Shown here in pieces: positions 1-64,000 of a DNA stretch of 64,000 nt. How positions within the stretch are numbered: position 1 is the stretch's first letter; the number at the start of each line of letters is the position of its first letter. The stretch lies in NCBI RefSeq assembly GCF_024346975.1, contig NZ_AP024885.1, positions 744,001 to 808,000 on the forward strand, written 5' to 3'. The stretch comes from Vibrio neonatus (GTDB taxonomy: Bacteria > Pseudomonadota > Gammaproteobacteria > Enterobacterales > Vibrionaceae). The position numbers and the translations under genes are program-made. The notes beneath the pieces were generated by a model. It had not been told where the DNA came from. It did no database searches and worked only from the letters and a program-made list of their open reading frames with translations.

Positions 1-153
1 AGCGAGTTTAACCAACGCTTCAACACCTTCAGTGCCACTAAAGTAATGAGCAAAAACGTCACATCCAGATTCAATCAATGCTTTGGCTGTTTCATAACCA
101 ATCCCTTGCTCAGCACCTGTAATGAACACTTTTTTGTTTTTCAAACTTCCCAT
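1..153 (-). CDS. SDR-family dehydrogenase, N-terminal fragment (runs off window edge)
   Basis: The first 51 codons of a short-chain dehydrogenase/reductase, starting at ATG 153-151 and open to base 1. Residues 9-18 read VFITGAEQGI, the Rossmann glycine motif TGxxxGIG. Only the NAD(P)-binding beta-alpha-beta start is present, so the catalytic Ser-Tyr-Lys and the substrate cannot be read. It is transcribed away from the gluconate regulator, and a GntR-like operator lies in the shared upstream region. By context it may be a gluconate 5-dehydrogenase, a 2-deoxy-gluconate dehydrogenase (KduD type) or a DEH (alginate monomer) reductase; this is inference. Confidence 0.8.
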   Translation of the reverse strand, partial: MGSLKNKKVFITGAEQGIGYETAKALIESGCDVFAHYFSGTEGVEALVKLA

Positions 154-215
154 TTTAGATCCTTAATAAGTTATTAGCGGTCTCAGAGGCCTTTAAGTTG
201 AAGGGCTAACCCTAC

Positions 216-373
216 TACCAATCGTACTAAATAACGGGTCATTTTAGCTTGTTAAAATACTCGATTACGGCATTAGAATTTTTGATTGTAGAATAACTAC
301 TTATCGAAAAATTCCGCCTTGTTCTCAAGCATTTTTCTGCGCTAGTTCTGATCATTACTTAGTGTGATTGGTA
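216..373. repeat. MITE-like palindromic repeat, copy 1
   Basis: About 158 bases, over 90% identical by eye to 30693-30852. The ends are imperfect inverted repeats (TACCAATCGTACTAAATAA at the left; the right end reverse-complements to TACCAATCACACTAAGTAA). The two halves also match each other in inverted orientation through most of their length, with a centre near 290-300, so a transcript would fold into a long imperfect hairpin. It has no coding capacity. This is the build of a non-autonomous miniature inverted-repeat element. Confidence 0.8.
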
Positions 374-532
374 TAACTTGCTGTAAACAGGCTCCAATAT
401 GCTCTTTAAAAGAAGAACGGCTATCTCATTAGCCCATCTTTCTTTTTGTTTAGTCATAGGCAGGCTTGAATTTATTAGCTATTCCTATGATTTATATGGT
501 TATTTTTCTTGTTTCTGCTTCTAAGTTACTTG

Positions 533-548
533 ATGTTATCGGTAACTA
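533..548. promoter_or_regulatory. GntR-like operator upstream of gntR / SDR gene
   Basis: ATGTTATCGGTAACTA matches the enterobacterial gluconate-repressor palindrome ATGTTACCGGTAACAT at 13 of 16 positions, with an intact TTA..CGGTAAC core. It lies in the divergent region between the SDR gene and gntR. Confidence 0.5.
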
Positions 549-824
549 TTGTGGGTTAGTATAAATAATCAACGGCATAATACAAACACTCATTCTAAAA
601 ACGTGAACTGGATCAAAGCACTAAAGTAAAGTGGCGGTAAACATTTACTTACATTTTGCTGGTGTTTTCTACAGGTAAGCCCATGTTTTTTCAGAAGCAA
701 GAATCATCTGAGATAGGTTTGTTTCTTTCCATCTTTGTTGTGGATTTGGATTCTCTATCACAAGGCATCCTATAATATTGTGCGCTGACTCCACTATTGT
801 ACGGTTAACTTTAATGGCTGTTTA

Positions 825-837
825 TGTTACTGTAACA
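825..837. promoter_or_regulatory. Shortened GntR-operator-like palindrome before gntR
   Basis: TGTTACTGTAACA is a perfect palindrome around one central base, with the same half-site TGTTAC as the GntR operators but one base less between the halves. It sits about 25 bases before the gntR start, suggesting autoregulation. The altered spacing makes this weaker than the sites at 1982 and 2003. Confidence 0.35.
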
Positions 838-863
838 GCGGTTTTTTATGTGAGCATATGATA

Positions 864-1871
864 ATGAGTGAGAATAAGCGGAAGCCTCGTGCGACATTGC
901 AAGATATTGCAGATCGCGTAGGTGTGACGAAAATGACGGTGAGTCGTTTTATGCGTAATGAAGAGTCTGTATCAGTGAAGACTCGAGCCAGAATTAAGAA
1001 AGTGGCCGAAGAACTTGGATATATTCACAACCGCGCTCCTGCTTTGTTATCTAAATCTTCAAGCCGCTCGATTGGCGTATTACTTCCATCATTATCTAAC
1101 CAAGTGTTTGCTAAGGTAGCTCAAGGTATTGAGTCTGTAACAAACCGCCGTGGCTATGAGGTGTTATTAGGGCACTATAGTTATGAAAACGAAATCGAAG
1201 AAAGGAAAATAGCGACACTATTATCCTATCAAGTTGACGGGTTAATTTTGACGGGTACAAGCCATACCCAAAAGACATTGAAGATGCTTGAAACCGCAGG
1301 GGTTCCTGTGGTCGAGGCGATGGAACTCCCTGAGTCTCCTATCAATATAGCGGTTGGGCTTGATCATAGAATGGCCGCATATGACGCTGTTAACCTTATG
1401 ATAAGTAAGGGTAAAAAGAATATAGCTTATTTTGGTGCTCGACTGGATAGTCGTACTAAGCTACGTATGGAAGGTTATGATGAGGCGATGGTTGAAGCTG
1501 GCCTTGAGAAAAATCATTTCTTAACCTCAAGTCGTTCTAGTTTTACGATTGCTCGAGACTTATTAACTCGCGCTCTAGATGATTGTCAGTATCTTGATGG
1601 TATATTTTGTACCAATGATGATATCGCGATTGGTGCTATTTTAGCCTGTCATGAAATGGGAATTGCCGTTCCAGAGCAAATCAGTGTTGTTGGCTATAAC
1701 GCCTTTGATATTGGTCAAGCCATTACCCCAAAATTAACCAGCGTCTATACACCAAGGTATGAAATTGGTGAGCTCTCCGCTGAATTATTGCTAAATGCAA
1801 TAGAAGGCAAAGAGCCTGAAAAACGTGTTCACGATCTTGGATATACCATCACTAACGGTAAGAGCTCCTAA
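864..1871 (+). CDS. gntR: LacI-family gluconate utilisation repressor GntR
   Basis: LacI/GalR-type repressor of 335 residues. An N-terminal helix-turn-helix covers residues about 10-32 (TLQDIADRVGVTKMTVSRFM), followed by the hinge helix and a periplasmic-binding-protein-like effector domain containing the typical NDDIAIGA stretch. It precedes gntK and edd on the same strand, and tandem GntR-type operators lie between it and gntK. The effector is expected to be gluconate or a related sugar acid. I chose ATG 864 rather than ATG 858 because the TGTGAG ribosome site at 849-854 is better spaced from it. The gene ends 197 bases before gntK, so it probably has its own promoter. Confidence 0.85.
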   Translation: MSENKRKPRATLQDIADRVGVTKMTVSRFMRNEESVSVKTRARIKKVAEELGYIHNRAPALLSKSSSRSIGVLLPSLSNQVFAKVAQGIESVTNRRGYEVLLGHYSYENEIEERKIATLLSYQVDGLILTGTSHTQKTLKMLETAGVPVVEAMELPESPINIAVGLDHRMAAYDAVNLMISKGKKNIAYFGARLDSRTKLRMEGYDEAMVEAGLEKNHFLTSSRSSFTIARDLLTRALDDCQYLDGIFCTNDDIAIGAILACHEMGIAVPEQISVVGYNAFDIGQAITPKLTSVYTPRYEIGELSAELLLNAIEGKEPEKRVHDLGYTITNGKSS

Positions 1872-1981
1872 TATTCTATGAGTGATTTTGACCAATAAAT
1901 TGTGCTCAAAATCACTCTTTTCATCTCAAACCCTCACTTCTTCCCTATAATATATTCACAAATAAGTCAGTTACATGTAGT

Positions 1982-1997
1982 ATGTTACCCATAACAT
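1982..1997. promoter_or_regulatory. GntR operator 1 upstream of gntK
   Basis: ATGTTACCCATAACAT is a near-perfect palindrome and differs from the E. coli gluconate operator ATGTTACCGGTAACAT only in the two central bases. It lies 72-87 bases before gntK. Confidence 0.75.
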
Positions 1998-2002
1998 AAA
2001 TA

Positions 2003-2018
2003 ATGTTACCGATAACAC
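2003..2018. promoter_or_regulatory. GntR operator 2 upstream of gntK
   Basis: ATGTTACCGATAACAC is a second copy whose start is 21 bases from that of the first, i.e. two helical turns, as expected for cooperative binding by two repressor dimers. It lies 51 bases before the gntK start codon. Confidence 0.75.
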
Positions 2019-2068
2019 TTAATATTGCTTATTGAGTCCATGACCAAAAGCTTACTGAAGAGGTTTAA

Positions 2069-2572
2069 ATGGAAGGTAAAAGCATTGTAATTATGGGCGT
2101 TTCTGGCTCAGGTAAATCAACCATTGGTGAGCTTCTTGCTGCTAGATTGTCAGCCAAGTTTATTGATGGCGATGATCTACATCCCAAATCAAACGTTATC
2201 AAAATGTCCTCAGGAACTCCGCTCAACGATGATGATCGTGCTCCGTGGTTAGAAAGAATTAACGACGCTATTTTTAGCATTTACTCAAAAAATGAAACCT
2301 GCGTCTTTGTTTGTTCTGCATTAAAGAAAAACTATCGTGACGCCATTCGTTGTGGAAATGAAAAAGTACGGTTTATTTTCTTAGACGGCTCTCAAGAGTT
2401 AGTTCTTGAGCGTATTCGTATGCGAAATAGTCACTTCATGAAATCAGACATGCTAGCAAGTCAGTTCGCCATTTTGGAGAAACCTGTGGATGAGGATGAC
2501 GTGATTACTATTGATATCTCCATGTCGATAGAAGAGATGTTAGATGATATTTGTATTCGTTTAGGGGCTTAG
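2069..2572 (+). CDS. gntK: Gluconokinase
   Basis: Small P-loop kinase of 167 residues that phosphorylates D-gluconate to 6-phosphogluconate with ATP in the cytoplasm. The Walker A motif GVSGSGKST is at residues 10-18, followed by the family signatures DGDDLHP and GTPLNDDDRAPWL, and CSALKKNYRD further on. Length is normal for the GntK family. The start has a good ribosome site (GAAGAGG at 2057-2063). Its stop is 2 bases before the edd start, so the two genes are co-transcribed, and tandem GntR operators lie upstream. Confidence 0.95.
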   Translation: MEGKSIVIMGVSGSGKSTIGELLAARLSAKFIDGDDLHPKSNVIKMSSGTPLNDDDRAPWLERINDAIFSIYSKNETCVFVCSALKKNYRDAIRCGNEKVRFIFLDGSQELVLERIRMRNSHFMKSDMLASQFAILEKPVDEDDVITIDISMSIEEMLDDICIRLGA

Positions 2573-2574
2573 AA

Positions 2575-4362
2575 ATGAACAAGGTAGTTGAACAAGTAAC
2601 GAAAAATCTAATCGAAAGAAGTCGTAAGACTCGTACCGAATTCTTAAACAGAAGCCGCTCTCAAGCGGCTCATGGTAAAAATCGTGCCAGCCTTTCTTGC
2701 GGTAATTTAGCGCACGCGGTTGCGGCTAGTTGCAATAAAGAAACCATACTAAATTTAGTTAATTCAAATGTCGCCATAGTGAGCGCCTATAACGACATGG
2801 TTTCCGCCCACGAACCGTATCGTCATTTCCCTGAGATAATTAAAGGTGCATTGGCTAAGTTAGGCCATTCTGCGCAAGTGGCCGGTGGCGTTCCTGCTAT
2901 GTGTGATGGTATCACGCAGGGGCAAGATGGCATGGATATCTCTTTATTTTCTCGTGATTTAATTGCCCAAGCTACGGCTGTGTCTCTGAGTCATAATGTG
3001 TATGATTCAACTTTGTTGTTGGGTGTGTGTGATAAAATCGCCCCAGCAATGCTAATGGGTGCAATGTCATTTTCTCATTTACCGACAGCATTTGTTCCCG
3101 TTGGTCTGATGGCGACGGGCATTAGTAACGAAGAGAAAACCAGTGTTCGTCAGAAGTATCTGGCGAAGGAAGTGGGTATTGAGACGCTGCAGAAAATGGA
3201 GTGCAGTGCCTACCATTCTCACGGAACATGCACCTTCTACGGAACCGCCAACACAAACCAGCTCGTTTTCGAAGCTATGGGCTTAATGCTACCGGGTTCT
3301 GCATTCGTACCACCCGATAGCCAACTTCGACACTTGCTAACCGAAGAAGTCGCGGTAAAAGTGGCTTCCTCCACCCTAGGTTCATCAAACTACCGTCCTT
3401 TGTATGATGTGGTGACTGAGAAAAATATCATCAATGGTATCGTTGCGCTTCTCGCCTCTGGAGGGAGCACTAACCACACCATTCACATGGTGGCGATTGC
3501 CCGCTCTGCGGGGATTTTGCTTAACTGGGATGACATTAGTCAGCTTTCAGGTGCGGTACCTTTATTGGTGAACGTTTATCCAAATGGTTCAGAAGATATG
3601 AATGCATTTCATCGTTCTGGAGGTGTGCCTGCATTGCTGAAACGTTTAAATGAAGGTGACTTTTTAAATCGAGATGTGCTGACTTCTTTTGGTCAGTTTA
3701 GTGATCAGTTTAAAACGCCTTATATTGAAAATGACCGCTTATGTTGGAGTGACAGTCAAGGCAGTAATAATGGCAGTGTTATTGCGTTAAGTGGCGAGTG
3801 TTTTCAAGAAACCGGAGGCATTAAAGTCCTAGATGGTAATATTGGTCGCTGCGTGATCAAGGTCTCTGCCATTGCAAAAGAGTGCAGAAAAGTGAAAGCG
3901 CCGGCAAAAGTCTTTACTTCACAACACGATGTCGAAAAAGCTTATCAAGCAGGAGAGCTTAATCAAGATTGTGTTGTCGTGGTCTCGCATAATGGCGCAG
4001 CGTCGAATGGTATGCCTGAGCTGCATAAGTTGATGCCTATTCTCGCTAATGTACAAAAAGCAGGCTTTAACGTCGCCTTGATTACCGATGGTCGATTATC
4101 TGGTGCATCAGGTAAAGTCCCTTCGGCGATTCATATGTCTCCAGATGCGGCTAGAGGCGGTGCTATCGCACTTATTCGTGATGGCGATATAGTGAGTTTA
4201 GATTGTGAAACTGGAAGCGTGAATAACTTGTCAGATATGACAGGTCGTGAGCCTTTGAAAGTGGATACCGAGAGCCAACAACTTACTTTTGGGCGTAATC
4301 TATTTGTACTGGCGAGAAATAATGTTTCTTCGGCGGAGGAGGGCGCAAGCTTTATTGTATAG
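2575..4362 (+). CDS. edd: Phosphogluconate dehydratase (Entner-Doudoroff)
   Basis: IlvD/Edd-family dehydratase of 595 residues converting 6-phosphogluconate to 2-keto-3-deoxy-6-phosphogluconate. Family signatures are present: GGVPAMCDGITQGQDGMDIS, CDKIAPAMLMGA and, near the C-terminus, GRLSGASGKVPSAIH. Cysteines in the first two and in HGTCTFYGTANT are the expected [4Fe-4S] ligands. An upstream in-frame start at 2551 lies inside gntK; ATG 2575, with AGGGG at 2563-2567, is the sensible start. It works directly after gntK. The aldolase eda is not in the window. Confidence 0.95.
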   Translation: MNKVVEQVTKNLIERSRKTRTEFLNRSRSQAAHGKNRASLSCGNLAHAVAASCNKETILNLVNSNVAIVSAYNDMVSAHEPYRHFPEIIKGALAKLGHSAQVAGGVPAMCDGITQGQDGMDISLFSRDLIAQATAVSLSHNVYDSTLLLGVCDKIAPAMLMGAMSFSHLPTAFVPVGLMATGISNEEKTSVRQKYLAKEVGIETLQKMECSAYHSHGTCTFYGTANTNQLVFEAMGLMLPGSAFVPPDSQLRHLLTEEVAVKVASSTLGSSNYRPLYDVVTEKNIINGIVALLASGGSTNHTIHMVAIARSAGILLNWDDISQLSGAVPLLVNVYPNGSEDMNAFHRSGGVPALLKRLNEGDFLNRDVLTSFGQFSDQFKTPYIENDRLCWSDSQGSNNGSVIALSGECFQETGGIKVLDGNIGRCVIKVSAIAKECRKVKAPAKVFTSQHDVEKAYQAGELNQDCVVVVSHNGAASNGMPELHKLMPILANVQKAGFNVALITDGRLSGASGKVPSAIHMSPDAARGGAIALIRDGDIVSLDCETGSVNNLSDMTGREPLKVDTESQQLTFGRNLFVLARNNVSSAEEGASFIV

Positions 4363-4390
4363 CTTTGCTCACTGATTTTGATTCATGCAT

Positions 4391-4427
4391 AAAAAACGGG
4401 AACTGATAATGTCAGTTCCCGTTTTTT
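4391..4427. terminator. Bidirectional rho-independent terminator edd / dsbB
   Basis: A perfect 9-bp stem (CGGGAACTG / CAGTTCCCG) flanked by an A-run on the left and a T-run on the right, so it can stop transcription from edd (+) and from dsbB (-), which converge here. Confidence 0.9.
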
Positions 4428-4445
4428 ATTTAATGCTATCAATAC

Positions 4446-4970
4446 TTAAATACGATTTTTCTTTAAGCCAACCACTTGTAGCAAGGTAAATAGGATAGCA
4501 ACCACCAGGCTTGCTCCAAAAATAATTACCAACCATTGTGGCATGGATAGGTCTAAAAATGTCCAGACGATTTTGCTACAAGTGCCAGTCGGTAGGAACA
4601 TCCACGGAACCCATTGATCAAGAGGTGCCCAACTAGGGAAATTGACAAAAATATCGCAGGTATTAAAAGGAGAGGGATCAAATTGGTAGCTCACATGCTC
4701 TAGAGCCAGTGATAAACCTTTGGCACTGGCCGCAATCCAACCGACTAATCCTAAGCCGCGTAGAACCGAGTTTTTGGGTTGGCATAGACCGACCATACCT
4801 GAGACTGCAATACCTAGCATTGCTACGCGCTCATAGATACACATCACACAAGGTGAAAGTAGCATGACGTGCTGGAAGTAAAGAGCGCAAAGCTCGAAGG
4901 CGACCATGGCAACAATCAATAACAGCCATGAAGTGCGAGAGCGAGAAAATTGGTATAAGTTCTCGAGCAT
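4446..4970 (-). CDS. dsbB: Disulfide bond formation protein B
   Basis: Inner-membrane quinone reductase of 174 residues that reoxidises periplasmic DsbA. Four hydrophobic segments are visible. The first periplasmic loop carries Cys41-Val-Met-Cys44 and the second Cys105 and Cys131, matching E. coli DsbB (Cys41/44/104/130) almost exactly. It lies downstream of nhaB on the same strand, a usual vibrio arrangement. A terminator hairpin lies between them at 5012-5041, so readthrough or a separate promoter is needed. Confidence 0.95.
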   Translation of the reverse strand: MLENLYQFSRSRTSWLLLIVAMVAFELCALYFQHVMLLSPCVMCIYERVAMLGIAVSGMVGLCQPKNSVLRGLGLVGWIAASAKGLSLALEHVSYQFDPSPFNTCDIFVNFPSWAPLDQWVPWMFLPTGTCSKIVWTFLDLSMPQWLVIIFGASLVVAILFTLLQVVGLKKNRI

Positions 4971-5004
4971 GAATCTATTTCCTTATGTGTACATCTATAT
5001 ATGC

Positions 5005-5041
5005 GCAAAAAAGCCAGCGAGGACTGTCGTTCGCGCTGGCT
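5005..5041 (-). terminator. Terminator after nhaB
   Basis: On the minus strand an 8-bp stem (AGCCAGCG / CGCTGGCT) is followed by TTTTTTG. It lies between nhaB and dsbB. Confidence 0.8.
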
Positions 5042-5112
5042 AATAACAGTAAGTTCTTTTTACCCCTTTAAAGGTGGCAAATCAATAGAGTACCAATAGG
5101 GAAATAAGTTCC

Positions 5113-6708
5113 CTAATGATGAACTACAGAACTTGATACATCGAGAATCTGCGTCGGTGGATCGGTAATCCAGCCGTAGTCCATAAAGGTTGCAGTCATC
5201 GGTTCTAAGAAGAACATAATACCGACCATTCCCACTAGGGCTAAAACAACGGTATATGGAAACGCCATAATAACCATTCGGCCATAAGAAAGGCGAATTA
5301 ATGGTGCAAGAGTTGACGTAAGTAGGAATAAAAATGCCGCTTGGCCGTTTGGTGTTGCTACTGACGGTAAATTGGTACCAGTATTGATAGCCACGGCGAG
5401 GAGATCAAATTGTTCACGGTTAATTACCCCGTGCAGTAAGGCCTCTTTAACCTCATTGATGTATACCGTACCGACAAACACATTATCGGAAATCATGGAG
5501 AGTACGCCGTTGGCGAGATAGAACAGCACGAGCTGGGTTCCTTGATCTTCTACTGCCAGAACGGCATCGATAATAGGTTCAAAGAGATCTTGCTGAATGA
5601 TCACGGCAACAATGGCAAAAAAGACAGCCAATAGCGCGGTAAAGGGTAGCGCTTCTTCAAACGCTTTACCTAATGCATGCTCTTCGATGATGCCGGTAAA
5701 AGAGGTGGCTAAGATAATGACCGATAGCCCGACTAAGCCGACTGCCGCCACGTGAAAAGCAAGACCGACAATAAGCCATAGCGCAATTGCGCCTTGAACC
5801 CAAAGTTTGGCGATATCCTGTTTGGTGCGGCTCTTTTTCTCTTCTTCGTTGTAATCTTCGAGAATTTTTCGTACTTGAGTTGGTAACTCTGATCCGTAGC
5901 CAAATATTTTTAGTTTTTCGACCGCAACGGTAGTCAGCAGTCCCATCACTAATACGGGTAAGGTAACGGGTAACATGCGGATGATAAACTCGCCAAATAA
6001 CCAGCCAGCTTGATCGGCTATGATAAGGTTTTGTGGTTCACCAACCATTGTCATAACGCCACCGAGCGCAGTACCTACACCGGCATGCATTAGCAGCGAG
6101 CGTAAAAATGCACGGTATTCGTCTAGATCATCACGAGTAAGCTCGGTTAAGTGGCTATCTTGAGTGTGGTCATGTTGAGTGCCGTGACCTTTTCCTGAAA
6201 CGACCTTGTGATAAATCGCATAGAAGCCAACGGCTACGCTAATCACCACCGCAATAACGGTCAATGCATCTAAAAATGCCGACAAAAAAGCGGCTGCGGC
6301 ACAAAAAGCGACGGACAACAGAGCTTTAGATCTAATGCCTAATAGTATTTTGGTGAAAATAACCAGTAGTAGCTGCTTCATGAAGTAAATGCCTGCAACC
6401 ATAAAGATCAGGAGTAGCATTACTTCTATATTGGCAACCAGTTCATGCTTGACCATTTCTGGGGTCGTCATGCCAATGGCGACGGCTTCAATTGCCAGTA
6501 AACCACCAGGTTGCAGTGGATAGCATTTGAGCGCCATGGCTAGCGTAAAAATGAACTCGACAACTAATAGCCAACCCGCAACAAATGGGTCGATTAAAAA
6601 GAATACAATTGGGTTTATGATCAAAAAGGCCACAATGGCTAGTTTGTACCAGTCAGGGGCTTTTCCGAGAAAGTTTTTGACGAAGGCGTTTCCTTGGCTC
6701 AAAGGCAT
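5113..6708 (-). CDS. nhaB: Na+/H+ antiporter NhaB
   Basis: Integral membrane protein of 531 residues with about 12 hydrophobic segments, belonging to the NhaB family of sodium/proton antiporters. It exports Na+ in exchange for protons, important in a marine bacterium. The start [22 protein letters not shown] is typical of NhaB. Conserved-looking stretches include [18 protein letters not shown] and [16 protein letters not shown] His/Asp-rich loop ([13 protein letters not shown]) sits near residues 174-186, cytosolic or periplasmic side unknown. It is divergent from fadR across a 632-base region. Confidence 0.95.
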
Positions 6709-7340
6709 GGTGCTTCTCTCTTAAAAGTATTTAAATCTGATCGAGTCGGTTCTATACGACCTATCCATGTGACAATCGGATTTAGCAGGTGGATAAGCTA
6801 CTGTATATTTTTACGGTGAGATATAGATTGAAAATTAGCGTATAGAACATGTTTTGTTCACGGTTTACATTCTGTAACACACACATTGTTGGCGCAATAT
6901 TTACTCTAATCAGTGGGATAGTCAATCAATTAGTGTGATTTACATCGTGTTTACAGTAAAAAACCATATAAAGCGCAATTCATATACAAGTTGGGTGTTT
7001 TTAGTGATGCTTTGGTTATATAAAACCGATGTTATTGTATGAGAAATAATCTTGACGTATAAGCTAATGTTTTTTAAGTACTAATAAATAACAATCTACT
7101 AATATTCTATAAGAAAATAATCTCATATTTGCTGCTATCAATCTTTCTCATAGGATGTTGAGCCTGGTTTACAGGATAAAATGGTATTTATTATTTTTTC
7201 TGGTGTAGCTGAGCCAATGAGATTAATCCAATCGAGAATGAGCAATATTTCATAACTAATCATCTACTCATTTTTGTAATTTTAGATTAGGTGGTATGAT
7301 GAGTGATATTTAGTGAATTTTAAGTTGGAACTTCCAATCT
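6709..7340. other. AT-rich divergent intergenic region nhaB / fadR
   Basis: 632 bases without a convincing ORF. It must hold the promoters of nhaB and fadR. I see no strong hairpin or recognisable operator; short palindromic AT-rich stretches are not distinctive. Confidence 0.5.
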
Positions 7341-8180
7341 ATGGTTATTAAGGCGAAAAGCCCAGCAGGCTTTGCAGAAAAGTACATTATTGAAAGCATT
7401 TGGAACGGACGATTTGCTCCAGGTTCTATTTTACCCGCTGAGCGTGAGCTGTCTGAACTGATTGGTGTAACACGAACGACCCTCAGAGAGGTTCTGCAAA
7501 GACTGGCGCGTGATGGTTGGTTAACCATTCAACACGGCAAACCAACAAAAGTGAATCAATTTATGGAAACCTCAGGTTTGCATATTTTAGATACATTAAT
7601 GACATTAGATGCCGACAACGCTACTAGCATTGTAGAAGATCTACTTGCCGCTCGAACTAGCATTAGTCCTATCTTTATGCGTTATGCATTTAAAGTGAAT
7701 AAGGAACAATCTGAACAGACATTGCGACGTGTTATCGACTCTTGCGAGGCTTTGATGCAAGCGGATTCGTACAGTAGCTTTATGGAGTCTTTCCCGTACG
7801 CTGGAAAAATTGCGCAAAACATCAAAGAAGACAATGAAAAAGATGAACAAAAGCGTGATGCGATTTTAGTAGCAAAAACCTTTAACTTCTATGATTACAT
7901 GTTGTTCCAACATTTGGCTTTCCATTCAGGAAACCAGATTTATGGTTTGATCTTCAACGGCTTAAAAAAATTGTACGATCGTGTGGGCGCTTTCTATTTC
8001 TCAAGCCCAGTATCACGAGAGCTGGCGCTTAATTTTTACAAAGATTTATTGTCAGTATGTGAAGACGGAAATCGTGACCGCATTGCTGCTATCGTACGCC
8101 AATACGGTATTGAAAGTGGTCAGCACTGGAATGAAATGAAAGTGAGCTTACCAACAAACTTTACTGAAGACGACAGTTAA
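7341..8180 (+). CDS. fadR: Fatty-acid metabolism regulator FadR
   Basis: GntR-superfamily acyl-CoA-responsive regulator of 279 residues. The winged helix spans about residues 10-75 ([23 protein letters not shown] is the recognition region), followed by the all-helical acyl-CoA-binding domain. E. coli FadR has 239 residues; here an extra ~40-residue segment around residues 138-177 is inserted, as known for Vibrio FadR, where it adds a second ligand-binding site. FadR represses beta-oxidation and activates fab genes. ATG 7341 gives the conserved start [16 protein letters not shown]. Confidence 0.95.
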
Positions 8181-8243
8181 GCAGCTTGTGTTAGAGCGCA
8201 CAGCTCACTAACTCGCTTAACTAAGCATCTGTTATTATTTGCT

Positions 8244-8272
8244 AAGCCCTGCATCGTTTGCAGGGCTTTTTT
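8244..8272 (+). terminator. Terminator after fadR
   Basis: Stem AAGCCCTGC / GCAGGGCTT with a 7-base loop and a T-run, 64 bases after the fadR stop. Confidence 0.9.
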
Positions 8273-8576
8273 GTTGGTCGGCATTGTGGTTGATGAAGTG
8301 ATCCATTATTGAATAGGGTCAGTATAAGTATCCACATGAAAGATTTTTTGCATAGAAAAGGTCTGTTTAGTTATCTTCAATTCATTATTTTTTAAGTAGT
8401 GATTGGTATAAGTAATGGATTGATCTTGTGAGGATTTTCGTAATGTGTGGACAACCTTAGATGAGTTAATGTAAATAAAAGTAGAAATAATAATCATTCT
8501 GCGTGTATTTATCATTCATTTGGCACTAAAATTTAAGGGCGTTCCTAGCTTTAATGAGTTAACAGAGGGCGTTGAT
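8273..8576. other. Intergenic region before small secreted protein
   Basis: About 300 AT-rich bases between the fadR terminator and the small gene at 8577. A minus-strand 69-codon frame here has no family resemblance and looks fortuitous. I see no regulatory site I can name. Confidence 0.45.
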
Positions 8577-8864
8577 ATGAACTTAAAAACTGGCTTTATA
8601 ACCATCTCTATAGTGGCGTTTTCACCATTTGTTTTTGCTCAAGATAAGGTGTTTAACGATTTTATTAACGATAGTAATGCGATTTCTATCGCGGAAAATC
8701 GCAGTGGTACAAGTACAGAGAGAGCAGTTCAACAGCATGGGTCTAAGAGTATGCAAATCGATGGTATGCTCGAAGCGTATGAGAATAAATCAATGGATAT
8801 TAATATGGAAGGAGTCATGGATGACAAAATTGAGCATAAACGAATTCACCATAAACGGGCTTAA
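8577..8864 (+). CDS. Small secreted protein, unknown function
   Basis: A 95-residue protein starting at ATG 8577 behind AGAGGG (8563-8568). Residues 1-21 form a signal peptide (charged start, hydrophobic core, FVFA before Gln22), predicting export to the periplasm. The mature part is polar, with Asn/Asp/Glu-rich stretches, a methionine-containing segment (MDINMEGVMDD) and a basic His/Arg tail (HKRIHHKRA). I recognise no family. It is monocistronic with its own terminator at 8891-8922. An earlier in-frame TTG (8520) would place the hydrophobic stretch internally and is less likely. Confidence 0.6.
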   Translation: MNLKTGFITISIVAFSPFVFAQDKVFNDFINDSNAISIAENRSGTSTERAVQQHGSKSMQIDGMLEAYENKSMDINMEGVMDDKIEHKRIHHKRA

Positions 8865-8890
8865 TAGTCCATTATGTCGAGTTCTTATTT

Positions 8891-8922
8891 AAGCCGCTTT
8901 ATCATCATAAAGCGGCTTTTTG
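8891..8922 (+). terminator. Terminator after small secreted protein gene
   Basis: Stem AAGCCGCTTTAT / ATAAAGCGGCTT with a short loop, then TTTTGTTTT, 27 bases after the stop codon. This supports the small ORF at 8577 being a transcribed gene. Confidence 0.9.
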
Positions 8923-8974
8923 TTTTGATTAAAGTGATTGCTACCAAACAAGATTTCTATAAGACGAGATTGCG

Positions 8975-11900
8975 TTAGTGAAAATCACGAGAATGACTTG
9001 CTAGCTGTGCTAGTTCATCACTGATGTCAATTAATTGACCTGCAATAATGTGTATTACCTCGCCTTCTTTTTCTATAATCCCTTTTACTTTTAGTATCTT
9101 AGCGGTTAAATAACTCTTCTTTTGCGCTCTAGCGGTTGCTTGCCACACCACTACATTTATGTTGCCTGTATCATCTTCTAGAGTGAAAAAGGTAATGCCT
9201 CCAGCGGTATGAGGTGATTGCCTACCTGTGACCACACCAACTACAGTGACCATTGATTGATGAGGCTGGTGGATCAATTGGTTTTGTCGAACGAACTTTC
9301 CTAATTTATTCTCTTTTTCGAGCAGAGTAATGGGATGTTGATTTAGGGATAGTCCAGTGGCGGAATAATCCTCGATCAACGCTTCGTAATCATTGGTTTG
9401 AAAGACATAATCCGGCTTAATTTGCGCGCTATTTAGTTGATTAAAGAGTGGCAGATCTTCTACAGAATCCATTAACTGCCAACGAGTAGAGTAGCGATCA
9501 CCGGTAAGATCATACAGTGCATTGGCGGAGGTAAGAGCGTGCAGCTGTTGTCGATTGATACCAATATTTTTGATTTGTTGGATATGCGTAAACCCTTTTG
9601 CAGGGCGGGCGGCTAACAGTTGCTCTCGGCTATTTTGCGAGAGTCCTTTGATCAGTTTTAAACCTAATTGAATACTACTTATATTATTGTTTCTGACGAT
9701 GCTGTGATCATCATTAGACTGATTAATGCTGATAGGATGCACATTCACGCCATGTCGTTTGGCGTCTTGTAGTAGTTGGTTAGACGAATAAAACCCCATC
9801 GGCTGACTATTGAGTAGGGCTGTATAAAACTCAGCTGGATAGTAATATTTGAGCCACGCAGAGCAGTATGCAAGCACGGCAAAAGAAGCAGAGTGACTTT
9901 CTGGAAATCCATATTCACCAAAACCACAAATCTGTTCAAAAATTTTCTCGGCAAAGCGACGCTCATAGCCCCGACAGAGCATCCCTGAAATCAGCTTATC
10001 GCGAAACTTAAATAAATCGCCATTTTTTTTCCAAGCGGCCATAGCACGGCGCAATTGGTCGGCCTCTCCACCACTAAAGCCCGCCGCCACCATCGCCAAT
10101 TTAATCACTTGTTCTTGAAATATTGGGACGCCTAAGGTTCTTGATAGAACACTTTCTACCTCTTGGGAAGGGTACGAAATAGCTTGTTCTCCATTTCTGC
10201 GCTTTAAATAAGGGTGAATCATATCGCCCTGTATCGGGCCGGGCCTGACAATAGCGATTTGAATCACTAAGTCATAATAACAGCGCGGTTTAAGGCGCGG
10301 TAACATGCTCATTTGAGCTCGTGATTCTATTTGAAAAACACCTATGGTATCGGCCTTTTGTAGCATGGTGTACACCTTAGGATCGTCTTGTAAGCGAGTG
10401 ATATCAGCAATACTAAGTTGTCGCTGATGATGACGTTCAATTAACTGAAAGCAACGCTTGATGGCACTTAGCATTCCCAAAGCAAGTACATCAACTTTGA
10501 GTAGCCCTAAACTTTCTAAGTCATCTTTATCCCATTGGATAATGGTTCGCTCGGGCATAGCGGCGTTTTCTACGGGCACTAATTCATATAAAGGGCCTGC
10601 TGAAATAACAAAGCCGCCCACGTGTTGCGATAGATGACGAGGAAAGCCGATGATTTCGTCGACTAGTTGTATAAATAACTGTCCTTTTAAAGAATCAGGT
10701 TTTAGCCCCAGTTCATAAATTTGCGCTTGCCAATTTAAGCCGACATCACGGCGATTAATGTTTTTGATGAAAAAATCGAGTTGAGTTTCATCTATGGCTA
10801 ATGCTTTACCCACTTCTCGAATGGCACTTTTTAATCGATAGCTGATGACAGTGGCGGCAAGAGCGGCTCGCTCACGTCCATATTTTTGATAAATATATTG
10901 GATGACTTCTTCACGACGTTGGTGTTCAAAATCCACATCAATATCGGGCGGCTCATTGCGCTCTTTACTGATAAAACGTTCAAACAGGACTGATATTTGT
11001 CTAGGATCGACAGAGGTGATTTCTAAGCAATAACACACCACGGAGTTTGCAGCAGAGCCTCTGCCTTGATACAAAATCCCTTTTTGTTTGGCGAACATCA
11101 CCACATCATGAATGGTTAAGAAAAAATGGGCATAATTAAGCTCATCAATGAGTTTGAGTTCTTTATCTATGGTTATCTGAACACTTTTAGGCACGCCATT
11201 TGGAAACCGCAGCTGCTTACCTTGATTAACCAGTTGGCATAAATGAGCAAATGGCGTTACAGAGCGTGGCACGATTTCAGCAGGATATTGATAGCCTAAG
11301 CTGGCTAAGTTAAAAGAACAGCGACAGGCTATATTGTGGGCTTCTTCTAGCCACTCTTTACGGAAGAGTTTGCTCAATTTGGGTTTATTGCGCAGAGCTC
11401 GCTCTGTATTAGTCAGTAGGTGCTCACTTATATTTGCCACGACGGCATTATGCTTGATTGCGACAAGGGTATGTTGCAGTGCAAGACGCGTGGCGTTATG
11501 CATTAATACCCCGCCACATGCAGTAATCGGGATAGTGTATTGATGAGCAAGTTTTTGATTGTAGTCTAGGTATTGTTTATCTGTGTTGGTGAGGTGCCTT
11601 TGTAGCCCAAGCCATAGTCGCGCACTGTGTTGTTTGGTTAGCCATTTTGCCCAATGGTGATCATATTCTTGCATCTGTGGTAGCCAGATAATCAAGCAGT
11701 GCTTAATGGAGAGTATGTCCCATTGTGATAGTGAATACTTACCTTTATCACTGCGTCTGCGCGCGTTAGTGATGATGCGAGCTAACTCAGCATAGGCTTG
11801 TTGGTCTGGGCATAGCAGTATAATTTGGCACTCTTGGTCTAACCAAAACATACTACCGACGATAAGTTTGATGCTGAGTTGCTTATCCTTAATTGCGGTA

Positions 11901-12061
11901 TGCGCTCTAACGACTCCCGCTAAAGAGCACTCATCGGTTATAGCCAGCGCTGAATAGCCGAGAAAATCAGCTTGCGTGATGAGCTCCTCGGGATGCGAGG
12001 CTCCGGTTAAAAACGAAAAATTGCTCTGACAAAAGAGCTCAGCATATTTAAAAGTAGACAT
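8975..12061 (-). CDS. dnaE2: Error-prone DNA polymerase DnaE2 (ImuC)
   Basis: C-family DNA polymerase of 1028 residues, the catalytic unit of the SOS mutasome with ImuA and ImuB. An N-terminal PHP domain (about 1-200) precedes the polymerase core with GRGSAANS (about 333-340) and the catalytic acidic motif PPDIDVDF (Asp near 373 and 375). A helix-hairpin-helix region and an OB fold (VTVVGVVTGRQSPHTAGGITFFTLED) follow. The C-terminal tau-binding domain of replicative DnaE is absent, as expected for DnaE2. ATG 12061 is chosen over TTG 12067. It is the last gene of imuA-imuB-dnaE2, 50 bases after imuB. Confidence 0.95.
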   Translation of the reverse strand: MSTFKYAELFCQSNFSFLTGASHPEELITQADFLGYSALAITDECSLAGVVRAHTAIKDKQLSIKLIVGSMFWLDQECQIILLCPDQQAYAELARIITNARRRSDKGKYSLSQWDILSIKHCLIIWLPQMQEYDHHWAKWLTKQHSARLWLGLQRHLTNTDKQYLDYNQKLAHQYTIPITACGGVLMHNATRLALQHTLVAIKHNAVVANISEHLLTNTERALRNKPKLSKLFRKEWLEEAHNIACRCSFNLASLGYQYPAEIVPRSVTPFAHLCQLVNQGKQLRFPNGVPKSVQITIDKELKLIDELNYAHFFLTIHDVVMFAKQKGILYQGRGSAANSVVCYCLEITSVDPRQISVLFERFISKERNEPPDIDVDFEHQRREEVIQYIYQKYGRERAALAATVISYRLKSAIREVGKALAIDETQLDFFIKNINRRDVGLNWQAQIYELGLKPDSLKGQLFIQLVDEIIGFPRHLSQHVGGFVISAGPLYELVPVENAAMPERTIIQWDKDDLESLGLLKVDVLALGMLSAIKRCFQLIERHHQRQLSIADITRLQDDPKVYTMLQKADTIGVFQIESRAQMSMLPRLKPRCYYDLVIQIAIVRPGPIQGDMIHPYLKRRNGEQAISYPSQEVESVLSRTLGVPIFQEQVIKLAMVAAGFSGGEADQLRRAMAAWKKNGDLFKFRDKLISGMLCRGYERRFAEKIFEQICGFGEYGFPESHSASFAVLAYCSAWLKYYYPAEFYTALLNSQPMGFYSSNQLLQDAKRHGVNVHPISINQSNDDHSIVRNNNISSIQLGLKLIKGLSQNSREQLLAARPAKGFTHIQQIKNIGINRQQLHALTSANALYDLTGDRYSTRWQLMDSVEDLPLFNQLNSAQIKPDYVFQTNDYEALIEDYSATGLSLNQHPITLLEKENKLGKFVRQNQLIHQPHQSMVTVVGVVTGRQSPHTAGGITFFTLEDDTGNINVVVWQATARAQKKSYLTAKILKVKGIIEKEGEVIHIIAGQLIDISDELAQLASHSRDFH

Positions 12062-12111
12062 GTTCAATTTATGAATACATTACAGTTGAATGCTAGAAGG
12101 TAAGTTGCTCA

Positions 12112-13599
12112 TTAGCTGAATACTCCCTGAATGAACCATTCTTTAGTTGGGGTTTTGTATATCCATAACCAGCGGCCATTGTGTTCTCGCGCTATATAGT
12201 AATCACGGTTAATTGAGTTTCCATCCCACCATCCGCTATGAATACGCTCAGGACCTTGGATAATTTCAACCTTGCTATGGAGAGGTTTAGGTTTGGGATA
12301 GATAAAACTAGGGCGAGTGAGTTTTACTTGTGTGTGATTTTTTTCTGGCTTTGAAAAGGCAGGAACATAGGTAGTACTGAGCTCAGGCCTAGGATCGTGA
12401 TTAGAGGCAATACCTTGTACCGCTTTTGGACCTAACTTAGCTTGTAATAAAGAAAGCAGCTCTAAAGGTGATATTTCCCCTGTGTGTTGATCAAATAGGT
12501 CAACTTTGGTGGCCGGCGTTTCTCCCATACGCATCACTTGTAAGCGGATGGATAGAATAGGTGAACTAACCTGAATGGATTCAAGCGTCAGTTTAGACAG
12601 TTGTAGCCACTTAGCAGAAAGGTAGTCACCAATAGCAGAATAGAAGGTGATCTCCTGCTGTGATTGATCCCTTTGATAAAGGCTAAGTTGAATTTCGTAG
12701 GCCACTTTATCTCTTAGCTTTAAAAAGCTTTCCATTTGTTCTAATAAGCGGCTTAGCGGTGCGATTAAGCAGTGAGTATGCTCAATTTCATACAATAAAT
12801 TGAGGTGCTGATTAAAGTGAGCGGGCGGATGATAATACTGCACAGGGTGCTTAAATTGACCGAGTAGTCGCCCCACATAGTTGACGACTTGGATATCAAA
12901 ACGGCGCGCAATGTCCGTCATATTAAGAGCGGTAAGCTGCGCTAAATTATGTACGCCAATACGAGCAAGTTTCGCTATATTTGCCGTACTAAGCTCAGTG
13001 GTAATGAGTGGGCGCTGTAAAACAGATTGTTCGATAGTGTCTTGATCATCAGTAATACGATCACAGTGAGTTTCAGCTAAAAGCTTAGCCGCAAGAGGAG
13101 AAAATGCGGTGGCATAGTGATAGTTCAGATGCAGTTGATTAAGGTGCTGTGAGATGGTTTTCCAGTAACTATTGAGGTTGCGATAAAGGGTTAGCATATT
13201 AGAGACCTTAAGTAGCAAGCCCTGCTCTGGGAAGAGAGTAATGTCTGAGGTATACACATACAACCATTGTGCAACTTGCTGTAATTTATCGATTTCTATT
13301 TGCTGTTGATAAGGAAATACTTGCAGTTCGGCGCACAGTGAAGCAGCGCTACCTAATCCCATTCCTAATGTTATGCCTTTATCTGAAGCTACCTGATTGA
13401 GCTGTATGATCTTGTGTTGCTCAACAATACAGATAGCGGGGTTTTGTGTTGGATCATGGGGTATAAGTTGATTGTTAAGCCCATTTTTTGCTTGAGGGTT
13501 GAACGCGACTTTAGAGCTGTTTGCAGAATCTAAAGTTGAGTCTGCAAACAGCGTATCTAATTGCAATTTTGGGAAATGAATATACAGCCAAAGGTTCAT
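12112..13599 (-). CDS. imuB: Y-family-like mutasome protein ImuB
   Basis: Y-family polymerase homologue of 495 residues that bridges DnaE2 to the beta clamp in SOS mutagenesis. The usual first catalytic Asp motif is replaced (residues 5-12 YIHFPKLQ), and the second acidic motif (SxDE) is not found where FPEQGLLLKV stands, so it should be catalytically dead like other ImuB proteins. The C-terminal end YYIAREHNGRWLWIY...WFIQGVFS is typical of ImuB. ATG 13599 overlaps the imuA stop by ATGA, arguing against an ORF start further upstream and for translational coupling. It has an unusual Gln/Asn-rich insertion near residues 22-45. Confidence 0.9.
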   Translation of the reverse strand: MNLWLYIHFPKLQLDTLFADSTLDSANSSKVAFNPQAKNGLNNQLIPHDPTQNPAICIVEQHKIIQLNQVASDKGITLGMGLGSAASLCAELQVFPYQQQIEIDKLQQVAQWLYVYTSDITLFPEQGLLLKVSNMLTLYRNLNSYWKTISQHLNQLHLNYHYATAFSPLAAKLLAETHCDRITDDQDTIEQSVLQRPLITTELSTANIAKLARIGVHNLAQLTALNMTDIARRFDIQVVNYVGRLLGQFKHPVQYYHPPAHFNQHLNLLYEIEHTHCLIAPLSRLLEQMESFLKLRDKVAYEIQLSLYQRDQSQQEITFYSAIGDYLSAKWLQLSKLTLESIQVSSPILSIRLQVMRMGETPATKVDLFDQHTGEISPLELLSLLQAKLGPKAVQGIASNHDPRPELSTTYVPAFSKPEKNHTQVKLTRPSFIYPKPKPLHSKVEIIQGPERIHSGWWDGNSINRDYYIAREHNGRWLWIYKTPTKEWFIQGVFS

Positions 13600-14270
13600 G
13601 CGTGTTGCCTCTTGTGTAGAGGAAAAGGAATGACTTGGTGCAAAGGCTTTTGAGTACAAAGTTGCGGCCAGCGGTGACTTAAATCGACGCTAAAGGCTTG
13701 TTGTTGCCATCCGCCGCGACGTTTAATCACATCTACCGTCATTCCGCTTTCTGTTGCATTGAGTTGTACGCTAAGAGGAATGGGTAGCGAAGCACTATTT
13801 TGGCGGTCGAGATTAAAATGTACGTTTAATGCTCGGCCTTTTTCGGCTGCAATTTGTAAACGCCTGGCTTGGTGCACCTCCAATTGTGGATGCCATAAGC
13901 ACACGCAGGCGCAACTACCGCTTTTTAAGCATTGCTCTGCCGCCCATAAGTCGTGTTTAGTACTGTCTATAACTAAGACGTTATGAGGGGCAATACCTTC
14001 AGTTTCAAAATAATGAGCGCATGGCAGGGCAGGTGGGTTAATCAATACCAAGCTGCGATCTTGAGTGGTTGATTGCAACATAGGGGTCAGTAACCTCAGT
14101 TCACCAATACCGAATTCAGATTGGATCTCCATAAGCCCCATTTTTGGGAAACCTTCTAGATGTTGATCCCATTCACTAAAGTAAGACGGCTGATTAATTA
14201 AAGGGATGTTTTGCTCTGAACCCTTCCAAATCAATTGCTTACGCTGTAATAAATCAATAATATTTTGCAT
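13596..14270 (-). CDS. imuA: RecA-like mutasome protein ImuA
   Basis: ImuA/SulA-related RecA-fold protein of 224 residues, the first gene of the SOS mutasome operon. It contains the sequence FGIGELRLLTPML near the start of the fold and ends with a basic tail. A longer frame starting at 14291 would put the start inside the LexA box, so ATG 14270 (MQNIIDLLQRKQLIWKG) is chosen. The stop overlaps the imuB start (ATGA). Expression should be induced by DNA damage through LexA. A canonical Walker A is not evident, in line with the degenerate ATPase site of the family. Confidence 0.88.
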   Translation of the reverse strand: MQNIIDLLQRKQLIWKGSEQNIPLINQPSYFSEWDQHLEGFPKMGLMEIQSEFGIGELRLLTPMLQSTTQDRSLVLINPPALPCAHYFETEGIAPHNVLVIDSTKHDLWAAEQCLKSGSCACVCLWHPQLEVHQARRLQIAAEKGRALNVHFNLDRQNSASLPIPLSVQLNATESGMTVDVIKRRGGWQQQAFSVDLSHRWPQLCTQKPLHQVIPFPLHKRQHA

Positions 14271-14279
14271 AATAAATAC

Positions 14280-14295
14280 CTGTATATACATACAG
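14280..14295 (-). promoter_or_regulatory. LexA box of the imuA-imuB-dnaE2 operon
   Basis: CTGTATATACATACAG fits the gamma-proteobacterial SOS box CTGT-N8-ACAG perfectly, with the preferred alternating TA core. It ends 10 bases before the imuA start codon. Confidence 0.93.
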
Positions 14296-14456
14296 TATAT
14301 TTAACTTTGCATGAGACGCAAGTGACAATATAGATCTGCCTATAAATTAACCATAAATGCAGGTGGCAAAGAGTGACAATGAAGTTTGGATAAAGGGCAA
14401 AGGGTAAAGGGCAATAGGAAGTTGGAGGAGCTGGAGCGCTTGAAAGTAAGGTGCTG

Positions 14457-14489
14457 TGGGTATTAGGCTTTTAGAGTGCCTAATACCCA
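14457..14489. terminator. Hairpin between GGDEF-EAL gene and imuA
   Basis: Perfect 12-bp inverted repeat TGGGTATTAGGC / GCCTAATACCCA with a 9-base loop, 19 bases after the GGDEF-EAL stop. No T-run follows on the minus strand, so it may act as an mRNA-stabilising or weak terminating hairpin. Confidence 0.6.
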
Positions 14490-14507
14490 GTAAATAGAGG
14501 TAAACGC

Positions 14508-16805
14508 TTAGGTAACGTCTGGATTGTGTTGTAATAAGAGCGCTTCAAAGTCTTCTTTAGAGAGCGCTTTACTGTAGTAATATCCTTGGGCAAATTCACA
14601 ATGCTGTGTTTTTAAGTAGTTTTGATCCCACTGAGTTTCAACCCCCTCAGCAACCACTTTCAGCCCTAGTGCTTTTGCCATAGCAATAATGGCATTGACC
14701 AGTTCTTGCGAAGAAGGGTTTGTTTCCATATCTTGCAAGAAGGAACGATCGATTTTGAGCTTACTAAATGGAAACTTCTGTAGGTAACTTAACGCCGAAT
14801 ATCCGGTACCAAAATCATCAATAGAAAAGTGCGCGCCAATTCGTTTGATCTCTTCTAATATTTGCACCGTTTCGATGTTGTTGTTAAAGAGTAAGCTTTC
14901 CGTAATTTCAATATCAAGTAAGCTGGCATCTAGCCCCGAATTACTTAGGGCAGTTAAGATACTTTCAATTAATGTTTCTTGCTGTCTAAATTGAGCGGCA
15001 GAAAAGTTTACAGCAATGGAAAGCGGTTGAATGGCTTGCCATTGTTGAGCTTGGTGACAGGCAGTATGTAGCGCCATATGCCCTAACTTATGGATAAGCC
15101 CATTTCTCTCTGCAATAGGAATAAATTCATCTGGCGGTACAAAGCCAAGTTTGTCATCCCACCATCGCATTAAGGCTTCTGCGCCGGTGATTTTTTTACT
15201 TTCTAGATCAATAATCGGCTGATAGTAGATCTCTAATTTATTATCGTTAATTGCTTGGCGTAGCCTAGCATCAATATCCAAGCTTCTTTGAACATCGGTA
15301 TTCATGCTTGCTTCATAGAAGCTAAAGCCATTTCGCCCCTCTTTTTTCACTCGATACATCGCAATATCAGCATGTGCCATTAGCTCTTCGGTGGTTTTGC
15401 CATCTTGAGGGTACATGGACATGCCAATGCTGGTGGAGATGAAAAATTGGCTGCCGTTAAGCTGAAAAGGCTGTTCAAAGATGGTTAACAGTTTAGAGGC
15501 TAAGGTTTGAGCTTCTTTCTCTGAGCTTAGGTTAGGGATAACCAATAAAAATTCATCCCCGCCAATGCGCGCAACCACATCGGTTTTACGAACTGATTGA
15601 CGTAAACGCTTAGCTGTTTGCACAAGAAGTCTATCGCCGGCTAGATGACCTAAGGTGTCGTTGATTTGTTTGAAATCATCAAGGTCAATGAACATAACTA
15701 ACACGTTGACATCATCTCGCTTCGCTTGCAGCAAGGCATGCCTTAGTTTTTCATCGCCCGATTTACGGTTAGATAGGCCGGTTAAAATATCGTGACTGGC
15801 TTGATAAGCCAGTTCTTTTTCAAACATTTTACGCCTGTCTATCTCTGTTTTAAGACGATGGTTCTGCCGTGTTAATACCGCTTGTTGGTTATGTGTTTCT
15901 TCAATTTTAGTGGTGAGTATTAGGTTAGTATTGTTAATTCGTAATGAGTAGTACAGTCCTAAAATAACGGGCACCGCCAAGAAGGACAGCGCGATAGTAA
16001 ACCAAGTTGATGTGATTATCTGGCTTTCTGATATCGGTGCAAACCAAGCGTGCAGACTAAACGGGGTGTTCGCTACTTTTTGATTAAAGTACAAAGTGTT
16101 TGAGTGATGATCACCCGATGAATCAAAAGTATCCCAAATAGGCAGTGCACCGTGCACGGTAGAGAGCGTAAGTTGGCTATTACTGAGTTGATATTCTTGG
16201 GTAGTAAGTAGGTTTATGATGGATTCATTTTTAACATCACCCACTAAAATACCGACGACTTCACCATTGAGATAAACGTTTTGTAATGCTCGAATAACGA
16301 TATGATCATTTTCGACCAGAATATCAATTTCGTGATCGACAGTTTGCATTTTTTTAAATGGAATACTGCTTAAATCAAACGGGATTTTTGGGCTTGAATC
16401 CGCAATAATGTTTGAATTAAAGCCAACCAGAAGCATTCGATTAAATTTAGCGTTTTCATGTAGATGCGGGTTAGGGTTGGTATGGCGAATCAAGTTACGG
16501 CGCAACTGCAGTAAACTTGATCCTAATCCGTATTGCATGGACATACCAGAAGCAAGGTTTGCGAAAAACGTATACGTCGTTTTATGCTGGGCAACTTCAC
16601 TCAATTCTTTTTTGGTCGTCTCAAAGAAGTAACCAATGGATTCTGAATAAATTTTTACATTCAGATTCAGCTCATTCAACTGTGATTCTTTGAGGCGATT
16701 TTGCCCAGCATTAGTGACAACAATCATTAATAGCAAGTAAGCGCCTAGAAGAAATCCTCCCATGAGAATGGCATTGCGGCGATTTAATCTAAGCTTCATA
16801 TTCAT
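14508..16805 (-). CDS. Membrane GGDEF-EAL protein, c-di-GMP turnover
   Basis: 765 residues: TM helix (about 12-31), periplasmic sensor region (32-265), second TM (266-288), coiled segment (295-332), GGDEF domain with GGDEF at 415-419, then EAL domain with EAL at 543-545, DDFGTGYSAL and VAEGVET. An allosteric RxxD I-site is present at 406-409, so the cyclase motif is intact and the EAL motifs also look intact; net activity cannot be told from sequence. Its ATG overlaps the stop of the solute-binding protein gene (ATGA), which strongly suggests that the binding protein is its periplasmic partner, as in the NspS-MbaA pair of Vibrio cholerae. The hydrophobic-TM-bounded loop is a Cache-like sensor at most; I cannot assign it. 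Confidence 0.9.
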   Translation of the reverse strand: MNMKLRLNRRNAILMGGFLLGAYLLLMIVVTNAGQNRLKESQLNELNLNVKIYSESIGYFFETTKKELSEVAQHKTTYTFFANLASGMSMQYGLGSSLLQLRRNLIRHTNPNPHLHENAKFNRMLLVGFNSNIIADSSPKIPFDLSSIPFKKMQTVDHEIDILVENDHIVIRALQNVYLNGEVVGILVGDVKNESIINLLTTQEYQLSNSQLTLSTVHGALPIWDTFDSSGDHHSNTLYFNQKVANTPFSLHAWFAPISESQIITSTWFTIALSFLAVPVILGLYYSLRINNTNLILTTKIEETHNQQAVLTRQNHRLKTEIDRRKMFEKELAYQASHDILTGLSNRKSGDEKLRHALLQAKRDDVNVLVMFIDLDDFKQINDTLGHLAGDRLLVQTAKRLRQSVRKTDVVARIGGDEFLLVIPNLSSEKEAQTLASKLLTIFEQPFQLNGSQFFISTSIGMSMYPQDGKTTEELMAHADIAMYRVKKEGRNGFSFYEASMNTDVQRSLDIDARLRQAINDNKLEIYYQPIIDLESKKITGAEALMRWWDDKLGFVPPDEFIPIAERNGLIHKLGHMALHTACHQAQQWQAIQPLSIAVNFSAAQFRQQETLIESILTALSNSGLDASLLDIEITESLLFNNNIETVQILEEIKRIGAHFSIDDFGTGYSALSYLQKFPFSKLKIDRSFLQDMETNPSSQELVNAIIAMAKALGLKVVAEGVETQWDQNYLKTQHCEFAQGYYYSKALSKEDFEALLLQHNPDVT

Positions 16806-17743
16806 GTATCGTTACTTTTGTGAGCCTTAAAGTAGTCACTGTAATAATAAAATACAGAAGGGTAATATTTTTCAACTAGCTGATTGTAAGTACCATTACG
16901 TCGAATTTCCCTTAAATAATCATTAAAGGCTTCACGTAGTTTAGGTGAATCTTTTCTAAAGCCTGCAGCCATAAACTGTTCTTCAGAAATTGGGCCGATA
17001 ACTTTAATTTCACCAGGCCATTTTTCTAACGCAATTAAAGTGTCTGGAACATCGAGCAGTGTGTTATCTGCATCTTTATTTAATATCGCAGGGACCATTT
17101 CATTTAACTTGCGAGCTTTTTCAGGAAGAATGATATTAGCCCCAGTTTTGTACAGATCATACAAGTTAGGGTCTAGGCATGTCTGTTCCATAGCTAACAC
17201 ATTTTGATCTTTGAGCAAGGTCTTCACGGCATCAATGTCTTTATCGACACTATTGCTTGGGGAAATAGGTTGTAGCTCTGAGTCAGCGCGAGAAATTAAC
17301 CATACAGCAGAAGGGAAGTAGTCATCAGAGAAGTCAATTAGTTGCTCTCTCCACGGGAGAATGGTTGCGCCATTAGCGATCACATCACCTGTAATCGGCA
17401 CTTTTTTACCGTACTGTATGACGTTGTCTTTATAAATGGCTTCTTTTCCTGTGAGGTCACCAAAAGCGCTATTCCAAGTGCTTGGAACAAATTGGTATTC
17501 AACGCCTAAGTACTTAGCAAAGCCTTGTATGAGTTCAATATCTAAGCCTTGAGCCGTATAGAGACCATCGGTGTTGATATAGTTGACAAAGTTGGCGTAA
17601 GGGATGCCAATGTGACGAATTACACCTGCTTTTTTGACATCGGCTAAGTCATAGGCATAACTTGGCTTGATAACAAATAATAGAGCGATGCAAAGACTTT
17701 TTATGATGGTGAATGTGGTCTTTGTTTTTATCATTGCCTTCAT
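16802..17743 (-). CDS. Periplasmic family-3 solute-binding protein (sensor partner)
   Basis: 313 residues with a signal peptide (cleavage near Ala30, SYA-YDLADV) and an SBP_bac_3 fold typical of amino-acid-binding proteins: GLDIELIQGFAKYLGVEY near the start and LREIRRNGTYNQLVEKYYP at the end. No ABC permease or ATPase gene is near; the next gene, overlapping by 4 bases, is a GGDEF-EAL protein. It is therefore likely to sense a periplasmic ligand and not to feed an importer. The upstream gene is a Tat-exported PLP enzyme 59 bases away, separated by a hairpin. The ligand may be an amine or amino acid handled by that enzyme; this is inference. Confidence 0.85.
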   Translation of the reverse strand: MKAMIKTKTTFTIIKSLCIALLFVIKPSYAYDLADVKKAGVIRHIGIPYANFVNYINTDGLYTAQGLDIELIQGFAKYLGVEYQFVPSTWNSAFGDLTGKEAIYKDNVIQYGKKVPITGDVIANGATILPWREQLIDFSDDYFPSAVWLISRADSELQPISPSNSVDKDIDAVKTLLKDQNVLAMEQTCLDPNLYDLYKTGANIILPEKARKLNEMVPAILNKDADNTLLDVPDTLIALEKWPGEIKVIGPISEEQFMAAGFRKDSPKLREAFNDYLREIRRNGTYNQLVEKYYPSVFYYYSDYFKAHKSNDT

Positions 17744-17759
17744 CCTTGAAATATAAAGT

Positions 17760-17785
17760 AGGGCTTACATTAGCAAGTAAGCCCT
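17760..17785 (-). terminator. Intercistronic hairpin between PLP-enzyme and binding-protein genes
   Basis: AGGGCTTAC / GTAAGCCCT stem of 9 bp with an 8-base loop. On the minus strand it is followed by ACTTTATATTT, a poor T-run. It lies 17 bases after the PLP-enzyme stop and may act as an attenuator between the two genes. Confidence 0.55.
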
Positions 17786-17802
17786 AGGCTGTTAAGCGAA
17801 TA

Positions 17803-19230
17803 TTAAGCCATTCGTTTGTACAAATGTGCCATCGCTTTCACTAGACCCGTTACATCATCTTCATCATGGAATAAGTGAGTAGAAATACGTAATGCATAAG
17901 TAGCAGTAGTATCGTCTAGACGCAATGAGAAGTTAGTAGTGCGGATAGTGTATCCGTATTCTTCGCGAAGTAGATCACGGAATTCAGTTAGACGAGTGCC
18001 GTTAGACAGGTCATCAGAGAATGGGTTGAACGAAGTTAAACCACTTGATAGTTCGCGCTCTGGTGGGCAGAAAAGAGTACCGTGTGGCAATTCTTTGCTT
18101 AGCTCTTCTTTACACAAAGCACTAAGATCTAGAATACGCTCTTCGATTTTATCACGACCAATTTCATCCCATAGTTTACAAGTATCAGCTAGAGCTTGTT
18201 TGGCTGGGTAGTTGTCGTTGCCGATGTACTGCATTCTGGTCACAAAGTTCATTGTTTGATAACCATCTTCACCAAGTGATGAGTTAACAAAGTAGAAAGG
18301 ACGGCGGTCTGCAGGCCAGAAACGAATCAAACGCTCAGCTTCTTGACGAATATAAAGGATACCCGTTGCGCCTGGGCCACACTGCCACTTATGACCAGAA
18401 CCTGCATAGAAATCACAATCCATGTCATGCAGATTAACATTCATCATGCCAATGGTATGAGCGGCATCAACTAACGTTGGGATACCGTTATCACGTGCTA
18501 GTGCACAAATCTCTTTTGCTGGTAGTAAAGTACCGGTTAAGTAAGTAATGTGAGAGAACATTACCAAGCGTACATTGCCGTTTGCATTGTGCTCTTTAAT
18601 GGCATCAGCAAACACATCAACAAAGTCTTTTTTCTTCAGTTTTTTCTCGCCTGTGTAAACAGGGATTTCAACAAAAACAACTTTAGCACCTACGCGATCG
18701 GCAGCACTAAATAGTGGAGAGCGTCCACCAATATGCTCATGATGAGTAGTAATGATGATGTCGTCTTTTTGGAAATCTAGACCAGAAAGAATAGAAACCA
18801 TGCCATCTGTTGTATTTCGGCTTAGAACGATTTCATTTTCATCTGCGCCAAAGCCAGGTGCAATGTCTGCTGCCATTTGGCTCATGTAAGGCCAGCTGCC
18901 AAACTTGTTTTGCATGTCCCAAGGGTATTTAGCAACAAGCTCATGGTTCTCAGCTAGGGTCTTTTGCACGCTAGTTGGCATTGAACCTGTTGTACCAATG
19001 TTCATGTAAACATTGCCATTCGCTAAAGAGAACTGCTGTTGAACCTTCTTCCAGAAATTTTTGTCTGAAGAGTTGCCATGAGAGAAGGCTGCGTGTGGAT
19101 GGTGTGGGTGGTGCTGGTGTCTCGCTAAAGCACTCGTTGAGAAAAGAGAAGTACCTAGTCCTGCAACAGCAACACCTGCGCTACCTTTTAAAAAATCCCT
19201 ACGGTTAAACTTAGACGTGGTTTCACTCAT
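17803..19230 (-). CDS. Tat-exported class V aminotransferase-like PLP enzyme
   Basis: 475 residues of the class V aminotransferase / isopenicillin-N-epimerase-like fold. The N-terminus carries a twin-arginine signal (NRRDFLKG at 9-16, hydrophobic stretch to about 36), so a folded, PLP-loaded enzyme is predicted to be exported. A His-rich linker (HQHHPHHPH, 39-47) follows. PLP-binding features are intact: VDAAHTIG at 254-261 and the Schiff-base lysine K281 in GSGHKWQCGPGATG. The substrate cannot be told; cysteine desulfurases, kynureninase and epimerases share this fold. Periplasmic PLP enzymes are rare, and its place before a sensor pair is notable. Confidence 0.85.
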   Translation of the reverse strand: MSETTSKFNRRDFLKGSAGVAVAGLGTSLFSTSALARHQHHPHHPHAAFSHGNSSDKNFWKKVQQQFSLANGNVYMNIGTTGSMPTSVQKTLAENHELVAKYPWDMQNKFGSWPYMSQMAADIAPGFGADENEIVLSRNTTDGMVSILSGLDFQKDDIIITTHHEHIGGRSPLFSAADRVGAKVVFVEIPVYTGEKKLKKKDFVDVFADAIKEHNANGNVRLVMFSHITYLTGTLLPAKEICALARDNGIPTLVDAAHTIGMMNVNLHDMDCDFYAGSGHKWQCGPGATGILYIRQEAERLIRFWPADRRPFYFVNSSLGEDGYQTMNFVTRMQYIGNDNYPAKQALADTCKLWDEIGRDKIEERILDLSALCKEELSKELPHGTLFCPPERELSSGLTSFNPFSDDLSNGTRLTEFRDLLREEYGYTIRTTNFSLRLDDTTATYALRISTHLFHDEDDVTGLVKAMAHLYKRMA

Positions 19231-20013
19231 TATTTCATTTCCTTTAATTGAGTTTAGATAAATCTTTCTTATAGTACTTAAAGAACGATATTAGAAACTG
19301 CTAATGTCGTATTCTAAAGACTAAAATCTTAACTTCGTATCAAACAAGGCATAGTTAAAATCTTATCTAACCAGTATTAACGCTATATGTTTCAATATTA
19401 TGTTTTTGTGAAAGTAGCTTATGTTTAAAAATAGCGAATAAGCACCCAGTAACATATAAATTCTGTTTTATGCATGTTATTTCAAGAGGCACATTATATT
19501 TACAGCAATTTATAATTGATATATTTAAGCTGTTACATGTTGGTAAATCGTGATCATTGTCGAGAAATTAAATTAAAACTCATATATATCAGTGATTTAG
19601 TTGATTTCTTTTAGAGGTGAGTTTGTGGTTTTAGGCTGATTATTGTAATGCACTGGATATTTATTGATGTTTGCCGAGAGTCGCCAGTTATGCATTAGTA
19701 AACCTTACTTATTAGATAAGTTATTATGCGAATAGCTGTAATTTTATGCATTCTATATAGAGGGTAAATATTAACATGTGATTATGTAAAATAGCGGCGA
19801 AATAACGATTAGATAGATAGGGTTTTGCGGTATTAAAGAGAAGAATAAACCCGTTAGAAGCGATGTCTAATTTGCAGCACCCTGATTGATCTTGCTAGCG
19901 TGCACCCAGCAGGGAAAAGTCGTGAATATAGTGGTTTAACAGGAAAATGTTGCTAAAGTAAATATGAATATAATGAAAATATTCTGCAAATAAGCGCTTA
20001 ATCTGCAAAGAAC
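19231..20013. other. Long AT-rich intergenic region
   Basis: 783 bases between the divergent PLP-enzyme gene and the hydrolase gene. I see no ORF with codon character, no strong hairpin and no recognisable operator. It must contain the promoters of both flanking genes and may carry a small RNA that I cannot support. Confidence 0.45.
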
Positions 20014-20874
20014 ATGGTTGTGAATATGTCAAAAAAACTGATCCTATTTCTTATAATGTCACTGATAACCACAATAGTAATCACCGTGATAGTGTCTTTA
20101 AATATTGGACAAAAACAGTTTCAAGAAAGCACATTTGCGGTATCACCTTTAGGAAGTGCAACACCTACCGATGTGGGGATTCAATATGAAGACATTGATA
20201 TTGAAGCTAATGATCGCGTACTAAAGGCTTGGTATGTGCCCGCCAAAGACGCAATGGGTGCCGTTTTAGTGTTCCATGGACAAAATGAATCCTTATCGAA
20301 TTGGGTGTGGGCTATACAGCGCTTACATCAACGAGGCTTGTCAGTGTTTGTGTTCGATTACAGCGGATTTGGACAAAGCCAAGGAAAGCCTTCTGTTGAG
20401 GCGTTACGTGAAGACGCATTAGCCGCTTATACACAATTTAAGGCGAGGATCGGAAACACAGCCTCTTATTTTCTGGGATATTCTTTAGGCACTGGGGTCC
20501 TTATCGATGCACTTAGTCATCATCAACAGATGACCGCAAATGGTGTGGTACTTGCCAGTCCTCTTTCTAGTATTCGAGATGTTGCGATTGAAAGTGGCTC
20601 TGTATTACCCATATTTTCATTTGTGGTGCCGGATGCGTATAACAATGTGACTGGAGTTACATCGATAACTATGCCTGTGAGTATTGTGCATAGTGAGACC
20701 GATGGTCGTTTTCCTGTATGGATGGCTCAGAAAGTGGCTAAAGCGGCTGCTAATGCTAATTTAACGGTTGTTTCAACGCCTAAACATTCAGAGTTTCTAG
20801 CCAGTCCCGAGCAGCTCAATGGTGCCGGAGTACAGTTTTGGAATGCGGTTTTAGGTGCTATGACGTCTGATTGA
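20014..20874 (+). CDS. Membrane-anchored alpha/beta hydrolase
   Basis: 286 residues. An N-terminal hydrophobic segment (about 8-30) acts as signal anchor, followed by an alpha/beta-hydrolase fold. The oxyanion HGQ is at 88-90, FDYSGFGQSQGKPS at 114-127, the nucleophile Ser157 in GYSLGTG, the probable acid in HSETDGRFP and the catalytic His in TPKHSEF. It resembles the YfhR/BEM46 group of serine hydrolases; substrate unknown. ATG 20026 (MSKKLILF) is an equally plausible start. It is monocistronic and converges with the TRAP operon. Confidence 0.8.
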   Translation: MVVNMSKKLILFLIMSLITTIVITVIVSLNIGQKQFQESTFAVSPLGSATPTDVGIQYEDIDIEANDRVLKAWYVPAKDAMGAVLVFHGQNESLSNWVWAIQRLHQRGLSVFVFDYSGFGQSQGKPSVEALREDALAAYTQFKARIGNTASYFLGYSLGTGVLIDALSHHQQMTANGVVLASPLSSIRDVAIESGSVLPIFSFVVPDAYNNVTGVTSITMPVSIVHSETDGRFPVWMAQKVAKAAANANLTVVSTPKHSEFLASPEQLNGAGVQFWNAVLGAMTSD

Positions 20875-20945
20875 TTGCCGTTGCTGTTCAAACTATTGCC
20901 GTTTAAAAAATGACAATGAGTTAAATAGAGGATATTGAGGAAATA

Positions 20946-20980
20946 AGTCATGGACACTGCAAGGTGCAGTATCCATGACT
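20946..20980 (-). terminator. Hairpin terminator between hydrolase gene and TRAP operon
   Basis: A 15-bp inverted repeat (AGTCATGGACACTGC with one G-U position) around a 5-base loop. It is best paired in the minus-strand transcript, where TTATTTCC follows, so it probably ends the dctQMP operon. It may also serve the hydrolase gene. Confidence 0.65.
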
Positions 20981-21029
20981 GGAGTTACTTTTTAACGACA
21001 GTGGTTAGCACTGCATTAAGTCTTTTAAA

Positions 21030-22001
21030 TTAGTAGCTTTGTAGCGCATCCAGAGTTGGAACCAAAGCAGGGTTCTCTTTTCTGAACTTGTCATAAACAC
21101 TAGATACTTTCTTTTGGAATGCAGAAACATCAACTTCAGTTATTTCACCACCATTTTTGATGATTTCAGCTTTTGCATAGTCAGAGTATTCATCCCAGTA
21201 CTTATCTTGAACATCTAAAGCTTCTCTTGCCACTTGGCGAATAGTCGCTTGATCTTCTTTTGATAGACCATGCCAAATTTCAGTAGATACAACGAGCAGA
21301 TCAGGAATCATGGTGTGTTGATCTAAAGTGTAATATTTTGCTACTTCGTACTGACGAGTAGAGAAGTAAGTCGGGATATTGTTTTCTGCGCCATCTACAA
21401 CACCTTGTTGCAATGCAGAATAAACTTCACCTGATGAAATTGGCACAGGGCTAACGCCTAATGCTTTCATCGTATCAATATCGATTGGTGAGTTTTGCAC
21501 ACGAATTTTTAGACCTTTAAGATCTTCCGGCGTAGATATTTTGGTTTTGGTATAGAATCCACGAGAACCGCTAGATAAAAATGCGAGTCCAATAAAGCCG
21601 TCTTTTTCAGAAGACTGTAGAATTTTATCACCGACAGGGCCGCGTAAAATTCTTTTTGAATCCGCTTCATCTTTATATAAGTAAGGCAAAGACAGCACTT
21701 TATATTCTGGTGAAAAAGAGGCTGCTAAACCACCACCGACTTTAGCAAATGCTAGAGTGCCGTTTTGTACCATTTGTAAGGTTGACTCTTCACCACCTAA
21801 AGTTAAGTTAGGATAAACTTTAATTCTCATATTTGTTCTTTTAGAAACTTCTTGTGAGAACCAAGTTAAGGATTTATGTACAGGATGCTCTAATGGCATT
21901 GCATGAGCGAGTTTTTGCATTTTCGCTGATGCATTGAATGATAGAGATAGCATTGCTAATCCAGTACAGGTCAATAAAGTCTTTAAGTTCATTATTTTCA
22001 T
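21030..22001 (-). CDS. dctP: TRAP transporter solute-binding protein DctP
   Basis: 323-residue periplasmic binding protein with a signal peptide (cleavage near Ala26, NASA-KMQKL). The DctP-family signatures are clear: an N-terminal HAMPLEHPVHKSL, LGGEESTLQMVQNGTL and the carboxylate-anchoring region LKGLKIRVQNSP. It delivers an organic acid, usually a carboxylate or sugar acid, to DctQM. ATG 22001 follows AAGGA by 6 bases. It is the last gene of dctQ-dctM-dctP. The GntR-like operator upstream suggests a sugar acid such as gluconate, and the PL6 lyase nearby suggests a uronate; neither is shown. Confidence 0.9.
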   Translation of the reverse strand: MKIMNLKTLLTCTGLAMLSLSFNASAKMQKLAHAMPLEHPVHKSLTWFSQEVSKRTNMRIKVYPNLTLGGEESTLQMVQNGTLAFAKVGGGLAASFSPEYKVLSLPYLYKDEADSKRILRGPVGDKILQSSEKDGFIGLAFLSSGSRGFYTKTKISTPEDLKGLKIRVQNSPIDIDTMKALGVSPVPISSGEVYSALQQGVVDGAENNIPTYFSTRQYEVAKYYTLDQHTMIPDLLVVSTEIWHGLSKEDQATIRQVAREALDVQDKYWDEYSDYAKAEIIKNGGEITEVDVSAFQKKVSSVYDKFRKENPALVPTLDALQSY

Positions 22002-22028
22002 TTTTTATCCTTTATTAAAAATTAATGT

Positions 22029-23381
22029 TTAATAGCCAACTAGCTTAGGTAACCACATAGTTAGACTTGGAAATGCAGTAACGATTATCAATGCCAATAG
22101 GATAAATCCGTAAATTGGTAAGAGTTTTGGTACTACATCGCCTATTTTTCTATTAGCAATGCTGCAGCCTACAAATAAAGCAGTGCCGACAGGGGGGGTA
22201 CAAATACCAATAGACAAGTTAAACACCATCATGATTCCGAAATGAATAGGGTCCATTCCCAAATAAACGCCAATCGGTAATAAAATAGGTGTAAAAATTA
22301 ATATAGCGGGTGACATATCCATGAATGTGCCAACCACAAGGAAAATCAAGTTCATTGAAATCAATATAATGATTGGATTTTCAGAAATATTAAGTATGAA
22401 CTCTGCAATATACTGAGGTATATCAGCATTTGACATCGCCCAAGACATCGAACTTGATGTTGCAATCATCAGTAATACGATTGACGTGATAATTACACTA
22501 TCGATAACGATAGACGTTAAGTTTTTAATTTTTAGTTCTTTATATATAAAGCCGAGCGCTAAACTATACACAACGGCTATAGCTGAAGCTTCTGTTGCTG
22601 TAAATACACCTCCTACGATGCCACTCATAATTAAAATAACCATAAATAGGCTAGGGATTGCCTCAATGATTATGCTATACGCGGATTTCTCTGATCTTAC
22701 TTTTTCTTGTGGTACCTTGTATTTTTTACCGAAAATAAAGATGCCTGCCATTACTGCTAGACCCATCAATATTCCAGGGAAGTAGCCAGCTAAGAATAAG
22801 TATTGGACGGATGTACCACTGACCAATGCATACAGTATTAATACATTTGATGGTGGTATCAGTAGTCCTGAAGGACAAGAGGCAATATTGACCGCACTAG
22901 AGAAATCTTTTGGGTATTTCTTTTCGTTCTGTAATTCGCCCATAAGCCCGCCAACAGCGGCTGCAGAGGCGGTGGCTGATCCTGATAGTGAGCCAAACAT
23001 CATGTTTGCAATAACGTTGACATGACATAGCGCACCCGGCAGTCGACCACCTAATAGCATGGCAAAGTTAATCAGTCTCTTAGCGATACCACCAGAGTTC
23101 ATGAGGTTGCCAGCAAATATAAAGAAGGGTAAAGCCAATAGCCCAAAGTTATCCAGTCCTCTTAATAACTGCTGAGAAGCTAAACTTGCCGATTTGTCGA
23201 TTGGAAAATGTAGGAATATGGTTAGTAGTGAAGATAATCCAATACTAAACGCAATTGGCATTCCTATAATTAGGAATACAAATAACGAGCCAAATAAGAC
23301 AATAACCGGTAACAAGTAATAGACAGCATCAGGCATTATTGAAAGATATTGTTCAGTAAACATTAAGTCTAGTAATGTCAT
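22029..23381 (-). CDS. dctM: TRAP transporter large permease DctM
   Basis: 450 residues, 11-12 hydrophobic segments, DctM/SiaM large subunit of a tripartite ATP-independent periplasmic transporter driven by Na+ or H+ gradient. Typical stretches: LPFFIFAGNLMNSGGIAKRL, SGSATASAAAVGG and PPSNVLILYA. It starts 6 bases after dctQ. The assigned start lacks a clear ribosome site; Met16 (MPDAVYYLL) is an alternative. Confidence 0.93.
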   Translation of the reverse strand: MTLLDLMFTEQYLSIMPDAVYYLLPVIVLFGSLFVFLIIGMPIAFSIGLSSLLTIFLHFPIDKSASLASQQLLRGLDNFGLLALPFFIFAGNLMNSGGIAKRLINFAMLLGGRLPGALCHVNVIANMMFGSLSGSATASAAAVGGLMGELQNEKKYPKDFSSAVNIASCPSGLLIPPSNVLILYALVSGTSVQYLFLAGYFPGILMGLAVMAGIFIFGKKYKVPQEKVRSEKSAYSIIIEAIPSLFMVILIMSGIVGGVFTATEASAIAVVYSLALGFIYKELKIKNLTSIVIDSVIITSIVLLMIATSSSMSWAMSNADIPQYIAEFILNISENPIIILISMNLIFLVVGTFMDMSPAILIFTPILLPIGVYLGMDPIHFGIMMVFNLSIGICTPPVGTALFVGCSIANRKIGDVVPKLLPIYGFILLALIIVTAFPSLTMWLPKLVGY

Positions 23382-23387
23382 AATTTA

Positions 23388-23897
23388 TTAACTCTTTCTT
23401 GATGTACAAATGTCATGTGAATATTTCAAAATATCATTTATGGCAAATATATTGATTAGCACACCAGAAATAGGTGCAGCTAAATAGATATAACCCATAG
23501 GTAAATTGGAGCCAAACAAGCTCAATGTAGGAGATACTTGGTTAAACTGAAGCGTTCTCATTACAACACTCGAACCACCATAAATTAACACTAAGCTAGA
23601 GAATGCGATTACCATCAAACTGATAGTAATGTTTAAAGCGTTCTTGTTTTTAACTTTAGTGATGAGTAGTTCTATAGCTAAGTGTCGTTTTAAAGAGTAC
23701 GTGTAAGCACCACCTAAAACACCAATCCAAATTAAAAGATATCTAGATAGTTCATCAGTGAAAGTTGATGGAGAATCAGTGAAAAAACGAGTGAATACTT
23801 GCCATACCACTGTTGTAACTATTAGCCACATCAATACAACAAGAAATCCACCTAGTAATTTAGTGATTTTATCAACTATGGTAGAGAAAAAATTCAC
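23388..23897 (-). CDS. dctQ: TRAP transporter small permease DctQ
   Basis: 169 residues with four hydrophobic segments, the small membrane subunit of the TRAP transporter. DctQ features: VTTVVWQVFTRFFTDSPSTFTDELSRYLLIWIGVLG, which I summarise as the conserved WQVxxR...E-SRYLLIW pattern near residues 28-52. It is the first gene of the operon; a GntR-like operator lies about 100-115 bases upstream of its start. Confidence 0.9.
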   Translation of the reverse strand: MNFFSTIVDKITKLLGGFLVVLMWLIVTTVVWQVFTRFFTDSPSTFTDELSRYLLIWIGVLGGAYTYSLKRHLAIELLITKVKNKNALNITISLMVIAFSSLVLIYGGSSVVMRTLQFNQVSPTLSLFGSNLPMGYIYLAAPISGVLINIFAINDILKYSHDICTSRKS

Positions 23898-24748
23898 TCA
23901 TATATTCCTTTCGGTAAGTAAAAACTGAGACCAAAATCACATTGATACTGTGATTAAATAAATAAAAATGCATTCTTATATTTTGTTACACGGAAAATGT
24001 TATCCGTAACAAATGTATATTTAAAGTCGATTTTCTTAAAAGTGCGGTATTAGTCATAAAATAGAATGAGAATGTGATCTCGCTAGGGTATTCGAACGAA
24101 TAAAGAGAATTTAAGGAAAAACCTTATTTGTTGTTGCTTATGTACTGCAGCGATCTACTGACCAGAGCATAGCTCTAATACATTGCTCTTAATTATTGAT
24201 GCATGAAGCGTGGAAGCTATCTATGTCTGATATAGAAAGTAGAGAAATAGAAACTTTCATTTCTATTGAACCTTCATATAGAAGAAACATTGCCGTTAAA
24301 TGGTATTAAGTTTTTAACTATAAAATAAGACTAGTGGTAGCAGGTAATTTAGATATTCTTCAAATTTATGCATTTCTAATGATATTAAAAACGCCATCGC
24401 CTAAATATTCATAATTATGAATATAATTCCATTGCCCAGCATATGAAATAACGTTGAATTCCCAGCAAATACAGTGACTCTTTATCTGTCTTGTAAAATA
24501 TTTATATTTTGCACGAGAATAAATAGTGAGGTTCGTCATGCTTTTAGTTATTCATGAAATCAATATATAAGTAATTCACAATTCTGTAAGTCACTGTTTT
24601 TTAAGGGTTATTTTATGATGTTACATCCTGTAAATTAGCGTCATATAATATTGATGTATGACAAATGGGATCTAGATCGCTTGGCGTTTCTGAAATATCT
24701 AATAACATGTACTCACAAAATATAACTACTCCAAGTGAGAGAGGACAC
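23898..24748. other. Divergent intergenic region TRAP operon / PL6 lyase
   Basis: 851 AT-rich bases. It holds the GntR-like operator at 23997-24012 and a looser inverted repeat TTACA-TCC-TGTAA at 24621-24633, about 115 bases before the lyase start. No ORF of credible length or strong terminator is seen. Confidence 0.5.
23997..24012. promoter_or_regulatory. GntR-like operator upstream of TRAP operon
   Basis: ATGTTATCCGTAACAA keeps both half-sites (TGTTA / GTAACA) of the gluconate operator seen at 1982 and 2003, with the same spacing. A further half-site TTTGTTAC lies 11 bases before it. It is placed 100 bases upstream of dctQ. Confidence 0.6.
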
Positions 24749-27517
24749 ATGAACAAGAATATTTTAGCCATATTAATTGGGCTTGCATTGGTCGGTTGTA
24801 ACGACTCAACTACAGACAACGACACAGCTGATACCCCTGATAATTCAATTCCAGCTACACCAATTGAACCTGCTAATCCAGTGACTCCTCCTGGAGATGA
24901 AAACCCAGGCGACGAAAATCCGGGTGAAGAAAACCCGGGCGAAGAGAACCCAGGTGAAGAAAATCCTGGTGAAGGAACTCCTGAAGAACCACCTGTAGAA
25001 GTAGAATCAGATGTTCCTTCTGTATCAGCTATGCCTGAAGGTGTTAAAACGCTACTGACTTCTGATCCTGCTGAGTGTACAGAAACTGTTTCAGAAATTG
25101 ATATGAATGAAACCGCACTAGCTGCTGGTACTGTAATTTGTATCGAAGATGGCACTTATACCGAAGCAAACCTTAAGTTTGGTGGTATTGGTACTGAAGA
25201 AGCGCCAATCAAAGTTCGTGCTGTGACTCCTGGTGAAGTAATCATCACTGGTGAAGCTAAAGTTGTTATGGGCGGTGAGCACGTTCAACTACACGGCCTT
25301 GTTTTCGATGGTCCTGAAAGCTCAAGCAGCAAGCTACTAGAGACACGCTTTGGCTCTGACGAAATGTGTAACCATTGTCGTATTTCAGAAAACGTATTCC
25401 TTAATGTTGATGGCGACCAAAACCTAACTAGCGATAGCTCAGACAATGGTGTTTGGATTGCACTATACGGTCAACATAACTGGCTTGATCACAACATTTT
25501 CAGTGGTAAAACAACGGGTAACCCAATGGTTTCCTTACTACGTGAAAGTGGACTAATGGATGAAGGCAATGGTGGCCTAGCTGAGTACACCACTGTTTAT
25601 GCCAACTACTTTGCAAACCGTCCACCAACAAACGGTAAATTGTACGCAGGCAGCAGTGACAATGACTACGAAGCAATTCGTACTGGTCTAAGTGAAACTC
25701 ACCACTATGCAGGTAACTCATTTATCGTGGGTAACTTATTTGAGCGTATTCAAGGTGAAGCGGAAGTTATTTCAAACAAAGCATCAAACAACGTAATCGC
25801 ACAAAACACAGTACGTAACAGCTACGGTTCAATCACCAACCGTCACGGCAACCACAACAACGTTTCAAATAACTTTGTGTTCGGTGATGGTAACCCTTAC
25901 GCAGGTGGTTTAAGACTGGTAGATGATGGTCATATCGTGGCTAACAACTACATTGAAGGTGCGCGTTATAAATCATCCACTCACCACGGCGGTATTGTTC
26001 TACTAGGTGGCGACGGTTCTGGTGATGGTGGTAATGGCTACCAGCAATTAGAAAATGTACATGTTGCATTTAACACAGTGGTAGACAGCGTTAATAGTAT
26101 CAATATTGATGGTGGCGGTAAGTCTGACCAACCTAATCAAATTTACTTTGCCAACAACATCGTTGATCAAGCTATCGGTCCAGTATACGTTGGTACTGAC
26201 CGCGGTTGGGCAAGTGACTCTGTTGTTGTAGGTAACATCGTAAATGGTGATTCATTTGCTGATACTGACAACGTTTCAGGTTCTACTGCTAGTGTTGATC
26301 TAGCAAAAGGAATTGATGGTCTATACCGTCCTTCAGAGTCTTCAAGCATCGATGCGACTGAATACGATAAAGGTGAGTTTGCAGCAATTTCTATCGATAT
26401 GGATGGCCTTGCACGTAACGAAGCGACTCTAGCGGGTGCGGATGATGTGACCAATGGTACTCCACTACTTGAGCCACTAACTTATGCTGATGTAGGTCCT
26501 AAATCTTACGACTTTGAGAAGCCTGCAGCTATCATCAACGAAGTAGCAATTGAAAACTACGCATTTGTTGATGGAACAGAAGGTTGGTCTGGCAACGCAT
26601 CAACGACTAACGTTGATACATTCAGCTACGGTTCAAGCTTAGTAGTTGAAGGTAGTGACCAAGGCGCATCACAAACAGTGGCTCTTTTAGCGAACACACC
26701 ACATGCAGTATCTGCTTTTGTTAAAGGTAAATACAACATTACTGTAGGTGAGCACAGCTTTGACGGTGACGCTTCTGATAGTGAGTACCAACTGGTTATC
26801 CATGAGTTCACAACTGGCTCTGAAACTTCAGCGGATCTATCTCTAGCACTAGCTGACGAAGTGACATTAGATGCAGGCATCGTTGATGGCGACCTAGGTC
26901 AATGGCGTGCTGACGGTGGTAGCAGTGATGTTTGGGTTTCAAGAGAAGGTAGCAGCGAAGGTCTAGGTGATGTAGGTAGCTCTGGCGACTCAGCATTTAC
27001 TGACGAAGGTGGTTCAAGTGGTTCTGCTCGTGTTCGCTTTAAGTCTGGCGAAGCAGTATACAACTTTGATTCTAAGCCTGGCCTAAGCCAACAAGTGTCT
27101 GGTATTCCAACAGGTACAGACATGACATTCAGCCTGTACTACTGTGATAACAAAGGCGATGACTCTGCATCAACTCTACACTACGGTGTTGAAGATAGCG
27201 ATGGCCTAGTTATTGCGGAAGCAAGAGCACATGTGAGAGACCTAGACGACGCACCTGAAGGCAGTGTTAAAGATTGCTTTAAGCAAGTAACTGTTGATTT
27301 CAATAGCGGTTCACACACTGATGTTAACGTATTTGCCTACATGGAAATCGATACTGAAACCTTCACTCAAGAAGAGTTAGAAGCTCTAGTAGAAAGTGAC
27401 AAAGAACTAGAAGTTCGCCTAGATGAGTTCGCTCTAACGTACCAAGGTACACCAGCATCTGACTCAAAAGCATACTTTGATGAAGTTCGCATCATCAACC
27501 GTGTAAACGCAAAATAA
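24749..27517 (+). CDS. PL6-family polysaccharide lyase lipoprotein, probable alginate lyase
   Basis: 922 residues. A lipoprotein signal ends in LVGC, Cys17. An acidic linker with ENPGE repeats covers about 49-77. The chondroitinase-B/PL6 beta-helix spans about 110-600. Catalytic Lys344 and Arg365 (21 apart) and Ca2+ ligands Glu337 and Glu339 match the spacing in chondroitinase B (K250, R271, E243, E245). Two beta-sandwich-like modules of unknown type follow (about 600-700 and 700-922). It should cleave alginate by beta-elimination at the cell surface. ATG 24749 follows GAGAGGA; the frame opens earlier at 24665. Codon use is strongly biased, suggesting high expression. Confidence 0.88.
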   Translation: MNKNILAILIGLALVGCNDSTTDNDTADTPDNSIPATPIEPANPVTPPGDENPGDENPGEENPGEENPGEENPGEGTPEEPPVEVESDVPSVSAMPEGVKTLLTSDPAECTETVSEIDMNETALAAGTVICIEDGTYTEANLKFGGIGTEEAPIKVRAVTPGEVIITGEAKVVMGGEHVQLHGLVFDGPESSSSKLLETRFGSDEMCNHCRISENVFLNVDGDQNLTSDSSDNGVWIALYGQHNWLDHNIFSGKTTGNPMVSLLRESGLMDEGNGGLAEYTTVYANYFANRPPTNGKLYAGSSDNDYEAIRTGLSETHHYAGNSFIVGNLFERIQGEAEVISNKASNNVIAQNTVRNSYGSITNRHGNHNNVSNNFVFGDGNPYAGGLRLVDDGHIVANNYIEGARYKSSTHHGGIVLLGGDGSGDGGNGYQQLENVHVAFNTVVDSVNSINIDGGGKSDQPNQIYFANNIVDQAIGPVYVGTDRGWASDSVVVGNIVNGDSFADTDNVSGSTASVDLAKGIDGLYRPSESSSIDATEYDKGEFAAISIDMDGLARNEATLAGADDVTNGTPLLEPLTYADVGPKSYDFEKPAAIINEVAIENYAFVDGTEGWSGNASTTNVDTFSYGSSLVVEGSDQGASQTVALLANTPHAVSAFVKGKYNITVGEHSFDGDASDSEYQLVIHEFTTGSETSADLSLALADEVTLDAGIVDGDLGQWRADGGSSDVWVSREGSSEGLGDVGSSGDSAFTDEGGSSGSARVRFKSGEAVYNFDSKPGLSQQVSGIPTGTDMTFSLYYCDNKGDDSASTLHYGVEDSDGLVIAEARAHVRDLDDAPEGSVKDCFKQVTVDFNSGSHTDVNVFAYMEIDTETFTQEELEALVESDKELEVRLDEFALTYQGTPASDSKAYFDEVRIINRVNAK
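24889..24978 (+). repeat. 15-bp tandem repeat encoding ENPGE linker
   Basis: Six imperfect 15-base units of the type AAYCCRGGYGAAGAA lie inside the lyase gene. Each encodes one pentapeptide (N-P-G-E/D-E). Because units are multiples of three, copy-number change would alter linker length without a frameshift. Confidence 0.8.
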
Positions 27518-27554
27518 GTAACTCTGCTTAGTAAAAATTAATTTACGCTAGCTT

Positions 27555-27586
27555 AGCCCCTTCGATTACCGAAGGGGCTTTTTTTT
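27555..27586 (+). terminator. Terminator after PL6 lyase
   Basis: Stem AGCCCCTTCG / CGAAGGGGCT with a 5-base loop followed by a run of eight T, 37 bases after the stop. Confidence 0.95.
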
Positions 27587-27834
27587 ATTTTGGGGTATCT
27601 CCTTCATGTTGAGGATGACATTAGGTAGGTAAGTGCTACAAACATGTACTGACTACGATGGATTGACGCCATCCTATTCCATGATCTGTTTTCAAGGGCC
27701 GTTCTTATAAATCCACTACCCAGTTAGTATTTTTCAGCCACTCTTGCCCTTAAGTTTAAGCTTTTTTCCTTGGCTATTTATAACCACTTCAACGCAGTGC
27801 TTGGTATAATGATCTTTTTATTCGAGAACAGATC
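27587..27834. other. Intergenic region before DUF3859-like gene
   Basis: About 250 bases with no ORF, repeat or hairpin that I can support; it should contain the promoter of the next gene. Confidence 0.4.
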
Positions 27835-28272
27835 TTGGCTAAACGCACACCTATCGTCGAAATAACCTCATACGGCACCTATTCACATTGGGATGCCAGT
27901 GCCAAAGAACTGCCTAAAATTACTCAGTTCACCAATACAGTGACTGCCGAAGAAGGGGTGGAGTTTGGTTTTATTGTTAACATCAAAAAAGCCAAAGGAA
28001 GCTTGCTGAATTACTGTATTTATCATCCGGGTATCATCAATAAGAAAGGCGTAGTATTAGCCCCGTTTGATGGAGAGATTTATGTGCGCAGTAACGATTG
28101 GGACTTCTATTTAGGAGACACAGTACAACTGCTGCATCCGGTGGACGGTTTGGAAAGCAATCTAGGTGAATGGCGTATGGAGCTGCAAATGCAAGGTAAG
28201 ACCATCGCCGAGAAAACCTTTAACGTTGTGGGTCGTGATCAAGCTCAGTTTTGGAAGCAACGAGGTTATTAG
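27835..28272 (+). CDS. DUF3859-like conserved protein
   Basis: 145 residues, soluble, no signal peptide, likely all-beta (alternating hydrophobic strands throughout, ending EKTFNVVGRDQAQFWKQRGY). The start AKRTPIVEITSYGTYSHWDA resembles proteins annotated DUF3859; I recall no known function. The start codon is TTG 27835, with a modest purine-rich stretch (GAGAACAGA) before it. No ATG exists upstream in frame near it. It stands alone between two terminators. Confidence 0.7.
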   Translation: MAKRTPIVEITSYGTYSHWDASAKELPKITQFTNTVTAEEGVEFGFIVNIKKAKGSLLNYCIYHPGIINKKGVVLAPFDGEIYVRSNDWDFYLGDTVQLLHPVDGLESNLGEWRMELQMQGKTIAEKTFNVVGRDQAQFWKQRGY

Positions 28273-28398
28273 TTAGGGCTTTGAAAGGTGTGCTCTAGCG
28301 GCAGGCTAAAGGAAGCCGTGCAGGGTTAGTCGTGGGCTAGAGGCAGTTCTGAGTACCGAGTACAGTTTTGTGCTATAGAAAAGCATACATAATAAAAA

Positions 28399-28427
28399 AG
28401 CCCAGTGCTTCAAAGAAGCACTGGGCT
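28399..28427 (-). terminator. Terminator after GarR/YihU-type reductase
   Basis: 12-bp stem AGCCCAGTGCTT / AAGCACTGGGCT with a 5-base loop, followed on the minus strand by TTTTTTATT. Confidence 0.93.
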
Positions 28428-28462
28428 AAATTATGTAAAACCGTTAAGGTTTTATCTTCTAA

Positions 28463-29344
28463 TTACTTCTTAAGGTTAGTGAAGTAGTCGAAGATTACTG
28501 GTACGTCGTTGTTACCCATGCCTGCATCAACAGCAGCTTGTAGGCTAGTAGAAGTACCTTGAGCGATTAGAGACTCAGTACCAAGCTCTTCACAAAGTGC
28601 TAGGAAGTAACCAAGGTCTTTGTTTGCGTTAGCAACAGAGAAACCTAGTTTTTCTTCGCCATCTACAGCGTAGAATTTACAGAACTGCATGAATGGAGAG
28701 TTAGATGGACCAGCTGACATGATGTCAAATAGTTGTTGGCCATCAACACCAGCAAGTTTAGCTACTGCGAATGCTTGAGACATAGTCGCAACAGTAGTCA
28801 TGCCCATGAAGTTGTTAACTAGTTTAGTTACGTGACCTGAACCTAGAGTACCTAGGTGGAATACGTTTTCACCTTGCTCGTCTAGAAGAGGCTTAACTTT
28901 GTTGAAAGTATCGATGTCGCCAGCAGCCATGATGTTTAGTAGACCATCTTTAGCGTGTGCAGGAGTACGACCTAGAGGAGCATCGATCATGCCAGCGCCT
29001 TTAGCTGCTAGATCAGCACCGATTTTCTTAGTAGAAGCAGGGATAGAAGTACCGAAGTCGATAAGAGTAGCGCCTTCTTTGATACCTGCTAGAAGACCGT
29101 CTTCACCGTAAACGATTTTCTCAACAACTGCAGAAGTTGTAAGACAAAGCTCTACAACGTCACTTGCTGCTGCTAGTTCTTTAGCTGAAGTAAATTGTGT
29201 TGCGTTACCACGAGCAAGAACAGCATCAACTGCGTCTTGGTTAAGATCCATTACGTTTACTTGGTAACCGCGTGTTTGTAGGTTTTCAACCATGTTGCCG
29301 CCCATAAGGCCAAGGCCGATGAAACCAATTACAGGTTTAGTCAT
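28463..29344 (-). CDS. NAD(P)-dependent beta-hydroxyacid dehydrogenase (GarR/YihU type)
   Basis: 293 residues of the 3-hydroxyisobutyrate dehydrogenase / tartronate-semialdehyde reductase family. The dinucleotide motif GLGLMGGNM is at 10-18, the catalytic Lys174 in GSGHVTKLVNN. The usual substrate loop DAPVSGG is replaced by DAPLGRTP (121-128), a GRT motif I associate with sulfolactaldehyde reductase YihU, implying a different acid group. Codon use is strongly biased to a small set, as in highly expressed genes. In alginate-using vibrios a member of this family reduces DEH to 2-keto-3-deoxygluconate, and the neighbouring PL6 lyase makes that the leading guess; semialdehyde reductase activity is the alternative. 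Confidence 0.85.
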   Translation of the reverse strand: MTKPVIGFIGLGLMGGNMVENLQTRGYQVNVMDLNQDAVDAVLARGNATQFTSAKELAAASDVVELCLTTSAVVEKIVYGEDGLLAGIKEGATLIDFGTSIPASTKKIGADLAAKGAGMIDAPLGRTPAHAKDGLLNIMAAGDIDTFNKVKPLLDEQGENVFHLGTLGSGHVTKLVNNFMGMTTVATMSQAFAVAKLAGVDGQQLFDIMSAGPSNSPFMQFCKFYAVDGEEKLGFSVANANKDLGYFLALCEELGTESLIAQGTSTSLQAAVDAGMGNNDVPVIFDYFTNLKK

Positions 29345-29642
29345 GTCTAACTCCGAAATATACTATTGTATGATTATATAGACTGAGAGGATATACGTCT
29401 GACCCAATTTAATCAATCCTAGATTTGTAAGAAATGCCGTCTAAGTTCAAAGTTTTTAAAAAATGATTGAAAATGCCCGGCAGACTAATAAAAATCACCC
29501 ATTTATAGAGTAATAAAACTAAAAAAACCGCGCTGTCTGTCCTGAAATCTAGCGCGTTGTGACTTAGCTTAATTCACTCCATATCAGCGCTATTAACCAT
29601 ACTAAAGGATCAGCGTTTTTGCTGTATCGGATAACAAAAAAG
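29345..29642. other. Intergenic region between reductase and LysR genes
   Basis: About 300 bases. It holds the LysR terminator at 29521-29562 and, nearer the reductase, its promoter region. No GntR-like operator was found here. Confidence 0.45.
29521..29562 (-). terminator. Terminator after LysR gene
   Basis: On the minus strand a GC-rich stem (CGCGCT / AGCGCG) with a long loop is followed by seven T. It lies about 80 bases after the LysR stop. Confidence 0.7.
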
Positions 29643-30578
29643 TTAAAGGAGAACGCTGTTATCTAGTATATGTTTCACCACCAGATCTTCTAATACGGTG
29701 TGCGTTTTTTGTCTAAAGTAGTCGCGAAGTAAACGGACTGTAGGAGTGATTGACTGCCGACTTGGGCATACAAGCCACAATTCAGTGGGAGTAGGCTTAT
29801 AATTAGGCAGTACATTGATGACGTTTCCTTGTAAAAGATCATCGGCCATATCAAGACAAGATTTAATGGCGAAACCATGCCCTGATACGCACCAACGTCG
29901 CACTAAATCACCATCGTTAGAGGCGCGATTACCCGCCAGTTTTATTTTTACGCTCTGCTCATTTTGGGTAAATTGCCATTCATTTTGCAGCATATCGCCA
30001 AGTTGGTAGAACAGCCCATTATGCTGTTTCAAATCCTCTAAGGTTTTTGGCGTGCCATGCTTAGAAAGGTAGCTTGGAGCCGCGCACAAAATACGTGGCA
30101 CAGTGCAGATTTTAAAGCCATACATGCTGGCATCTGTTGGGTGACCGTAACGCAGTGCTATATCCACCGAATCTCGATAAAAATCAATATTACTGTCGCT
30201 AATATTGCTGCGTAATTTGACTTGTGGATGCTCTAGCAGGAGTTCATCAATCCAAGGAGTCACAACATTGCGCCCTAAGTCTGAGGATAGGGCGATGCGG
30301 ATCTCGCCAGTTAAGACTTCATGGTCTTCTTGCACATTTAATTTGGCGTTTTCTAGCAGGTTTAAGGCTTGCTTACATTGCGGCATATAACGCTCGCCTG
30401 CAGGTGATAATCTAAGTTGGCGAGTGGTTCGAATAAACAGCTCTATTCCAAGAGATTTCTCTACTCGTTTGATTGCCGCGCTGGCGGTGGCTATTTGCAT
30501 GTCTAGGCTATTTGCCGCCGCAGTGATGCTACGTAGTTCAGCTACTTTTAAGATAACGTGCAGATCGTTGAGAAGCAT
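29643..30578 (-). CDS. LysR-family transcriptional regulator
   Basis: 311 residues. An N-terminal winged helix (MLLNDLHVILKVAELRSITAAA onward, HTH about 13-35) is followed by a LysR substrate-binding domain. TTG 30590 opens the frame earlier, but ATG 30578 gives the family-typical start. It is transcribed in the same direction as the reductase gene 300 bases downstream, with its own terminator between. It may regulate the reductase or act elsewhere; effector unknown. Confidence 0.88.
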   Translation of the reverse strand: MLLNDLHVILKVAELRSITAAANSLDMQIATASAAIKRVEKSLGIELFIRTTRQLRLSPAGERYMPQCKQALNLLENAKLNVQEDHEVLTGEIRIALSSDLGRNVVTPWIDELLLEHPQVKLRSNISDSNIDFYRDSVDIALRYGHPTDASMYGFKICTVPRILCAAPSYLSKHGTPKTLEDLKQHNGLFYQLGDMLQNEWQFTQNEQSVKIKLAGNRASNDGDLVRRWCVSGHGFAIKSCLDMADDLLQGNVINVLPNYKPTPTELWLVCPSRQSITPTVRLLRDYFRQKTHTVLEDLVVKHILDNSVLL

Positions 30579-30692
30579 ATATTCAACCAAGGATAGTAAA
30601 TGTCAGCTCTATTATAGAGCGATTGATTGAATCAACAACATCAGCCGAGTTGTACACCCATTGTTGGCTGTTCGTTTTGTAGAAGCGGATTA

Positions 30693-30852
30693 TACCAATC
30701 GTACTAAATAACTGGTCATTCTAGCTTGTTAAAATACTCGATAACGGCGTTAGAATTTTTGATTGTAGAATAACTACTTATCGAAAAATTCTGCCTTGTT
30801 CTCGAACATTTTTCCTGCGCTAGTTCTGATCACTTACTTAGTGTGATTGGTA
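30693..30852. repeat. MITE-like palindromic repeat, copy 2
   Basis: About 160 bases, over 90% identical by eye to 216-373, with two single-base insertions relative to copy 1. Terminal inverted repeats begin TACCAATC at both ends. Its right end lies directly beside the stop codon of the RecX-like gene, so the element forms the 3-prime untranslated sequence of that gene and, given its long self-complementarity, may serve as its terminator or mRNA-end hairpin. Confidence 0.8.
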
Positions 30853-31713
30853 TTATTCTTGCGCTTCACTTAAGGCGAACTTGATCTCTTCACTGGAAAA
30901 CCCTTTACGCATCAGCATGGCATAGGCTTTGCTTCTTTGTTTAAAATCATTCAGATCATAGGATTTTTTTTGCAGTTGCTCTAAACATGAACCATAGAAA
31001 TCGATAGTACCGTCAAGGCAGGCTTTCTCAACAAACGTATCAAGGTCGCTAATGTCTATTTTTCGTAATTTAAGCTCCTGACGAATCACGGTTAGCCCTT
31101 TGCCTTTTCGCACATATTTAAGCACTTCTTTTTCTAAATCGACTTTGGCCGCTTTGATCTCTAAATTGCTTTGCAGCTGATGGCTCTGTGGATGCTGATT
31201 GATTGCCACTTGAATATCTTGGTAGGAGAAGCCGCGTTTTTGTAGCGTCGCCACCAGTTTTTCTCGGCTGATGGTAAAGTCATGATATTGGCTGTTGATG
31301 CGTTCGATAGCCAGTGTTTGCTCATCGATATTACGTTGCTGTTTAACCTTATCAATGGCTTCTAAAATGACGTTTTCCGGTACACCTTTTTTTTTGAGTT
31401 TCTCGATAATGTATTTAGAGGCGTATTCATTGCTAAATGATTGCTCAGCAAACTGTTCGGCAAATACCGCATCCGATTTTAGATAACCAAAACCCCGCAA
31501 ACTCTCTATTGTGCTATCAATCCACTGTTGATTGTCGGTCTTGATGCGCAGTTTTGCCAGTAATTCGCTTTCGGTCATATCACGCTGGGTAAGATGCCAC
31601 ATAGCCGAATTCATTACGCTCTCTTGGCGTGTGGCTTTTCTTATGCCGTTACCGTTTTTTTCATGATTCACAATCTTATTCCTATTGGTACTACTGGCGA
31701 TATCATAGTGCAT
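30853..31713 (-). CDS. RecX-like regulatory protein
   Basis: 286 residues, all-helical, built of RecX-type three-helix repeats: AMWHLTQRDMTESELLAKLRIK, GFGYLKSDAVFAEQFAEQSFSN, KKKGVPENVILEAI, then LQKRGFSYQDIQVAIN and MLRKGFSSEEIKFAL-like endings (here MLMRKGFSSEEIKFAL). This is the RecX fold, but it is about twice the length of canonical RecX (~150) and is not beside recA. RecX modulates RecA filaments; whether this paralogue does is unknown. The first 30 residues are polar and may not be part of the fold; Met34 is an alternative start. Confidence 0.72.
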   Translation of the reverse strand: MHYDIASSTNRNKIVNHEKNGNGIRKATRQESVMNSAMWHLTQRDMTESELLAKLRIKTDNQQWIDSTIESLRGFGYLKSDAVFAEQFAEQSFSNEYASKYIIEKLKKKGVPENVILEAIDKVKQQRNIDEQTLAIERINSQYHDFTISREKLVATLQKRGFSYQDIQVAINQHPQSHQLQSNLEIKAAKVDLEKEVLKYVRKGKGLTVIRQELKLRKIDISDLDTFVEKACLDGTIDFYGSCLEQLQKKSYDLNDFKQRSKAYAMLMRKGFSSEEIKFALSEAQE

Positions 31714-31777
31714 CTTGGGGTGAGTTGCAGATGGTTTAAAGTGTGCTTTTTGCTGATAAAGAAATGAGCAAAATAAA

Positions 31778-31799
31778 AGGGGAACCGACTGGTTCCCCT
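31778..31799 (-). terminator. Terminator after transaldolase
   Basis: 10-bp stem AGGGGAACCG-like arms (AGGGGAACC / GGTTCCCCT), followed on the minus strand by TTTTATTTT, 35 bases after the tal stop. Confidence 0.9.
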
Positions 31800-31833
31800 G
31801 ATGATTTGAATTTAGTTGAGCGCTAAAGGTTGA

Positions 31834-32784
31834 TTATAGTTTAGCTTCAATCATGGCTTCTAGTTTGCCTTGGTCAATAGCGAAGTTGCGAATACCTTCC
31901 GCCAGTTTCTCGACTGCCATTGCATCTTGGTTGTGCTCCCAAAGGAACTCAGAATGTGTCATAGCAGCAGGACGCTCTTTGGTGCCGTTAGAGTCGATAA
32001 GTTTCTCAACCACGTCACCTTGCGCATCTTCTAGGTCTTGTAGCAGGTTAGGGCTAATCGTTAGACGATCACAGCCAGCGAGTTCAAGAATCTCACCGAT
32101 ATTACGGAAGCTTGCGCCCATTACTACAGTTTTGTAGCCATGTTCTTTGTAGTAGTTGTAGATAGTAGAAACAGACAGTACGCCAGGATCTTCAGAAGGT
32201 TCGAAGTCACGGCCTTCTTTTGCTTTATACCAATCCATAATACGGCCAACGAAAGGCGAGATTAGGAAGACATTTGCTTCGGCACATGCACGCGCTTGAG
32301 CAAAAGAGAACAATAGCGTTAGGTTACAGTTGATGCCTTCTTTTTCTAGGATTTCCGCCGCGCGGATACCTTGCCAAGTTGAAGCCAGTTTGATCAAAAT
32401 ACGGTCATTGCTGATGCCCGCATCGTTGTACATTTTGATCAGTTGACGCGCTTTTGCCACGCTACCTTCTGTATCGTAAGAAAGACGAGCATCCACTTCT
32501 GTTGAAATGCGTCCTGGTACTACTTTTAGGATTTCTTTACCGATGTTAACTGCAAGCATGTCGCAAGTGTCTTGTACTTGCTGTGCTTTATCAGTGCTCT
32601 GATTTTTTGCGTATTCGATAGAAGCGTCAATCAAAGGTGCATATTCTGCAATTTGCGCCGCTTTAAGGATAAGAGAAGGGTTCGTTGTTGCGTCTTCAGG
32701 GGTGTATTTGCTGATCGCTTCAATATCACCAGTATCTGCAACAACTGTGGTTAGTTTACGAAGTTGCTCTAACTTATTGCTCAT
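31834..32784 (-). CDS. tal: Transaldolase
   Basis: 316-residue TIM-barrel enzyme of the non-oxidative pentose phosphate pathway, transferring dihydroxyacetone from sedoheptulose 7-phosphate to glyceraldehyde 3-phosphate. The Schiff-base lysine is Lys132 in [12 protein letters not shown], and TTNPSLIL stands at 33-40. Length equals that of E. coli TalB. It is divergent from a SorC-type sugar regulator across 439 bases, which suggests regulation by it. Transketolase is not in the window. Confidence 0.97.
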
Positions 32785-33223
32785 AATCGAATGTCCTTTA
32801 AATGGGCTCTATTACGCCAGTGGCAGTCTTAAATTTGAATCATTGTTCATCAGTTGCTCAGTCTATTATCGCTAGAATAGATAGCATTTGCTCAACTGAT
32901 TAGGAAACTTAACTCAAAGAGCATATGTCGTATGCTTGAGTATTTGATATGAATTATACTTATCTGTTCTAGATCTAAAGTCAACGCCTCAAACAAAGAT
33001 ATACCAAGTTAACGGCACCTTTATCGCTCATAGGGTGTAAAAACATGAGCTATAGCGTGATTCTGTGCATTATTTGAACCAGATTGAGTTTTCTTATCAA
33101 TTTTGCTGGCTCGATCATTTGTAATGGTTGTGAGCGTATGTACTATATCCGCATGCGCTGTGTCCGGTGGTTGCTGATAGTGCTCTGCTTGCGCTTATTA
33201 TCCATTCATTTTAGGGGGTATTT
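32785..33223. other. Divergent intergenic region tal / SorC-type regulator
   Basis: 439 bases without an ORF. It contains the inverted repeat at 32913-32940 and presumably both promoters. Confidence 0.5.
32913..32940. promoter_or_regulatory. Inverted repeat between tal and SorC-type regulator gene
   Basis: CTCAA-AGA-GCATA ... TATGC-TTGAG pairs 10 bases on each side of TGTCG with one 3-base bulge. It may be the operator of the SorC-type regulator or a structured leader of tal. Confidence 0.35.
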
Positions 33224-34225
33224 ATGAATCGTCCAAATTCCGAGATTTCAAAACAAGATAGCGATCTATTAACCGAGATCTCGGTGGCGTATTATCAAGA
33301 CGGTGCCACCCAAGAAGAAATATCTAAAAAGTTTTCCATTTCACGAGCAAAAGTAGGGCGAATGCTTAAACAAGCTCGTGATGAGGGCATTGTAGAGATC
33401 ACGGTGAAATACCACCCTGTGTTTAGCGCCAAGATAGAGCAGCGTCTTATGCAGCGCTTTGGTATAAAAAGAGCTTTGATCTCTCTTGATCAGTCTGATG
33501 AAGAAGCACAGCGTCAGTTGATTGCCGGCTTGGTATCCAATTATCTAACTCAAACCTTAAAAAGTGGCATGGTAGTCAGTGTCGGACAGGGACGTAATGT
33601 CTCTTCGGTGGCTCATTATGTGGGAGTGGTGAGCCCGAGAGATTGTAAGTTTGTCTGTAGCATTGGCGGCATTCACCCAAGAGGCGGGATGTTTAATGCC
33701 GATCATATCTGTCGACAATTAGCCAAAAAGTATGGCGGTACATCCGAAACCTTGTACGCTCCTGCCTATGCTGAAAACCGCGAGCAAAAGCTCGCCTTTA
33801 TGCAAAACGCCACCATCAAACAAACCTTAGATTTAGCTCGAAAATCGGATGTCGCTTTAGTGGGCATTGGGGACATGAGTGAAAACAGCTACATGGTCGA
33901 CTTAGGCTGGTTCACCGCCAATGAAGTAGCACAAGCAAGGTTAGAGCAGGGCGTTGTTGGCGACTTTGCCGGTTACGACTTTTTTGATATCAACGGTAAA
34001 GTGGCTCATACCGTAATGAGCGATCGCGTAATCGGTCTCGGCATTGAAGAATTTAGGTTGATCTCTGAGGTTATCGCCATTGCGTCTGAAAACAGTAAAC
34101 CTTTGGCTCTTCTTGGCGCTTTACGCAGTGGTGCGATAGATGTCATTGCCACGAATGTCAGTAATGCACTTACGCTGTTAAATCTGGATGAGCAGATGAC
34201 GCGCTCAGCGCAAGCTATCCGATAA
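33224..34225 (+). CDS. SorC/DeoR-type sugar-binding transcriptional regulator
   Basis: 333 residues. N-terminal helix-turn-helix about 18-50 (YQDGATQEEISKKFSISRAKVGRMLKQA) and a C-terminal sugar-phosphate-binding domain of the SorC/LsrR type (from about 60; contains VSVGQGRNVSSVAHY and VALVGIGDMSENSYM). It binds a phosphorylated sugar as effector. AGGGGG lies 8 bases before ATG. Its divergence from tal suggests control of pentose-phosphate metabolism; the ligand is unknown. Confidence 0.88.
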   Translation: MNRPNSEISKQDSDLLTEISVAYYQDGATQEEISKKFSISRAKVGRMLKQARDEGIVEITVKYHPVFSAKIEQRLMQRFGIKRALISLDQSDEEAQRQLIAGLVSNYLTQTLKSGMVVSVGQGRNVSSVAHYVGVVSPRDCKFVCSIGGIHPRGGMFNADHICRQLAKKYGGTSETLYAPAYAENREQKLAFMQNATIKQTLDLARKSDVALVGIGDMSENSYMVDLGWFTANEVAQARLEQGVVGDFAGYDFFDINGKVAHTVMSDRVIGLGIEEFRLISEVIAIASENSKPLALLGALRSGAIDVIATNVSNALTLLNLDEQMTRSAQAIR

Positions 34226-34455
34226 TTCTCATATTACCTTTATTGCTAGGCTTTAATTTATATTCATATGAAAGGCCATTTTTATTTTATTTAAAGTGGC
34301 CTTAATCACTATTCTTCTTTGTTTATTTAATCTTTTCTCTCTGAATATTTTGTTTTCGAACGAACTATTAAGCCTTTATTTCTATATTGTTTCGGTTTAA
34401 TTACACTCGCTAAATATTTCACTGCCACAGTTTGTTAATTGTAAAATAATAAAAG

Positions 34456-34471
34456 TGACACTGAACTGACA
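34456..34471 (-). promoter_or_regulatory. Pho-box-like direct repeat before DeoR-ABC operon
   Basis: TGTCA-N6-TGTCA on the minus strand (TGACA at 34456-34460 and 34467-34471 on the plus strand), the 11-base period of PhoB half-sites. The orientation is opposite to the usual one, so this is a weak call. Confidence 0.3.
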
Positions 34472-34482
34472 TACGATCTCAC

Positions 34483-34498
34483 TATATTCATATGAAAG
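34483..34498. repeat. Second copy of 16-bp direct repeat with palindrome TTCATATGAA
   Basis: TATATTCATATGAAAG repeats the sequence at 34259-34274, 224 bases earlier. The palindrome TTCATATGAA in both copies may be bound by the DeoR regulator encoded immediately downstream. Confidence 0.4.
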
Positions 34499-34521
34499 TT
34501 AAATATGATTCAAGTGAATAT

Positions 34522-35280
34522 ATGGAATTGCGTCAACAGAAGATATTAGAGCTACTCAATGAGCAAGGGAGTTTACTTACCGACGACTTAGCAAATAAGT
34601 TTGAAGTCACGACCCAAACTATTCGTCGTGATATTAATGCGCTGTGTGAGTCAGGGTTAGCTCGTAAGTTGCACGGTGGAATTACCTTATCACCGGCACT
34701 TGATAACCTTGCTATGTCTAAGCGAGTGGCGACTAATGCTCCTGTTAAGCACCAAATCATCAAAGCGGCTATTCAAGAGTTACAATCTGGGCATACGGTT
34801 TTTCTTAGCTATGGCTCTACGGTTGCGCAATTTGCTTCGTGTTTACCACGAGATATTTCTTTAACCGTTATTACCAATAATCTTGATGCTGTTTCTCACC
34901 TTACTGGCTTTCCAAATATTGATGTTTGGGTCGCTGGTGGTCAATTGCGTCATCAACATAGAGATGTGAGCGGTGTGCATACGCAAACCTTTTTCAAAGG
35001 CTTTCGTGTGGATATTGCTGTGCTTGGTGTGGGCGGTATTTCAGCTCAAGGTGAATTACTTGAATTTCAATGTGATGAAGGGGAATTAACCAAAATCATG
35101 TTGAAAAATAGTCGCAAAAGTATTTTGTTGGCGGATTCCAGTAAGTATTTACGTAATGCCAGTGTGTATGCCGCATCACTTGAAGATATCGATACTTTTT
35201 ATACCGATTGTCAGGCTGAAAAATTATCTCAGCTTTGTGAAGAGAACAATGTTCAATTAAATATTATTGAGGTGAAGTAA
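34522..35280 (+). CDS. DeoR-family transcriptional regulator
   Basis: 252 residues of the DeoR/GlpR family. The helix-turn-helix is at about 20-42 (LADDL-like LTDDLANKFEVTTQTIRRDI), followed by the sugar-phosphate-responsive domain (VFLSYGSTVAQFA, GVGGISAQGELLEF). An in-frame ATG at 34492 adds ten residues but has no ribosome site and lies in the palindromic repeat; MELRQQKILELL is the family-typical start. Its stop overlaps the ABC-ATPase start (TAATG), so it is the first gene of the transporter operon and its likely regulator. Confidence 0.87.
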   Translation: MELRQQKILELLNEQGSLLTDDLANKFEVTTQTIRRDINALCESGLARKLHGGITLSPALDNLAMSKRVATNAPVKHQIIKAAIQELQSGHTVFLSYGSTVAQFASCLPRDISLTVITNNLDAVSHLTGFPNIDVWVAGGQLRHQHRDVSGVHTQTFFKGFRVDIAVLGVGGISAQGELLEFQCDEGELTKIMLKNSRKSILLADSSKYLRNASVYAASLEDIDTFYTDCQAEKLSQLCEENNVQLNIIEVK

Positions 35281-36266
35281 TGAGTTATTTAGTAATTGAA
35301 AACCTCAACAAACAATTTGAAGAATTTACTGCAATTAAGAGACTGAATCTTGTAGTAAAAAAAGGAGAGTTTGTTGCTCTGCTAGGCCCATCGGGTTGTG
35401 GTAAGTCGACCTTATTGAGAATGTTGGCGGGTCTAGAGTCACCGACATCAGGCTCTATTTCTATCGATGGTGTCGATGTGACGGACTTTTCTCCTTCACA
35501 ACGAAAAATCTCTATGGTTTTTCAGTCTTATGCGTTGTTTCCTCACCTATCGGTGAAAGAGAACATTTTGTTTGGTTTAAAAGCCCGAGGTGTGCCTAAA
35601 GCTGAGCAAGAAGCTCGCTTAAGAGACGTATTAGAACAAGTGTCATTGACCGAGCAGCAGCATAAATCACCGGGACAACTCAGTGGTGGTCAACGTCAAC
35701 GTGTCGCATTGGCGCGCGCGATTGTCAGTCAGCACTCTATTTGTGTCATGGATGAGCCACTTTCCAATCTGGATGCAAAATTGCGCGCCGAAATGCGCAC
35801 CGAGATCCGTGAGCTGCAAAAATCCCTAGGTTTAACACTTATTTACGTTACGCACGATCAAGTGGAAGCGATGTCGATGGCTGATCGTATCGTGCTATTG
35901 AATAAAGGCGAAGTACAGCAAGTCGGTTCACCTCAAGAGTTATACGGCCAACCACAAAATACCTTTACCGCACGATTTATTGGTTCTCCGGCAATGAACG
36001 TATTTTCCCTGCCGGGACAAGATGAACTCATCGGCGTGCGTCCTGAAAACCTTTATTTAACCGAACATGGTATCGCTGGGGAAGTACTAAGTACCGACTA
36101 TCACGGCGACAGCACCTTATTAAAAGTGGGCTTAATTAACGCCTCAACAGTACTTATCAAAGTGGATCGCTGGCAGCAATTTAACAAAGGCGAAAGGGTT
36201 TGCTTTGATTGGGAGTTAACTGATCAACACCATTTCTGCAGTACTAGTGAAACGGCCCTAGCTTAA
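35280..36266 (+). CDS. CUT1-type ABC transporter ATP-binding protein
   Basis: 328 residues, MalK/UgpC-type ATPase. Walker A GPSGCGKST at 36-44, LSGGQ signature at 134-138, Walker B with Asp158-Glu159, then a C-terminal OB-like regulatory region (from about 240, GVRPENLYL). The first gene pair is coupled by TAATG. It energises the importer encoded by the next three genes. Shorter than the UgpC at 60640-61746. Confidence 0.93.
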   Translation: MSYLVIENLNKQFEEFTAIKRLNLVVKKGEFVALLGPSGCGKSTLLRMLAGLESPTSGSISIDGVDVTDFSPSQRKISMVFQSYALFPHLSVKENILFGLKARGVPKAEQEARLRDVLEQVSLTEQQHKSPGQLSGGQRQRVALARAIVSQHSICVMDEPLSNLDAKLRAEMRTEIRELQKSLGLTLIYVTHDQVEAMSMADRIVLLNKGEVQQVGSPQELYGQPQNTFTARFIGSPAMNVFSLPGQDELIGVRPENLYLTEHGIAGEVLSTDYHGDSTLLKVGLINASTVLIKVDRWQQFNKGERVCFDWELTDQHHFCSTSETALA

Positions 36267-36319
36267 ATGCTTAACGGGCAATAACGATAAACAGCTTAAA
36301 TTAATTTATGGAGATAATG

Positions 36320-37615
36320 ATGGACTTCAAGAGCAAACTTTCCCTGTTAGGGTTAGCGACAACATTAGCGGCTGCAAATGTAAGTGCAGAGCAAATCGAT
36401 CTAACTATGTACTACCCAGTTGCGGTAGGCGGTTCATTGACCAAAATTGTTGACGGCATGGTTGATGATTTTGAAGAAGCAAACCCAGGTGTAAACGTAA
36501 AAGCTATTTACGCAGGTAACTACAATGACACTCGAGTGAAAGCATTGGCTGCACTTAATGCAGGTGAGTCAGTACAAACTTCAGTAATGTTCTCCATTGA
36601 CATGTTAGCGCTGAAAAACAGTGGCGTCATTCGTCCATTTGATGACTTTGTAAAAACAAAAGAAGATCAGCAGTGGCTTGATAGCTTCTACCCAGCGTTA
36701 ATGGCTAATGGTCAGGTAGATGGTAAAACTTACGGTATTCCATTTCAGCGTTCAACTATCGTCATGTATTACAACAAAGATGCGTTTCGTGATGCGGGTT
36801 TAAACCCAGATCAACCACCAAAAACGTGGGATGAGATGGCCGACGTAGCGTCTAAGCTCGTTAAAAAGTCAGCAGATGGCAATACAGATCGTTGGGGACT
36901 GATGATCCCATCAACAGGATACCCATACTGGATGTTCGGGGCACTGGCTAAACAACAAGGTGAAACCTTGATGAACAGTGCAGGCACTAAAGTGAACTTC
37001 AACTCGAAAGGTATGGTGGAAGCACTGCAATACTGGCGTGATTTAGGCAGCAAATACAAAGTGATGCCAGAAGGTACTATTGAGTGGGGCACCCTACGTC
37101 AAGAATTCTTAGAGCAGAATACGGCAATGATGTGGCACTCAACAGGTAACCTTGCTGCGGTAATGCAAAACGCAAGCTTTGATGTGGGCGTTGCACAATT
37201 GCCAGCACATATTGAACCAGGCTCGCCAACCGGCGGTGGTAACTTCTATTTGATCAACAGTGGTACTGATGCTGAGCAGCAAGCCGCTTACAATTTGGTT
37301 AAATTTATGACCTCACCTGAGCGTAGTGCCCAGTGGAGTATCACTACAGGTTACGTTGGTGTGAGCCAAGCCTCTTACGATACTGCTGAAATGAAAGAGC
37401 ACGTTAAGAATCAGCCTCAAGCTTTAGTGGCTCGTGACCAACTAAAAGTGGCAACGGCTGAGCTAGCCACTTACGAATCTGGCCGAGTTCGCCGCGTGTT
37501 AGATGATGCGATTCAAGCAACACTAACTGGTCAAAGCACCGCAAAAGAAGCGTTAGATTCTGCACAGTCTCAAGCTGAGCGCGTGCTTCGTCGTGCCAAT
37601 CGTGACTCATTATAA
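36320..37615 (+). CDS. CUT1 ABC transporter solute-binding protein (UgpB-like)
   Basis: 431 residues. Signal peptide to about Ala23 (AANVSA-EQIDL). The mature protein resembles extracellular-binding family 1, close to UgpB: YYPVAVGGSLTKIVDGMV, GNYNDTRVKALAALNAG, GIPFQRSTIVMYYNKDAF and, late in the protein, the pattern GGGNFYLI before the C-terminal lobe. ATG 36320 is chosen over ATG 36308 and 36317 by spacing from GGAG. Its ligand is likely a glycerophospho-compound or a sugar. A hairpin follows at 37630-37654. Confidence 0.88.
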   Translation: MDFKSKLSLLGLATTLAAANVSAEQIDLTMYYPVAVGGSLTKIVDGMVDDFEEANPGVNVKAIYAGNYNDTRVKALAALNAGESVQTSVMFSIDMLALKNSGVIRPFDDFVKTKEDQQWLDSFYPALMANGQVDGKTYGIPFQRSTIVMYYNKDAFRDAGLNPDQPPKTWDEMADVASKLVKKSADGNTDRWGLMIPSTGYPYWMFGALAKQQGETLMNSAGTKVNFNSKGMVEALQYWRDLGSKYKVMPEGTIEWGTLRQEFLEQNTAMMWHSTGNLAAVMQNASFDVGVAQLPAHIEPGSPTGGGNFYLINSGTDAEQQAAYNLVKFMTSPERSAQWSITTGYVGVSQASYDTAEMKEHVKNQPQALVARDQLKVATAELATYESGRVRRVLDDAIQATLTGQSTAKEALDSAQSQAERVLRRANRDSL

Positions 37616-37629
37616 GTCGCACTAATCTT

Positions 37630-37654
37630 CGCTGGTAGGGCTCTCCTACCAGCG
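37630..37654 (+). terminator. Intercistronic hairpin between binding-protein and permease genes
   Basis: CGCTGGTAGG / CCTACCAGCG, 10-bp stem with a 5-base loop and no T-run. Such hairpins after a binding-protein gene typically stabilise its mRNA so that it exceeds that of the permeases. Confidence 0.75.
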
Positions 37655-37672
37655 TATTTAATTGAGCTGATT

Positions 37673-38572
37673 ATGTTTGAAAAGCTAAATATGTTGCAAA
37701 AGCTAAAAAACTCCAATGCTATGTATGCATGGTTACTCTTGTTGCCAGCACTGGTCTTACTAAGCTGTTTTACTTATATCCCAGCGGTAAGCACCTTTTA
37801 CAGTAGTATGTTTTCCAGTGCATATGGAGGAGGTAACGAGTTTGTCTTAGCCGACAACCTTGCTGATTTGTCTCACGATCCAGTCTTTTGGAAAGCATTG
37901 ACTAACAACCTATGGTACGGACTTATCACTGTGCCAGTATCTATGGCACTGGCGCTAATTATGGCGTTATGGGTCAATGAAAAATTTATTGGCCGTGGCT
38001 TTTTGCGACTGTCGTTTTTCTTGCCAACTATGCTACCTATGATTGCCGCTGCCAATATATGGCTATTTTTCTATTCGCCGAATATTGGATTGTTTAATCG
38101 CGTACTGGCGGTGTTTGGTATTGAAGGTATGAATTGGCTTGGCAATCCTGATACCGCTCTGGGCTCAATTATATTGCTCGCCATTTGGAAAGAGTCAGGG
38201 TTCTTTATGATCTTCTATCTTGCTGCACTGCAAGCTATTCCTAGTGAGCTAAATGATGCAGCCAAACTAGAAGCGCCGAGTTATTTTTATCGTTTACGCC
38301 GCTTTATATTACCCCTGCTAGGCCCAACCACATTGTTTGTATTCATCAATGCGGTCATTAACGCCTTTAAGGTGGTCGACCATCTGTTCATTTTGACCAA
38401 AGGTGGCCCAAATAACTCAAGTACTTTACTGCTTTATTACATCTACGAAACGGCATTCTCTTTCTTTGACCAAGAATATGCTGCCACATTGACCATGATA
38501 CTGCTGATTATTTTAGCGGGTTGTTCAGCCATTCAATTTGTTTTAAGCCGTAAGCGAGTCCACTACCGATGA
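37673..38572 (+). CDS. CUT1 ABC transporter permease (UgpA-like)
   Basis: 299 residues with six hydrophobic segments. The binding-protein-dependent transport signature EAA motif reads ELNDAAKLEAPSYFYRLRRFILPLL. UgpA/MalF type. It overlaps the next permease gene by 4 bases (ATGA). Confidence 0.92.
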   Translation: MFEKLNMLQKLKNSNAMYAWLLLLPALVLLSCFTYIPAVSTFYSSMFSSAYGGGNEFVLADNLADLSHDPVFWKALTNNLWYGLITVPVSMALALIMALWVNEKFIGRGFLRLSFFLPTMLPMIAAANIWLFFYSPNIGLFNRVLAVFGIEGMNWLGNPDTALGSIILLAIWKESGFFMIFYLAALQAIPSELNDAAKLEAPSYFYRLRRFILPLLGPTTLFVFINAVINAFKVVDHLFILTKGGPNNSSTLLLYYIYETAFSFFDQEYAATLTMILLIILAGCSAIQFVLSRKRVHYR

Positions 38573-39444
38573 ACACATTACCGATTGATACCGTCACAAT
38601 ACAAAAAGCAGAGCAGGCTAAGCGTATCAACTTTGGCTTGAGCTGGAGCCGTTATGTTAATTTTTCTGCTGCTTGGGTGGTGGGAATATTATGGGTGCTA
38701 CCGCTGCTGTATATGGTTTGGGCCGCTTTTCATACTGGGTCAGATGCCATCTATTTTGACCTAAGCAGTGATTGGTCTTTAGATAATTTTAAAAATGCGT
38801 GGCAGGTTGCTCCTTTTATTCAATATATTTGGAACACCTTTGCCATGGTCAGCCTATTGCTGTTCTTTCAGATCTTAGTCTGTACCTTAGCCGCTTTTGC
38901 ACTGGCTCGTATTGAATTTAAAGGACGCTCGGTCGTCTTTGCTTTGGTACTGGTGCAGTTGATGGTTATGCCAGAAGCGTTAATTGCCGAAAACTACCAA
39001 ATGGTGGCACATTTCAACGCAATAGATACTTATATGGGCATCGCATTGCCTTATATTGCTAGCGCGTTTGGTATCTTTTTACTGAGACAAACTTTCATGC
39101 AAGTACCGCAAGAGCTAGAAGATGCTGCGCGTGTGGAAGGTTTGAGTCGCTTTGCTATTTTATGGAAAGTGTATGTGCCACTGGCTAAGCCAACTTATCT
39201 GGCGTATGCCTTAGTCTCTCTAAGTTACCACTGGAATAACTTCCTATGGCCATTGATTATCACCAATACAGAAAATAGCCGTCCTATTACAGTAGGCTTA
39301 GCGCTATTTGGTTCACCAGAGGTTGGGGTTGATTGGGGTGTACTCAGCGCAGGTACGCTTATTGCTATTTCGCCTTTGCTTGCTATGTTCTTGCTTTTCC
39401 AGCGCCAGTTCATGCAATCGTTTATGAACGCAGGGCTAAAATAA
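38569..39444 (+). CDS. CUT1 ABC transporter permease (UgpE-like)
   Basis: 291 residues with six hydrophobic segments. EAA motif ELEDAARVEGLSRFAILWKVYVPLA. UgpE/MalG type, partner of the preceding permease. Its stop lies one base before the phosphodiesterase start. Confidence 0.92.
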   Translation: MNTLPIDTVTIQKAEQAKRINFGLSWSRYVNFSAAWVVGILWVLPLLYMVWAAFHTGSDAIYFDLSSDWSLDNFKNAWQVAPFIQYIWNTFAMVSLLLFFQILVCTLAAFALARIEFKGRSVVFALVLVQLMVMPEALIAENYQMVAHFNAIDTYMGIALPYIASAFGIFLLRQTFMQVPQELEDAARVEGLSRFAILWKVYVPLAKPTYLAYALVSLSYHWNNFLWPLIITNTENSRPITVGLALFGSPEVGVDWGVLSAGTLIAISPLLAMFLLFQRQFMQSFMNAGLK

Positions 39445-39445
39445 G

Positions 39446-40228
39446 ATGCAGATTGTAAGTTGGAATGTACAAAACGGTATTGATGCATTTGCCGAGCCAA
39501 AACTGGCCCAGCAGTGTGATTACCTGATAAAGCTCAATGCCGATGTTATCGCTTTACAAGAAGTTGATAGCGAGTACATGGCAAGTTTAGAAGAGGCGCT
39601 TGATGATTATCATTGGCACTTTGCGCCAGCATTGAGCTTTTATAAGGCAGGGCAGTTTGTACAATTTGGCAATGCTATAGGCGCTAAAAAAGGCACTGCG
39701 GTGCAGTGGCGCGCTCATTACTTATTGCCTGCGGCAAGTGATGCCAAGCAACACATGCCTCGCTCAGCAGGCGAGTTAGTAGTTGAGATTGCAGGAGAGT
39801 TTGTGCGGGTAGTGACCAGTCATTTAGAGTTTTATTGTGCTAAGCAGCGCCGCTATCAACTGCAGCAAATAGACGGCATAGTGAATGCGGCTAGCATCAG
39901 TCGTGATTACCCAAGTCAGGCAACAGAAGGGCTTTACAAGCCATTACCACTGCCGGTGAATGCCATTATCTGTGGTGATTTTAATTTTGCTGATCAGTCT
40001 GATGAGTATCAGTCATTATTTATTTCGCAGGGAGGATGGCGAGATTTAGCGCAATCTAACCCTCGTCCGACATGCGGTATTTTTGATACTAAACAATGGC
40101 CAAATGGCGCAGACCGACGAGATTACTTTGCCACCAATAGCCAAACTTTACAGGCTAAAGTGGTGGTGGATGAAGGGATCAGCCTATCCGATCATCAACC
40201 TTGTGTGTTGCACGTCACTCACTTTTAA
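39446..40228 (+). CDS. Endonuclease/exonuclease/phosphatase-family hydrolase
   Basis: 260-residue EEP-fold metal-dependent phosphodiesterase, cytosolic (no signal). Catalytic landmarks: Asn7-Asn10 region SWNVQNG, metal-binding Glu39 (LQEVD), GDFN with Asp178-Asn180, DYF (Asp226) and SDH with Asp249-His250. It starts one base after the permease stop, so it is the last gene of the importer operon and probably acts on the imported substrate, e.g. splitting a phosphodiester such as a glycerophospho-alcohol. This would do the job that GlpQ/UgpQ does in other Ugp systems; inference. Confidence 0.85.
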   Translation: MQIVSWNVQNGIDAFAEPKLAQQCDYLIKLNADVIALQEVDSEYMASLEEALDDYHWHFAPALSFYKAGQFVQFGNAIGAKKGTAVQWRAHYLLPAASDAKQHMPRSAGELVVEIAGEFVRVVTSHLEFYCAKQRRYQLQQIDGIVNAASISRDYPSQATEGLYKPLPLPVNAIICGDFNFADQSDEYQSLFISQGGWRDLAQSNPRPTCGIFDTKQWPNGADRRDYFATNSQTLQAKVVVDEGISLSDHQPCVLHVTHF

Positions 40229-40281
40229 GCGCAAGTTAGCTTGCTGTTCAAACCTTAGAGTGGGTGAGCGATAAAACCGAA

Positions 40282-40602
40282 CTAGCTGTTATGAGTTTTA
40301 CTGTGGTGCGCCTTGCTATGCGGGTGCACAACCCATTCAACCGTACTGGTTAAATACCATTTATTACCCGCTTGATCACACCAAGTTTTGGATAATTTTC
40401 TGCGGTTAAATTCACTGCCGATTGCCGCCAGAGTTTGGTTGGTGTGGCGACCGTAATATAAGGTGTCACACAGCTGAATATTGGTCATGTTTTGTGGGTA
40501 GACGTTTACCGAAGAGGTATTGATTGCTAGAGCTTTGGCTTGGTTGTGAGTACAACCCGCTAACAGTGCAACCAACAAAACAAGAAAGTATTTTTTTATC
40601 AT
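40282..40602 (-). CDS. Small lipoprotein, unknown function
   Basis: 106 residues from ATG 40602 (MIKKYFLVLLVALLAGCTH). A lipoprotein signal with lipobox LLAGC, Cys17, is followed by a polar Asn/Thr-rich domain with two cysteines and a basic His/Ser-rich tail (HPHSKAHHSKTHNS). I recognise no family. It converges with the phosphodiesterase gene and is divergent from the carboxypeptidase gene. Confidence 0.65.
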   Translation of the reverse strand: MIKKYFLVLLVALLAGCTHNQAKALAINTSSVNVYPQNMTNIQLCDTLYYGRHTNQTLAAIGSEFNRRKLSKTWCDQAGNKWYLTSTVEWVVHPHSKAHHSKTHNS

Positions 40603-40963
40603 CTGAGTGAACAATCGTGTCAATGAATAGATACGGCATTATAAACGTGAATCTTGGTTTTGTTTATTAAATTTTCTATGGCGTAGCCTGTAAGGAGACG
40701 GAAGAGGAAAGGTTGATTTCTGTACACTTGTTTACGCTTGAGATTATGCGAAATGTCACTGTGTGTAAGTGATTGTTTCTGATGGCTAAATAGGAGTACA
40801 TAAAAGTACATATGACAAGGTAATATTCAAGGTGCATATTCAATCGTGATGAGATTTTTATTTTAAAGTCTGTGTTGGCGTATCGAATATGAGATAAAAA
40901 TAATGACATATAAACATCTCAATATGCGAACTATCCCTTGAACTCAATGTTACTTTGGAACTT
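40603..40963. other. Intergenic region lipoprotein / carboxypeptidase genes
   Basis: 361 AT-rich bases. Minus-strand frames here look fortuitous. It should contain the two divergent promoters; no clear operator or hairpin is seen. Confidence 0.45.
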
Positions 40964-42121
40964 ATGAATAAAAGACTGAATCGATCCACTCTTATGCTGC
41001 TTGCCGCTTTCTCATTTTCAGCGATGGCCTCCCCAGTTGCGGTGCCAAACCCACCATCATTGCCTGCGAAAGGGTATGTGCTGTTGGACTATCATTCTGG
41101 TGAAGTGATTGCGGAGCACGGTGCTCATGTCGCTTTAAAACCGGCCAGTTTAACTAAGCTAATGACCAGCTATACCGCGGGACAAGAGCTTAACCGTGGC
41201 AATATCTCGCAAACAGACAATGTGAGAATTAGCCGCGAAGCTTGGGCGAAAAACTTCCCTGATTCATCGAAAATGTTTATTGAAGTGGGCACCAATGTCC
41301 AGTTTAGTGATTTACTGCGCGGCTTGATTATTCAATCGGGCAACGATGCATCGGTGGCGATTGCCGAGCACGTTGCAGGCTCTCACAGTGCGTTTGTCGA
41401 TTTGATGAATAACTGGGCGAATCGTTTACAGCTGAATAATACCTACTTTTCGAATGCGCATGGTTTAGACGATCCTGATCAGGTGACCACACCTTACGAT
41501 ATGGCGAAGTTAGGGCAAGCTTTGATTCGCGATGTGCCGACACTCTTCCCTCTTTATAGCGAAACTTCATTTACCTACAACGGTATTACTCAGCATAACC
41601 GTAATGCACTGCTTCGTGACCGCAGTATTGATGTAGATGGCATGAAAACAGGCTACACCAAAGAGGCAGGCTACAGCTTAGTGAGCACAGCCACTCAAGG
41701 TGACATGCGTTTGATCTCTGTGGTCATGGGCACATCCAGTGCGAATTCTCGTACATCGGCTAGCAAAAGTTTACTAAACTACGGTTTCCGTTTCTTTGAA
41801 ACCATTAAGCCACATGAAGTGAATTCTGAGGTTGCCTCGCATAGGATCTGGATGGGACAAGAAAACCATCTTAGCGTTGGCGTAGCAGAAGATGTGTATA
41901 TGTCAGTGCGCCGTGGTAGTGGTGACAAGATCAGTGCTGTGGTGGATCTGCCAAGCAAGTTAAAAGCGCCTATTTCGAAAGGCGATGAAATTGGCACAGT
42001 GAGCTATTTGGATGCTAACGACAAACTGCTAAAACGTGTGTCTTTGGTTGCGCTACAAGATGTTGAGCAAGGTAGCTTGTTCAAAAGGCTGATTGATTAC
42101 ATCAAATTATTCTTTGTTTGA
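40964..42121 (+). CDS. D-alanyl-D-alanine carboxypeptidase, PBP5/6 type
   Basis: 385 residues. Signal peptide to Ala22. The three active-site motifs of the S11 peptidase family are present: SLTK (62-65), SGN (125-127) and KTG (228-230). The C-terminal domain and a final amphipathic segment (LFKRLIDYIKLFFV) anchor it to the outer face of the inner membrane. It trims pentapeptide side chains of peptidoglycan. This is a DacA/DacC/DacD-type enzyme; I do not assign which paralogue. ATG 40964 has TTGGAAC before it. Confidence 0.92.
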   Translation: MNKRLNRSTLMLLAAFSFSAMASPVAVPNPPSLPAKGYVLLDYHSGEVIAEHGAHVALKPASLTKLMTSYTAGQELNRGNISQTDNVRISREAWAKNFPDSSKMFIEVGTNVQFSDLLRGLIIQSGNDASVAIAEHVAGSHSAFVDLMNNWANRLQLNNTYFSNAHGLDDPDQVTTPYDMAKLGQALIRDVPTLFPLYSETSFTYNGITQHNRNALLRDRSIDVDGMKTGYTKEAGYSLVSTATQGDMRLISVVMGTSSANSRTSASKSLLNYGFRFFETIKPHEVNSEVASHRIWMGQENHLSVGVAEDVYMSVRRGSGDKISAVVDLPSKLKAPISKGDEIGTVSYLDANDKLLKRVSLVALQDVEQGSLFKRLIDYIKLFFV

Positions 42122-42169
42122 TAACAAAACTGAGTAAAAACAATAGTTTTCACATACTCTTAATGTAAA

Positions 42170-42188
42170 ATACAATCATTATCATTTA
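42170..42188 (+). promoter_or_regulatory. Fur-like box before small SDR gene
   Basis: Contains CAATCATTATCATTT; its AATCATTATC half is identical to the Fur consensus half, the other half matches only partly (about 4 of 9). Iron control of the gene at 42196 is possible. Confidence 0.4.
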
Positions 42189-42195
42189 AGGGTGT

Positions 42196-42825
42196 ATGAA
42201 GATGCAAAAAATTGTTATTTGGGGTGCTGCTAGCGGGCTAGGTGCGGCTATGGTCGAGCATTTTGTTGCTTTAGGTTATGACGTTACTGGCGTTGCGCGA
42301 AATCCAAGCAAAAATCCATTTTTGGCTCAGGTTGCTACATTGGTGTGTGACGCTACTGATCCGCAACAAGTGGTAAGTGCGGTAGAGCAGATCCCTAGCG
42401 ATGCATGGGTGATTTCTAGTATGGGCAGTTTTCAAGCGCAGGTGGCGGTGGACTATATTGGACATCGTCATTTGATTGATGCCTTGCAAGCAAAACAGGT
42501 CAAACGTTTCTTGATGGTGACCTCTTTAGGCTGTGGTGATACTTGGCCGTTTTTGTCAGATAAAGCCAAAGCGGTATTTGGTGGCGCGGTACGTGAAAAG
42601 TCACTGGCTGAGTCTTGGTTGCAAAGCAGTGCTTTGGATTACACTATTTTACGTCCTGGCGGTTTAAAAGATGGCGCGAGTAACGGGCTAGGTGTTTTGT
42701 CGCAAAGTGGCGAAGTACACGGCTCTATTGCACGCGGTGAAGTGGCGGCTCTGGTCGCGCAATTGCTGGAATCAGAGGATAGTATTAATCAAATTTATCA
42801 ATGCGTTGAGAAATGTGTTGAGTAA
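42196..42825 (+). CDS. NAD(P)-binding atypical SDR (NmrA/YtfG-like)
   Basis: 209 residues. Rossmann start IVIWGAASGLGAAMVEHFVALGYDV with the atypical glycine motif GAASGLG at about 9-15, followed by an NAD(P)H-binding domain as in the SDR_a5 group (ILRPGGLKDG near 150). It lacks the classical YxxxK of catalytic SDRs in an obvious place, so it may be a redox sensor or epimerase-like enzyme. ATG 42202 is an alternative start. A Fur-like box lies upstream. Confidence 0.8.
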   Translation: MKMQKIVIWGAASGLGAAMVEHFVALGYDVTGVARNPSKNPFLAQVATLVCDATDPQQVVSAVEQIPSDAWVISSMGSFQAQVAVDYIGHRHLIDALQAKQVKRFLMVTSLGCGDTWPFLSDKAKAVFGGAVREKSLAESWLQSSALDYTILRPGGLKDGASNGLGVLSQSGEVHGSIARGEVAALVAQLLESEDSINQIYQCVEKCVE

Positions 42826-42858
42826 TGCCTTGAGTCGTAAATGACTCTTTAATGAATA

Positions 42859-42893
42859 AAAAAATCACCGCAGAGGTATGCGGTGATTTTTTG
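42859..42893. terminator. Bidirectional terminator small SDR / APE cluster
   Basis: AAAATCACCG / CGGTGATTTT stem with an 8-base loop, A-run on the left and T-run on the right. It ends both the plus-strand SDR gene and the long APE operon on the minus strand. Confidence 0.93.
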
Positions 42894-42932
42894 TTGAAGC
42901 AATAATATGAATGGGGATTATTTGAATAGAGA

Positions 42933-44162
42933 CTATTCGACAGTCTTCTTAAAAATAAGCGAAGTATTAATACCGCCAAAAGCAAAGTTATTGCTCATCA
43001 TAGTTTCCACATCCAACGCTCGGCCAGTACCTGTAATGTAATCTAGGTCGCCACATTGCTCATCGATATTTTCTAAATTTAGGGTTGGATTAAACCATCC
43101 GCTATGCATCATTTGAATGCCTAGCCAAGCTTCGATAGCGCCACAGGCACCTAGAGTATGTCCAAAATAACTTTTCAGAGAGCTGATAGGCACTTTACCT
43201 ATTGCGCTTTGTGTTGCGTTACTTTCGGCAATATCACCGCGATCGGTTGCGGTGCCGTGCGCAGATACATAGTCGATGACTTTCGGGTCTAGTTCGGCAT
43301 CTTGCAGCGCCATTTCCATACAAATTTGCATGGTTTCTTTTTGCGGTTGCGTCACATGAGCCGCATCGCAGTTGCTGGCAAAACCTATGACTTCCGCGTA
43401 GATTTTTGCGCCGCGCGCTTTGGCATGCTCGTATTCTTCAAGCACTAAAGTGCCTGCACCTTCACCGATAACCAGACCGTCACGGTCGGAATCGTAAGGA
43501 CGAGGACTGCTTTTCGGTGCATCATTTTTTAAGCTGGTGGCGAATAAGGTATCAAATACCGCAGACTCCGTAGGGCAAAGTTCTTCTGCGCCGCCGGCCA
43601 CCATCACTGTTTGATAGCCGTGTTTGATGGCTTCATAAGCGTAACCAATGGCTTGGCTACCTGAAGTACAAGCGCTACTAGTAGGAATTACGCGACCTTT
43701 TAAGCCAAAAAATAATCCCACATTGACTGCGGCAGTATGTGGCATCATTTGAACATAAGTGGTTGCTGTGATGGCTTTGGTGGTTTTGTCATTTAGCATT
43801 ACGCCAAAAGCGCCGATGGCATCGGTGCTACCTGTAGACGAGCCATAGGCAATACCGGTTTGGCCGTTGGTCAGTATTTCTGCGCCAAGCAATCCTGCTG
43901 ATTGAAGTGCATTTTCAGTTGCTACTGTCGCAAGCTTTGATACTCGACCCATGCCACGGACTTGTTTGCGTTTGTAGTGCTTTGGCAACTCAAAATCGTC
44001 AATAGGAGCGGCAAGCTTGGTATTTAGGCCGTCATATTGCTCAAAAGAGGGCATATATTGAGTGGCGTTTTCACAAGCGCGCAGTTTAGGTTCAATCGTG
44101 TCCCAGTCGTTACCAAATGCGGTAACGCCAGACATACCAGTTACAACAACTCTGCGCTTCAT
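42933..44162 (-). CDS. apeR: Aryl polyene ketosynthase ApeR
   Basis: 409-residue beta-ketoacyl-ACP synthase (FabF/FabB fold). Active-site Cys165 in SSACTSGSQ, His residues in VSAHGTATDRGD and in SYFGHTLGACG. It is the last gene of the operon and overlaps apeQ by ATGA. ApeR extends the growing polyene in the APE pathway, or starts it from acetyl/malonyl units; in E. coli-type APE systems it acts as a homodimer, separate from the ApeO:ApeC pair. The assignment rests on position and on cluster composition. Confidence 0.9.
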   Translation of the reverse strand: MKRRVVVTGMSGVTAFGNDWDTIEPKLRACENATQYMPSFEQYDGLNTKLAAPIDDFELPKHYKRKQVRGMGRVSKLATVATENALQSAGLLGAEILTNGQTGIAYGSSTGSTDAIGAFGVMLNDKTTKAITATTYVQMMPHTAAVNVGLFFGLKGRVIPTSSACTSGSQAIGYAYEAIKHGYQTVMVAGGAEELCPTESAVFDTLFATSLKNDAPKSSPRPYDSDRDGLVIGEGAGTLVLEEYEHAKARGAKIYAEVIGFASNCDAAHVTQPQKETMQICMEMALQDAELDPKVIDYVSAHGTATDRGDIAESNATQSAIGKVPISSLKSYFGHTLGACGAIEAWLGIQMMHSGWFNPTLNLENIDEQCGDLDYITGTGRALDVETMMSNNFAFGGINTSLIFKKTVE

Positions 44163-44884
44163 ATTAAGCCTCCGTTGACAGAAATGACTTGGCGGGTGAC
44201 ATATTGTGCAATGTCAGACATTAAGTAGCTGACTAATCCTGCCACTTCTTCTGGTTGGCCCATGCGGCGTAGCGGAATTTGTGGGAGTGCGTGCTCTTTT
44301 ACATGCTCTTCAACCATGCCAGTATCAATGAGACCAGGAGCGACGCAGTTGGCGGTGATTTTACGTTTACCTAGCTCAAGTGCCAGTGATTTAGTGGCAC
44401 CAATAATGCCTGCTTTTGCGGCGCTATAGTTGGTTTGTCCACGGTTGCCCATCAGCCCAGAAACAGAAGTTAGGCACACAATGCGGCCACCTTTACGCTT
44501 TTGCACCATAGGCATGATGCATGGGTGCAACACATTGTAAAAGCTATCTAGGTTGGTATGGATAACCCCGTCCCATTCTTCTTCTGTCATGGCAGGAAAA
44601 GCGGTGTCACGGGTAATACCGGCATTGTTGACCACACCGTAATACGCTCCATGCGCTTCAATATCCGCTTCAAGTTCGGTGCGACATTGCTGGCGGTCAC
44701 TGATATCAAACTGGATCAGACGCCCATGACCACCGTTCTCTTCAATCACGTTTAGAGTATCTTGGGCACCTTGACGATCTCCCATGTAGTGGACGGCAAT
44801 GGTAAATCCATCGCTTGCCAGTTGAATGGCAATTGCCTTACCTATACCTTTGCTTGCGCCTGTCACCAACACATGTCGGGTCAT
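44159..44884 (-). CDS. apeQ: Aryl polyene ketoreductase ApeQ (FabG-like)
   Basis: 241-residue SDR reductase that reduces the beta-keto group on the ACP with NADPH. TGASKGIG at 8-15, NNAG at 86-89, catalytic Ser140, Tyr153 and Lys157. Coupled to both neighbours by ATGA overlaps. Confidence 0.92.
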   Translation of the reverse strand: MTRHVLVTGASKGIGKAIAIQLASDGFTIAVHYMGDRQGAQDTLNVIEENGGHGRLIQFDISDRQQCRTELEADIEAHGAYYGVVNNAGITRDTAFPAMTEEEWDGVIHTNLDSFYNVLHPCIMPMVQKRKGGRIVCLTSVSGLMGNRGQTNYSAAKAGIIGATKSLALELGKRKITANCVAPGLIDTGMVEEHVKEHALPQIPLRRMGQPEEVAGLVSYLMSDIAQYVTRQVISVNGGLI

Positions 44885-45345
44885 TGTTGACTCCTAGTCT
44901 TCATTTCTTTTAATTTGTCTTCTGATGGTACGTACACATTCAGTTGGCAACTTGCCAAGACTTTTTGTTCAAATTCAATGCGAGCGGTAAAGACCGCCAT
45001 GCCATTATCTTCCATCAATTTCTCAGCGTAAACATCCAGTGTCTGGCCTTTCTCGAACGCGTCACAATGGGAAATGTAACGTCGGCTTCCCAGTAAAAAG
45101 CCAATCGCGGGTTGCTCACCTTTTTGCAGTGAGTGATACCCCGACCACGCTGCCAATGATTGAGCCATAAACTCAATACCGACATAAGCGGGGATACTGT
45201 TTTGCTCAAGGTTGAAAAACAGATTGTTTTCGCCAATATCTACCTGACAGTGCACGCTATCTTGTTGGATATCCAAGGCACGGTCGATAAAAATCATCGG
45301 CTCATCATGAGGCACTAATTGTGCAATTGATGGGTAGTCAGTCAT
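44881..45345 (-). CDS. apeP: Aryl polyene dehydratase subunit ApeP
   Basis: 154-residue hotdog-fold 3-hydroxyacyl-ACP dehydratase-like protein. It contains the conserved VPHDEPMIFIDRA (about 11-23) and YVGIEFMAQSLAAWSGYH. With ApeI it forms the DH complex that introduces each double bond. It overlaps apeQ by 4 bases and apeO by 8. Confidence 0.88.
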   Translation of the reverse strand: MTDYPSIAQLVPHDEPMIFIDRALDIQQDSVHCQVDIGENNLFFNLEQNSIPAYVGIEFMAQSLAAWSGYHSLQKGEQPAIGFLLGSRRYISHCDAFEKGQTLDVYAEKLMEDNGMAVFTARIEFEQKVLASCQLNVYVPSEDKLKEMKTRSQQ

Positions 45346-46543
45346 TTATAAAACCAAAAATTAGGCTGATGTTATTTCCACCAAACGCAAAAGAGTTACT
45401 TAAGATAGCTTTGCCGTGCAATTTTGTCGGCGTTTCCAGTAGTGATACTTGGATATCTTCAGCTTTGTCTTTGCAGTGTTGCAGGGGGAGTTCTAAGTCG
45501 TATTTTAAAATATGCCAAGCAATCGCAGCTTCCGTTGCGCTGGCCGCGCCAAGTGTGTGCCCGGTTAGAGGCTTAGTTGAACTAACCGCAACATTATTTG
45601 CAAACAGTCGATAGATGGCTTTGCTCTCCATACTATCGTTAAGTGGGGTAGCAGTGCCATGTGCATTGACGTAACCAATATTTTCAGTACTTAATCCTGC
45701 ATCATCGAGCGCTTTTTGCATCGCTTGTTCTGCGCCCAATCCATCTGGGTGTGGCGCTGAAATATGATGAGCATCTGAGCTGTCGCCTGCGCCTAAAAGC
45801 GCAATGTTTGGCTGGTTATTATGGGTTGTAGCTTGCCCAGTCAACAGCATTAACGCCGCTGATTCACCAATGTTAATGCCATCGCGTGTGGCATCAAATG
45901 GCTTACACAAAGTGTTTGATAATGCTTCTAAGCCATTAAAACCATTTAACGTTAAGCGGCAAATTGAGTCTACGCCGCCCACGAGCACTGCATCAACAAT
46001 GCCGCTGTGCAATAATCGCTGTGCGGTGATAAATACCCGTCCACTAGAAGAGCAAGCTGTCGAGATAGAGTAACAAGGCCCAGTGATAGCAAAATAAGTG
46101 GCAATGAAATCACTGCTGTTGCCCAATTCTTGTTTGCGGTAGTGAAAGTCATCGGGAAAATCACCATCTTGTAATTTGTGTTGGTAAGCCGTTTCTCCAT
46201 CGGCAATCCCAGAGGTACTCGTCCCAATAATTACCGCAATGCGCTGCTCACCATATTGCGCAATAGCCTTCTTCACCGAGGTTTCAATTTGCTGCATTGC
46301 AGATAGGGCAAGCTGATTATTGCGCGTATCAAACTCGGCAAGATGTGCGGGGATCTCAGGTAAGGTTTCTTGTACGCGGCCAATGACCGTTGAGGTGTCA
46401 GTATTGAGAATATCATCGTCTTGCCGCATATTTGAGGCGCGCTGACCTGACAGACATTCATGTATCTGGGTATGGCTTGCTCCCATCGCAGAGTGAAAAC
46501 CACAGTCTTGGATGAAAATAGGTTGAGATTTTTGTGTCGTCAT
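45338..46543 (-). CDS. apeO: Aryl polyene ketosynthase ApeO
   Basis: 401-residue beta-ketoacyl-ACP synthase. Active-site Cys164 in STACSSSGRV, His in VNAHGTATPLNDS and in TGHTLGAASATE. In the APE pathway it pairs with the chain-length factor ApeC (57602-58333). It overlaps apeP by 8 bases. Confidence 0.9.
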   Translation of the reverse strand: MTTQKSQPIFIQDCGFHSAMGASHTQIHECLSGQRASNMRQDDDILNTDTSTVIGRVQETLPEIPAHLAEFDTRNNQLALSAMQQIETSVKKAIAQYGEQRIAVIIGTSTSGIADGETAYQHKLQDGDFPDDFHYRKQELGNSSDFIATYFAITGPCYSISTACSSSGRVFITAQRLLHSGIVDAVLVGGVDSICRLTLNGFNGLEALSNTLCKPFDATRDGINIGESAALMLLTGQATTHNNQPNIALLGAGDSSDAHHISAPHPDGLGAEQAMQKALDDAGLSTENIGYVNAHGTATPLNDSMESKAIYRLFANNVAVSSTKPLTGHTLGAASATEAAIAWHILKYDLELPLQHCKDKAEDIQVSLLETPTKLHGKAILSNSFAFGGNNISLIFGFIND

Positions 46544-46557
46544 TATGGCTATCAGTG

Positions 46558-47175
46558 CTAGTCAGTTTTTTGGGATTGAAGCGTAGTAATAGTTATAGTG
46601 TAATCATCAATTAGATGATGGAAAATAATTTTCCCACTCAGTTTGTCTTTATTGCTGTATTGAATATGGATGACTTCTTTACCGTCACTGTTATAAATGC
46701 TGCGGCTATTGTCAGTATCTAGTATTCGCCACTGCACTGCATTTAATGGTGCTTCCCAAGCCGAAGCCGGCCACAAGGTAATCATTAAATTAAACAGCAC
46801 TTGCTCTGGTGCCGGTAACACGCCATCTAGTCCAGTCAGCACCTCGCTCGATATATTATCCCCTTGATACTCAAGAGATAATATTCTTGTTCCCCAAGAT
46901 GAAAACCCTGCTAAAACCAGCTTGTCGTGAGTGACTTGTAGCTGAACTGGAAGCTGCTCTGTGCGATCTTTTTTACCATTGTGCCAAGTGGCTTCAATAA
47001 GCTGACTGGCACTGAGCGAATAGCCAAGAGAGTCCGGTGTAGGCAAATACACTTGCTGCTCAGCAGTGATATTGACCGCAGGAGTGTGCGCGGTAGGCGT
47101 AGTGGTTACACAAGCGCTTAGCATTAGGCTCAATAGTAACGTCAGCAGTGATTTCGGGTAGAGACAAAGCCTCAT
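46558..47175 (-). CDS. apeN: APE cluster DUF3261-like lipoprotein ApeN
   Basis: 205 residues with a lipoprotein signal ending LSAC, Cys22. The mature part is all-beta (FSSWGTRILSLEY, HIQYSNKDKLSGKII). DUF3261-type lipoproteins accompany the MMPL exporter of APE clusters and are thought to work in export to the outer membrane. It overlaps apeM by one base (TAATG). Confidence 0.82.
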   Translation of the reverse strand: MRLCLYPKSLLTLLLSLMLSACVTTTPTAHTPAVNITAEQQVYLPTPDSLGYSLSASQLIEATWHNGKKDRTEQLPVQLQVTHDKLVLAGFSSWGTRILSLEYQGDNISSEVLTGLDGVLPAPEQVLFNLMITLWPASAWEAPLNAVQWRILDTDNSRSIYNSDGKEVIHIQYSNKDKLSGKIIFHHLIDDYTITITTLQSQKTD

Positions 47176-49526
47176 TATTTATCCTTTTGAGTAATGGCTA
47201 ATGGTGATAATAACCAAGCGACAAAAATGCCACACAATACCGTAATACCAAAGCTGTGAATGGCATGGGTTTGACTCAGAGACAGCAAGCCAAACGAAAG
47301 CAAAGTGGTCAATGCTGATAAGGTAATCGCAAGTAATGTACTTGGACTACGAGATTTTTCAGCAAAAAATAAAGTGTAGTCAATGCCGATGCCAATGATC
47401 AGAATCAGTGCCAGCAGGTTAAACAAGTTCAGTGATGCACCTGTTGCTAAAGCAGCGGCAAGCCCTGCCAAACACGCAATAATCGAAGGCAGTAAAATCT
47501 TCACTGTGTGCCTAAACCCGTAACGCTTGATGAGCACTAGGGCGATAACGCTAAGGGCAGCAAGTAATAACTCAACCACTTTTATGCGATATTTAGCGAA
47601 CAACGAAGAGATCTCTTCGGCCTTATTTAAGTAGTTAATATCGGGCTGAGACGCAACAAAGGCTTTAACTTGTGCAGGATTATTCAGCTCATTTAACATG
47701 ACCACACTAGCCACTTTATCGTCTATTTTTCCCACATACAAAAAACGTGTTGGCTCGGAGACCACCTGCGTTAAATAGTCAGCCAGATAAATCGGCGTAA
47801 ATTGCTCTGGAATGCTGAGTGTATCGGTCAGGGACAGCGCTTTTGTTAAGGTACTGGCTTGGGTGTGATACAAGTTTTCAATTAACTGATAGCTCTGTTT
47901 TTGACGCAAAGCAGAGCTTACGTACTGCGATAGAGCTTGATAGCCCTTAATGGTTCCGCTGTGTTGCCAATCATTTAAGGTCAGCTCAAGAGATTCTAAA
48001 CGTTGTAGCAATGCTTCATCACTAGAGGCGGTCACCACTAGCATCTGTTGTGATGACTGCCTGCCACTGAGCTCAGAGATGAATTGCTCTTGTTGTTTTA
48101 GCTGCTCTGGCATTGCTTGTAGTTGGCGGATGTCATCATTGTATTGTAGGTGCATTAGTGGAGCTAGCGAGGCAAGCAAACAAACCATCGGCAGTCCATA
48201 TTTAACGCTTTTCTTTGACCATAAGGTCAACCATTGTTGCCACAGCCATATGCCGGGCAAAGTGCGGTTAGCGCTGGGTTTAGCCGCTAACATTGGATAC
48301 CAAGCTACCACCGTAATATAGGCCGCGATTAGACCAATCGAGGAGAATAGCGCCAGTTGTTGCAAGCCAGGAAACGGCGCAATTAACATGCCTAAATAGC
48401 CAATTAAGCTGGTGGCAAGCCCCATAGTAATGGCGACAAATATGTGTTTTAAACCTAATCGGCTGTCCCATTGCTGCCCGCTAGCAAGGCGCTCGGTGAG
48501 GTAATGAAAAGCATAGTCAATGGATACCCCAATCAGGCTAGCGCCAAAGACCAAACTAAACAGGTGGATACGACCAAAGATCAAGGTGGTCAGAGCCAGT
48601 GCGGATAGCAAACCGACACTGATGGATAAAATAGCCAGCAGTAGTGGCGTGGCGCTGCGAAACACGCCAATGACTAACACAATCACACCGAGCAATGAAA
48701 ATAAGCCTATAGTGCTTATTTCTGATTTGGCGCTTTGCGTGCCAAATTCCGCATAAAAAAGCACACCTGTGTGCACTGTTTGTGCGTCAAATTTCTCTGA
48801 AAGTGACTGTTCAATCGCCAGTATTTCAGGTACCCCTTTTTGCGCTTTTAAACTGTATGGCGAGTCTTTTAAGGTGGCAGTGACTAACAGGTATTTCTTG
48901 CCATCATGCATAGCAGAGAGAAAGCCATTGTCGATAGTAAATGCCGAGCTGTTTTGGGTTAACTGCGATAGATAGTCGCGAAACAGTAAAAACGGGTCGT
49001 TACTAAGCTCTGTGCCTGTGACACCAGAAAAAGGGTTGTAAACCGACTGCACGACTAACTGCACCTGATCTTGGGGGGCGCGTTGCAGTCGCTCTCTTTG
49101 TTGTGGCGTTAATTGCTGAAAGCGGTGCTTAAAATAATACGAAGCCCATAATTTTTGCTGATCAGCGCTGACTTTGCCAACCACGTCACTAAACAACCCA
49201 GTATGTGTGAGGGATTGCTGTAATTGGCTTGCCGCCGTAAAAATTGTGTCTTGGTCTTTTTCTTTATTATTTAGTGAAATGGCGAAAACCACTTTGTTGC
49301 TTAAGTTTCCTGATAGGGATTCAAAAGCTTGCTCTACCACTGGATTTTGTTGATTGACTGGCAACAGTTTTAGAATGTTAGTCTCAATAGGAGAGTGCGC
49401 AGACCATAGCCACTGTTTTGCCAGCATAGCCATAAACAGCAACACCAATATCAGCCATGCATAGGCAATGTTGCGACTCTTGCGGTGTGAATTATTTGAA
49501 GCTGAATTGAGCTTGTTCAGCATCAT
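47175..49526 (-). CDS. apeM: APE cluster MMPL-family exporter ApeM
   Basis: 783 residues of the RND/MMPL superfamily. TM1 near 17-40, a periplasmic domain (45-230), five further TM helices, a second periplasmic domain and a final TM bundle, ending in LLSPLAITQK. It is thought to move the aryl polyene lipid from the inner membrane towards ApeL/ApeN. The start overlaps apeL by 35 bases; ATG 49526 is preceded by GAGAAT. Confidence 0.88.
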   Translation of the reverse strand: MMLNKLNSASNNSHRKSRNIAYAWLILVLLFMAMLAKQWLWSAHSPIETNILKLLPVNQQNPVVEQAFESLSGNLSNKVVFAISLNNKEKDQDTIFTAASQLQQSLTHTGLFSDVVGKVSADQQKLWASYYFKHRFQQLTPQQRERLQRAPQDQVQLVVQSVYNPFSGVTGTELSNDPFLLFRDYLSQLTQNSSAFTIDNGFLSAMHDGKKYLLVTATLKDSPYSLKAQKGVPEILAIEQSLSEKFDAQTVHTGVLFYAEFGTQSAKSEISTIGLFSLLGVIVLVIGVFRSATPLLLAILSISVGLLSALALTTLIFGRIHLFSLVFGASLIGVSIDYAFHYLTERLASGQQWDSRLGLKHIFVAITMGLATSLIGYLGMLIAPFPGLQQLALFSSIGLIAAYITVVAWYPMLAAKPSANRTLPGIWLWQQWLTLWSKKSVKYGLPMVCLLASLAPLMHLQYNDDIRQLQAMPEQLKQQEQFISELSGRQSSQQMLVVTASSDEALLQRLESLELTLNDWQHSGTIKGYQALSQYVSSALRQKQSYQLIENLYHTQASTLTKALSLTDTLSIPEQFTPIYLADYLTQVVSEPTRFLYVGKIDDKVASVVMLNELNNPAQVKAFVASQPDINYLNKAEEISSLFAKYRIKVVELLLAALSVIALVLIKRYGFRHTVKILLPSIIACLAGLAAALATGASLNLFNLLALILIIGIGIDYTLFFAEKSRSPSTLLAITLSALTTLLSFGLLSLSQTHAIHSFGITVLCGIFVAWLLSPLAITQKDK

Positions 49527-50187
49527 TTAGATTCTCTGGTTGATGAGTTTGATTGGAGAATACGATTTCGGTTTTATCGCCACGGATTTCTTGTAGCGTT
49601 AGGCTATCAATGTCCTGCGTGCCCACTAACACAATTGAGCTAAACACTGAGTTCAGTGGCGCTTGTGTTGGGGTTAAGGTAATTGTCCATGTGCCGGATT
49701 CAACGCCAAAGTCGATGTTAAATTGCTCTTTTAATGCTTGTGTATCACCATGAAATACCGCTAAGAACACATGGCTAAAATAGAACGCCATTGGGTTTTC
49801 TTTGGCAGTGATCACTTGCGGCTGTTGATTGGCAAATGTTTGGCGCAGTTTATCTTTGGTTAATACCAGATTGACCGGAAATGGCGTGTTTTGTTGCCAT
49901 AATAAACCATTGCTTTTGCTTAGAGTAAATGTGCCTTGTGAGCGTAGAGGCTGGGCAAACATTTCAATACTACGCAACTGAGTAAAGTCGCCACGCACAA
50001 TGTCGTGCTGAGCCAATTGCGTTTGCAAAGAAGCCAGATCGGTCACTTGAGCGTATGACAATGGTGACATCATCATTAGGGCCATTGTTAGCCACTTAAC
50101 TGACCATTTAGTTAGCCACTTAGCTAGATTATGGTTTTTCATGCTGCGGTTTCTCGCTCTGTCAACGTCACTGATACAAGGTTTCAT
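49492..50187 (-). CDS. apeL: APE cluster LolA-like periplasmic carrier ApeL
   Basis: 231 residues. Signal peptide (cleavage near SYA-QVTDL, about 46-47 from the first ATG). The mature part resembles LolA: TDLASLQTQLAQHDIVRGDFTQ and FTLSKSNGLLWQQNTPFP. It should shuttle a lipidic cargo across the periplasm. ATG 50187 overlaps the apeK stop (ATGA) but gives an unusually long n-region; ATG 50142 (MKNHNLAKWL) is an equally reasonable start and gives a normal signal peptide. Confidence 0.83.
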   Translation of the reverse strand: MKPCISDVDRARNRSMKNHNLAKWLTKWSVKWLTMALMMMSPLSYAQVTDLASLQTQLAQHDIVRGDFTQLRSIEMFAQPLRSQGTFTLSKSNGLLWQQNTPFPVNLVLTKDKLRQTFANQQPQVITAKENPMAFYFSHVFLAVFHGDTQALKEQFNIDFGVESGTWTITLTPTQAPLNSVFSSIVLVGTQDIDSLTLQEIRGDKTEIVFSNQTHQPENLNDAEQAQFSFK

Positions 50188-50636
50188 GACGGGCTATTGC
50201 TGCCATGACTATGCCAGTATTCCACCTTATCGGTAAATACTTTGGGCGATACAAAACACATTTCTTGGCTATCTATGGAGACAGCAACCTGCATCGTATG
50301 CGCTTTACACATGCGTTGCTGGGTTGCTGCATCATAGATCACGTAGTCAACGCGCAATCGATTTTCCCACTCCGTTAGTTTAGCGGTCACTTTTATTTCA
50401 TGACAAAAGGGAATCGCTTTAACGTAGCGTACTCGAGTATCAATGATTGGCCACATGTACCCAGATTCTTGCATGGCTAAATAACCATAGCCAATCTTAT
50501 CCATTAAGATTCGACGGGCTTCTTCAAAAAAACGGAAGTAGTTACCGTGGTAAATGACTCCCATAGGGTCGGCATCTTGAAATGAGGTGACTAAAGCCAC
50601 CTCAGATTCGAGTGAAAATCGACTGTCGTTTGCCAT
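50184..50636 (-). CDS. apeK: APE cluster thioesterase ApeK
   Basis: 150-residue YbgC/4HBT-type hotdog thioesterase. DADPMGVIYHGNYFRFFEEAR at 21-41 holds the catalytic Asp23 and His30. It may release a mis-primed or finished chain from an ACP. It overlaps the ammonia lyase by one base. Confidence 0.88.
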   Translation of the reverse strand: MANDSRFSLESEVALVTSFQDADPMGVIYHGNYFRFFEEARRILMDKIGYGYLAMQESGYMWPIIDTRVRYVKAIPFCHEIKVTAKLTEWENRLRVDYVIYDAATQQRMCKAHTMQVAVSIDSQEMCFVSPKVFTDKVEYWHSHGSNSPS

Positions 50637-52189
50637 TATTTCTCCGAGTATAGAGGCCAGTGGCGCTGTTGAATACGAGCCATAAAGTGGCGTAAGTCAT
50701 GCTCAAGAGGGCGATCCTCTTCGACAAATTCAAACTCACTTAATACCGCATCACGAATTGATTTTAGGTTTGAGCTTAGGTGCTCATCATCCAATTCATT
50801 ATGACGACGGCGAATTTCGAGCGCTTGTACACTGGCGAGCAATGAAGCCGAAGCTACTTGTTCGGTAAGCTCAAGTACGCGTACGCAATCGCGCGCTGAA
50901 ATAGTCCCCATGCTCACTTTATCTTGGTTGTGACACTCAGTAGAACGAGAGAATACGCTCGCTGGCATGGTGTGTTTCAACGCTTCAGCCGTCCAAGCCG
51001 AAATGCCAATTTGTACTGCTTTAAAGCCGTGGTTAATCGGTTTTCTTTCGCCTTCAGAGCCGGTTAGGTTAAATGGCAGGCCGTTGTTAAATTTGTAATC
51101 CATTAACTGAGCCATTTGACGGTCAAGTAGATCCGCTAGGTTAGCAATACCGGTTTTTAGCGTATCCATTGCCATAGCAATATGACCACCGTAGAAGTGA
51201 CCACCGTGCAGTACGCGCTCGTTATCACCATCGATGATAGGGTTGTCGTTGGCACTGTTTAGTTCGTTTTCAATTAAAGAACGAATCCAAGGTAGAGAAT
51301 CTTGAACCGCGCCGATAACGTGTGGTGCACAACGTAGTGAGTAACGGTCTTGTAGACGATCGCTGTTGCGTGGTGGACGTTCTGCTTTTAGATCGTCACG
51401 AATCCATGCCGCAATTTGTTGCTGACCCGGATGAGGTTTTACCGCAAATAATGCTTCATCGAAGTGGAACTGGTTACCGTTCATGCCCACAGAAACTAAG
51501 GCTGTGATCTTAGAACATAGCTGAGCTAGGTATTCTGCGCGTTTGTAGGCTAAACAAGCGATAGCCGTCATTACCGCAGTGCCGTTCATCAGTGCCAGAC
51601 CTTCTTTTGGCTTAAGACGAATAGGGTCTATGCCAAGCTCTGCAAATACTTCTTCGGTTGGGCGAGTTTCGCCTTTGTAGATCACATCACGTTCGCCAAT
51701 CAGCGCCGCGGCAAGATAAGAAAGAGGCGTTAAGTCGCCACTTGCACCCACTGAACCCTCTTCAGGAATGCGCGGAGTAATGTCTTTGTTGATCAGAGTG
51801 ATAATTTGATTTAGTAGCTCATGCGAAACACCTGATACACCTTGCGCTAGAGAACAAAGGCGAGTTGCCAGAACCGCTCTTGCTTGTTCATGAGTTAAAA
51901 TGTCACCCAGACCACAGCCGTGGAAACGAGTAAGGTGCAGTGGCAGTTCATCAATCAAGTTAGGTGGAATTGCCACAGTACATGAGTCACCATAGCCGGT
52001 AGTCACACCGTAAACCACGCCATCTTCTTTTAAAAGACGTTCTAAAAACGCCACACCACGGTCAATTTTGCTAGTGAACTCTGGCGCATTATTTAGCTTG
52101 GCATCTGCACCTTGTGCAATGGCAACAACGTCTTCGATAGAAAGCGCCTGAGCGCCGAAGGTAATGGTGTTAGTGTTTTTCTCTGTCAT
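50636..52189 (-). CDS. Aromatic amino acid ammonia lyase (HAL/TAL/PAL family) in APE cluster
   Basis: 517 residues. The MIO prosthetic group forms from Ala-Ser-Gly at 149-151 (GSVGASGDLTPLSYL) and the catalytic inner-loop Tyr is in YGVTTGYGDS (about 60-69). The substrate-selectivity pair at 89-90 reads Phe-His in LTRFHGCGLG; HAL usually has Ser-His, TAL His-Leu and PAL Phe-Leu, so substrate choice cannot be read off. In the cluster it should make a cinnamate-type starter acid for ApeH, most simply from tyrosine. GTG 52201 is a possible earlier start. It overlaps apeJ by 20 bases. Members of this family are present in some, not all, APE clusters. Confidence 0.88.
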   Translation of the reverse strand: MTEKNTNTITFGAQALSIEDVVAIAQGADAKLNNAPEFTSKIDRGVAFLERLLKEDGVVYGVTTGYGDSCTVAIPPNLIDELPLHLTRFHGCGLGDILTHEQARAVLATRLCSLAQGVSGVSHELLNQIITLINKDITPRIPEEGSVGASGDLTPLSYLAAALIGERDVIYKGETRPTEEVFAELGIDPIRLKPKEGLALMNGTAVMTAIACLAYKRAEYLAQLCSKITALVSVGMNGNQFHFDEALFAVKPHPGQQQIAAWIRDDLKAERPPRNSDRLQDRYSLRCAPHVIGAVQDSLPWIRSLIENELNSANDNPIIDGDNERVLHGGHFYGGHIAMAMDTLKTGIANLADLLDRQMAQLMDYKFNNGLPFNLTGSEGERKPINHGFKAVQIGISAWTAEALKHTMPASVFSRSTECHNQDKVSMGTISARDCVRVLELTEQVASASLLASVQALEIRRRHNELDDEHLSSNLKSIRDAVLSEFEFVEEDRPLEHDLRHFMARIQQRHWPLYSEK

Positions 52190-53882
52190 CTTTCTGATCA
52201 CTTAATGTCCAAAAATTAAAAAAGTTATACCACTGCAAAGGAGCTTGCAATGTGTAGTGCTGCAAACGGTCGGCATAGCTTTGCACGACATTTTGCAGAG
52301 CTTGTTGGCGTTCTTTTCGAGGCAGAATGATCTTGTCACTAAACGGTTCAAAATAAACGTCAAACAGCGGCTTGTCACTAGAGTCATCTCGTAATCCAAA
52401 TAGCAGATATACCGGTGCTTTTAGCACTGATGCCAGCAAAAATGGACCTTGCGGAAATGGCGCAGGTTTACCTAAAAAGTCTGCCCATACAGAGCGACTT
52501 TCTTTACTGGTGGAGGTGCGATCGCCGACGATCACTACCCATTCACCAGCTTCAATTTTTTGTTGTAATAAAATCGCGGTATCAGGCCCGATGCGACTTA
52601 CTTGAATTAAGTTTAGGTCTGAATTTGCGTTGACCGCTTTCATTACGGTGTTAAATCGCTCTGCATGTTCGGTAAACACCAAAGCATTAATTTTTACATG
52701 TGAGTACTTACGCGCTAACGCTCGGCACAGTTCAATATTGCCCAAATGCGAGCCAATCAAGATGACGCCACGTTGGCTTTGAGCAATTTTAGGGAAGTGC
52801 TTTTTACCGTGTATGGTTAGGTTGTCGCTATTAAAGTCGCCTTTCCACGCCGCCAGTTTGTCGAGCATAGTGTGCCCAAAAGAGAGCAGGTGATGATAAC
52901 TGTCTATTGGCTTAGGCAGCACAATGCCTTGCGTTGTGGCATAGTTTTGCAGCTGCTGTAAAAATTGTTCTGAGGCCAATTTGGCATCTTTGCCTGTTAA
53001 GTGGTAATAGCGAATCACTACTTTTAGGATCAGGTTAAACACTTTTCGCCCAAGCAGGCTGTAAATCGCCAACATCAGTTTAATGCCAAGCACTGTGCCT
53101 TGCTCTTGGCGTTTTGACCAATGGGTCTTATCTGTGTTGGAAGGCTTTTGCCAGTGACGCGCTAACAGCTTAGGGATTCTTGGCAGCATGCCAAAAAACA
53201 GACGGGTATGCATCCAACTGATTTTGACGTTATCCCACAGAGCGTCAAAGTGGGAAATGCCACTTTCTGGGTAAATTACGCGGGTTTCAACAAAGTCGAT
53301 ATCAACGCCTTCCCAGTACATACGCACTAAGATTTCGATATCAAAATCCATGCGTTGACCAATACAGTATTTATCCAGCACTGCCACCGTTTTTGCGACA
53401 GGATAGGCTCTAAAGCCGCACATGCTGTCTTTGATAGCCAATGACAGTGTCTCTATCCATACCCAAATATGGGTGGCATAGCGACCGTACAAACGAGACT
53501 TTGGAACGCTCGCATCGTAAATAGGTTGCCCCGAAATAAGACGAGTAGGGTGCGCTTTTGAGCTAGCAATCAACTTAGGCAGAGCGTCAACGTCATGCTG
53601 ACCATCGGCATCAATTTGGATAATGTGACTGTAGCCAAGCTGATGAGCTTTGCGAATTCCAGCCATCACCGCGCCGCCTTTACCTGAGTTTTCAGCTAAA
53701 GTATCTAAAATTACCTCTCGGCTGTTGGCTAATTCTTGTAAAGCTTGCTTGGTGGCACTATCGCTACCGTCATCAACTACAATGCACGGTAGAGCAAACG
53801 CTTCTAACGAGGCCACCACAGCATCAATAGTACTGCCATGGTTATAGCAAGGAATTAAAAAGCACGGTTGGTAAGTCTGCAC
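52170..53882 (-). CDS. apeJ: APE cluster bifunctional glycosyltransferase/acyltransferase ApeJ
   Basis: 570 residues in two parts. An N-terminal GT2 glycosyltransferase (1-230) with VVDDGSD at 35-41 and the DAD at 91-93 (QIDADGQHD); then an LPLAT/LpxL-type acyltransferase (about 330-560) with the HxxxxN-like SHLGNIE at 378-384 and the later GKPAPFPQGPFLLAS. It probably attaches a sugar or acyl group to the polyene and tethers it to a lipid. A 2-base gap separates it from apeI. Confidence 0.87.
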   Translation of the reverse strand: MQTYQPCFLIPCYNHGSTIDAVVASLEAFALPCIVVDDGSDSATKQALQELANSREVILDTLAENSGKGGAVMAGIRKAHQLGYSHIIQIDADGQHDVDALPKLIASSKAHPTRLISGQPIYDASVPKSRLYGRYATHIWVWIETLSLAIKDSMCGFRAYPVAKTVAVLDKYCIGQRMDFDIEILVRMYWEGVDIDFVETRVIYPESGISHFDALWDNVKISWMHTRLFFGMLPRIPKLLARHWQKPSNTDKTHWSKRQEQGTVLGIKLMLAIYSLLGRKVFNLILKVVIRYYHLTGKDAKLASEQFLQQLQNYATTQGIVLPKPIDSYHHLLSFGHTMLDKLAAWKGDFNSDNLTIHGKKHFPKIAQSQRGVILIGSHLGNIELCRALARKYSHVKINALVFTEHAERFNTVMKAVNANSDLNLIQVSRIGPDTAILLQQKIEAGEWVVIVGDRTSTSKESRSVWADFLGKPAPFPQGPFLLASVLKAPVYLLFGLRDDSSDKPLFDVYFEPFSDKIILPRKERQQALQNVVQSYADRLQHYTLQAPLQWYNFFNFWTLSDQKDDREKH

Positions 53883-53883
53883 G

Positions 53884-54243
53884 TTATTTTCCTAGCTTCA
53901 TTTTTCCAGAGGAATGGACAACCAAAGATTCGCCCTGTTGCGAGCTGAATTTGAAGGTGAGTTTTTGCTTGTCATTATCCCAGCTCAAATCCAAAGTGAC
54001 TTGTGCATCAGGCAAAATAGGCTCTTGAAACTTAATCACTTCCATCCCTTTAAATACAGAAGGCGTATTGAGGTATTCAACCGCATAAAACAGCGCCCAA
54101 TCAATTTGACTGACCCCTGGCAATAAAGGGAAATGAGAAAAATGACCGCAAAAATCCAAGATGTCAGCATCAACTTTAAGCTGCAGTGTTGCTTGCGCGT
54201 CAGCACAATTCACATCAATGATGGTTGGTTTTCTTTTATGCAT
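53884..54243 (-). CDS. apeI: Aryl polyene dehydratase subunit ApeI
   Basis: 119 residues from ATG 54243. FabA/FabZ-type hotdog protein with GHFSHFPLLPGVSQID (33-48), catalytic His37. Partner of ApeP. The frame opens at ATG 54261, but ATG 54243 has GGTAA-type spacing and follows the stop of a 26-codon ORF (54249-54329) by 5 bases, suggesting translational re-initiation. Confidence 0.87.
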   Translation of the reverse strand: MHKRKPTIIDVNCADAQATLQLKVDADILDFCGHFSHFPLLPGVSQIDWALFYAVEYLNTPSVFKGMEVIKFQEPILPDAQVTLDLSWDNDKQKLTFKFSSQQGESLVVHSSGKMKLGK

Positions 54244-54248
54244 CTGCG

Positions 54249-54329
54249 TTACCTTACCCATTTCTTTGTCTGCGTCTTTTCTGCGTGCGTTTTATAGGTG
54301 TGCCATTGAGTCAGTTTGATATTACTCAT
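54249..54329 (-). CDS. Candidate 26-residue microprotein in APE operon
   Basis: ATG 54329 overlaps the apeH stop (ATGA) and the frame closes at TAA 54251-54249, five bases before the apeI start at 54243. It would encode MSNIKLTQWHTYKTHAEK plus TQTKKWVR, a basic peptide with Trp residues. Without it, apeH and apeI are separated by about 80 bases, unusual in this tightly packed operon. It may be a real small protein, a translational-coupling leader or a chance ORF. Confidence 0.4.
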   Translation of the reverse strand: MSNIKLTQWHTYKTHAEKTQTKKWVR

Positions 54330-55720
54330 GCTTGAAACAGCTTCTTAATTTCGTTTACTTGTCGTTTGCCTTGGCTGTTTAACGGGATTTCGTCAACTAT
54401 GCGGTACTTACGCGGAATCGCTACCGGCTCTAACCAATCTCGCAGTGCTTTACGCAAAGCAATCCAAAATGGCCCTTTGCCAAGGCGTTGTACTTCTTTA
54501 CGCCCTACATCGGTGAGCACGATGACCGCGCAAATGGTTAAACGCTGGTCGTCTTGCATTGGAATAGTGGCGCTTTCTTCAATCCAGTCTAGTTGATCTA
54601 AACGCTTTTCTAGCTCAACTAAAGAGATGCGTTTTTCTTCGATTTTGATGACGCGATCGGTTCGGCCTTTAAGATCAAAACTGCGCTGGTCACGGAACTG
54701 ACATTCATCTGCGGTTTGATACCAATCGTCACCGGCAATATGCGGCGCACGTAAGCGTAAGCAGTTTTCACTATTGAGCTCAGCTTCAACGGTCGGAAAT
54801 AACTGCCAAGCAGTGCTTGGAGTGTGTTGCTGGCGAAATGCAATGCCACCGGTTTCGGTGCTGCCAAACACTTCCATAGGCAGAGAGCCCAATAAAGCTT
54901 GGCTTAGTTTGGCGGCAGTTTCTGGTAAAGGCCCGCCAGAGGACACAATGCGGCGATATGGCGCGCTTTTCTGTTCAGCTGTTAAACGTTTTAGTAGCGC
55001 AGGGCTACTGATCAGCACTGAGTCTTTATCTGCGTGCTGGATAACCTGTTCTGGAAATTCTAAATTGTGCACCGCAAAAGGTCGGCCAGCGCAGAGCGGC
55101 CATAACAGACGAAACAACAATCCATAAATATGCAGGTGAGAGACGGTACTTTCGATGCGCGTGTTGGCTATATCTGCGCCCCAAAGAGACTCTAAAATAG
55201 CCACTTCATTATCCAGTTGGCTGAGTTTCTTTTCGATGGCTTTTGCAGCGCCACTAGAGCCAGATGTAAACAAAGTTACCTTGATTGAATCGAGATCCAG
55301 AGGTGCAAATGTGATTGGCTTAGCGGCTGTACTTTCTATAGAACGAGTCACTTCAAGCGCGTTCAAATCATCACTGACGGTGACATCGTTATCATGCAAT
55401 AACAAGTCAAAGTGTTGGCTTAACTCTTTAAGTGCTTGGGTTTGATAGTTGCCCGGTAGTACCAATGATTTTTGGCTATAACAAGCGGCAAAAAAGCCCA
55501 CTGCAAACAGGTAACTATTACCAAAGCATAAAGCGACGTTTTGCTCGCGGTGTTGCGCTAATCGCTCAGCATACAGCGCCACATCATGTTGAAACTCGTG
55601 CCACGTGATATGGGTGTGCTGATCGAAAGCCACTATATTATTACTAGCACGATTATTAGTAGCACGCTCTGTACAAAACAGGTGCGTAAGAGAAGAAAAG
55701 CTAGCTTGCTCTAGGTTCAT
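54326..55720 (-). CDS. apeH: Aryl-acid adenylating ligase ApeH
   Basis: 464-residue ANL-superfamily enzyme. P-loop FTSGSSGAAK at 151-160, GSTETGGIAF for the A5 motif and GRTDRVIKIEEKRISL for the A8 hinge. It activates the aromatic starter acid and loads it on ApeE or ApeF. The usual invariant late Lys (A10) appears in INSQGKRQV-type sequence (here NSQGKRQ near the C-terminus). It overlaps apeG by 4 bases. Confidence 0.9.
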   Translation of the reverse strand: MNLEQASFSSLTHLFCTERATNNRASNNIVAFDQHTHITWHEFQHDVALYAERLAQHREQNVALCFGNSYLFAVGFFAACYSQKSLVLPGNYQTQALKELSQHFDLLLHDNDVTVSDDLNALEVTRSIESTAAKPITFAPLDLDSIKVTLFTSGSSGAAKAIEKKLSQLDNEVAILESLWGADIANTRIESTVSHLHIYGLLFRLLWPLCAGRPFAVHNLEFPEQVIQHADKDSVLISSPALLKRLTAEQKSAPYRRIVSSGGPLPETAAKLSQALLGSLPMEVFGSTETGGIAFRQQHTPSTAWQLFPTVEAELNSENCLRLRAPHIAGDDWYQTADECQFRDQRSFDLKGRTDRVIKIEEKRISLVELEKRLDQLDWIEESATIPMQDDQRLTICAVIVLTDVGRKEVQRLGKGPFWIALRKALRDWLEPVAIPRKYRIVDEIPLNSQGKRQVNEIKKLFQA

Positions 55721-56286
55721 TTTATCTTACGATCCTTTAGGAGAAACTGGCGAACAATCCACTCAATGGCGAATAATGATCCGGCAAGAATATAACTAAT
55801 TAGCCCGTTGTAGAGCGTCCAAAGTTGCAGTGAATGAAAGCAGGTATAAAGTGCGAATAGTCCATTTGCAATAAAGAACAAACACCAAATCACGGTGACT
55901 TTTCGCGTGTAGTCCACCCCACTTTGAGGTAAGTCGGGGTCTTGCAGTCTGGCTAAGCGTTCAATAATGGTTTGTGGCTGTTTTAAGCTAGAAGCAAACA
56001 CCACTAACATGCATAGATTGACTACAACGGGATAAAACGTTAGCCAACCGTGCTGCTTAAAAATGAGTCCTAATCCCACTAGAGTGATGCCGGTGACCGC
56101 ACTAATTTGCGCCACGTATTTCAACTCTTTGAGCTTAGTTTTTTGAACACTGAGTAAACGCACTGCCAAAGCGAGGATCAATAGAATCCCCACGATGGAA
56201 AATCCAAACCTATCGATGCCAAAATACACGGCAAATGGATAGGCAAGTAACACCACAGCGGACAGAATTGTCAGCAATTGGCGCAT
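55717..56286 (-). CDS. apeG: APE cluster membrane protein ApeG (COG4648-like)
   Basis: 189 residues with five hydrophobic segments, no catalytic motif that I can see. Small membrane proteins of this type are always near the ACP genes of APE clusters; role unknown. It overlaps apeF by one base and apeH by 4. Confidence 0.82.
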   Translation of the reverse strand: MRQLLTILSAVVLLAYPFAVYFGIDRFGFSIVGILLILALAVRLLSVQKTKLKELKYVAQISAVTGITLVGLGLIFKQHGWLTFYPVVVNLCMLVVFASSLKQPQTIIERLARLQDPDLPQSGVDYTRKVTVIWCLFFIANGLFALYTCFHSLQLWTLYNGLISYILAGSLFAIEWIVRQFLLKDRKIK

Positions 56287-56543
56287 TAGGCTTCCTTAAG
56301 AAGCTCAGCAACAGCGTTCACTACATCATCAACCGTACGTACTGCGCTAAATTCAGCCGGTTTGATTTTCTTGCCTGTTACATTTTGTAGGTGAACAACA
56401 AGATCAACCGCGTCGATGCTATCCAAATCGAGATCTGTGTATAAATGAGCGTCAGATACGATATCTGCTTCATCCAGTTCAAATAGCTCGACTAGGGCTT
56501 CTTTAACTTGATTAAATACCTGATCTTTACTTACGTCTGTCAT
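56286..56543 (-). CDS. apeF: Acyl carrier protein ApeF
   Basis: 85-residue carrier protein; phosphopantetheine site Ser42 in LDLDSIDAVDL. One of two ACPs of the pathway. It lies 19 bases after apeE. Confidence 0.93.
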   Translation of the reverse strand: MTDVSKDQVFNQVKEALVELFELDEADIVSDAHLYTDLDLDSIDAVDLVVHLQNVTGKKIKPAEFSAVRTVDDVVNAVAELLKEA

Positions 56544-56562
56544 GAGAGTCTATACCTACGGA

Positions 56563-56823
56563 TTATTCGCTGATCTGTGAAGAGATGTAAGTGGCGAGAT
56601 TGCTAACAGAAGCAAAGTGCTCGCGAGTATTAGTGTCATCTGCATCAATAATAATGTTGTATTTCTTTTTAATCGCAAGACCCAGTTCTAGGGCATCGAT
56701 TGAATCTAAACCTAATCCATCACCAAAAAGTGGCGCTTCGGTTTCAATATCATCAATGGTTAAATCTTCAAGATTAAGAGCATCAATGATGAGTTGTTTA
56801 ATTTCGTTGTGTAATTTTTCCAC
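56563..56823 (-). CDS. apeE: Acyl carrier protein ApeE
   Basis: 86-residue carrier protein; phosphopantetheine site Ser41 in GLGLDSIDALEL. Two ACPs with different sequences (this one and ApeF) suggest separate roles in starting and extending the chain. Confidence 0.93.
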   Translation of the reverse strand: MEKLHNEIKQLIIDALNLEDLTIDDIETEAPLFGDGLGLDSIDALELGLAIKKKYNIIIDADDTNTREHFASVSNLATYISSQISE

Positions 56824-56840
56824 TGGGACCTACTTTATGG

Positions 56841-57605
56841 CTAATGATTATTAGGAAATATTATCTCAGTTAAATGCCGTTGCAAACGGCGGGCCGCAAT
56901 TGTTGGCGACTCTGTTTGTTCGATAAAAGGTTGAACTTTAACTTTGTCTTTTACTTCAATACGAAAAAAAGGCTTATTTAACGGTACGTTATACCATTTT
57001 CCTTGTTTAGTAAGGAAGCTAGAAGAAACGGAAATATGCACTACACGCAAATCTCTTTGGGTGCGAATGGCAATTTGCGCCGCTCCTCTTTGTAACTTTG
57101 ACGGAACTCCCGGTGTTGTTCTGGTCCCTTCAGGGAAGATAAGCAACACGTTGCTCTTATCAAATCGTTGTGTGCATCGTACCAGAAGATCGTCGGCGGT
57201 TTCATTTGGAATATAACCTGCCGCTTTTACTATGTGCTTCATAAAAGGGTTAGCCCAAATAGAAGACTTAACCAAGCAATCACAACGTTTGAGTTGCGAT
57301 GCAATGAGCACATAATCAATAAGGCTAGGGTGGTTTGCAATAATCAGACAGTCTGAGTCCTGTTCTAATATATCCGCACCGATAATTTGATAATCAATGA
57401 CGCCAGTAAACTTCATGAGTTTACAAAAGCCATTGAAAGAGCGCTGAATAACGCCCTGAACCTTATACTCTCTACGGGTTTGATTTTTAATAAATAAATG
57501 AATAACGGGGATGACTAAAAAGCTCAGCACTAGGCCGCCTAGTCCAAAGATCACAAAGCAGAATCCGGTAGCAAAAACACGCCAATAGCGGTCAAGTGTC
57601 TTCAT
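56841..57605 (-). CDS. apeD: APE cluster acyltransferase ApeD (PlsC-like)
   Basis: 254 residues. One N-terminal TM segment, then a lysophospholipid acyltransferase (LPLAT) domain with HPSLID (His92, Asp97) and PEGTRTTPG. The frame opens at ATG 57626, but ATG 57605 overlaps the apeC stop (ATGA), so I use it. It should help transfer the polyene to a lipid anchor. Confidence 0.88.
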   Translation of the reverse strand: MKTLDRYWRVFATGFCFVIFGLGGLVLSFLVIPVIHLFIKNQTRREYKVQGVIQRSFNGFCKLMKFTGVIDYQIIGADILEQDSDCLIIANHPSLIDYVLIASQLKRCDCLVKSSIWANPFMKHIVKAAGYIPNETADDLLVRCTQRFDKSNVLLIFPEGTRTTPGVPSKLQRGAAQIAIRTQRDLRVVHISVSSSFLTKQGKWYNVPLNKPFFRIEVKDKVKVQPFIEQTESPTIAARRLQRHLTEIIFPNNH

Positions 57606-58333
57606 GGTTTTTGATACCATTCCCATATTTGCTTCGATGATGTTATCGCCCAGTTATTGCTACTACCAAGAAAATGCTGAAGAAAGGTTAATGCTTGGGG
57701 CATTGATTGTTCTTCGGTGTCATTGCTCATTTGCTTGGTGATTGTGAATCTATCGCCATATGATACCACTAGCCCAAGCCCATAACCGTTGTAAACTTGG
57801 TTTTCATATTTGGAGTATGCATCGGGTAGAGGCTCATCGAAATCGACGATCAGTACTTTATGGGTCGGGTGACAAGTTAAATATAACCAAGCTTCAATAA
57901 GGGCACTGTGAAAGGTATTGCTTGAAGCGGCAATAGAGGTCAATGGAATGGGCTTCTTAGTGGCAATGGTGGCAAGCCCTGCTGCGGTATTGTGCACCGA
58001 CTGTGAAAAAGCCATAGGTGAGGCTTCTTCGCCGCAGACGATATCATTAATCAGTTTTGCACTGCGATGCAGCTCTCCGTGACGGCTGGCAAACACGAGA
58101 TATTGCACGTCATGCTCTGTGAGTAATTCAATGCTGGTTTGCACTGCAAGCTTACTTAAACTACTCATTCTGCGGCGCATCATTGGCGGTATTGCGGACG
58201 ATACTATCGCACTGTCTTGTGGCCAAATGCCGGAATCTGCCCATTCTTGCCACTGGCTTTGCGTCGATATACCTGGCGCATAAGCATTCCATGCATCAAT
58301 GTTGAATTGTAGTGTTAGATTATTCTTGAGCAT
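57602..58333 (-). CDS. apeC: Aryl polyene chain-length factor ApeC
   Basis: 243 residues, KS-like N-terminal half without a catalytic Cys: AASSNTFHSALIEA occupies the position of the active-site motif. It is the partner (CLF) of ApeO. First gene of the minus-strand operon, overlapping apeD. Confidence 0.87.
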   Translation of the reverse strand: MLKNNLTLQFNIDAWNAYAPGISTQSQWQEWADSGIWPQDSAIVSSAIPPMMRRRMSSLSKLAVQTSIELLTEHDVQYLVFASRHGELHRSAKLINDIVCGEEASPMAFSQSVHNTAAGLATIATKKPIPLTSIAASSNTFHSALIEAWLYLTCHPTHKVLIVDFDEPLPDAYSKYENQVYNGYGLGLVVSYGDRFTITKQMSNDTEEQSMPQALTFLQHFLGSSNNWAITSSKQIWEWYQKP

Positions 58334-58643
58334 ATTTCTGTGCAGACTCTTGTATATAAAATCTTGATATGTAACGTTTAATATCGAGATCGTTGTTGCT
58401 GAAATGACTTAAAAAAGCGCATCAATAAAGAAATAAAAACCCTAAAAGTTTATTCCTGATTATTTTTGCAATAAGTATTTTCACTTAATGCTATACATTA
58501 ACCCAATAAACTTGAAAGCAAAAGATGCTAATATCGCTCATAATTGTAATCGTTGAATGTAAGCTCAACGTCGACATCTAGAGAAAACTCTCTGCAACAG
58601 AACCTGCTCAGCGGGCACTCTAATTACATATAAAGGTTTATCT
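58334..58643. other. Divergent promoter region APE operon / O-methyltransferase
   Basis: 310 AT-rich bases between apeC and the methyltransferase gene. It must contain the promoters of both. I find no clear operator or terminator here. Confidence 0.45.
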
Positions 58644-59711
58644 GTGTTAAATAAAGAACAAGACCCATATACCGCGCTAGAAGCGAAAACTGAAGCGCAA
58701 AAGTTATCCTTTGCTCCCATCGTATTTCATACTGCGAGAACATTGCGTGATTTAGGCATTTTGGCCGTGTTAGATAATGCAGGTGAACAAGGACTCAATG
58801 CTAAGCAAATTAGCCAGCAGTCTGATGTCTCTGAATATGGTGTTAAAGTTCTTCTGGATATGGCGGTTAGTGCCAATATCGTTACCTATAACAAGCCTAA
58901 CTATATTATCGCGAACCTTGGTTTCTTCCTGCTACACGATGGCATGACCAAAGCGAATATGGATTTTACCGCTGACGTTTGTTACGCGGCGATGATGCAT
59001 TTAACCGAAGCAATTGTAGAAGGCAAACCGGCAGGGCTTAAAGAGCTAGGCGATTGGGAAACCATCTATGAGGGATTATCTCGTCTACCAGAGCAAGCCA
59101 AGCAAAGCTGGTTTAACTTTGATCACTTCTACTCGGATCGTTCATTCCCGAAATTACTTGAAACGGTATTTGGTAATAAACCACAGAAAATTGCGGATAT
59201 CGGTGGCAACACAGGTAAGTGGGCGTTGCAGTGCTGTAACTACGATCAAGACGTGAACGTTACTATTGTCGATTTGCCTCAACAACTTGAGATGGCAAAA
59301 ATCAATGCCGAAAAGAATGGCTTTGCCGATCGCATTAATTTTTACCCGGCCAACATGCTCAACAAAGAGCAGACTCTGCCAGACAACATTGATACATGGT
59401 GGATGAGCCAGTTCTTAGATTGTTTCTCACCTATGGAAATTCTGAGTATTTTGAAGCGCGTGAAAAAGCAGCTTCGACCTGGTGATTCAATTTATATTCT
59501 GGAACTGTTCTGGGATGCACAAAAATACGAAGCAGCCGCATACAGCCTAAATGCCACTTCACTGTACTTCACCTGTTTAGCCAACGGTAATAGCCGTTTC
59601 TACCGCAGTGATGATTTCCTAGAAATTATCGAAGAAGCCGGCCTTGCGGTGGATGAGCGTATCGATAACATTGGCTTAGGTCATACACTGTTAAAATTGC
59701 AGGCGAAATAA
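58644..59711 (+). CDS. SAM-dependent O-methyltransferase (APE-associated)
   Basis: 355 residues. An N-terminal dimerisation winged-helix domain (about 20-100) and a class I methyltransferase domain with the SAM motif ADIGGNTGKWA (about 183-193), DLPQQLEMAK and the LRPGDSIYILE strand. It is an O-methyltransferase-2 type enzyme. Start is GTG 58644, with AAAGG eight bases before it. It is divergent from apeC, and is likely to methylate the aryl head of the polyene or another pathway intermediate. A methyltransferase is a usual APE cluster member (ApeB in some namings). Confidence 0.85.
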   Translation: MLNKEQDPYTALEAKTEAQKLSFAPIVFHTARTLRDLGILAVLDNAGEQGLNAKQISQQSDVSEYGVKVLLDMAVSANIVTYNKPNYIIANLGFFLLHDGMTKANMDFTADVCYAAMMHLTEAIVEGKPAGLKELGDWETIYEGLSRLPEQAKQSWFNFDHFYSDRSFPKLLETVFGNKPQKIADIGGNTGKWALQCCNYDQDVNVTIVDLPQQLEMAKINAEKNGFADRINFYPANMLNKEQTLPDNIDTWWMSQFLDCFSPMEILSILKRVKKQLRPGDSIYILELFWDAQKYEAAAYSLNATSLYFTCLANGNSRFYRSDDFLEIIEEAGLAVDERIDNIGLGHTLLKLQAK

Positions 59712-59739
59712 TCCGTTAATTTGCTCATAGTAATAGACA

Positions 59740-59775
59740 AAAGCCCCGCTGATTGTGATAAATCAGCGGGGCTTT
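59740..59775. terminator. Bidirectional terminator methyltransferase / HAD phosphatase
   Basis: 15-bp stem AAAGCCCCGCTGATT-type arms (AAGCCCCGCTGATT / AATCAGCGGGGCTT) flanked by A- and T-rich runs. It lies between the convergent methyltransferase and HAD genes. Confidence 0.92.
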
Positions 59776-59816
59776 ATTATGTCTTACCAAAGATAAAAGT
59801 TAGCTAAGATAAAAAA

Positions 59817-60647
59817 TTATCCAGCCACCACTTTTAGGGTTTGGCGTTTTGCATCCACAATTTTATTGGCTAATTCAGCAAAGCCAAATCCGCCATTTTC
59901 AGTCAGTAAGTGACTTGGTTTGCTGGTCAACTGATCTAACACCTTGTGAATATTGTTGACGCCAAAGGTTGTTGGAAGCCATTGAAACATGGCTTCATCG
60001 TTTTGTGAGTCGCCCACATAACTGATGCGCTGTAGCGGTAAATCTTCAAAGATGCTGTTTGCCCTCAAATAGGCTTCACCAGTGACACGCTTGCTATGCT
60101 CTCCTAACCACACATTGAGATGGATAGAGCTTAGCGTGGCGTGCACCGCTTGTCCGTCAATGCTTAGCCCGCGACATTTCATCATTAGCTGTTGCGCAAC
60201 CTCATCGCTGACAGGCTCTCGGTCTTGACTAAGATTGATCGCAATATCGCAGTAGCGAAACGGCTGATCAGAGGCAAAACCAATATCATCATACTGCGCT
60301 AAAAGCTGTTCTAGCTGGTGCTTTAGCTTAGCTTGTTGCTGCTGCATTTCCTGCATAGGCAGTGCAGAGTGAACGCTAAAGTCCGTGGCATTTTTTTGCA
60401 TCCAAAATGCGCCATTTTCGCCGATTACGCCATGTACCGGCCATAATTTTGCAATTTGGTCACACCAACCAGCGCAAGCGCCGGTTACTGCTACAACCTT
60501 AACCCCGACTTGCTGTAAGTCGTACAGGGCTTTTAGCGTGACATCGGGAAGTTTGCCTTCCCATGTCAGAGTATCGTCTACATCGGTTAACAACCATTCA
60601 ATATCGCGGAGGCGATCAAGATTAATGGTGTTGATTGGGTCAAGCAT
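59817..60647 (-). CDS. HAD-superfamily phosphatase (C2B cap)
   Basis: 276 residues. Catalytic motif DVDDT at 22-26 (nucleophile Asp22, general acid Asp24), VTGACAG after it, a cap domain of the C2B type and the fourth motif GDSQNDEAMF near 218. Family resemblance is to mannosyl-3-phosphoglycerate/sucrose-phosphate phosphatases. It overlaps ugpC by 8 bases, so it is co-translated with the glycerol-3-phosphate importer, and might dephosphorylate imported glycerol-3-phosphate or a sugar phosphate. Substrate unproven. Confidence 0.83.
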   Translation of the reverse strand: MLDPINTINLDRLRDIEWLLTDVDDTLTWEGKLPDVTLKALYDLQQVGVKVVAVTGACAGWCDQIAKLWPVHGVIGENGAFWMQKNATDFSVHSALPMQEMQQQQAKLKHQLEQLLAQYDDIGFASDQPFRYCDIAINLSQDREPVSDEVAQQLMMKCRGLSIDGQAVHATLSSIHLNVWLGEHSKRVTGEAYLRANSIFEDLPLQRISYVGDSQNDEAMFQWLPTTFGVNNIHKVLDQLTSKPSHLLTENGGFGFAELANKIVDAKRQTLKVVAG

Positions 60648-61746
60648 TTACAGCCTCTTTCTCTTGCGAAGCGACACATTCAAAATCAAAACGCGCTTCA
60701 CTTTGGGTATCAAATAGGTGGATAGATTCATTATCAAAGTCTAGACCAATGATGTCATCAGGCTGAATGGTTTCATGACCATCGACACGAACAACCAAGT
60801 TTTGTGGGTGCGCATCTAGGGTGTGGCAGTACAATAATAAATCAGCGCCAAGTGCTTCAATTAATTCCACTTTTACGCTAAATCTTGGGTTGTGTTTTTC
60901 CAGCAATAAATGCTCAGGACGCAGCCCAACTTTAATCACACCATACGGCAGGCCTTGGCTGTTGATTGGCAAAATAGTTTCGCCAATATGAATGCCCAGT
61001 TCGCTAATGTTCGCGTTTAAGATATTCATTGCCGGAGAGCCCATAAAGGTCGCTACAAACAGTGACGCAGGCTTTTGATAGATTTCAAGCGGTGAACCTA
61101 CTTGCTCGACATTACCTTGATTTAGCACCACTAGCTTATCGGCCAGTGTCATCGCTTCAACCTGATCGTGGGTAACGTACACAGATGTAGTGTTTAGGTT
61201 ACGTTGCAGTCGCTTGATCTCTAGGCGCATCTGTACGCGCAATTTAGCGTCAAGGTTTGATAACGGCTCATCAAATAAAAATACTTTTGGCTTACGCACA
61301 ATAGCGCGTCCCATTGCCACACGCTGACGTTGACCACCAGAGAGTTGCTTAGGCTTACGGTCTAATAGATGAGACAGCTCAAGCATTTCAGCGGCTTGAT
61401 TGACCAGCTTTTCAATCTCAGCTTTTGGCGTTTTACGGTTACGTAGGCCATACGCCATGTTATTAAATACCGACATATGTGGATACAGAGCGTAGTTCTG
61501 GAACACCATTGCAATATCACGTTCGCTTGGCTCGTGATCGTTGACGATTTTGTCATCAATTTTTAGCTCGCCGCTGGAGATCTCTTCTAGACCTGCAATC
61601 ATACGCAGTAGCGTTGATTTACCACAGCCACTTGGGCCAACTAAGACCACCATTTCGCCGTCTTGGATGTTTAAATTAAGTTTTTGAATCGCTTGGTATC
61701 CATTTGGGTAGCACTTAGCGATATTTGAAAGAGTTAGGGTAGACAT
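60640..61746 (-). CDS. ugpC: sn-Glycerol-3-phosphate ABC transporter ATP-binding protein UgpC
   Basis: 368 residues. Walker A GPSGCGKST at 37-45, LSGGQ at about 135-139, DEPLSNLDAKLR after it, and a C-terminal MOBE/OB region. MalK-type ATPase with the length of UgpC. It starts 3 bases after the ugpE stop and overlaps the HAD gene by 8. Confidence 0.93.
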   Translation of the reverse strand: MSTLTLSNIAKCYPNGYQAIQKLNLNIQDGEMVVLVGPSGCGKSTLLRMIAGLEEISSGELKIDDKIVNDHEPSERDIAMVFQNYALYPHMSVFNNMAYGLRNRKTPKAEIEKLVNQAAEMLELSHLLDRKPKQLSGGQRQRVAMGRAIVRKPKVFLFDEPLSNLDAKLRVQMRLEIKRLQRNLNTTSVYVTHDQVEAMTLADKLVVLNQGNVEQVGSPLEIYQKPASLFVATFMGSPAMNILNANISELGIHIGETILPINSQGLPYGVIKVGLRPEHLLLEKHNPRFSVKVELIEALGADLLLYCHTLDAHPQNLVVRVDGHETIQPDDIIGLDFDNESIHLFDTQSEARFDFECVASQEKEAVNA

Positions 61747-61749
61747 AAA

Positions 61750-62598
61750 TTATTTCTCCGAATCCACAAGGCCTTTGACGAATGCTTTTTGCATCCCGAT
61801 AACCACGATGACAGGGGGTAGCATGGCAATAATGGTGGTCGCCATGATCTTGTTCCACTCAATCACGCCATCGACAACGCCAAGCATCTGCTTGATGCCC
61901 ATTACAATGGTGTAATAGCTAGTGTCTGTGGTGATGAGCAAAGGCCAAAGGTATTGGTTCCACCCATAAATAAAGGTGATTACAAATAGAGCCGCAATGT
62001 TGGTGCGCGATAGTGGCAATAAAATATCAAAAAAGAACTTCATTGGGCCTGCGCCATCAATGCGCGCCGCTTCGACCAGTTCTTTAGGCACAGTTAAGAA
62101 AAACTGCCTAAACAAGAAAGTCGCGGTCGCACTGGCAATCAAAGGAATAGTCAAACCATAGTATGAGTTCAACATATTAAGGTTAGTGATTACCTCAAAG
62201 GTGGGCATGATGCGTACTTCTACTGGCAGCATTAAGGTGAAAAAGATCATCCAAAACGCCAGCATACGGCCACGAAATTCAAAAAATACCACCGCATAAG
62301 CAGACAAAATTGAAATGGTCAGCTTACCGATAGTGATGCACATCGCCATGATAAATGAGTTGAGTAGCATCTGCGGGATCGGCAGGGCGCTGTTGTTGTG
62401 TACGCCAGTACCCGACAGTAAATCTACAAACACGCTCAAGCCAAGGTCGCCAAACCACAACGGTGTGCCGGTCGCAAATGCCGCATTTGGATGGGTGGTT
62501 GCCACTAAAGCAATCCATACTGGTAAGGCGATGGCCAAAATACCGAGGATCAGTACCAAATGACAAACGAGTTTAAATAAAGGGCGTCGTTCTACCAT
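61750..62598 (-). CDS. ugpE: Glycerol-3-phosphate ABC transporter permease UgpE
   Basis: 282 residues, six hydrophobic segments. EAA motif ELVEAARIDGAGPMKFFFDILLPLS. The start overlaps the ugpA stop (TAATG). Confidence 0.92.
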   Translation of the reverse strand: MVERRPLFKLVCHLVLILGILAIALPVWIALVATTHPNAAFATGTPLWFGDLGLSVFVDLLSGTGVHNNSALPIPQMLLNSFIMAMCITIGKLTISILSAYAVVFFEFRGRMLAFWMIFFTLMLPVEVRIMPTFEVITNLNMLNSYYGLTIPLIASATATFLFRQFFLTVPKELVEAARIDGAGPMKFFFDILLPLSRTNIAALFVITFIYGWNQYLWPLLITTDTSYYTIVMGIKQMLGVVDGVIEWNKIMATTIIAMLPPVIVVIGMQKAFVKGLVDSEK

Positions 62599-63479
62599 TA
62601 GTAAGCCACCTTCTTCTCTACATATTTAAATTGAATGACAGTCAGTAGCGCCACTAAGATCATCAACACCACGGACTGAGCGGCCGATGAACCAAGATCA
62701 AGACCGATAAAGCCATCGTTATACACTTTGTACACTAGCGTTGAGGTACTGTTGCTTGGACCGCCTTGGGTCATGGCATGGATAACCGCAAAAGTATCAA
62801 AGAAGGCGTACACAAAGTTCACTACCAATAGGAAGAAGCTGGTCGGTGAAATCAGTGGGAAACTGATGGTGAGAAAACGCTTAATCGGGCCACTACCGTC
62901 GATAGCCGCAGCTTCATGCAGTGACTTAGGAACTGATTGCAACGCCGCTAGGAAAAACAAAAAGTTGTAGCTGATTTGCTTCCAAGTAGAAGTAATTACC
63001 ACCATCCACATGGCGTGAGTGCCATTAAGGGTAGGGTTCCAATTCACGTTAAACAGATTCAGAACTTCACTGACTGCGCCAATAGTAGGATCAAACAGAA
63101 ATAGCCACAAAGAACCGGCAACCACTGGGGCAACCGCGTACGGCCAAATCAAAAAAGTGCGATAAAACGTTGCGCCGCGCATGATTTGCTCGGCAAAAGC
63201 GGCCAGTATCAATGCACTGACAAGGGCGAGTACAGCAACGCTGATGCTGAACTGCATGGTGGTAAGAAAAGAGCTTAAATAGAGCTTATCACTAAATAAA
63301 TTCAAGAAGTTTTCCAATCCCACGAACTCACGACTGATACCAAAGGCATCTTCTAACTGAGTAGATTGGAAAACTGCCTGACCTGCTGGCCAGATAAAAA
63401 ACACCAGAGTGATAACCAATTGCGGCGCAATAAGCGCAACGGGTAACCATTTGTGTTTAAAAACAACTTGTGAAGACAT
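62598..63479 (-). CDS. ugpA: Glycerol-3-phosphate ABC transporter permease UgpA
   Basis: 293 residues from ATG 63479 ([13 protein letters not shown]), chosen over 63491 by the GGA ribosome-binding stretch. Six hydrophobic segments; EAA motif [25 protein letters not shown]. Pairs with UgpE. Confidence 0.92.
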
Positions 63480-63496
63480 ATAAAAATCCAATAAAT

Positions 63497-63527
63497 GCCA
63501 CCTGACCTTTAATTAAGATCAGGTGGC
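63497..63527 (-). terminator. Intercistronic hairpin between ugpB and ugpA
   Basis: Stem GCCACCTGA / TCAGGTGGC (9 bp, 13-base loop that is AT-rich). No T-run follows. It stands at the same place as the hairpin 37630-37654 in the other importer operon. Confidence 0.75.
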
Positions 63528-63535
63528 GAGATAGG

Positions 63536-64000
63536 TTACTTTTGCGTACGTTCGAAGCGACGTAGTTGTTGGTCACCACGTTGAACCGCCGTGTTTAGTG
63601 CTGTAGTCGCTGATTTACGACCTGCCCAAACTGCTTCTAGTTCTTCGTTGATGATGTCACGAGTTTGTAGGAAGTTACCAAAGCGGATGCCTTTAGAGTT
63701 TTCCGTTGGCGCAGTTTCTGTCATTTGGATAACAGCGGTATCTGTACCAGGGTGAGACTTGTAGAAGCCTTCTTTCTTAGTCAACTCGTAAGCGTCTTGA
63801 GTGATTGGCAAGTAGCCAGTGCCTTTGTGCCACTCTGACTGTACTTCAGGGCTAGATAGGTAAGTAAAGAACTTAGCTACGCCTTTGTATTCTTCGCTTG
63901 AGTGACCACGAAGAACCCAAAGAGATGCGCCACCGATGATGGTATTTTGTGGTGTTTTTACTAGAGTGTCGTCGTAAGGAAGTTGTGCAACACCTACGTT
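63536..64000 (-). CDS. ugpB: Glycerol-3-phosphate-binding protein UgpB, C-terminal fragment
   Basis: Open to the window edge: 154 codons of the C-terminal half of the binding protein. The stretch NVGVAQLPYDD, followed by NTIIGGASLWVL and SSPEVQSEWHKGTGYLPIT, is characteristic of UgpB. The in-frame TTG at 63811 is not a real start. The N-terminus and the promoter, where a Pho box would be expected, are outside the window. Confidence 0.92.
   Translation of the reverse strand, partial: NVGVAQLPYDDTLVKTPQNTIIGGASLWVLRGHSSEEYKGVAKFFTYLSSPEVQSEWHKGTGYLPITQDAYELTKKEGFYKSHPGTDTAVIQMTETAPTENSKGIRFGNFLQTRDIINEELEAVWAGRKSATTALNTAVQRGDQQLRRFERTQK

Follow-up and report, generated by a model that had tools for sequence, protein, structure and literature searches.

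A scrABC orthologue in a Halioticoli-clade vibrio: comparative clues to the S-signal and to a probable non-swarming output

The ScrABC signaling system of Vibrio parahaemolyticus reportedly goes back to the founding work of Boles and McCarter 2002 and of Trimble and McCarter 2011. According to reports on this system (PMC11315295, PMC10269520, PMC9303241, PMC8630636, PMC12548387), ScrA is the source of an S-signal that is extracellular (PMC11315295, PMC8630636), the S-signal is bound by ScrB, and ScrB-S causes ScrC to break down c-di-GMP instead of making it; the genes scrA, scrB and scrC are given as VPA1513, VPA1512 and VPA1511 on the small chromosome (PMC10269520). Control of a membrane GGDEF-EAL protein by a periplasmic binding protein is also the principle of the NspS-MbaA pair of Vibrio cholerae, in which polyamines are the reported ligand of NspS. 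NspS belongs to the PotD-type binding proteins, and a PLP enzyme is not known to be part of this pair.

The three genes under study lie on the minus strand of a window of 64,000 nucleotides, the whole stretch of DNA analyzed here, and are the scrABC orthologue, which adds one more host to a system already described. A first-pass annotation had proposed them as a new c-di-GMP sensing module. Sensing of that kind is borne out by the identity with ScrABC; novelty is not, as the system has been described from V. parahaemolyticus, and the notion of a new module was dropped once a ScrB homologue (P0014) that was already named scrB by its source had led to scrABC. The gene for the proposed S-signal synthase ScrA, a Tat-type PLP enzyme of class V (positions 17803..19230, 475 aa, Pfam TAT_signal and Aminotran_5), is followed by scrB for a family-3 periplasmic solute-binding protein (16802..17743, 313 aa, Pfam SBP_bac_3, PF00497) and by scrC for a membrane protein with a periplasmic sensor loop, a GGDEF and an EAL domain (14508..16805, 765 aa, Pfam GGDEF and EAL). 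In the ORF map, a 783-bp intergenic region upstream of scrA (19231..20013) is the presumed promoter region. ORF listing and Pfam agree with the gene content and strand first assigned, and the overlap of scrB and scrC that had been pointed out is seen in the ORF listing as the four bases ATGA at 16802-16805. The binding protein also lacks an ABC partner as claimed: no ABC transporter gene is apparent among the 11 ORFs of at least 80 aa between 11.5 and 22.5 kb, five of which were checked by Pfam scan and the remainder by eye. The genome comprises 3.84 Mb in two contigs, and scrABC resides on the larger one, C1, in contrast to the small chromosome named for V. parahaemolyticus in PMC10269520. 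ScrB is 95% identical to a Vibrio halioticoli binding protein, which, as judged from this sequence, identifies the host as a vibrio of the Halioticoli clade (a membership list of this clade is given in PMC3873509).

ScrA shares 58% identity over nearly its full length with its V. parahaemolyticus homologue P0143, which belongs to a cluster of 861 sequences; the comparison with V. parahaemolyticus is one of ScrA alone, and ScrB and ScrC were compared with other vibrios, namely V. harveyi (59% identity to P0065 and 47% to L029, respectively). Apart from this degree of identity, the ATGA overlap of scrB and scrC sets the locus apart from that of V. parahaemolyticus, with which it has in common gene content and order, domain types and a Tat-type ScrA (P0143). 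Searches of 217 Vibrionaceae genomes with ScrA, ScrB and the N-terminus of ScrC (its first 330 residues as the query) each returned 31 genomes, and the set was identical for all three. In every one of the 31 carriers, scrA, scrB and scrC are adjacent, in the same order and on the same strand, and the PLP-enzyme gene, whose conservation next to the other two the annotation had made a touchstone of its proposal, indeed stands there. The association of the genes is therefore not due to chance. Both scrB and scrC are present at 65 of the 80 named ScrA loci (the best 80 of 459 relatives). Fifty of these 65 are collinear and the remaining 15, all from Shewanella, have scrBC on the other strand in a tail-to-tail arrangement relative to scrA; at two of the 65 (L046 and L054), scrA is interrupted. 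The 15 loci without both scrB and scrC include contig-end pieces, solo ScrA genes and L086, where scrA and scrB are followed by the gene of a hybrid histidine kinase; its sensor part resembles ScrC weakly (45 bits). Among the homologues listed, there is also one from V. natriegens. At E up to 1e-50, a solo-ScrA query of 369 Gammaproteobacteria genomes retrieved a single genome besides this one, and ScrA-like genes occur in 8 of 375 genomes from the phylum of genome G585 and in 3 of 85 from its class, all three of which had already been found in other searches.

The PLP enzyme had been assigned to the periplasm by way of Tat export, and ScrA has in fact a Tat-type motif, RRDFLK, at residues 10-15 together with the Pfam TAT_signal match, which makes this prediction plausible; its presumed PLP lysine is Lys281 (GHKW). 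The pattern RR-x-[FML]-[LIMVF]-[KRQ], with a hydrophobic stretch and then an A-x-A-like site behind it, recurs in 120 of 120 ScrA homologues (the best 120 of 707), that of V. parahaemolyticus included, and the stricter pattern RRxF[LIMV] is found at 75 of the 80 named loci. Three of the five exceptions (L087, L089 and L090) read RRxFF by eye, and the other two (L046 and L054) are pieces of the interrupted genes. A Tat signal as a novelty of the clade was considered and rejected: Pfam calls only some of these signals, yet none of the 120 listed homologues lacks the motif. Such uniformity suggests that the S-signal is probably made in the periplasm, and periplasmic synthesis would explain how the signal can be extracellular although the operon has no exporter gene. 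A search for literature linking ScrA with twin-arginine in Vibrio gave, judging by titles, no paper on this system.

In ScrC, hydrophobic segments near residues 10-32 and 264-290 flank a periplasmic loop (about 33-263) of the roughly 230 residues that had been estimated beforehand. The GGDEF domain (336-492) contains RIGGDEF (413) and the I-site RKTD (406), the EAL domain (513-746) contains EALM (543), DDFGTGYSA (663) and EGVE (720), and the GGDEF and EAL residues are invariant in 18 of 18 aligned ScrC proteins. The sensor loop is at most weakly Cache-like, with weak Pfam dCache matches in seven of the 18 at E up to 0.1, and a single-sequence model of the sensor was discarded (mean pLDDT 39.5). 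The N-terminal 330 residues are 31-42% identical to orthologues beyond the five closest genomes; given this divergence, the details of ScrB docking may differ.

A clue to the chemistry of the S-signal comes from RidA. V. inusitatus (L071), V. comitans (L074) and V. superstes (L078) possess a second ScrA, with no scrBC in the stretch fetched around it, and this ScrA is arranged divergently from a small gene for a RidA protein with a signal-peptide-like start (Pfam RidA scores of 148.8 bits for L071 and 146.9 bits for L078; in an alignment, the proteins of L074 and L071 show no difference). The same divergent pair is present at three loci from Deltaproteobacteria MAGs (L087, L091 and L092, Pfam RidA 130.6-132.4 bits) and in region L120 from the same class, which was matched to the L071 RidA protein with 83 bits; the RidA proteins of these four have a lipobox-like start. 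Altogether, seven ScrA genes from two lineages stand without scrBC and next to a RidA that is exported, to judge by its start. In a tree of 84 ScrA sequences with low basal supports and a long branch for the Vibrio solo enzymes, the RidA-paired set from Vibrio falls beside the ScrABC enzymes of the Halioticoli clade (support 0.919) and the other RidA-paired set forms a clade of its own among Deltaproteobacteria (support 1.0). The exported RidA of Vibrio shares 74% identity with one RidA of this genome that has no signal peptide, but only 31-34% with the deltaproteobacterial set. From the separation of the two sets in the tree and from these identities, exported RidA seems to have been recruited twice beside ScrA. 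RidA is missing from each of the 65 scrABC loci in stretches reaching up to 6 kb on each side, from nine of the 15 named loci that do not have scrB and scrC together (L073, L079, L085, L086, L089, L090, L094, L097 and L098), several of which end early at contig ends, and from five of six further regions taken, the sixth being L120. This genome has three RidA-family genes; the two that were read are without a signal peptide, and the third open frame, with its 120 aa, has no room for one. All seven exported RidA proteins have, by eye, an arginine just before the V/L-E-V motif, which we take to be the catalytic arginine of RidA. RidA proteins deaminate enamines and imines such as 2-aminoacrylate, according to PMC5636819 and PMC12172467. 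Indirectly, the pairing suggests that ScrA-type enzymes may release products of the enamine/imine type.

The likeness to NspS-MbaA that the first-pass annotation had stressed holds for the architecture, a binding protein with a membrane GGDEF-EAL protein, and probably fails for the polyamine ligand; NspS-MbaA is a working analogy only. ScrB is a member of SBP family 3 (PF00497) and not a PotD-type polyamine-binding protein. Its residues Arg132 and Asp231 align with an arginine and an aspartate of an ancestral amino-acid binding protein, which presumably hold the amino-acid head group in family-3 binding proteins, and all 35 aligned ScrB homologues share these two residues. The folds closest to a model of ScrB (mean pLDDT 90.3, pTM 0.84, 35 sequences) are those of arginine-, glutamine- and tryptophan-binding proteins, and the structural neighbors listed are mostly amino-acid binders. 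The conserved clamp and these folds argue for a ligand that is probably amino-acid-like, and the occurrence of such a clamp in a family-3 protein makes a polyamine an unlikely ligand. We therefore rejected a polyamine sensor of the NspS-MbaA kind, in which an accessory PLP enzyme would modify polyamines: although the architecture would be the same and amines are possible substrates of PLP enzymes, the family and the pocket of ScrB, its structural neighbors and the orthology to ScrABC render it highly improbable.

An amino-acid-type pocket in ScrB would also suit a ScrA that is not a signal maker but a scavenger, removing or altering an environmental amino acid sensed by ScrB, and some genomes have in-frame stops in scrA with scrB and scrC still open. 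Against this stands the extracellular S-signal from ScrA reported for V. parahaemolyticus in PMC11315295 and PMC8630636, and we regard a scavenger as quite improbable; the earlier suggestion that the PLP enzyme might make the sensed ligand fits the published ScrA model, and this is its most likely role. As to the type of reaction, the solved structure nearest to the ScrA profile (119 bits) is that of PvdN, a PLP enzyme of Pseudomonas that is pyoverdine-tailoring by its family description and periplasmic by its family name. It shares with ScrA the class-V PLP fold, and its aligned chain likewise begins with an RR motif. Several sources, moreover, call ScrA homologues isopenicillin-N epimerase. 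ScrA of a genuine ScrABC system could thus be a PvdN-like transaminase or oxidative deaminase, or an epimerase, instead of an elimination enzyme. However, it is far below the cut-off of the PvdN model NCBIfam NF051467 (111.6 of 650 bits), the next-best distinct solved relative of its profile is an L-cysteine/cystine C-S lyase, C-DES (110.5 bits), and exported RidA was apparently gained twice beside ScrA genes without scrBC. Cysteine desulfurase models (SufS, CsdA, IscS, NifS) are all listed below cut-off, with 94.4 versus 475.1 bits for TIGR01979, and C-DES is not known to have a Tat signal or a binding-protein partner. On balance, a non-elimination ScrA is a credible alternative that falls somewhat short of an even chance.

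With regard to the output, Flg_bb_rod gave no match in 10 of the 217 Vibrionaceae genomes, this genome included, and flagellin gave none in the same ten, whereas four of four flagellated genomes searched alongside did match; V. halioticoli is described as non-motile in the title of Sawabe 1998. The lateral flagella and swarming output of V. parahaemolyticus ScrABC therefore cannot apply here, and c-di-GMP should have another target. Seven of the ten genomes without Flg_bb_rod matches carry scrABC, compared with 18 of 71 genomes with at least nine matches, a number read here as two flagellar systems, and 6 of the 136 that have between one and eight (exact tests, with genomes treated as independent though related, 5.6e-5 for none versus any and 1.8e-5 for two versus one). 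The system therefore goes with lateral flagella, as was to be expected, yet it is also kept where flagella have been lost. By ScrA identity, five of the flagella-less carriers are at 63-100% and two at 57-58%, and the seven probably represent two lineages. For the output here, the best guess is matrix or capsule because the V. parahaemolyticus system, according to PMC8630636, also controls capsule genes.

The explanation that we prefer, at a probability of about 0.9, is scrABC with an S-signal made by ScrA that acts through ScrB on the ScrC switch and has a non-swarming output in this genome. ScrA would be exported by Tat and would make the S-signal with the help of PLP. This synthesis would most likely take place in the periplasm and may rely on elimination-type chemistry with an amino acid as the substrate. 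The S-signal would be bound by the amino-acid-type pocket of ScrB, and loaded ScrB would dock on the periplasmic loop of ScrC, which would turn from diguanylate cyclase to phosphodiesterase so that c-di-GMP falls, both as reported for V. parahaemolyticus. Matrix or capsule and attachment would most likely be affected. For the amino-acid clamp in ScrB to be compatible with elimination by ScrA, the product or something derived from it would have to remain amino-acid-like. More tentatively, and with rather more doubt than belief, all observations may be joined as follows: Tat-exported ScrA would carry out an elimination on a periplasmic amino acid, with no exporter needed; the reactive enamine/imine, or an amino-acid-like derivative, would be read by ScrB; the twice-recruited exported RidA would destroy the product and thus be a natural quencher of the S-signal; flagella-less vibrios would keep the module for matrix and not for swarming; and in a Desulfobacteraceae relative ScrA and ScrB would feed into a histidine kinase instead of ScrC.

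The finding is mostly the re-identification of a known operon, and its value lies in clues to the identity of the S-signal. These matter because a paper of 2024 (PMC11315295) still speaks of the S-signal as 'an unknown molecule', and later papers searched by term give no identity. The comparative evidence narrows the S-signal by a Tat-type maker, an amino-acid-type pocket in its reader and, through two RidA pairings, a possible link to enamines or imines. As scrABC is kept in most of the genomes without flagellar-rod matches, 'swarming regulator' is too narrow a name.

The scr genes are not arranged identically in all organisms. In 15 Shewanella loci (L059-L070, L072, L076 and L082), scrA lies tail-to-tail with scrBC, which occupies the opposite strand. 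In a Desulfobacteraceae MAG (locus L086:2672-8293), scrA and scrB are followed, at the place of scrC, by the gene for a hybrid histidine kinase with HisKA, HATPase_c and Response_reg domains, the sensor part of which gives a weak match with ScrC (45 bits). An scrABC locus is also present in a record titled Marinobacter nauticus (L057). Its ScrA clusters with those of Ferrimonas loci L056 and L075 in the ScrA tree, and the genome is possibly mislabelled.

Second or solo copies of scrA, without scrBC nearby, occur in Vibrio inusitatus, V. comitans and V. superstes (L071, L074 and L078, about 5161-7356) and in the deltaproteobacterial loci L087, L091, L092 and L120. In all seven cases, a divergently oriented gene encodes an exported or lipoprotein-like RidA (enamine/imine deaminase). 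Near another solo ScrA, the product of L097:4022-4903 has a Tat-like start and scores 27.5 bits against L-2-amino-thiazoline-4-carboxylic acid hydrolase, slightly below the cut-off of 28.1; this weak match perhaps hints at cysteine-type substrates.

In the V. neonatus window, scrC is adjoined by three genes (8975-14291) that we take to resemble a dnaE2-imuB-imuA mutagenesis cassette. The TRAP transporter genes at 21030-23381, encoding DctP (Pfam) and a presumably DctM-like neighbour, are apparently unrelated to the operon.

Protein searches revealed a stop within scrB in two Vibrionaceae genomes (G102 and G077). Separately from these, scrA is truncated or carries in-frame stops in L004 (genome G175), L046 and L054, where the scrB and scrC frames are open. 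These three may be natural strains able to sense the signal yet not make it.
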